Assembly: GCA_013399855.1 (NCBI GenBank)
Contig: VXAY01004089.1
Span: forward strand, 1,159,342 to 1,223,341
Direction: 5' to 3'
DNA from: Oxyruncus cristatus
Lineage: Eukaryota; Chordata; Aves; Passeriformes; Cotingidae
DNA: 64,000 nt
Part shown: piece by piece, positions 1 to 64,000 of the stretch
Layout of the letters: every line of letters begins with the position of its first letter
Position numbering within the stretch: position 1 is the stretch's first letter
The notes under the pieces: generated by a model
Database searches by the model: none
The model's input: the letters and a program-made list of their open reading frames with translations, nothing else
Told to the model about the DNA's origin: nothing
Program-made: the position numbers and the translations under genes

Positions 1-150
1 GCTGGGGCAGTGCTGGTACCCAGGGATGGTGCTGGGGCAGTGCTGGTACCCAGGGATGGGGCTGGGGCAGTGCTGGTACCCAGGGTTGGGGCTGGGGCAG
101 TGCTGGTACCCAGGGATGGTGCTGGGGCAGTGCTGGTACCCAGGAGGGCA
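1..150. repeat. 30-bp minisatellite, about five copies
   Basis: Five head-to-tail copies of a 30-base GC-rich unit beginning GCTGGGGCAGTGCTGGTACC run from the window edge to about 150 with only a few substitutions. The array probably continues to the left. It appears to lie in an IL12A intron, because the first recognisable IL12A exon in the window starts at 1183 and is not the first exon of that gene. Confidence 0.9.
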
Positions 151-228
151 GCGATGGGTTGGTGAGAGTATCCAGGAGGGGAGCAATGGCATAGTGATGG
201 TATCCAGACAGGTAGTGATGGCTTGGTG

Positions 229-530
229 AAGGTACCCAGGAGGGCAGTTTGGGGCAGTGGTGATATCCAGGACAGTGATGGGTGTGTGGAGGTGCCCAGG
301 AGGGCAGTTTGGGGCAGTGGTGATACCCAGGACAGTGATGGGTGTGTGGAGGTGCCCAGGAGGGCAGTTTGGGGCAGTGGTGATACCCAGGACAGTGATG
401 GGGGTGTGGAGGTGCCCAGGAGGGCAGTTTGGGGCGGTGGTGATATCCAGGACAGTGATGGGTGTGTGGAGGTGCCCAGGAGGGCAGTTTGGGGCAGTGG
501 TGGTACCCAGGAGGGCAGTGATGGACTATG
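229..530. repeat. 60-bp minisatellite, about five copies
   Basis: A 60-base unit, seen most clearly at 241, 301, 361, 421 and 481, repeats almost perfectly. Each copy contains a CCAGGAGGGCAG core also found at the end of the 30-bp array, so the two arrays are probably related. The open frames across it are by-products of a period divisible by three. 531–1182 holds degenerate remnants and then unremarkable intronic sequence. Confidence 0.9.
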
Positions 531-1182
531 GTGGTGCCCAGGCGGGTGGTGAAGGTACCCAGCTGGGCAGTGAGGGGCTGCTGAGGGTCCCCAGGAGGGT
601 GGATGTTCCCTGCAGCCTCCCTTCAAGACTATCTGGATTCACACCTGCCCTGATCAGCCCTTCAGGATGGAGGTTTGCTCAGGAGCCTTCCTTTTTTTTG
701 CTAAAATTCCCTGCTCTTTTTGCAACCTCCACCTCAGGAAACCCCAAAAACCCCCAGCACTAAGTGGGGCAGTCGCCCACCCTGTTACACATCTGTGAGG
801 GTGGCATTGGCTATTTTTCACTTTCTAAGAGATGCTTTGCCTTTAAAAACCAAAGTGACATAAAGTTCTCCAGGGATTCATCGTCTGAGAGAATAACTTA
901 AAGCAGAAGAGGCAGAGCAATTCCCACCAACATATAAACCAAATCTGTGCAAAGCCTGAGCTTATTCCCAGCCTATTTTCTACCTTTCACATTTAACCAG
1001 AGTCCTCACACAGCCTCATCCCTAGGATTCAGCTAAGCTGGGATCCATCCCATATTTTTGTATTTACATATATACATGTAAATTTATATTTTTATACCTA
1101 TATACATAAATATACATACATATATATAAACTATACTATGAAACTGAGTCAATGACCCTTTTTAATTCCCTTTTTTACACAG

Positions 1183-3762
1183 GAACTCGGCACCCTGGGA
1201 TTTGAATGTTCCCTTGAAGAGGTCGATCTCGAGGATATCACTAAGAACCAAATAAACACAATAAAAGCTTGCACAGCTGAAGATCCAGGGGTAAAAGATA
1301 TAAATATATATATATAAAAATTAAAGTTTCAGCCTATATTTTCATGGAACAGACATATAATTCACACCATCTTGTTTCTGCTTTAATTTGCAGACTGGGA
1401 ACTGTCCAGCACTGGAAAGATCAACTTTTGATAAGGTAAATTGCAAATTTCCCACAGGAATCCCTCTTTTTTTTTCTTTTGCTCATTGTGGGTTTAGCAG
1501 CAGATTCCCACATTTCCTGCTAACTCTGCCCTTCCCAGAGTAAATGCCTGCAGGGCATCTACGAGGATCTGAGAGCCTACAGGAGAGAGCTCAACAACTT
1601 CAACGATCACAAAGTGCTGGCAACTCTTGATGAGATGATGAAAGTGAGTTTTTTCCTGCCTCCTTCCTTCCCTCAGAGCCCTCAAAAATAGAGTAAATAC
1701 AGAACAAACCTCAAAGATGGAGTAAAGACAGAATAAAAGGGACCTGGCTCTATTCCCCTCCCAAATACTGGGATATAACACACCCGGGGGACTGAATGAA
1801 TGGATGGAGCTTTGATAAATATTAGTGAGTAGAGAAAAGAGATGTTAAAAACTTGCTTGTTTAATGAAAGCTAATTAAAAGCCCTTAATTAATTGCCTTT
1901 GTGTTGGCACAGCGTCTCCCAGCAGAGCCTGGGGAGATAAGTCCAGTCCAAAGGGTCTCTAAACAAACCTGGCCATGGGTTTTTATTCAAACCAATCCTT
2001 GTTCCCGGGCAGAAAGAGCCTCTGAAGGGACAATTTTGTCCTAGGGCAAGTACAGCTGTCCATCCTCAGCCTATTAATTATACCATTATTTCCAATTTTA
2101 TCCTGAGTCTGTTGATAATATCATAGAATATTTCAAGAGTTATCCTATTAGGTACATTATTTCAAATTTTATCCTGTGTCTAGTAATTATATCATTAAAT
2201 ATCTAAATATTTACCCTCTTAATTATAACCTTAAATATTTCAACTTTTATCCCATGTCTAGTAACATCATTCAATACTTCAAAATTTGTCCTACTCTAAC
2301 ATTAAATAGTTCTAGCTTTTCCCATTTAATATCTCAAATTTTATCCTATTAATATCATAGAATACTTCAAAATTTACCCTATTAATTATAACATTAAATA
2401 GTTCAACTTTTATCCTGTCCAGTAATGGTGTTATTAAATATTTCAAAATTCATCCTATTCTAACATTAAATAGTTCAAGTTTTTCCTATTAATTACATTC
2501 AATATTTCAAATCTGATCCTATTAATGTAACTGAATATTGAAAAAATGACCCTAATAATTATAACATTAAATAGTTCAAATTTTATCCCATGTCTAGTAA
2601 TATCATTCAACACTTCAAAATTTATCCTATTTTAACATTAAATTGTTCAAGTTTTTTCTATTAATTACATTCACTATTTCAAATCTGATCCTATTAATGT
2701 AACTGAATATTGAAAAAATGACCCTAATAATTATAACATTAAATAGTTCAAATTTTATCCCATGTCTAGTAATATCATTCAACACTTCAAAATTTATCCT
2801 ATTTTAACATTAAATTGTTCAAGTTTTTTCTATTAATTACATTCACTATTTCAAATCTGATCCTATTAATATCATCGAATATTTTTAAAATGACCCTATT
2901 AATAATAACATTAAATATTTCAACTTTTGTCCTGTCTAGTAATGGCATCATTAAATATTTCAAAATTCATCCTATTCTAACATTAAATAGTTCAAATTTT
3001 TCCCACTAATTACATTTGATATTTCAAATTTAATCCTACTAATATAACTGAATATTTCAAAAGTTACCCTTACTTACAACATTAAATATTTCAACTTGTA
3101 TCCCATGTCTGGTAATAGCATTAAATATTTCAAAATTTGTCCTATTCTAACATTAATTAGTTCGAATTTTTCCTACTAATTACATTCAATATTTCAAATT
3201 TTATCCTATTAATATCATTGAATACTTCAAATTTTACCCTATTAATTACAACATTAAATAGTTCAACTTTTATCCTATTAATATCATTGAATATTTCAAA
3301 AGTTGCCCTACTAATAAGTTACCCCATTAATAAGTTACCCCATTACATATATCAACTTTTACCCTCTGTTGTTACTTATTTTATTCCCTCAGTAATAATT
3401 ATTTTATTCCCTCAGCAATTTGAATTATTTCATTATATTCAAATAATTCAAAGTTCCTCCTCGGCCCATCCCTGACCCAGTGAAATACTTCCAGTGTTTC
3501 ACTTACACAAACGCATCCTTATTCCCAGATCTTACCCTTTTTCCATGGGGGGTTTTTGGGTGGAGTGGTTGTAACCAACCCCTTTTCCCTGGGCCAGGCC
3601 CTGAACAGCAGCCGGAACGTTCCGGAGCCGCCGGCGGGAGCAGCACCGGAGTCATTCCGGGACAGGTTGCGGCTCTGCCGGGTCCTCCAGGCCCTCCGGA
3701 TCCGCTCCGTCACCATCTCCAGGATGATGAACTTCCTGAGCTCCCCGGAGAGCTCCCTGTGA
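1183..3762 (+). CDS. IL12A: Interleukin-12 subunit alpha (p35), last four coding exons
   Basis: IL12A encodes the secreted four-helix p35 chain that pairs by disulfide with p40 to form IL-12 (and with EBI3 to form IL-35). Coding segments are 1183–1290, 1394–1435, 1539–1643 and 3598–3762, all phase 0 with AG acceptors and GT donors, giving 139 residues and a TGA stop. Landmarks match mammalian p35: TLGF...[10 protein letters not shown] in the first segment, then a Cys (IKAC) at the position that in human p35 bonds to p40; [13 protein letters not shown] in the third; and ALNSSRNVP followed by [19 protein letters not shown] (final helix) in the last. The first two helices, the signal peptide and the promoter are upstream of the window. 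The last intron is long because of an AT-rich tandem repeat. Naming is secure from the C-terminal helix; no frameshift or stop is seen. Confidence 0.93.
2040..3470. repeat. AT-rich tandem repeat with a 172-bp higher-order period
   Basis: About 1.4 kb of the last IL12A intron is built from diverged short units rich in TATTAAT, CATTAAATA and TTCAAA words. The word ATCTGATCCT recurs at 2511, 2683 and 2855, exactly 172 bases apart, and the intervening sequence between these copies is nearly identical, so a larger unit has been duplicated in tandem. Confidence 0.85.
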
Positions 3763-3983
3763 GCAGCCCCGGCAAACCAACCCAGCCGGGGGATTCCTTG
3801 GAGAAAACAACCAGCAGGATCAACCCCCCGCCACGTGCTCGGGGCGGGGAGGGGGTTAAAGGAATTTTTAGTGGTCACCGTTTCCATAAAGCATTTTTTA
3901 GGGAGCTGTGCCACGGCCTTCAGAACTGCCGTGTTAAACTTCCATGTTTCTAGGGAATAAGCTAGAGCTTGGCACCAACTGTG

Positions 3984-4139
3984 ATTTATCATGTTTTATT
4001 TATTCAGCTTTTTTCCCCCCCAGTTTGAGACCTATTTATAATAACCCATGTCCTCGTGGGTCCCTTCCAACTCAGGATATCCTATTCTATGGTTTATTTA
4101 TGACATATTATATATTGTATTCCCTATTTATTCTATTTA
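3984..4139 (+). promoter_or_regulatory. AU-rich element cluster in the IL12A 3' UTR
   Basis: Six ATTTA pentamers lie at 3984, 3998, 4034, 4096, 4126 and 4135, downstream of the IL12A stop and immediately upstream of a poly(A) signal. AREs of this kind in cytokine mRNAs are bound by TTP/AUF1-type proteins and speed mRNA decay. The element is seen directly; regulation of this transcript is inferred. Confidence 0.75.
4046..4091 (+). mobile_element. CR1 LINE 3' tail inside the IL12A 3' UTR
   Basis: The segment has the sense 3'-end signature of avian CR1 (GGGTCCCTTCCAACTCAGGA followed by a TATTCTATGG-like tail). It is a very short 5'-truncated copy between two groups of ATTTA motifs. Confidence 0.75.
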
Positions 4140-4145
4140 TTGCCT

Positions 4146-4151
4146 AATAAA
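4146..4151 (+). terminator. Polyadenylation signal of IL12A
   Basis: AATAAA lies 384 bases past the IL12A stop codon and directly after the ATTTA cluster, and is the best candidate for the 3' end of this transcript. Confidence 0.7.
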
Positions 4152-4286
4152 ATTCAAAGTTGGCCTAAAAATTGTCGTGACTTCTTTGCTCTTCCTGGAG
4201 TTAACAGCAGGAATACTTTTGAAGTACTTGGAATATTGCTGGCATGTAAAGGTAACTGGGATATTTTAAAATCCCATTTGCATCTT

Positions 4287-4378
4287 GGATTGGGTTGGAT
4301 GGGGCTTGGAGCAACCATGGCAGGGATGAGCTTAATGGTCCCTTCTAAGCCAAACCATTCCATGCTTTCGTGATTCCA
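4287..4378 (+). mobile_element. CR1 LINE fragment
   Basis: GGGTTGGATGGGGCTTGGAG followed by an AATGGTCCCTTCTAAGCCAAACC-type segment is the sense 3' end of CR1, with a small internal deletion. It is just downstream of the IL12A poly(A) signal. Confidence 0.8.
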
Positions 4379-4379
4379 A

Positions 4380-6224
4380 TGCAGAACTAAAGCTGTGGTC
4401 TCTGCTCCCACAGACCACCCCCATCCCACACCAAGTTGTAAGGCAGGAGTAACTCACACCTGGGTGCAGCTGGAATGCTGAAATTCCCTCCAAGAGCTGG
4501 GCAAAGCCAACCTAAACCCCACAGAAACACACTCTTTTTTTTTAAAGTTTCTTGATTCTGATTTACAGCACCTGAAGGCTGAAGACCCGACTGTCCCTTC
4601 TGACCCTCAGCATTTCAACCACCCACCTTATTTCCAGCTTGGATTTACTCATTCCTGCTCCGGACCAGGGAGCCCTGTTAAAGATTTGGTGTCTTCATTG
4701 CCCTGATGGCCATTTCCCCCTTCTCATCCCAGCTGCAGGAGCCAAGGGCAGTTCCACTGGGGTTGGGGGAACCTCCCTCTACTTTTTTTCTTCCCCACCC
4801 CCCCAAAACGCCCCATGGCAGAAGATCCCATGAGGTCCTTGAGCACCATTTCCCTCATCCACCCCCTTGGATGTTGCAGCAGCAGAAGCATCAAGGCTTG
4901 GAGAGATGGCAACGACCTCCCACCACTTCATCCAGCAGCTAAAATCAAAAATTAAATCCAAAATCATCTGTAAACCGTGTAAATGGTTCCTCTTTAATCC
5001 TTATTTTTTTTTAAGTGTGCCTTTTCTTCCATAAACACATTCAGAGGAAGGTGATACCAAGCATCCCGTGTCCTTAAAAATCAGACAATCCTGGATCAGG
5101 TCACCGCTCTCTTCCGCGAATCACATTATTCCCAAATCTTTTCCAACTCAGTAGCATGTGGGGGGCCTTCCCGGGGATTCTGGCTCCTCCCATAGTAGTT
5201 TAAGCACCTAATTCGAGTTAAAATGAATCAAGTAAAAAGTAGAAAAATTTTCTCATACGAAAAAAACAAATTATACAACGTAAAAAACCCTTGTCTCATA
5301 AAAATACAGACTATACAGAGAAGAGTGGAAAAGAAATTCCCAGGGAAAATTCCAAGCTGCCTGGAGAACGTAGTGGTGCTTCTGCAAAATCAGTCTTTGG
5401 AATTTTAGAGAAGAGAACCACAGCTTAACAAGGACTGAATGTACAGGACTATATACAGGAAATATATATATACACAGTGATTATGCAAAGGAATTTGTCT
5501 GCAAGCTTAGGATTATCCTTCCTGATCTTGGACATCCAAGAGAAATCCAACGTACCTCCCGATTCGGGCAGTTCAATACGGCTTTTCAAGGGGATGGAAG
5601 TTCCTGTGTAACTTTTCTCCCTGTTTTTCCCTGATGTAAATGGAAGTATTTTCCAGGTAGCGATCCTGGAGCGAACGATTAAACCTGGTTTCTTCCAGTG
5701 TTCCCATCTTTTGGGAGTGGCTCAAGTGAGGTGCCAGTGGTGGCACTCCCTGTGGGTGAAGCCTGGAGGTGTCGGGATCCGCCGCTCCTGGAAGTCTTGG
5801 AAGTGGTTTATACCCAAAATTTCATTTACGTTCCTTGAGAGGATCCTGCCTAAACTTTCCTCTGTGCGATGCTGCCTTTGCATCGTCCTTCCTGAATCCC
5901 AGCAAGATCCCAGAGGAGCAGGATGGCTGGATGGGGAAGCTCCCACTGCCTCCTTCTGGCTGCAGGCCCTTCCAGCTCAGCACTGGGCCGAGAAACCTGA
6001 GGGAAGGAGAACACACAAGCACACGGGGGTTATCCGAGCTCTGGAAGTCACTGCAACGTTCAAGGAGAACTAGAACTGCATTAAAAAATATTCCCGGTGA
6101 ACAATATGTGTATTAAACCCCCCCGAGGCAGCACAAGGCTGGGCACAGACCGGTTCGGGAGGCACAGCGGGAGCACGACCAGCTCTCCACCCTTCATAGC
6201 CAGGTTGTTTTTAGGGAGAATTAG
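4380..6224. other. Intergenic region between IL12A and the FIIND/death-domain gene
   Basis: No gene is recognised. The sequence is unique-looking and moderately AT-rich, with scattered T runs near 4545 and 5005. On the − strand, 5452–5721 is open for 90 codons without an ATG before its middle and contains a good donor-like GAG|gtacgt at 5556; it could be a 3' UTR or an unannotated exon of the − strand gene, but nothing proves this. Confidence 0.5.
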
Positions 6225-6450
6225 TCATGGAATCAGGTTGGGAAAGACCTCTAGGATCGTCAAGGCCAACCAGCACTGCCAAGGCCACCACTGCCCCGTG
6301 TCCCCAAGTGCCACACAGCTTTTAAACCCCTCCAGGGATGGGGACTTGACCCTGTGCCAGCGCTTCACAACCCTTCCCATGAAGAAATTTTTCCTAATAT
6401 CCAACCTAAGCCTCCCCTGGCACAACCTGAGGTCATTTTCTCTTGTCCTA
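6225..6450 (-). mobile_element. CR1 LINE fragment
   Basis: On the + strand this reads as the antisense of a CR1 3' region (GGGAAAGACCTCTAGGATCG, then a CCTCCAGGGATGGGG segment and CCTAATATCCAACCTAAGCC). It lies downstream of the FIIND/death-domain gene. Confidence 0.85.
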
Positions 6451-6535
6451 TTTAAGGAATTAGAAAAGAACAAGGTTTTGCTGTTGCAGAAAAGAACACA
6501 TTTAGTTTTTGAGGACGATTCCCCTTGGCTGATCC

Positions 6536-6582
6536 ACAGAATCATGGAATAGCCTGGGTTGGAAGGGACCTTAAAGGTCAGC
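6536..6582 (-). mobile_element. Short CR1 3' tail
   Basis: AGAATCATGGAATAGCCTGG and GGTTGGAAGGGACCTTAAAG are the antisense of the terminal CR1 repeat. This is a separate short insertion from the longer copy to its left. Confidence 0.8.
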
Positions 6583-6875
6583 AAATTCCAACAGTTCTCA
6601 GAACTGTCCAACATGGACAGTTCTCAGAACTACTAAGTCATCACTCAGGGAAAGGTGTTAATTAAACTACATAAACACATAAGAATACATAACAAATAAA
6701 AATACATAAGAATAAAGACTCAAACATCTCTTCTTGGGACTTCCAGAGAAGACCAAGAATTGGTTTGGGTGCAAAACACTGACATGCTTGGCCAGGACAG
6801 CCAGGTCATGCTGAGAGTGTTCTCAACACAGTCAGTGCAAAAATATTCTTCATTTTATATCAGTTTTTGATTTCT

Positions 6876-6885
6876 TTTATTTATT
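6876..6885 (-). terminator. Candidate polyadenylation signals of the FIIND/death-domain gene
   Basis: Two overlapping AATAAA hexamers (read on the − strand) lie about 165 bases beyond the stop codon at 7046. They would give a short 3' UTR; longer forms cannot be excluded. Confidence 0.5.
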
Positions 6886-7045
6886 CATTCATTTTTATAT
6901 TTGAAGGGAATGATAAAAACACCATGAAAATCACTCTGATAAGGGAAGGGAGGCAGTTTTGACCTACATAGCCAACCATGCATTGGGATTTGGTGAATTC
7001 TCTGATGGAAATTCTAAAAACAGAGCTGAGACAGAGGGATGGGAT

Positions 7046-10000
7046 TCAACAAACCCAGAGGGAGATACCTTGCAGCATTTTCTCCAGCTCATAGGACCCT
7101 TTATCACCCAGACTCCTCTGCAGAGCTTCTGCAGTGCCATTGCTCTGTTGTCTGTCTCTCCACTTCCTCAGCACCAGGAATTTTTGCATGTTGACTTCTT
7201 CCTCCATGGCCTGAATCTCCTCGATGTCCTTCATCTCCATCTCGAGGCACTCGATGGCGATTTCCCTCCACTGCCGCCCGAACTGCTTCGCAACCACCAT
7301 CAGCTGCTGGTCCGTCAGGGTTTTTGTTCCAATTCCATCTGAAAAAACACGGATATCCTTCCTAATAGCCAGCCTAAACCTTCCCTGGCACAACTTTCCC
7401 CTCCTCCTGTCCCTGTTCCCTGGGAGCAGAGCCCGACTTCCCCCGGCTTCCCCCTCCTGTCAGGGAGTTGCAGAGCCAGAAGGTCCCCCCTGAGCCTCCT
7501 TTGCTCCAGGCTGAGCCCCTCCAGCTCCCTCAGCTGCTCCTGCTGCTCCAGCCCCTTCCCAGCTCCGTTCCCTTCCCTGGACATGCTCCAGCCCCTCAGT
7601 GTCCTTGTCATGAGGGGCCCAGAACTGCCCCAGGATTTGAGGTGTGTCCTTCCCCAGTGCCCAGCACGGGGGGAAAACATCACTTCTCTGGTCCTGCTGC
7701 CTCAGCATTCCTGATGCAAGCCAGGTGCCATCGGCCTCCTTGCCCCCCTGGGCACATGCTGGCTCGTGTTCAGCCACTGTCGACCACCACACCCGGGTCC
7801 TCTTCCCATGGGCAGCTTTCCAACTGCTCTTCCCCAAGCCTGGAGCATCCCAGGGGGTGATTTGTGGAAGTCTTAAAATAAGTGAGCTCAGTTTCACAGG
7901 ATCACAGGATGTGCTGAGCTGGGAGGGACCCACCAGGATCATCCAATCCAACCCTCAGCCCTGCGCAGCCCAGAGTCCCACCCTGTGCCCCAGAGGATCA
8001 TCCCAACCCTCCTGGAGCTCTGGCAGCCTTGGGGCTGTGCCCACTGCCCTGGGGAGCCTGGTCAGTGCCAACCACCCTCTGGGGGAAGAACCTTGTCCTG
8101 AGATCCAACCTGAGCCTGCCCTGGCACAGCTCCAGCCCTTCCCTGAGTCCTGTCCCTGGTCCCCCCAGAGCAGAGCTCAGTCCTGCCCCTCCTCTGCCCC
8201 TGCCCAGGCAGTTGGAACTGCACTGAGGTCTCCCCTCAGTTTGAGAGGACACAAAAAACCCCAAACTCATTGTTTTAAAGGACACACAGAGGTTGTACCT
8301 GCAGTGCCACCAGTCTTTTGCTTTTTGCTACAAAGTCCCTCTTCTTCCAAAATGCTGAGGGCTAGTTTCCTTTTTTTGACACCTGGGAAGGAAGCATGTC
8401 ACTTGTGTCACATCTCCTGAGCTACAGGAGCAAGGAAGGGGCACTGGGACAAGGCCCCCCAACCCCAACATCTCCAAACTGACTTACTGCCTGTGCTTCT
8501 CTTCTGCTCGTTCTTGTTCTGATCATAATGCATCCAGTCCCCTGCAAAGAGTTGGCAGAGGAAACAAAAGGTGAGGGAGGAATTCCCAATTTTTATGCCC
8601 AACCTTCAGTGATACTCAGGCCCAAACCAAAGCTGTTGGGTGGATTCCAACCCCTGAGAGAAGGTTTTAGATAATGAGCTTTTTTTTCCCCTTTTATCCA
8701 ACGTGCTGCAGCACGTCAAAATATGCAACAGAACTGTACGTTACAGTGCAGTAATTTGCAAAGTTATATTACATATGCACTGAATAATATATTATAATGT
8801 GTAGTAATATGCAGGGGGGTTGGAAGTATCATTCCATGATTCCCTGAAGCCCAAAGACTCACGTTCTCGGAGTTTTGCTTTCCAGACAGTTGCATCAGAG
8901 TCCAGCTCAACCAGAGACAAGGTGAACTCATCAGGTTTCTCCACATACACTTCAATGTAACTCTTTAGTTTCAGGAGTGAGCCATCAACAAATTCAATTT
9001 CCTATACAACGTAAATATTTTAAAAATCAATATTTACTCAAAACATAAACTAAAGAGGAGGCGACTGGGACAGAGCCCAACTCCAATCCCCGCAGAGTTC
9101 TGCTGTTGTGGCACCCAGATTTCATCCCAAAATTTTAGGGCTCTAAGAGGCAAATAGAACGTGAAAAATGGCCTTAATGCCAGTGCAGGAATGAACAGGA
9201 AAAGCCTTTTTGGGCCATATTTCTGTGAAGCTGCACTGCAGGAAGTGAGGGTCATTTAAGGGACCTACCTCAGGAGTTATTTCAGCTTCTGGCTCACAGA
9301 CCAATCTGTACCTCTTTCCATTCTGTAGTAACTTCTGGCACACAGGGGGTTTGTCAATCTTGACAAATTTCTTGTTTGAATGTTTGACAGCCTTTGAGAT
9401 GTCCTAAAATTTAAAAATATGGTTTCGAGGTTACTCATTTCAGCAAAGAAATCAACGTTTCAAACCTGCGTTCACGGGGGTGAAATGAGACGAAAGAGTT
9501 CGCAACCCTGAATAAAAGGAGGGTTTTTTTATCCCCGGCCTCACTTTATCAGGGTGAATTAAAGTCATGTTTCTGACACAGCTCCTGCCCAGCTAGATCT
9601 GAATCATCAGTACAACACCAACTTCCCAATTATCTTTCCATTGCAAGGAATTCTGTAAAGCTGTAATTTTATCCTGCCTTAGTTCCACGTCCTCTCTTTT
9701 CTCTCTGCTCTGTTCTCCTCTGAGGTAATTTCTGACGTGATCTTTGGCAGCAGGAAGACTGGTGGCATGTGTATGCATTCATTGTCAGCTGCCTTCCCAA
9801 ATTCTCAGGTAATTTTCTGTGGGAATGTATAAACTTGTACAGGTCTGGGATGGCCTCTATCAAAGCAAATAGTTTGCCTTAATGTCGAATGTCTCTTTGT
9901 CTGAACGTTGAATTGTCTCCATGGCAGATCACACTGTTGCTGCTGACCTGCCACATCGTCTGTAGGCATTTTTAGGTGATTTATGCAAAACGGACGTGAA

Positions 10001-13000
10001 AAACACAGCAGTGGAAAAGGTTATGAGGAGCTTCCTGAAAATCCTCTGGGTTAGCAAACATTTCTGTCAGTACCAGATACTGCAGGGGTTAATTAGTGGA
10101 ATTTGTGAGAAGAGCTGAAGCAGGAAAGTTGGCCAATGTATTACTTGAATATCACGCACCTTGGCCAGGATAATTACTGAAATACCATGCCCTAACTTGG
10201 CACATCTCAGCACAGAAGCCTCATTATAGAGAGATGGGTATCTTTGCATGCAAACACTGAGGTGAGAGAAGGGCATCCCTCGGAATCCCCACCCCCGGGG
10301 AGTGTCCCAGGCCAGGTTGGACAGGGCAGCCTGCTCTGGTGGAAGGCGTCCCTGCCCCTGGGGGACCCAAACCAAAGCATTCCATGATTCCACCCCCCGC
10401 CCTGTGGTGAATCTACACCGTCCCACCCAACACGGGCCGTACCTTTATGAAGGAGTCGTTGTTCGTCGCCACGTAGACCCGGAAGGACAAGGAGGGATGT
10501 TCGTCCACGGCTTTGTAGAGGATGACAGCTCCGTGGTACTGCACAGGCTCCTGGCTCTGGATGAGGGGCCCCACGGGCGACAGGGAACTCACCACCCACC
10601 TCACGTGCGAGGCCGAGTAGGCGGCGGAGGGTTCGATGGCCGCGCCGCCGCCCTTGACGTGCAGCACCTTGAAGGCCATTCCGGCACCATGACCTGGGGA
10701 CGGCGGGGCTGCTCAGCACCTCCTGCGGCAGGAACAGCACCCTCCCACCTCCCACTCGCCCCGGGCACTCACCGCCGAGGCACAGGGAGTGCGGGAACTG
10801 GATGGAGGTGAGCGCGGGGGCAGAGTCGCAGCGCACGTCGAAGAGGGGCCCGCCCACGATCCATAGCTTTTGCACCAGGCTGGCGAACTTGCTCCAGGAT
10901 AACAGGGAGTAGGTGATCTTCACAGAGCCCGTCACCTCGAAGATCAAGCCCGTGACGCTGCACTGGTAGGTCCCCTCTGCATCCAGCTGCACCCTGGGGT
11001 GGGCAGAGACACGTGTTGGCTTGGCTTCCACTGCCAAAAAACTCGGTGGAAGTGTGGGTTGTGTGGGATAACGGAGGAACTCCCTTCTCAGCAGGCGCTG
11101 AGCACTTTATCTGACCAGCACAGGAGCCCCAACAATGTTTTTGTCTCCTGCCCCTGTGTTTTAGCTGCCACTGGACTGTTAAAATGCCGGCAGGACCCAG
11201 CCAGTGTAGGAAAAACTGATGTAATGGGCATTTTGCATAATATTTGCCAGTGTTTTAACAGTGTAGGAAAAATCCTCTAATATTTGCTGCACGAGGCAGC
11301 TGCTGGAACACAAAAGGCTCAGACTCAAGGTCAGAGCCAGCACTGCACAGGGACAACTTCAACATCCAACAGATGCAGAATACCATGGACACCAGCATCC
11401 CACACTGATGAAAATTCCAAAGCAGAGAGAGGGAGAACAAGGCTGGCATCCAAGAAAAAATACAAGGTCAGTGCTAATGGGGAGGATGAGGCAAGATCTC
11501 TCATGCGTGTCCAGACTAAAATTAGCACGTAAAAATGTGCCTGATGTTTAATTACAGCAGCAAGACGAGGCAGGAAACCTTCCTAGGAGTTTTTCTTGGA
11601 CCAGGATCTGGAGACAACACAGGCAGCTGCTCTAAATTGCTTATTTTTAAGGATTTGGGGATCTCTTCCACTATATCTTCAAACGCATTTGTGCAGCAAG
11701 TTACCACTTTCCCACTTAAACCAAAGACTGAAGCGTCTTGGTGAGAACAATGTAAATTTATACCCAATATATTAAAAGAAATCCATACATAAATTGTCCT
11801 CCAGCAAGTCTCCTAGGGGTCACTTCCTCCTTCTGGTCCTATAAATACACGTACGAAAAATACATCTTTAAAAAGGCGGAGAGAGGGAGGAATTACAATT
11901 TGCAAATTATCTCATGCAAAATACATGAGTTGGGTTTTTTTTTCTTCTAAACCTACGTTTTCATTTCTGCAATGCTCACAGGACGGCAGGCAGTTCTCTC
12001 CTAGTGGGAAAAGAGGAAGATGAGCTCATTAAAAGCAAAGTAATTAAACAGTCAGGGGGAAAAAAAAAAACCCCTCCGGAGATCTGTTGCTACCTGATTC
12101 ATTGCAGCTCGGTGGAGATTCCTTCTCCTCCTGTTCCTCATCTAGAAAAAAGAAGTTTGCAGCAAATACCTCAGTCTCCAGCAGGTTTTTTTTCCCTCCA
12201 TTTAATTTGCTTAAATTCATAACATTTTAAGGAGAACATTCCTCATTCCCCCAGGACAACCCTCCCCAGTTTAATTTGCTTAAATGCATAAAACCTTAAG
12301 GAAAACATTCCTGAGACCGAGTCTTTGAACAGCGCGGGGATGAAGCTGAACATCAGGATACAACTTTTACCAAAAGCTCAGAAGTTGCCCAAACTACTGG
12401 AAATTTTCACAGGGGTTAAAAAAAAAAATATTCCTCCCCAGGATGAGCCTCGTTGTTGCCAAGGCCAAAGTTCAACCAGCCGGCCCGGAAACCACAACAG
12501 GGAGCAGGGAAAAGACAGATGCAAATAGGCTGTTTGAAGTGTCTTTGTCCCTAAAATGATTTGGAAGTGCCTGGATCCTCCTTGGTGATTCCCAAATGAC
12601 TGAACGGAAGAGGAGCCGACACCTCAGGCTCATAGCCCGGAGGGGGGATTTTGGAGAAGGCGGGTGGCGGAGCCGCTGTGCTGAGCGTGAGGACGGGCTG
12701 CTTCCCATCCCAGCATCCCAAGGAGAGGGACCCTGGAGGGAGGCTGTGCCAAAGCCATCCCAGGACCAACACCCTCTGGACAGGCAGAGGTGGGAGAGGC
12801 AAAGAAGGTCCTGCAGCAGCAACAGCCTGGCAAATATCAACCAACGCCGTCGGGCGCTGGCTGCTTCCTAAGCCATTGCTCTTCCAGCCCCTGGAGCTGC
12901 AGCAGGGATTGGAATCACATCAGGAACACCCACTGCACATGGAAGCTCATTCCCCCTGTGCCCCCCCCTTCCTGGGGAAGCTCTCCAGCAATCCCAAGAC

Positions 13001-16000
13001 GTGGGGGTGATGGCAGGGCCAGCTCTAAATCCCACATCACCCCTCCTGCATCACTTATCCCGGGTGGCTTCCTCACACTGTGCAGGACAAACACAAAGGA
13101 CACAATAAAACCACACTCCCTGACCTTCCTCCATCCCACTCCTCCACATCAATGAGGGAAAACATTGTAATTGTTTAACTCAAGACTGATAGTCTTGCAC
13201 AAAACCAGAATAAACTGCTGGAGGCACAACCTGTGGAAGTGCAAACCCACCAGTTTTTCATCAACAGCTTCCTTTAATTCTTTTCCTGTCCATCCTGTTT
13301 TGCCAGCTTTGCTGCCAAGTTTTAAGGAAATTTATGGCCTCGTGGTGTTTGGACAACTACTGTGCCATAAAAACAACCGTGGGTATCGTGTCTGAGAAGT
13401 GAAAGAAACACGAGCTGCTGCTCTTCGATCACTGATTGGAAATCACTGGCTCCCAAAAATATCATTGGAAAAGCAATCTCTGGGTTAACATTTTACAATA
13501 ACTGGGAGACTATTCCCAGGAGAAGCAGCTGGTTTAAACTGAACATCAGTCTCCAGGGAGAGATAACAGGTAAATCACAACGTTATGCTCACCTGACTCC
13601 TCCTCTGAGCTGCTGCTGGAGCTGCTTTCGGAACTGGCCTCTCCTTAACAAATTAACACCCCATTAGGCACAGGTGGAATGAATCCAAGGATACATCCAG
13701 AGGTTTGGATACATCAGGTGAGTCAGCAGGTTACATAATATAACAGAGCAGAAAAAAATACTGAGGCAGAGAAGAGCATCAAATCCCGGCACAGTGGCAA
13801 ACTTTGGGGTCACCTAGGCCCTTCCAAAGGGTACCTGTGGTGTTCAACATACGGGATGTTAGTGCTTTATACAACCTGGGGTTATTTTGGAGCTTCACCC
13901 ATGGTACATCCCAGTTAAATTATGGTTTTCCATGGCATGTGTGTAGGTGGGAGAGGCCTCGGTGGGAGCCGTGTGTCCCACCAGGGACGTGACTGTGTGG
14001 ATGCACCGAACGTGGCTTCAATAAACTATTCTTACAAATGCAAGTTGAAGAGAAACCGGCATTGGAAAGTAAGGGGCGTGCTTTGGGACATGCTTCGTGG
14101 GGAAATCTGGGATGCAGGGCTGGCCTCACCAGCCCAGGTGTGAGGAAAGCCCTGAGCCCCACGAGTGCTCACCCGCCAGGTGCTCCTCAGTGGAGCCCTC
14201 CCCCTCCGTGCCACTGGACATCACCTCTGCAAGGGAAAAGCAGTCAGGGAATACAAGTTTGAAAAAGATTTGAAAAAGCTCTTGGCAAATTTTGCACTCA
14301 GCAGCTCAGAGAAAGGGAATAAATAGCAAAGGATTTTAGAAATCGGGATAAACAATCAAAACCCATCCGCAAACTCAGGTTTTTTACAGCGCGGTTTTTA
14401 AAGCCAGCGCTTATAAAATTGCCCTTTCCCTTCCAAAGGAATTGCACAAAATCCCTGTACCTTTTTCATCCGGAGAGAGGGACTCGGCTCTGCTGGAAGA
14501 CAAAAGGAGACACACGAGTAGATCTTGCTAATCCTTTTCCTGTGCTTCCACAGGAGCAGCATTCACCCCCTCCCGCCCCTGGCATCACTCCCAGGCTCTG
14601 GCCAGCAAATCGCAGGCTGTGAGGTAACTTGGGAGGGGGGGCTGGTGGTTAAATATTAATTTTCTCCAACATCTCCCCCGGCCCTGGCTCTGTCCCGGCC
14701 CTTCCTGGGCCGCCTGGCTCTGCTGCACGTGATTCCCAGCGGCCCCTTTCTCCAAAGCCCGGCACTCGGTGCCAAGCGCACGATGGATTTGGCAGCAATC
14801 CAGCCAATCCCCAGCAAGGCACAAAGCTCAGATAAACACGGTGGCTGGGATGTGCCAGAGAATCCAACAGCCCCATCACCCACTCGTGGCCTGGGGCAAA
14901 TTCAGGCCAACCTTCAGCCTCCACTCACCCTTAACAAGGGAAAATCTGCTGAGTTTATCAAGTATGGACAAAGATCCGGTTTGGAAACCTTTCCCTGGAG
15001 CTCCACAACATCTGTCATGCAGCTCCAGCAAAGCTGTGCGGAGGGAGGGAACGGCCCTGGGTGCAGTCACCATAAAGCAGTAGGTGACATCCAGCTCTCC
15101 TGCACTTTGGAGGCACCAGCAATATCCCGAGGGGAAGGTGGAACAGCAGCCCTACACATGCAGGCAGGGAAAAAGCAACTACGCCTTTGCTTCTTGGCGA
15201 TGCCAAGGGATGCTGCTGATGGTGCAGCCAAGATGTGGGAGTTACTGTTTGGCAGCTCAGCCCAGGAGGCTGATTTTGGCCATCCCAGGCTGCCACTGCA
15301 TCCACCACCCGTCTGCTCCGGGTCCCAGCTCCCAGGGTGCATATGGAATGAGTGGTCAGAGCCCCGGCTGCTGCCACGCTGGGGCACTCAAACACAAAAC
15401 TGAAAAATAAATGAATAGGTGGTAATCACAGAGGCAGGAAAATCAACCCCTAATGATTGGATTCCTAAGGAAAGGAAGGAAGAGATGCAAGCTGGGAGGT
15501 CCTGGGTGCAGCACAGCAGAGGGGTTGCCCCATTATGGAGCTGGAAGTTGGTAGGTCAAGGGCAGGAAAAACTGGGAAAGGGTCCCCCCCCCCCGCCACA
15601 GGAAATTACACAACAGGGTTTGCGCTGCCAAACTGTATCTTAAAACAAATAAATAAATAGTTATATATATCAGCAATATTTGGACAAAGCCTGGATATTC
15701 TCCAGGCACGGCACCCGAGGCAGGATTTGTTTGTGCAGCCCTTCAACCCTTCCACCAAGCGCTGGCTTGCTAATGTGGGTGTGCTTAAATCACTTTGGTT
15801 TGGCTTCTAACCCCTCACAGCTGCATTTCCCGCCACCCGAGTTGGAAAGCACTCAAGGAGGACAGGAAGAAAACAAGAGAGAAAGTCAAAAAACACACGC
15901 GTCGTCCGCGCAAGTGTTAATGGAAGTAATTGTTCACATGTTAATATTAAACGCAGCAGAAAAAAAACGTGCTGCCGCCCCTGCCCTTCCCAGCCGGAGG

Positions 16001-16846
16001 ATCCCGGTGGGAGAGGGGGTTCCCAAGGCCCGCTGGAGCGTGAGATGGGGAGATGATAAACACGAAGATAAACACGATCGCTGCTGGCGGCGCAGCTGCC
16101 TCGGGTTGCGGCAACACATAACGGGAGCGGGAGCCCGGGGGCTCATCGTCTGCAGCTTCATCCCTGCCCCCGGCTCCTTCCCGGCCCTCTCGGGGCCGCC
16201 GGGCTCTGCCGCACACGAGTCCCAGCGGCACAAGCCCCCGGGCTCGGGGGAATCGGGGCGGAGCGCGGCCGGGCCGGAGGATGCCGGGGGGGCGCCGCGG
16301 GCTCGCCCGCCCGCTTTTGTCTGCCCGAGGAGGAGAACGCGGGGACGGGGAAAGGCGGGGATCCCGCGCAGATGCACGGCCGGGCACCAAGACCGCCCGC
16401 GGGGCTGGTTGTTTGGGAGGGAAAGGACATCCCGTGCTCGGTGCGGGATGCGGGGGGGGACGCGCGGGCCTGGGGAGGGGGCGGAGGAGGGGCTTGGGAT
16501 GGAGGAAACAGAAGGATGCCGAGGGATGCAGGTGGTTTGGGGGATGGGAACGGGGCTGGAAGGATGCTGGGGGATGAGATCGNNNNNNNNNNNNNNNNNN
16601 NGCTCGGAGGACATCGGGAGGGCTGGGGGTGCAGGGGAGCATCGGGAAGGGCTGGCAGGACATGGGGAAGGGTGCGGGGGGACAAGAGCGGTTGGGGTGG
16701 CCGAGGGACGGCGGGGAGTCCCGGGGCTGGCGGGGAGGGCCGCGGGAGGATGCGCGGGGCCGGGTGGAGCCCGGCGAGGGGACAGCCGGGTCCCCAGGAC
16801 CCCCCAGCCCCGCTCACCTGTCGGGCTCCTGCCCGCGCTCCGACAT
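7046..16846 (-). CDS. FIIND-like (ZU5-UPA) protein with C-terminal death domain, 11 coding exons
   Basis: Coding exons on the − strand: 16818–16846, 14461–14492, 14173–14226, 13593–13643, 12094–12141, 10773–10976 (or 10993), 10443–10693, 9269–9403, 8863–9001, 8488–8541 and 7046–7338, giving about 429 residues. The start MSERGQEPD sits in a CpG island. Residues 1–71 are acidic and Ser/Glu-rich (for example SSSSSSEEES). Residues 72 to about 320 align by eye with the FIIND of NLRP1/CARD8: WIVGGPLFDVRC, FRVYVATNNDSF, KKFVKIDKPPVCQKL, and a C-terminal UPA part ending ATVWKAKLRE. His169 and Leu177-Ser178 match the FIIND autoproteolysis site in spacing. The last exon encodes a death domain (QQLMVVAKQFGRQWREIAIE, LRKWRDRQQSNGTAEAL). 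NLRP1 and CARD8 end in a CARD, and PIDD1 has LRR-ZU5-ZU5-UPA-DD, so this layout differs from all three. I know no established name. The exon 5/6 junction is uncertain: the stronger acceptor (10993) does not match the phase, the weaker (10976) does. A role as a processed cell-death or inflammasome adaptor is inference. Confidence 0.82.
7345..7860 (-). mobile_element. CR1 LINE copy abutting the death-domain exon
   Basis: About 500 bases of CR1, in the same sense as the host gene, fill the 3' end of its last intron. Signatures include (on the + strand) CCTAATAGCCAGCCTAAACC, a TCCTCCTGTCCCTGTTCCCTGG block and GAGCCTCCTTTGCTCCAGGC. It is very similar to the copy at 20645–21215, suggesting the same young subfamily. 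It stops within a few bases of the splice acceptor of the death-domain exon at 7338. Confidence 0.88.
7897..8252 (-). mobile_element. CR1 LINE copy in the same intron
   Basis: The + strand starts with a CR1 antisense end (ACAGGATCACAGGATG...GGGAGGGACCCACCAGGATC) and continues through GGGAAGAACCTTGTCCTGAG and AACCTGAGCCTGCCCTGGCA. It is of a different subfamily from the neighbouring copy at 7345–7860. Confidence 0.85.
10297..10395 (+). mobile_element. CR1 LINE 3' fragment
   Basis: GTGTCCCAGGCCAGGTTGG, GGAAGGCGTCCCTGCCCCTG and a terminal CCATGATTCC are the sense CR1 3' end. It is inserted in the intron between the exons at 10443 and 9403, antisense to the gene. Confidence 0.85.
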
Positions 16847-17000
16847 CGCCGCGCTGATCCCGCCGCGCTAATCCCGCCGCGCTCCGCCGGAGCTCCTCCT
16901 CCCGGGGAAGGGAGGAGCCCGGAGACACGACACGGACACGCTCCCGGAGGGCGGTCCCGCCCTCCCGAGCCGGTTTGGGGGGCGCTGGGTGCACTGGTGA
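15950..17000. promoter_or_regulatory. CpG-rich promoter region of the FIIND/death-domain gene
   Basis: The kilobase around the start codon at 16846 is strongly GC- and CpG-rich, in contrast to its flanks, and contains a 19-base gap. This is typical of vertebrate TATA-less promoters. The exact transcription start is not evident. 17101–17120 holds a short TA microsatellite. Confidence 0.55.
16583..16601. other. Assembly gap, 19 N
   Basis: A run of 19 unresolved bases lies in the GC-rich first intron or promoter area. It does not interrupt a coding exon. Confidence 0.99.
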
Positions 17001-17177
17001 GCTCTGGTGCTCCGGAGATACCACAGAGATACATGGGCTTGTATACACATCCCCTCCCTCAGTACAGGTGCAGATACAGACGGTGTGACTTCATAAATAT
17101 ATGTATATATATATATATACTAGGTATATTCTGCACGTATTATACATTAGGAGTATCATATATATGTGCTAGATCAC

Positions 17178-17405
17178 CGTAGAATAATCGAATTGGGTGG
17201 GGTTGGAAGGACCTTAAAACCCTCCCAGTGCCACCCCCTGCCGTGGCCAGGGACACCTTCCACTAGCCCGGGTTGCTCCAACCTGGCCTTGGACACTTCC
17301 AGGGATCCAGGGGCAGCCACAGCTTCTCGGGGCAACCTGTGCCAGGGCCTCCCCACCCTCGCAGCCAAGAATTCCTTCCCAATATCCCATCTGCCCCTGC
17401 CCTCT
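17178..17405 (-). mobile_element. CR1 LINE 3' fragment
   Basis: GGGTGGGGTTGGAAGGACC, GGGACACCTTCCACTAGCCC and CCAACCTGGCCTTGGACACT followed by TTCCCAATATCCCATCTGCC are antisense CR1. The element lies just upstream of the FIIND/death-domain gene promoter. Sequence to about 17700 may be further degraded CR1. Confidence 0.87.
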
Positions 17406-17719
17406 GGCAGCTGGGATATGCAGCAGGTTGTGCCCCAACTCAGGCACCACGGGCTGGCACTGCCGCCAGTGTCCTGGCTGATGCCACACAGGAACCCAGG
17501 CACTGAACGCTGGCGAGGAAAGAGCCGCCTGTGCCACTCCCATTCCCCTTTGCTAACCCTGAGGGCAGGCAGAGGGCACTGCCACCCCGATGTCACCCCA
17601 TTCTCTGGGTGACACCAGTGACACATTCTCTTCTTCACCCGCGGGAAGCACCACGGGCAGCTCCACACGCTGCCAGGGAGTTCAGGGAGGGAAACTGCCA
17701 CAGGCTGCCCTCACGGCTG

Positions 17720-19796
17720 GCACGTCAGGATCTGCCCGAGATGCTGGCAGAGCTGCTTGGAAAAAAAAAAAAAAATCAAACGAGAAGTGAAAATAAGAGA
17801 AAGGGGAAAACCAGCCCCCCCTTGCAGCAGCCCCCTGGAATCATTATCCTTCTTTTTTTTTTTTTTTTTTTTTCAACCGAGAAGAATAAAAGCTTCTCAG
17901 CCAGAGGTATTTTGGGAGTAAAGCGCTCCTGGAGCACCTCAGGTGCCCACAGAAGTGCAGTGAACCCCAGAGAGCCAGCAGTGGATGAGTGGATGGCACC
18001 CAAGGCACCTCTGCAGGGCAGTCCAACAGTCCTGGAGAGCCTGCAAAACTGGGGTAATGGGGAATTCCAGGCCTCCAGGAGAGCTCCAGGCAAGGAAACC
18101 CCCACACACCCCCTTGCAGACCCTCAGTCCCCACCCCTCCTCCACTTCTCCCGGGCTGGAAACAACCAAAGTCCCCTCTGTTTGTGCCCAGACAAGGCCT
18201 TTGGGAAGAAGGGGTATCAGGTATTTATTTTAAGGTTATTCCTCTTATTCCAAAGGCTCATCCAGCCCCAGTCCACATCACAGCATCAGCCTCCTCTCCC
18301 TGTGCCAACCCCAAAGCAGCTCTGGGGTGCCCCTTTCTGTGTCTGCCCAGGGCACCCAGCAGAAACAACGATAAGCTCTACAAACAAATGTAAGTACTTG
18401 AGTAAACACAGGCTCTAAATTCTGCCCCAGGTGCTTTTGAAGTGCTCAGCTCGCGCTCCCGGGTACAAATATGCTGGATTGGGAGCCTCCTGATGCTGCC
18501 CTTTCACCCCCAGGCATCCAACCTCGGCCCCCTGCCATTCCCACACCACCAAACAATTCTGCAAAATCCACGTCCCCAGGAAAATACAGGCACGTGGGAA
18601 CAAGCTGTCATGTTTGGGCTGCAAAGGACGGGTGTAAAACCGATCCAAACCCGACCACAGGAACAAACACTTGATGGGAGATGCTGAGAAAGTGACTTAA
18701 AGGGTCAGTTTGGGCAGAGATGAAAATGCCAGGGAAGGAAATCCCCTTGTGAGCAACAGCAAGGCACCAGTAAACCCAGCCTGGAACAAGAAAAAGGAGG
18801 AGGAAAAAGTTCATGGAACAAGAACATGTGTAGGAAAGTGCAAATAATTGTTCACAATGAAGAGTAAACAAGAAAAGAAAAGCAGGACAGAAGGGAAACG
18901 AGGAAGGGGGGGTGCGTGTGTCTTGTCCCTCCCAGCCCCATCCCTTGGAGCTTGCTGAGGGCGGCTGTGCTGAGCCATCATTTTCCCGCTTTTCCAGACA
19001 TCCTCACGCTGAAATGAAATGCCATAAACATCCTGCTACTGTGACAGCACATAGAACGTTCATTAATTACACACAATCATCCAATAATTACCCCCCGGCA
19101 GGCCCAGCCCGGGCACGTGGTTTGTGGGGTCACAGCAGCTCCGTCCAAAACACTCCAATGAAGTGTTTCCCTCGGAGAGTCTGATTCACCACCAGAAGAT
19201 TTACACGGAAAACCCTTTCCCAGTTTAAACTGAAGTCACGCAGAGGTGGAGAGAGGCTGGAGCTCAGGTTCCCAAAGGACAGATCCTCTTTCTTTCGAGG
19301 GCAGGGACAGTAGGGGGAGCGATTTAAGGAATAGCTTGAAGGGATCTTTCCAAGCCCCCGCAGGGCAGCGCCGGGCGTTTCCCGGCCGCTCCTCTCCCGG
19401 GGCAGGCTCGGAACTCCCATCTCCTGGGAAACACCGGCCAGGCCTCCCCGGAGGGGACGAGACGCAGAGGCTGAGATGCCTTCGGGTTCTTCCACACTTG
19501 TCACCTAAAAATCAGGCTCTGGAGGCTCCTGGAGTGTTTTCACCCTGTTGCAGGTGCATCCCTGAATCCCACGTCCATCCCAGGCGCGGGGCAGGGAGTG
19601 AGCAGTGCCACGAGAGACCACCAAGGTTACAACGGGGATAAATCAGAGAACCCCAGTGCCTGGACCACGTGTGTGGAGGGTAACAGGAGTGTCCAAGGAG
19701 TGTCCAAAGGACCAGCTCTTCTCTCTCCCTCACCACATTTGAGCAGGGTTTGCAGAAGCAGATTTTTCAGCACAAAGGCTGATAACGGCACCTATT
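17720..19796. other. Gene-poor region, no gene recognised
   Basis: Long open frames occur on both strands but none has recognisable domains, convincing exon boundaries or a start in good context. An A run lies at about 17761 and a T run at about 17851. An AT-rich segment at 19040–19095 contains three TAATT-type words within otherwise GC-rich sequence. Confidence 0.5.
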
Positions 19797-20047
19797 CTTT
19801 GTCTTCTTCTTTGTTCTTTTTCTTCTTCTTTATCTTCTTTGTCTTCTTCTCTTCTTCCTTTTTTTCTTCCTCCTCCTCCTTCTCCTCCTCCTCTTCCTCC
19901 TTATCCTTCTTCTTTTCTTCCTCTCCTCCTTCTTTGTCTTCTCATACCCCTCCTTCATTTTCTTCCTCTTCTAATCTTCCTTTTGTTATTATTATTAGTA
20001 GTAGTATTAGCATTACTATTGTTGTTACTATTATTATTACTCTTACT
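19797..20047. repeat. Polypyrimidine tract followed by a TTA microsatellite
   Basis: About 190 bases are almost pure C/T on the + strand, built from TTC, TCC and CTT words, and pass into an imperfect TTA/TAG/TTG trinucleotide tract from 19985. The Phe/Ser-rich open frames here are translations of the repeat. Long polypurine-polypyrimidine tracts can adopt triplex structure. Confidence 0.9.
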
Positions 20048-20644
20048 GCTTAGAGCAGGCTATACATTTGTTTTTTTGGATACTATTTGTGCAACTAATA
20101 TATTTAGCAGGACACTTACCAGAAAACGAGAAAGAACCATGAAGAAAAGTGATGCACATGCCCTAAACCCCCCACTTTGGGGTCCCAGCTATTTCTCTAC
20201 ACAAGCCAGCCATGACAACACGAAGTCACGAGGCTGCAGGGTTTGCAGCACTCAAATTGACTGTTTGCCTCCTCCAAGGATTCATATTTTGTAAGAACAG
20301 CTCCATCAGTGGCTGGTGGCGCTTCCTGGCTTCCATCCCAGCACAAGAGCCTGTGTGTTCCAGCCGTGGATGGGGTCATTAAATGGATGCAAAGCAAGAG
20401 GATCTCTTTGAATGTATTGAAAGAACAGCCATTCACAGATTCCTGCAGGAATTTGTGAGGGCACCCTGTGCCAAGCTCAGAGTGTGGGCTGGAATTGTCA
20501 GCTCAGGACAAGGCACTGTGCAGTTAAATCCCCTTCGTCAGGAAAGGGACATTTTTCATTCAAATGACAAACGAGTCCCGTGTGATCCTGTTGCAATTAG
20601 CTAAAGCATGGAATTAATGCACATGGAATTAATGTTTGGCCTGG

Positions 20645-21215
20645 TCACAGAATCATAAAGTCATAGAATCACAGAATCACAGAATTGCTGAGGTTGGAAA
20701 AGCCCTCCAAGACCGTCAAATCCAACCATTCCCACCAATGCCAAGGCCACCACTGACCCCTGTCCCCAAATGCCACATCCACAGGGCTGTTCAACCCCTC
20801 CAGGGATGAGGATCTACCCCTGCCCTGGGCAACCCTTTCCATGAAGGAATTTTCCCAATATCCAACCTGCCCCTCCCCTGGCCCAGCCTGAGGCCGTTCC
20901 CTCTCCTCCTGTCCCTGTTCCCTGGGAGCGGAGCCCGACCCCCCCCGGCTCCCCCCTCCTGTCAGGGAGTTGCAGAGCCAGAAGGTCCCCCCTGAGCCTC
21001 CTTTGCTCCAGGCTGAGCCCCCCCAGCTCCCTCAGCCGCTCCTGCTGCTCCAGCCCCTTCCCAGCTCCGTTCCCTTCCCTGCACACGCTCCAACCCCTCA
21101 CTGTGTTTCTTATCCCGAGGGGCCCAGAACTGCCCCCAGGATTCGAGGTGTGTCCTTCCCCAGTGCCCAGCAGAGGGGGACAAGCCCTGTCCCGGTCCCC
21201 CGGCATTGCTGCACG
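20645..21215 (-). mobile_element. CR1 LINE copy, long and little diverged
   Basis: It starts with repeated AGAATCATAGAATCACAGAA-like octamers (the CR1 terminal repeat read in antisense) and continues through GTTGGAAAAGCCCTCCAAGA, CCCCTCCAGGGATGAGGATC and the TCCTGTCCCTGTTCCCTGGG block to about 21215. It is closely similar over several hundred bases to the copy at 7345–7860. Confidence 0.92.
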
Positions 21216-21333
21216 AGCCGGGATGCCGCTGGATTCGGGATAAAGGGCTTAATGAACGGAGGCGCTTTCCTGGGTGCTCCCCAGGGTGGGCGGCTCCCGG
21301 CCCCAAACCCCTTTACCGGCCACTCTCCCGGTC

Positions 21334-21416
21334 ACACCAGTGCCTTTAGGATTCCACACCAGTGCCTTTAGGATTCCACACCAGTGTCCTTAGGATTCCA
21401 CACCAGTGTCTTTAGC
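21334..21416. repeat. 22-bp tandem repeat, about four copies
   Basis: The unit CACCAGTGCCTTTAGGATTC plus two bases repeats nearly perfectly at the downstream edge of the CR1 copy. Confidence 0.88.
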
Positions 21417-21894
21417 GATCTACCTTTCTCCTGCAGATGGCAACAGCTCCCCGGCCCCGCCGCTCCGCTCCCGCATCCCCCCCGGAGCTGCTGGCGGCTC
21501 ATCCCGCCTCCTCAGCGAGAGTGACAGATAATAACCGCAAGAGTCATAAACCACAAAAGCGATCAACAGTAATATGAAATAACAAATCCACAATATAATA
21601 AAATAATTTTAAAATCGTGGAGTCCTGGAATAATTTTTGAAAGGCGTTTCATGGGTTGTTTCGTTGGGTTATGGAGGAGTCCAGATGCCTCTGAACTGGG
21701 AATATGGGGCTGTGTAATCCCTTCCTAAAGGCACAAACTGGCTCACTGGAAACCCCTCTGAACTCCTGCTGCATCACTCAGGCAGTTCCAAACACATTCT
21801 GTTTTAGTGCAGAAATACGTGGGGTTTGCAGATACAGTTCTTTTCTATTCCCAACTCTTATTTTTTCTATTGCAGCAGATTTAAATGGGAAGAG

Positions 21895-21982
21895 GGAAGG
21901 TTTAGAGGGGATATTGGGAAGGAATCCTTCCCTGGGAGGGTGGTGAGGCACTGGCACAGGTTGCCCAGAGAAGCTGTGGGGG
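21895..21982 (+). mobile_element. CR1 LINE fragment
   Basis: GGGAAGGAATCCTTCCCTGG and GAGGCACTGGCACAGGTTGC then CCAGAGAAGCTGTGG are sense CR1 from upstream of the 3' tail. Confidence 0.8.
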
Positions 21983-24872
21983 CTTTTTTCCTCTTTTTGC
22001 TGTGTGGGGTTCGATTTTCTCAAACAAACTGGCTGTTCCTTGGGGTAAAAGCAAGTAAGGAGAGAGGAGGATTCTAAGCCAGGAAGAAAAACAGAGGGAA
22101 TTGCTGGATGGGGCAGGAAGGAGAGACAAAACCTGTGGCTGTGGCTGGGAGCAGGTGGGAAGCACAACAGAAAGGAAGGTCAGTGGGCACAAGGGGGAAA
22201 TACAAATGAAAGGAGGAAAGATGGAGTTTCAGCCTCAGAGACACATTATCCTTCTCAGTAGAATACGTCTTTTACTATATATAACTTATCTATGTAACAC
22301 ATAGAATGCTAAACACATATTTTATTAAATATAGAGTTCTACCCCACTATGAGGTTTGAGGAGCTGGTGGTCAGAAAATCAAGGTTCTGGTGGGTTTCTG
22401 AGAGGCAGGGGGGGCTGAGGCCATCACCCACCCCCAGCCCAGCCCCGCTGCCCCTTCGCCCCCCTGTGCCTGAGCTCAGCCCCCCAGCCCGGGGGGAGAC
22501 ACCCCGAACTCCACAGTGCACGAGCAAGGTGGGATTTTCCTCTCCCACCGCCAAACCCGTGACACATTTCCCTATTTTTATCCTGATTTTCGGGGTTTAA
22601 ATGTCAGTGGCTGAACTAACGAGCCCAGGCTGTGCAGGAAGCCGGGGCTGGACACGGCAAATCTCTTTTGGCCTGACAGGACCCACCCACCTCATTCCCA
22701 ACAGGGAATGTTTGCCCTTCTCCACCATCCCACCAGTTTGTGGCTGCCCAGAAGGAGCCCACCGGTGGTGTGGTGGCCAGCAGGACCCCCCCAGGCCCGA
22801 GGAGTGGATCCAGGGAGGGTCGTTCCGGAGCTTTTCCCTGGTTTTTGTGCCGCCCCCGAGGCCGACATGGTTATTTATGGAGTGTAAACACCACGGCTAA
22901 AAATAGCAGGATCAAACCTCTCCTGCCCCCTCATCCTGCCCCCACGCTGCCCTTCCAGCCTCAGCATCCTCACCCGCCCTGCATCTCTTCCTAAGGACGC
23001 TTCCCTGTGGATCACACAGCCCCACACCCAGCCCGCTCCCAGAAAAACAGCTTTTCTCCCTTTTCCCCCCACTTTTTAACAACCCCCTTCCCAGGCGATT
23101 CCCTGAGTGCCCTGAGCTGGGCGGGGGGCGGATTTACCCTCTGCAAAACCAGGGAATATCCAGGGAATTCGGGCTGGTGAGACAAACCTGGGTGGGAGAT
23201 GTTTGATTTCGCAAGAATAAAGTCTCTTCAGAGGCAGGGGAAGAGCAGAAGGGCCATGGGAGAGGGCGCTCAGCAGGACGGCGCTCCCGGCGCGCTGCCC
23301 TGCTTTTAGTGGCCCCCGGGAAAACTGGGATCACCTGAAATCCCTGTGTGGGACGGCAGCACAGCAGCTGGGATGTAAACAGGGTGATCCTGCTTGGAAT
23401 GCGGGAGCTGATGGAGTGAGGACCATCCCAGGGCATCCTTTCAGCGCCCGGTGCTCCGGGAGAGCTCGGGTTGCCTGAAGGCAGCCGGGGCGGGATCATC
23501 CCGCTGGGAATTGCTCCTCCTGACTCATGCGAGTCGTGTGGGTGGCACGAAAACCGCGTGGGAGAGGAAAAGGGCTGGGAAAGAATCCGCGGCTATTTTT
23601 AACCCCAAAGAATAGGAAGAGACCGAGATTTTTGGGCTGAGTTGTAAGTAAGAGTGAGACGAAGTCGGGGCAGAATTCCAGGGCTGGAGCGTGGCAGCCC
23701 CTGGAGAACCTCCATGACTAACGAGGATGCCTCTGGAAAAATGTTGCTCCTTGGAAAACACTAAAAATTACATTAAAAAAAAAAAAAAGAAGAAGGGGGG
23801 TGTGGTTATTCCAGACCAGCACAGGGATCATTCCAACTGGGACAAATTGGTTTTTATTCCTTTGAGGACATTTCAATGTCCAGCTGCTCATGGATCCACC
23901 TCCTCCCGGGGTCTCTGACATCCGAGGGCCTGAATACGGATGGTGTTGGATCCAGGTTTAATCGTGGAGTGTAGAAATCAAGATGATTTTATTCAAAAGA
24001 AAAACAGCCATTGGAGCAAATCAGCCCTTACAGGAAGATTTCTCATTATTTGTTGCACTAAAACCTCCATCCAAACTCATTGCATGAGTGGGAGCCTTTC
24101 CAAGGAGTCCAGGGATTAAAATCCTAATTATAAGGAGTTCTTGCACGAGGAGAGACAGTATAACCCAATCTTTCTAATGCTTATTTTTACTAGAAGGAAT
24201 AAAATATATATTGACTGTGAGGTGGGAAGCCTGACAACCCATTGATATCAACATCCCTGCCCTGTGAGATTTCCACCTTTTATTTGTTGAAGAAAAGAAA
24301 ATGGTGGGAAAAAAAATAAATATCACATAAATAAATCTTATAGAGATACAAATAAATGTATAATATATCAGAATGAACAAATTTTATTTATTTATTAGAT
24401 TTCATTTATTTATTTATTCAAGAAAACACATCTCAGTTCTGGAGGACACCCAGACTTGTTAACAGCAGAACTGCCCGGGAGGGAATCAGACTCATCCAGG
24501 GGTGTTTCAGCCTCTCACTCTCTTTCCCTCTTTTTTAAATAGTCCAATAGCAAATATTTGCTGGCAATGGAGATTTCTGAGCTCGGAGGTAATGGCCTAA
24601 TTTTTTCTTTTACATATGCAGAGTCATCTCCCTGTTTCTGGAGCCTTACTGCAGTTGCAGATGTGCTGGAGAAATGGGAAGCACTGGAATAAAATCCTGG
24701 CTCTGTGGGTTTAATTCCAGCAATTCTGAGCTTCCCCTGAGTCCTGCTCCAAGCTCCCTGCCCATGGGTGGGCTTTTTTTTAGGAGCTTCTTTAGGGGTT
24801 TTTACAGGAATATTAAGAACTCCACATTCTGGCCTTGGAAGAGGTTCCCACCAGGCTGAGCTGGGTTTGATT
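21983..24872. other. Gene-poor region, no gene recognised
   Basis: GC-rich stretches at 22380–23500 are open in several frames but show no domain. A short cluster at about 22870–22910 contains TGTAAACA (forkhead-type) and CTAAAAATAG (perfect MEF2-type consensus) 10–15 bases apart, a possible regulatory element. An A run lies at 23775. 24300–24420 is AT-rich simple sequence. Confidence 0.45.
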
Positions 24873-25052
24873 ATCATGGAATTATGGACTGGTTTGGGTG
24901 GGAAGGGACTTTAAAGCCCATCCAGCCCCACCCCTGCCATGGGCAGGGACACCTTCCAATGTCCCAGGCTGCTCCAAGCCCTGTCCAACCTGGCCTTGGA
25001 CACTCTCAGGGATGGGGCAGCCACAGCTTCTCTGGGCAACCTCCAACACAGC
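24873..25052 (-). mobile_element. CR1 LINE 3' fragment
   Basis: TCATGGAATTATGGACTGG, GGGAAGGGACTTTAAAGCCC, CAGGGACACCTTCCAATGTC and CCAACCTGGCCTTGGACACT are antisense CR1, ending at the TTCTCTGGGCAACCT motif. Confidence 0.9.
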
Positions 25053-25789
25053 AGCAATTTGTACCATAATTCCTATAAAACCTCAAGTATCACAAGGTTT
25101 GGGTCTATCAGATATTATAAATTCTATCACTGAAGCTGTGAGTGCCGAGCTTGTGTTTATCAACCAGCCAGATCATCGTCCAAAGCTGTGCTTCCCTCCA
25201 CCAGTCCACGGGATCATTCCCGCTTCCAAATGCTGCTCACCACATGGCAAAAGGCAAACTTCAGTTCATTAGGGTTTTTTCCCCAACTAGTTTTCCCATA
25301 TTTTGGGGGAAAACTTTGAAAAGGAAACTCAGAAGTGAAGCCCCGTTGTACCCAGAGCATTTTAGGGAGCAGGTTCCTGCAGGGTGAGTTCCGGCTTATC
25401 CAGATGCCAGCGGGCTCGGGGACAATCCCGGGCCCCATCAAACGGTTATTTTGCCGCGTCAGCACTTTGGCACCGTCTCAAGGACCCAGAAGTGAAGTTT
25501 CAATGATCCGCCGCTCCAAAGGGATCGATGGGTTCCTGCAGGGGTCATTTGCAGGATCAATAGTTGTTCAGCTCCTGCGAAACTGGAGAAAATCAGCTCT
25601 GAAGCTCCTTCCCAGAAACCACTCGGTGGCTCCAGACTTTACCCCGGACTCCGGGCAGCTGCAAAGTGGGTTTCTTGGAAAAGAGCAGATTTTGGGCTGG
25701 GGGAGGCACAAAGCGGCTGCTGAGGATGATTTATGCAGGCTCAGCAACTCCTGGTGCTGTCCCAGTGCTCTGTTGGGGGACAGAGAAAT

Positions 25790-25855
25790 GTCCTCAGGCC
25801 AGGTTGGACAGGGCCTGGAGCAACCTGCTCTACTGAAATCTGCCTCTGCCCATGG
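25790..25855 (+). mobile_element. CR1 LINE fragment
   Basis: AGGCCAGGTTGGACAGGGCC and TGGAGCAACCTGCTCTACTG are sense CR1; both ends are degraded. Confidence 0.75.
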
Positions 25856-27409
25856 AATCCTGATGGAACCAGTGACCCCTGCCTGCCACCACACCGACAC
25901 AGGAACCCAGAGCCAGGAGAAGACACTCTCCATGCATTTCCCAACCCAGTAGCTGAGCCAGCTCCACCACCCAAACGGCCCAAACCCACAGAGGATGCAC
26001 CACCTACATGTGTGGTCCCCCCAGGATGAGTCCCCTGGCCCTGATTCCCCATGAGCCCATATTTCTGCATTTTCCCAAGCCAGCCATGGGGCTGCTGGAG
26101 CTGGGGCTGCTGGAGTGGCCACAGCTGCACACCAGGATTTGAATTCTTATTTCTCCTTGCTGTGACAGTGCCCAGTTCCCTCCAGCCATCGATTCCCTCA
26201 TCTGGAGGGACACGAGGCTGATCCTCAGGCACTGCCGCAGGCTGAGCCCGTGGCACACACTGCAGGGCCAGCCAAAAGTGCCTCTAATGAGCTATCAACA
26301 GGCTTTAATATTTCATGGTGCTCTGATCGGAGTGAGGGCTTATCAGAAATGCTGTTAAAACACAGCCTCTGGTAACGGCCAGGCGGGGTTCACCCGGCGC
26401 CCGCTGTTTACTCACCGTCCTGTTTGCCTTAAAAACACCACATCCGTTATTAGCAGGAGTCTGGAGAGAGTGCGGCCCCTGGCACGGCAGGGAGCTGCTG
26501 CTGGAGCCAGTGCACGGCATCCCAAATCCTGCTGGCCATGGGCAAGGAAAAGTCCCCAAAGCAAAGGGGCCCTGCAGCCACCCCGGCACTGCCCGGGCAG
26601 GTCAGTCCCGAAGCAGCCAGGGCTGGGGCTGTGCCCACTGCTGCCACCCTCCTGCTTACTTTTCCCAGCTCCAGCACCCTTCCGTAGGGAGAAATGCCCA
26701 AAAAGTGAGGATATATCCCCAGAATAACCCCCTGAATACGAAGAAAGAACAGCAGGTTCTCATTGTTTGCTAGAAGCCCAACCCCTCCTTCCTCAAACTC
26801 TGCCTGGTGCTTTGTTGCCACTGAGAACATTTTGTCCCCCATCCTTGCTCCTGAGTTCCCCAAAATGTGTCATGGATGTGACAGCCATGGAAGTGGGGCT
26901 GGCAGCAGGACCAGGTTTGCAGATCTGAGCAGTGAAATCATCACCAGTGGAGCAAACGGGACAGAGGAAACGAGTCCATCCCACACGACGGTCACGGAGG
27001 TGGGCCAGGGGCTGCCTATCAGATTTGGCACATGGTCACCCAAAAGGGAACCAGGCAGAGAAATGCTGCTCAGTTTTTGCCATGTTCCGTGTTAGTAAGT
27101 TTTTCCATGACTGGATGAGACCTTCCTCCCCTTTGCAGCTGAGCTGGGGGGAATCACCAAATGACACCATTGAGGGGCTGTGGTCAGAGGGGACAGGTAA
27201 AGGGGTGGGTTGGGACCCCAGGAATATGGGCAATGGTCACTCCCTGCTGGGTGACACAGGGACCTGTGACACCTTAATGGCAGGAATGAAAACCAACAGA
27301 AAGGAAGGATGAGGAGCTCACTCTGTGCCTGCACTGGCACTGCGTGCCCTGACACTGCAGGTGTCCTTTTTAAGGGGCAAAATCAGTGGTGGGCTCTGCA
27401 CCTCGGGTG
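25856..27409. other. Gene-poor region, no gene recognised
   Basis: No supported gene. 26265–26440 is less repetitive than its surroundings and reads like possible conserved non-coding sequence (words such as CTAATGAGC, GGCTTTAATATTTCATGG), but conservation cannot be judged from one sequence. Confidence 0.4.
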
Positions 27410-27925
27410 TCCCCTCCCATGCTCAGGCCTCAGGCATCACTTACCTCATGTCCTTGGCTACCACTCATCCCTACGTCCTCAAACTCATGCCCACACTCTT
27501 AGGTACTGCTTATCCCTGAATCCTTGAGTTCATTCCACATTCTCAGGCGTTGCTCGTCCCCACACCATTGGCTACCACACACCTTTGTGTCCTCGAGTAT
27601 GGCTCATTCCTGCATCCCCTGGTTCACCCTCACATCCTTGAGTCCTGCTCATCCCTGTGTCCTTGGGTCCCGCCCTTCCCTGCACCCTTGGGTACCACAC
27701 ATCCTTCTGTCCTCCAGTACTGCTCATCCCTGAATTTTTGGGTATCACACATCCTTGTGTCCTGCAGTACTGCTCATCCCTGCATCCTTATGTACCACTC
27801 ACCTCTATGTCCTTAGTTCCTGCTCCTCCCTGCATCCTTGGGTACCGCTCATCCCTGTGTCCTGAGTACTGCTTATCCCTGCATACTCGGGCTCATCCCC
27901 GTGTCCTCACGTTATCCCTGTGAAC
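27410..27925. repeat. Diverged minisatellite of about 50 bp
   Basis: The phrases ACTGCTCATCCCTG, CATCCTTGGGTACC and CACACATCCTTGTGTCCT alternate about a dozen times across 500 bases with moderate divergence. The long Pro/Ser/His open frames here are repeat translations. It ends about 100 bases before a CpG-rich promoter-like block. Confidence 0.85.
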
Positions 27926-27999
27926 GATTCCAGACTATCCCTGCTCGATGGTCCTGCCCCAGCTGGTTCTCGGCGCTAATTTTGGGGCGCACTGAGCGC

Positions 28000-28204
28000 T
28001 GGGGTGGGCGGCGGGGTCTCCCCGCTGGGCGATGCCGCTCCTGGCCGGGTTCCGCAGCCCCATTAGCCCGTGGAGCGCCGCCAAACGTCCGCATCAATAT
28101 TTGATGCGGGACGAGGCCCCTCCGGGCGCGGATAAAACGCGGCGCCGCGGGCGGGCGGAGCGCGGGGATGGCGGGCGGGCGGGGGCCGGGGCCGTGCGGC
28201 CGCG
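28000..28204 (+). promoter_or_regulatory. CpG-rich promoter-like block with a TATA-like box and ATG, running into a gap
   Basis: After AT-neutral repeats the sequence becomes extremely CpG-rich, contains GATAAAAC at 28131 (TATA-like), and has an ATG in good context at 28168 opening a frame MAGGRGPGPCGR that enters the gap. The position between IL12A and IFT80 on the + strand is where mammals carry the intronless C3orf80 gene. The 12 visible codons are too few and too GC-rich to identify it. The assignment is therefore synteny-based inference only. Confidence 0.35.
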
Positions 28205-28573
28205 NNNNNNNNNNNNNNNNNNNNNNNNNNNNNNNNNNNNNNNNNNNNNNNNNNNNNNNNNNNNNNNNNNNNNNNNNNNNNNNNNNNNNNNNNNNNNNNN
28301 NNNNNNNNNNNNNNNNNNNNNNNNNNNNNNNNNNNNNNNNNNNNNNNNNNNNNNNNNNNNNNNNNNNNNNNNNNNNNNNNNNNNNNNNNNNNNNNNNNNN
28401 NNNNNNNNNNNNNNNNNNNNNNNNNNNNNNNNNNNNNNNNNNNNNNNNNNNNNNNNNNNNNNNNNNNNNNNNNNNNNNNNNNNNNNNNNNNNNNNNNNNN
28501 NNNNNNNNNNNNNNNNNNNNNNNNNNNNNNNNNNNNNNNNNNNNNNNNNNNNNNNNNNNNNNNNNNNNNNNNN
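28205..28573. other. Assembly gap, 369 N
   Basis: Unresolved bases lie between two GC-extreme flanks. The gap may hide a GC-rich coding exon; the true length need not equal 369. Confidence 0.99.
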
Positions 28574-28690
28574 GGCTGAGCCCCCCAAAGCCCTGCGCAC
28601 CCCTGGGGCCGGGGGGAGCCGGGCTGAGCCCCCCAAAGCCCTGCGCACCCCTGGGGCCGGGGGGAGCCGGGCTGAGCCCCCCAAAGCGCA
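28574..28690. repeat. 48-bp GC-rich tandem repeat, about 2.4 copies
   Basis: The unit beginning GGCTGAGCCCCCCAAAGCCC recurs at 28574, 28622 and 28670, at a 48-base period that keeps one frame open. The array touches the gap and probably extends into it, which may be why assembly failed. Confidence 0.9.
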
Positions 28691-31584
28691 CCCCGGATCT
28701 TCACGGAGGGACACAGAGGATGACTGGGACCCTCGGGAGATGCCGGACGTCCTCAAGGGTCAGGCATTGGTCTCCGCGGTCTCCAGGAGGGGTGCGACGC
28801 CAGGACACAGCAGCGTTCCCTGGAGGGACATTGGCAATCCCCGGGAAGGCTCCCACCGGGATCCGCGGCAGGAGGGCTTGCTGGACACCTGGTCCTGCGG
28901 AAGGGATTCCTCGGGGATTCCTGCAGGATGCTGGGGCCCATGGAGGGATGTGCCACTGTGCCTGGGAAGGAGCTGCTGGTTCGCAGTGGGACTATATATA
29001 TGACACCAGGACTTCCCAGAGGGACACATCCCAGCGCTGGAGGGACTTCCAGGAGGACGCTGACTTGGGGACATCACCTCTGGTCCAAGGCCATCACCTC
29101 CAGGATGGTGACATGCTCTTCAGGGCATGATGGAAAAAGCCGGCTGCAGTTGGGCGCAGCATCCCCAGCTCCCCTCGCCTGGGCACGGCACCGTGCTCCC
29201 TGGAATTTTGGGTTTGCTCAGCTGTGGGAGCAGCAGGAGGCTGTGCCCGTGACCACGGCTGGGTGACCCTCACCCCTGCCATGCCCAGGGGTGCTGGGGG
29301 CACAGCAGGACCAGGCTCTCCCCCCTGGAATGACGCAGCGGGTGTATGGAGCCTCCCAGGGGCAGCAGGGCAAAGGGAGGAGAAACACCTGAGAGCTTGC
29401 TCATAAAATCCTGGCACCTTCTGCTCCCGTGGTTTGATTTCCCCCCGGTGACCTGGGATCCCTCCTGCTCCAAGGGAAGTGCACATCCCAGCACAGGCCA
29501 TCAGTGCCGACACTGCCGCGGCTCCTGCCCACAACGGGAAAACTTGCCAGGAACAAGGCAAATAAACCCAAGGACAGGCACAAACCACCTCCATCCTCGC
29601 TGCCATCACACCTGAATGAGCTGGAAGCACCTACATTACTCCTACACTACCAACTGGCCACAGCTTCCTACAGGGTTAGGAGCTCGCCTGAGCTCTCCCC
29701 CAAGAATGGAATCGGTTTGTGCCCCAAAGCTCCATAAAATCCCTTTTTTTCCCAGCTTGAATTGAGCACTTGGAGGATCCCGTCAGGAGCCGCAGCCACG
29801 AGCCCTTTTCCCTTCCCTCTTTTCAAGGCACATCTGTAATTGCAGAGAAACCCTGAATGTTTATTTAGAACAGAATTAGAGCGTTTCCAGACTGCAGGAT
29901 CTCAACGTCCACATTCACATGAGGCGAAATATTCCTGCAGAGCCACAAAGGGCACAGAAATAATTAAACATTACGAGTTTTTTTTTGTGCACCCATTTAA
30001 TTTGGCACGTTGCCTCTCCCCCTGAAGATACGAGCCCATCCCAATTTTCCACGAAGCACTTAGTTCTCACCAGAACCATCTACAGCAGGGCAAAGGCACC
30101 TGAATTCAAATTAACTGGCTGTGTTTCAGTACTGGAAATTTTACTGGATCAATAAAAATGTACTTTGGAAATAGAGAGTCTTTCATGTGATCAATTCGTG
30201 AGCCCCTTTTTACTCCCCAGCTCTTCCCCCTGCAGAGTGAAATGTCAGCTTTGGCATCACACAAATCAGGAAGTCTCAGAATTTGGAAGTTTAATAAAAA
30301 ACCCCCAACACATAAACCCAATAAAAATATTAAACACACACATATATATATATCACTAAAAATATCAACCCCAATAATGTCCCCCACAATCCCCCCTTAT
30401 CTCTAGGTTACCTATTTAAATAAATACCTATATATTTAAACTTCAGAGTTAAATTTTAGAAAGCGTCAAGCTTTTCCATGATTGGCTTCTTATAATTTTG
30501 ACTATTCCGAAGTGAATAAGGCAACAATCAGCAGGGGGTTTTCTGTAGCAAATGGTTCTACCTAAACTGTGAAATCAAATTTTCAGGTCAGATGATTCAA
30601 AGCTTCATCCTGTTCCAGCCCCAAAGGATAAAATCCCACAGATAAACAGAGATCTCAAAGTCTTACTGTCTTAAATACCAGAAAAAAAAAAAGATATTTT
30701 TATTTTTTCCCCTCGGCTATTAAAAATATGCAATGGGCTTTTAACCACTCACTTTTACCTCATTTAAAGAGATATTTTTCCACCTGCTTTCTGATAACCA
30801 GAGAGGGTTGTGGTCAATGTAAAACGAAGTGTAAGAACTCAACTCCCACCCTGCAATGGCAAAATTGGGGTTATATTTGATAACTGATCCATCTCTGCAG
30901 CACCCAAACAATGGAATTTCAATCGTTTAATCCCTGCTTCTTACACTGGTCTATGATGGTTTAAAATCAAGCTTAAATATTTCAATATTTAAGGAATTAT
31001 TTATTTTTAAGAGATATTAAACCACTGAGGAATCACTGGTTTTGCTCTGGGCAACAATGTAACCAAACCATACCCGAAACATCTGTATCCTTCTGCTATT
31101 TCTTTTCATTCATTTATTTATTATTTGGTTTTATTAGGAAATTTATGAACCATGCACAAAAGGGTCACATAATGATTCACAAACCTGGTTTGTGAAAGAC
31201 ATTTCCCATATGTTCAGATATTTTGGGGGTTACATTTTAACAATACATATCATACAATGTCAGTGCTGAACAACCTGCTGCTGTATTTATCACACAAAGA
31301 ACTTCTGCAAAAGCAGCTCAAATACACAGCCCATTTTATATGCAAAGCAAAGAAATCCTGATGAAATAACACAAATGTAAAAAATAAAAACAGTGTTGGC
31401 AAATCAAGTGCTTTGGGCAGAAAAAAAAACCCCAAGAAATGCTCTTCCTTGTTTTAAATATTGCTGTCGGTTATACAGGTGAGATGCTACAAAACCAACC
31501 CCCAGCGCTGCTTGTTACCTCAAACAACCCTAAAAGCACATTCCCAAGTATTTTAAACAACTTACAGTCTCTCAGAAAATACCC
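28691..31584. other. Intergenic region upstream of the IFT80 3' end
   Basis: No gene is recognised. 28700–29750 is GC-rich with many overlapping non-specific open frames. From about 29830 the composition shifts to AT-rich unique sequence. A TA microsatellite lies at about 30340. Part of the right side may be IFT80 3' UTR if the distal poly(A) signals near 31113 are used. Confidence 0.5.
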
Positions 31585-31590
31585 TTTATT
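31585..31590 (-). terminator. Candidate IFT80 polyadenylation signal
   Basis: AATAAA on the − strand lies about 600 bases past the IFT80 stop at 32192. Further AATAAA copies occur near 31113–31135, so the actual 3' end is uncertain. Confidence 0.4.
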
Positions 31591-32191
31591 GGGAAACAGT
31601 TTGCTCAGTGACAAACCTGAGTTGCTGAAATCGCCTGAAATTACCTGTTAAAGAACTTGCTGGTCCACGTGCACTGGCAGAAACAGGTATTTACCATGAC
31701 TGGGAGTGAAATGTTCTGTACTCTATATGCTCAAGCTCCTTTTTCACACTTTCAGTACTTACAGTTTGCTAAATGTGGTTTTAGGACAATTTAAACCAGA
31801 CTTTGGAGAGGTCCCTGAGGCTGCAGAAATAACCCAACTTCTTACGTGGGTGCTTAAACAGAGAAATTGGTACTTAATTAAAGGCAACCAAGGTTAAGCC
31901 ATTTGACTGGCAACGACAATTTAAAAGCCACTAACAGAGGGACAGTTAACTTCCCTTTTTTCTCAGACATCGTGGACTAAAGTGGAGCCAGGGCACCAGA
32001 ACACAAACCCAGCTCAAAATGAGAGCAAATAAACAATTCTGTGTGTCACCCAGCCAGTAAGAGCCCCACAAATTCTCACTCCTGTTGCCCACTAAATGTT
32101 CCTGTGGCTTCTTTTTTTTTTTTTAACGTTTATCAAAATATGCCAGCACAAAACCTTCCAGAAGCACTTGTTAAGGTGCCCCAAATGTCAG

Positions 32192-59148
<26,957 letters not shown>

Positions 59149-59430
59149 CTCAGTTGTTCAGGTGGGGCATTAAAAACCATACGTTAGAACTGTAATACAA
59201 GAAAACAAATACATAGATATATAAGCAGCATAATATATGTATGAATATATAAGCAGCCAAAATTAAAATGGAAGACATTAACATCACAATAAAAAGGTTT
59301 GAAGTAATATTCCATTAGTACTGAGGGAGAATAAGCACCAAAACTGACCTTTTTCGTACAGTATCCAACCGTAAAATTATCTTATTGCTTAGTATAAACA
59401 GAGTGGACAATTCAAAGAAAAAAGGATACT

Positions 59431-59490
59431 GGGAACAGAGAATCCTCGGATTGTTAAGGCTGGAAAAGAGCTTTAAGATCACCAAGTGTG
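59431..59490 (-). mobile_element. Short CR1 3' tail
   Basis: AGAATCCTCGGATTGTTAAG and GGCTGGAAAAGAGCTTTAAG then ATCACCAAGTG match the antisense 3' end of CR1. It lies between the IFT80 start-codon exon and its presumed untranslated first exon. Confidence 0.75.
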
Positions 59491-60480
59491 AAACATTACA
59501 GGTTGAAACGCTGAAGTTCCCTTGTGCTGACATACAGCCAGGAGGGTGGATGGAAGGGAAAACAATATTTTCCTCTCAACGACAAGTCCCGAACTTTACT
59601 GTAATCTTTGAATATGGTTTAATCACTCTGTACGTGCCCCCAGGGGGCTGAACGCCCACCCCGGGGTGGCACAGCCGCTGCCACCCACAGGTACATCCAT
59701 CACCACCCATCCCACGGATCCCTACGTACAGCTCCCAAGGGATCCAGCGGCGGCTCCGCTGGAGGTTTAGGAGAGATGGGGCAATAACCGGGAGTTATTC
59801 CGGCTGGGAGACGCCAAACTCCGCGACACCGCCTCCTCCGTCCGGAGCCGCCGGGAGAGGAGGAGATCGGGATCAGGGACGAGGGAGGAGAGGGAGCAAG
59901 AGCGGGACAGGGGAGCGCAGGGAATGCCAGAGGGCAGGAGGGGGGCAGCGCAGGGAAGGAATGCCAGAGACCAGGATACGGGGGCGCCGGGAACGACAGA
60001 GAGTAGGATAGGGGAGAATGCATGGAATGCCAGAGAGCGGGATGGGGAGAGAGCAGGGAAGCAATGCCAGAGAGCAGGATAAGGGGAATGCAAAGAAGGA
60101 AAACCAGCGGGCAGAAAGAGGAAGCTCAGGGAAGGAATTCCAGAGAGCAGGATGCGGGGGGGTGGTGAGCGCAGGGAGGCCAAACCAGAGGGCAGGACGG
60201 AGGGGAACCGGGAAGGAAACACCAATCCCTCGGGGCAGCCTCGGCCCCCACAGCCCGCTCTCCGCCCGCGCCAACACCCCGTTTTCCCCCAGTTTCCAGC
60301 TTCCCAAGCGGCAGATTTTCCAGCGCCCCCGGGCAGTGCCGGGCTCGGGGCTCCCCCGCCCTCATTCACCTCCTGGTGCCCGGAGCTCTCCCGACCTCGG
60401 GGGGTCCCGTTGTCCGCCCCCTCGCCCCCCGCGGGGTGACTCACTCCTGCCGCTGACAGGGGGCCGGCGGCCGCCTTTAC

Positions 60481-60620
60481 CTGCGCGGGCAGCGGGGGAA
60501 CAGCGCAGAGCGGCGGCCGGACCCCGCTCCCGCCGTACCCCGGGATAATCCCGCCTCTCTCTCCCGTCTCCCGTCGCCTCAGGAGCGGCAGGACCCGCTC
60601 CCCCCGCGCCCAAGCGCCAC
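60481..60620 (-). other. Candidate untranslated first exon of IFT80
   Basis: The − strand offers a strong donor CGCAG|gtaaag at 60481 within the CpG island, about 1.3 kb upstream of the start codon. A second donor-like GGA|gtgagt lies near 60447. The 5' limit is a guess; transcript data would be needed. Confidence 0.4.
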
Positions 60621-61079
60621 CGTCTCTATGGCGACTTCTCGCGAGACTTCATCTTCTTCTTCCTCCTCCTCCTCGCCCTCCGCCACCTCACGAACAGCCC
60701 TCTACCTACGCCCCCCCGGAGGTGCCACGGCGCCGCCCGCTCATTAGTAAAACCCGCTTCAAAACCGCCGCGCGCCCACCGTTTTGATTGAATTTTTTTT
60801 GCGTTTTAATTTCTAAAAGTTCTCTTACAGTTGTTTTTTTTTTTTTTCTTTTAACCATTTTTAAACCGGCGCGCGTCGCCCGGCAACCGAGCGCCGCCCA
60901 CTGACCTACTTCTAAAATTAAAGCTAAACCCTCTCCGCGCGAGGAAGGGCTGCGGGGGTCGCGTCCCCCCTCGCCCCCTAAGTGCCTCACTTAGCCCTAG
61001 TTTTGCCCCCGAGCGGCCGCTCCCGGCGGGTCTCGGGGCTCCCTCCCCTGCCCGCGGTAACGAACACAAGATGGCGGGC

Positions 61080-61275
61080 GGGGCGGCGGTGCCGTTCAAA
61101 CCCCGGGCCCGGCCCTTCCGGTCCCAACCTGCCCCGCGCTTTTCTAACGAATTTCTTTTCGAGTTCGCCGTTTCCGCGCCATTTTCGAGTGTGGAAGCGG
61201 CCGAGCTTCCACAGCAGCCGCGGCCGCCCGCGCCGCCGCCGCCTCGCTGGGGCTGGGAGCCGCCGGGATAGGCAG
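61080..61275 (+). other. Candidate untranslated first exon of SMC4
   Basis: A donor GGCAG|gtacga at 61275 follows a GC-rich stretch just downstream of the YY1-like site. This exon has no in-frame path to the SMC4 start and is read as 5' UTR. An ATG at 61071 opens a 66-codon frame ending at 61271, just before the donor, which would be an upstream ORF if transcription starts far enough left. The 5' limit is uncertain. Confidence 0.45.
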
Positions 61276-63522
61276 GTACGAGCTCGGCGCGAGGAGGCGG
61301 CGGCGGTTCGCCCTCAGGGCGGCAGGGTCGGGGGGGCTTCGCCCGCGGGGGGAGAGCGGCGGAGGAGGTGCCCTCGGGGGGGCTGCCCCGGACTGGGGGT
61401 GCTGAGGGGAAGGTGCTGAGGAGGAGACAGGGGTCGTTGAGGGCAGGGGCAGGGGCTGCTGAAGGGAAGGTGCTGAGGGGAAGGGTAGGGAGTGCTGAGG
61501 AAGGTGCTGAGGAGGAGATAGGAGGTGCTGAGGGGGAAGACAGGGCTGCTGAGAAGAAGGTGCTGAGATGGAAGATAGGGGTGGTGAGGGGAAGGTGCTG
61601 AGGGAGAAAGGCTGAGGGTGCTGAGGGGAAGGGCAGGGGGTGCTGAGGGGGCGGCGGGTTCTGCCCCGCGCCTTCTTTTTCCACTTCCCCTCGCCCTGAG
61701 GGAGGAGAAGCGGCGGCAGCGCCTCTCCCGCGGCCCCGCTGAGGCTCTCCCCGAGGGCTCCGGGCTCGGCGGGGTCATCCCGGCTGCTGTCGGGTTTGGG
61801 GAGGGGGTCACACCGGGGCTGTGCAGCCCGAGGGTCCCGCTGTGCGCTTGGGGACCCTCAGAGACCCGCCGAGGACGGGAACGCTTTTGCGGAGCGGAGA
61901 GATCCGATTTTAATATGCTTTGGGCAGAGACCCTTCTGCAACCAGCTCTGCTTGGATGCTTGAAGGATGAGAGAGAAACACCAAGAAAGCCCTTAACGAC
62001 TTAAAAGAGTTGGGCTCGACGATCCTTGTGGGTTCCTTCCAATTCGGAATATTCTGCGACTTGGAAAGAGCGTGACAAGGGCGCAGTCGGGCTCCTCGGG
62101 CTTAAAAAGAGCCCCGAGTTTGTCCCTGACAGGGGTTGTCGCAATCAGATTTAATCGGCTGTTAATAAGGAAGCCTTTCTGTCCGTCTCTGGCTCTTTTT
62201 TTTCCGCCATCCCCGTAAGAAAAACGGCGCTTGGCAGGAGCCCGTGGAGAGATGCTTTTACCAAACACCTTCGAGCTGGCTCGGGGGAGGGGCTGGGCAC
62301 GAATTTGTTAAATTTGTTAGAGACTATGTGGCAGCTGATTTATCGCGATGTAAAAGCTGAGGTCAAGTAGTTCGGCTCGTTCATTCTGTTGAAGTATCTG
62401 AGGAGGGGGGGAAGGGTTGGGAAGGTAAATAGGTCTATATTGCACAATTCTGTTGGAGTGGAGCAGTTCGTGGAAAAAAAAAATAAATAAATGTGGTGCT
62501 TTGAGAGGCTGTAATTGTCTGAGACAGCCATTGCGGAACACTTCTGAACCGGGGCATAGACTCAAATCGCCTGAAAATGAGTTGTGTCTCTCATTTCCCC
62601 CCCCTCCCCCATTGTCCCAAATGAAGGACTCTCATGAGAGTGTGGGTTGGGGGTAGGTCTGCAAACGTCAAATGATTGGCACCAATTGTAAGATGACTTT
62701 CTAACCACGTCAGTTTTTTATCTTGTGAGAAGTAAACTTTCTCATGTCTGTTTTTCTGCGAACTCGCTTCGCCACTTGCTGCGATTTCAGCTCTTTGGGG
62801 AGAGTTTCGCTCCTGCCCTCGTCTTTTCTTCTCCTCGGGTGCTTTCTATTTCTCCGTTTTGGGAGCTGTGCTGAAGTGCCAGCTGATGGCTTTTGTAATG
62901 CTCGTTCTTGCTCAGTTGACTTTAGCATCACAACTAGATGAAGGTATTTCGTTTTGCTTTCTCTGGGAAACGTTGAATGCTGGCAGGAGTGGCTGTGTTG
63001 TGTTTTGTGAGATGAGTGTGTTGATTTAAATTGTTTAAGAGTCAGGGCTTTGCTTTAATTGCGCGGGTCTTTTGTTTATCTGTGTATCTGAGTACAAATA
63101 TTTAGCACGGATTATTGAAAGTAAAACGAGTGTCGGGTCTGAAATGTAAAGAGTTCTTCCAGGAGAACACAAACATGTGGCTACTCTGTTATTCGAATGT
63201 GTCTTTAACTCTTTTGCCCCCAGCATCGCGGTGACTTTCTCTGAGCAAAGTCACAGCGCTGAACGTGTCCCTGCGAGTTTTCAGCAGGTAGATTCTGCCT
63301 GTTTTTACAGATTAGGCTTATCCCACTGATTTTGGGGGGTAATGTATCTGAAAGTATATCCTAATCTTGATAACTTGTTTCAAATGTGGATTTTTTTTGT
63401 CTTCTAAATGCCTCTAGTCCTTAGTTTCTAAGTGAGTCAAATAGCTGGGCAGACATGTAGGTAAATTCCTTAGGGGGTTGTAGTTCAGTGCTTAGATCAC
63501 GGGGTTTTCTTGTTTGTGTTAG
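61276..63522 (+). other. First intron of SMC4
   Basis: It begins with about 350 bases of diverged G-rich short repeats (GTGCTGAGGGGAAGG-type words, 61390–61650) and then passes into AT-richer unique sequence. No other gene is supported in it. Confidence 0.5.
61985..62062 (+). mobile_element. CR1 LINE 3' tail
   Basis: CCCTTAACGACTTAAAAGAG, TTGGGCTCGACGATCCTTGT and TTCCAATTCGGAATATTCTG are the sense CR1 3' end, within the first SMC4 intron. Confidence 0.8.
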
Positions 63523-63584
63523 CAAAGGAGATTGATCCCTTCAGTAGTTTGAAAGGAATGGAAAGGGAACGGCCAACAGGGATC

Positions 63585-63711
63585 ATGGCAAGCAAGAGCA
63601 CCAAGCCCTCCACAGCAGCCCGTCGGAAGGGCAGGGAGCCCTTGGACGAGTCCTCCAGTGACATAGAGGTGGAAAACGAAGGCAACAAGCAGCTTGACAA
63701 AGGTCCTCAAG
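63585..63711 (+). CDS. SMC4: Structural maintenance of chromosomes protein 4, first coding exon (gene continues right)
   Basis: SMC4 is the ATPase that pairs with SMC2 in condensin I and II. The exon spans 63523–63711 with a pyrimidine-rich AG acceptor and donor CAAG|gtaggt. Translation from 63585 gives MASKSTKPSTAARRKGREPL and then an acidic Ser/Glu-rich stretch ending KQLDKGPQ, matching the position and style of the vertebrate SMC4 N-terminus (human starts MPRKGTQPSTARRRE) ahead of the Walker A head. An in-frame ATG at 63558 would add nine residues; 63585 is preferred because it aligns with the human start. The name also rests on the divergent pairing with IFT80, as in mammals. Only 42 codons are in the window, so the ATPase head, hinge and coiled coils are not visible. 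Confidence 0.88.
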
Positions 63712-64000
63712 GTAGGTCTGGCTGCCCGTGCTGATGTGAGGAGGTGGTAGAGCCTTTTAGCAGCAATTGAATTTACCAACAGTTCCCTTTTACAAAGGAA
63801 TGCTGAAAGCCTTGTTTAAACTGCTTTTAACGCTGTAAAAAGGGCTTGTGAAGAGTTACAGGGTTTGGCCCAGTACAAGTGCAAAAGCAATTTGTAGGCT
63901 TTCTCCTAATAAAGCCTATTTCATATTCCTGATCTGGGACATTGTGCTTAAGATTGTGGTACAACAGCAGGATTTTTCAAATTTATAGGCAGCCAATGGT

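Follow-up and report, generated by a model that had tools for sequence, protein, structure and literature searches.

We propose, at a probability of roughly 0.6, that the 64,000-nucleotide stretch of Oxyruncus cristatus DNA analysed here (the window) carries a functional single-copy gene belonging to a third family of FIIND proteins ('FIIND-DD'), whose product would cleave itself and release an oligomerising UPA-death-domain fragment. The architecture, family and deep conservation of this gene are solid, given the domains, orthology, residue conservation and spliced products elsewhere that we observe; every step from cleavage onward, including DPP9 control and signalling, is worded here as a prediction.

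In its final form the gene model runs on the minus strand from 16846 to 5977 in 15 coding exons (Table 1), with 1482 coding bases for 493 residues, no internal stops and GT-AG at every intron. We built it from the genomic sequence and orthologue comparison, with 12 exons first, then 14 and finally 15. The 12-exon draft already had an open frame with the Pfam domains FIIND, UPA-FIIND and Death; alignment with orthologues showed that a CEHC/VTPR block was absent from it and that its C-terminus diverged. That draft, with its acceptor at 10976, was dropped because the orthologues revealed the missing block, and tblastn with orthologue peptides recovered the block as exons 6 and 7. An extension of exon 14 to a stop at 7046 was dropped as well, because the orthologues end in GFSAQC or alike, which a frame-restricted scan found, followed by a stop, as exon 15. 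An earlier note on this DNA had counted 11 exons and placed the lower boundary at 7046; both figures are superseded, the gene reaching about 1.07 kb further, to 5977. Its reading of the gene as intact is borne out by the open 15-exon frame and by three Pfam domains over their cut-offs.

Table 1. Features of the FIIND-death-domain gene, in window coordinates
Feature	Coordinates	Strand	Basis
Coding exon 1 (start codon 16846-16844), in CpG island	16818..16846	-	final model
Coding exon 2	14461..14492	-	final model
Coding exon 3	14173..14226	-	final model
Coding exon 4, Ser/Glu-rich	13593..13643	-	final model
Coding exon 5, acidic	12094..12141	-	final model
Coding exon 6, CEHC motif	11957..12000	-	tblastn with orthologue peptides; model
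Coding exon 7, VTPR motif	11789..11838	-	tblastn with orthologue peptides; model
Coding exon 8, ZU5 part of FIIND	10773..10993	-	model and Pfam
Coding exon 9: ZU5 end, predicted cleavage site, UPA start	10443..10693	-	model and Pfam
Catalytic-type His188 codon (NLRP1 H1186)	10659..10661	-	alignment; hand-derived position
Catalytic-type Glu197 codon (NLRP1 E1195, CARD8 E279)	10632..10634	-	alignment; hand-derived position
Predicted scissile Leu214/Ser215 codons (SSL/SPVG)	10578..10583	-	aligned to NLRP1 F1212/S1213; hand-derived position
Coding exon 10, UPA	9269..9403	-	final model
Coding exon 11, UPA	8863..9001	-	final model
Coding exon 12, linker	8488..8541	-	final model
Coding exon 13: linker, two basic clusters, NLS-like	8299..8382	-	final model; text pattern
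Coding exon 14, death domain	7069..7338	-	model and Pfam
Coding exon 15, C-terminal residues with stop codon	5977..5996	-	frame-restricted scan; model

One might object that the small exons and low-complexity N-terminus betray a gene-model artefact or a decaying gene. First, chance is excluded by three domains scoring above their cut-offs within a single spliced frame, together with the 93.5% identity, over 494 columns, of the 14-exon version to manakin protein P0001. Second, the 15 exons are all in frame and joined across GT-AG introns. Third, the spliced reading frame recurs on short contigs from other species: four 'lgn' proteins, P0028, P0140, P0145 and P0149, come from contigs no longer than 1422-2236 bases and span 7, 8, 8 and 11 of the 14 model junctions, respectively. 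Among the proteins compared, the nearest relatives of the four are songbirds, Myotis, Sorex and lizards (lizards for P0149, whose match to the skink Tiliqua stands at 94% across 390 residues). Since the window exons matching P0028 are spread over 5 kb, these short-contig proteins are best read as transcripts, with a retrocopy as the alternative; the 'lgn' source presumably consists of assemblies of public reads. The gene is confirmed as real and intact, and artefact or decay is very improbable.

The gene sits between IL12A on the plus strand, with which it converges, and IFT80 on the minus strand; IL12A was identified by Pfam and IFT80 by tblastn and Pfam, so the interval named in the earlier note stands. 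For IL12A, Pfam IL12 (PF03039) matches three exon ORFs at 1156-1317, 1524-1691 and 3484-3762 (E-values 3.5e-6, 9.3e-4 and 1.2e-9, the second under its cut-off). IFT80 spans 58381-32213 by tblastn with the human sequence as query, and contains the IFT80-type TPR of Pfam (PF23387, 5.3e-24); a probable SMC4-like N-terminus lies near 63.5 kb. A CpG island at 16001-17000 (GC 0.73-0.74, CpG o/e 0.78-0.89) holds exon 1. Searching the bird's 1.04-Gb assembly for FIIND gave one match, exon 8 of this gene, and the same search found none in 14 control genomes. The sensitivity of this search is limited, because all 14 controls were blank and the gene's own second FIIND exon was not listed, and diverged FIIND exons elsewhere in the assembly could have escaped it.

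Pfam assigns to the final protein FIIND (PF13553, residues 101-226, 4.5e-34, 117.4 bits against a cut-off of 25.8), UPA-FIIND (PF23679, residues 230-348, 3.7e-26, 92.4 bits against 27) and Death (PF00531, residues 408-487, 2.1e-5, 25.0 bits against 22.6), and no CARD. The single ZU5-UPA (FIIND) module and terminal death domain first read from the letters are thus found by domain search, and the N-terminus ahead of them is, as had been described, acidic and of low complexity. We aligned 44 orthologues, hand-picked for length and spread rather than at random: Death (PF00531) is present in 44 of 44, and no CARD, NACHT or PYD is listed in them by Pfam (CARD at E up to 1). With hits up to E 1 considered, the FIIND-type models are the only ZU5/UPA models that Pfam lists for the window protein and the orthologues. 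Several database relatives (P0002, P0004, P0014, P0001 and others) have no precomputed Death domain; P0001 passes when scanned here (24.1 bits). NCBIfam returned nothing beyond a chance match far under its cut-off. Fold searches, in which a family's absence from the matches was not used as evidence, showed a resemblance to UNC5b. By profile the nearest FIIND is that of NLRP1 (1.3e-26) and the nearest death domain that of THOC1 (4.6e-11).

Databases name the relatives 'CARD8', 'NLRP1-like', 'THOC1' or 'uncharacterized', and with the FIIND similarity these names would make the gene the bird orthologue of CARD8 or NLRP1. We reject this naming and hold such orthology to be highly improbable. A death domain replaces the CARD in all 44 picked orthologues. 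FIIND identity is 23.0% to human CARD8, 25.6% to human NLRP1 and 28.4% to rat NLRP1, against 51.4% between human NLRP1 and human CARD8. In a midpoint-rooted tree of 41 FIIND regions with three CARD-type rows only, CARD8 groups with NLRP1 and FIIND-DD forms a separate clade (100/100). The bat Rousettus aegyptiacus carries a FIIND-death-domain protein (P0116) and is credited in a FIIND evolution survey also with CARD8, at >50% identity to human by the survey's ortholog rule (PMC10249858). For NLRP1 we note further that NACHT and PYD are unlisted in the 44 orthologues and that exon 1 lies in the CpG island. Nor is the gene PIDD1, in view of the LRRs and second ZU5, neither found by Pfam in the window protein, which has one FIIND stretch alone; LRRCT_2 appears only at E 0.022 in 2 of the 44 orthologues. 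The name DTHD1, compared by name alone, is not among the matches listed in three homologue searches. The gene is best read as representing a third FIIND family, old and single-copy, that stands apart from NLRP1 and CARD8.

We searched for relatives with the bird protein in its 12-exon version (256 matches, the best 120 examined), a sloth orthologue (261 matches, the best 120 examined) and a 273-residue turtle UPA-DD query (79 matches, all 79 listed). About 8000 candidates were scored for the bird and sloth queries; for the turtle query candidates were confined to about 150-478 residues, which left longer fish proteins out of reach. Each cluster at 90% identity carries a single name, and nameless rows (lgn, ena, eukprot) are unassignable to taxa. 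Relatives occur in birds, crocodilians, turtles, tuatara, lizards, snakes, echidna, marsupials, xenarthrans and laurasiatherians (dogs and whales are among the animals with close relatives), and the turtle query added coelacanth, two sturgeons, paddlefish and bichir. Both coelacanth models stop short of the death domain, and one sturgeon record is flagged by its source for possible contamination. The same FIIND and Death architecture is found in echidna, marsupials, xenarthrans, laurasiatherians and non-teleost ray-finned fishes. The earlier suggestion that the gene could be sauropsid-specific thus fails.

By name reading, the matches listed for the three queries include no primate, rodent or afrotherian, and those for the bird and sloth queries no lagomorph. 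The sloth list has 74 rows above the best turtle (71 mammal-named, 3 without a readable name) and reaches down to 542 bits, a depth at which a full-length placental orthologue should appear. The lack of a primate or rodent name among the matches listed may explain why the gene has apparently escaped notice. Amphibian and teleost names are likewise missing from the matches listed, which does not show absence. In the tree, fishes, mammals, turtles and birds are arranged largely as species relationships, squamates and laurasiatherians are not recovered as single groups, and the nearest rows by path to the window protein are manakin and flycatcher, which places the bird probably among the suboscine passerines. 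This arrangement and the distribution fit one old single-copy gene that, should the absences prove real, was lost from some lineages of placentals.

The elements for self-cutting can be found among the aligned residues, at a site shifted from SF/S to SL/S, and we predict autoproteolysis. H188, E197 and S215 are in register with the NLRP1 triad, given in one report as E1195, H1186 and S1213 (PMC9700037), with spacing of +9 and +27. For CARD8, another report lists S297, H270, H252 and E279 as mattering for cleavage and F296H as severely defective (PMC3210808). We scored 156 proteins among the matches listed for the bird and sloth queries, isoforms and incomplete models among them. The H1186 position is His in 153/156 (Gln 1, gap 2), the E1195 position Glu in 154/156 (gap 2) and the S1213 position Ser in 153/156 (gap 3); the preceding residue is Leu in 152/156 (Phe 1, gap 3) and the following one Pro in 153/156 (gap 3). 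Coelacanth, sturgeon, paddlefish and bichir retain this His, Glu, Leu, Ser and Pro. Cleavage here would give a C-terminal fragment beginning Ser-Pro, as in NLRP1.

The one real difficulty for this reasoned analogy is the Leu at the cut site, which reads SLS here where CARD8 and NLRP1 have Phe. Leu could keep the FIIND whole, leaving a non-cleaving scaffold, a closed adaptor opened by ligand, much as the ZU5-UPA-DD proteins UNC5b and ankyrin are not known to cut themselves; we judge such a scaffold rather unlikely. The cleavage sites of adhesion GPCRs also have Leu here. Regarding the Pro, the NLRP1 work states that P1214R prevented UPA insertion into DPP9 and that similar low-affinity binding was nonetheless measured for the monomeric P1214R FIIND (PMC9700037).

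The regions differ in conservation: with gaps scored as mismatches, the window protein is identical to 19 chosen mammals at 80% of the UPA, 62% of the ZU5, 40% of the death domain and 28% of the N-terminus. The NLRP1 FIINDs of human and rat share 66.8% identity across 253 columns. A slow UPA and loose N-terminus would fit a variable trigger in front of a conserved surface for oligomerisation or inhibition, and would also fit a housekeeping role. In NLRP1 and CARD8 the UPA is described as letting filaments form at a lower threshold (PMC7794386), and human NLRP1 is reported to need P1278 and L1281 (PMC8081665); among the matches listed these positions are Pro in 152/156 and Cys in 152/156. The exact text CEHC occurs in 106/156 of the matches listed, truncated rows being counted as misses.

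The linker suggests another role: its basic clusters could serve as a bipartite nuclear signal, and the UPA-DD fragment would then work inside the nucleus, as the death-domain protein THOC1 does, and not in cell death. A two-basic-cluster text pattern, scanned over the whole protein and without a background rate, is found in 144/156 of the matches listed; sturgeon and paddlefish have both clusters and bichir the first alone; and the THOC1 death domain is the closest by profile. However, nearness of death-domain sequence does not give function, and basic linkers are common. A nuclear role would be compatible with self-cleavage too. We regard a nuclear factor as somewhat unlikely.

In the self-cleaving reading, which we prefer, the FIIND would fold and cut itself between Leu214 and Ser215 through the His188-Glu197-Ser215 triad; the ZU5 fragment, with its acidic disordered N-terminus, would stay bound and keep the UPA-death-domain fragment inactive, and DPP8/9 might grip the new Ser-Pro-Val-Gly end. 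Cutting or unfolding of the N-terminus would lead to proteasomal removal ('functional degradation'), and the freed UPA would cluster the death domains, which would draw in a partner with a death domain in place of ASC or caspase-1. The earlier note had raised the idea of a released UPA-death-domain fragment, which conservation of the triad supports as a prediction.

NLRP1 and CARD8 have been treated as the FIIND proteins, and a third widespread family would alter the account of the module's origin. The survey cited above required orthologues to be >50% identical to their human counterpart and to be bidirectional best hits (PMC10249858), a rule that FIIND-DD, at 23-28% identity, cannot pass. 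Many public 'CARD8' and 'NLRP1' records would then be misnamed. We found no description of a FIIND-death-domain protein in the literature searched (titles, abstracts and passages, with subscription papers mostly and bioRxiv wholly outside). PYCARD is described in one study as possibly lost in birds (PMC13076529), and birds would gain a FIIND protein with no need of ASC. More tentatively, and with odds that we set below even, FIIND-DD may be a bony-vertebrate-wide autocleaving sensor of a death-domain pathway, restrained by DPP8/9 via its Ser-Pro end and lost in primate and rodent ancestors. In that case dogs, cattle, bats, birds and sturgeon would respond to DPP8/9 inhibitors, or to proteases that cut the N-terminus, with an outcome invisible in human and mouse models.

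Among known systems, the ankyrins, MACC1 and SH3BP4 likewise combine ZU5-UPA with death-fold domains in a single chain. UNC5CL and UNC5A-D share one ZU5-UPA-death-domain tail, but Pfam assigns the bird protein FIIND-type models and none of the other ZU5/UPA models; for UNC5b this tail is described in PMC3210808. PIDD1 also has ZU5-UPA with autoproteolysis, then a death domain, with cleavage after each ZU5 according to the same paper (PMC3210808), but differs by its LRRs and two ZU5. The anole PYD-FIIND protein LOC100556846, placed beside PYCARD in PMC13076529, is a FIIND protein of a reptile that likewise lacks CARD, NACHT and LRR, but has a PYD and another locus, and a death domain is unmentioned there. 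NLRP1 matches at H1186, E1195, S1213 and P1278 and in a C-terminal fragment starting Ser-Pro, but has PYD, NACHT and LRR, none of them found in the bird protein, a CARD in place of the death domain, and no Leu at the cut site. CARD8 shares the disordered N-terminus, single ZU5-UPA FIIND, C-terminal death-fold domain and want of NACHT/LRR, and its H270, E279 and S297 align with the triad; it differs in its CARD, in SFS for SLS, in Leu rather than Pro after the cut and in its distant FIIND. We regard FIIND-DD as a variant of the FIIND kind, already in databases though differently named, rather than as a wholly new type of system.

Two short stretches outside the FIIND (ZU5 plus UPA) and the C-terminal death domain of the FIIND-DD protein are shared well beyond this bird. 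Immediately N-terminal to ZU5 lies a short CEHC plus VTPR block, which corresponds to no Pfam domain and is discernible in FIIND-DD proteins from coelacanth to mammals; one spot within it may hold metal ligands. The linker between UPA and the death domain has two basic clusters separated by a Ser/Glu-rich spacer, an arrangement that in sequence looks like a bipartite nuclear signal; the paired clusters are also present in sturgeon.

Coordinates of protein segments and repeats in the window
Feature	Position	Location
CEHC/VTPR block	12000-11957, 11838-11789	FIIND-DD exons 6-7
Basic clusters of the UPA-death-domain linker	8382-8299	FIIND-DD exon 13
Tandem repeat, translating as reiterated GGQFGAVV-type peptide	166-763	5' of IL12A
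AT-rich array, its repeats diverged and with recurring similar reading frames	2078-3475	IL12A region
Interspersed repeat, copy 1	7370-7610	FIIND-DD intron, exons 13/14
Interspersed repeat, copy 2	20669-21248	

The last two segments have very similar open frames and are apparently copies of one interspersed repeat, probably CR1.

Public database labels for FIIND-DD proteins vary by species, including CARD8, NLRP1a/1b allele n, THOC1 and uncharacterized. A coelacanth protein (H3AWG3) carries a zebrafish clone name, si:dkeyp-97b10.3, under which a literature search found no paper; the name itself hints at a teleost relative.
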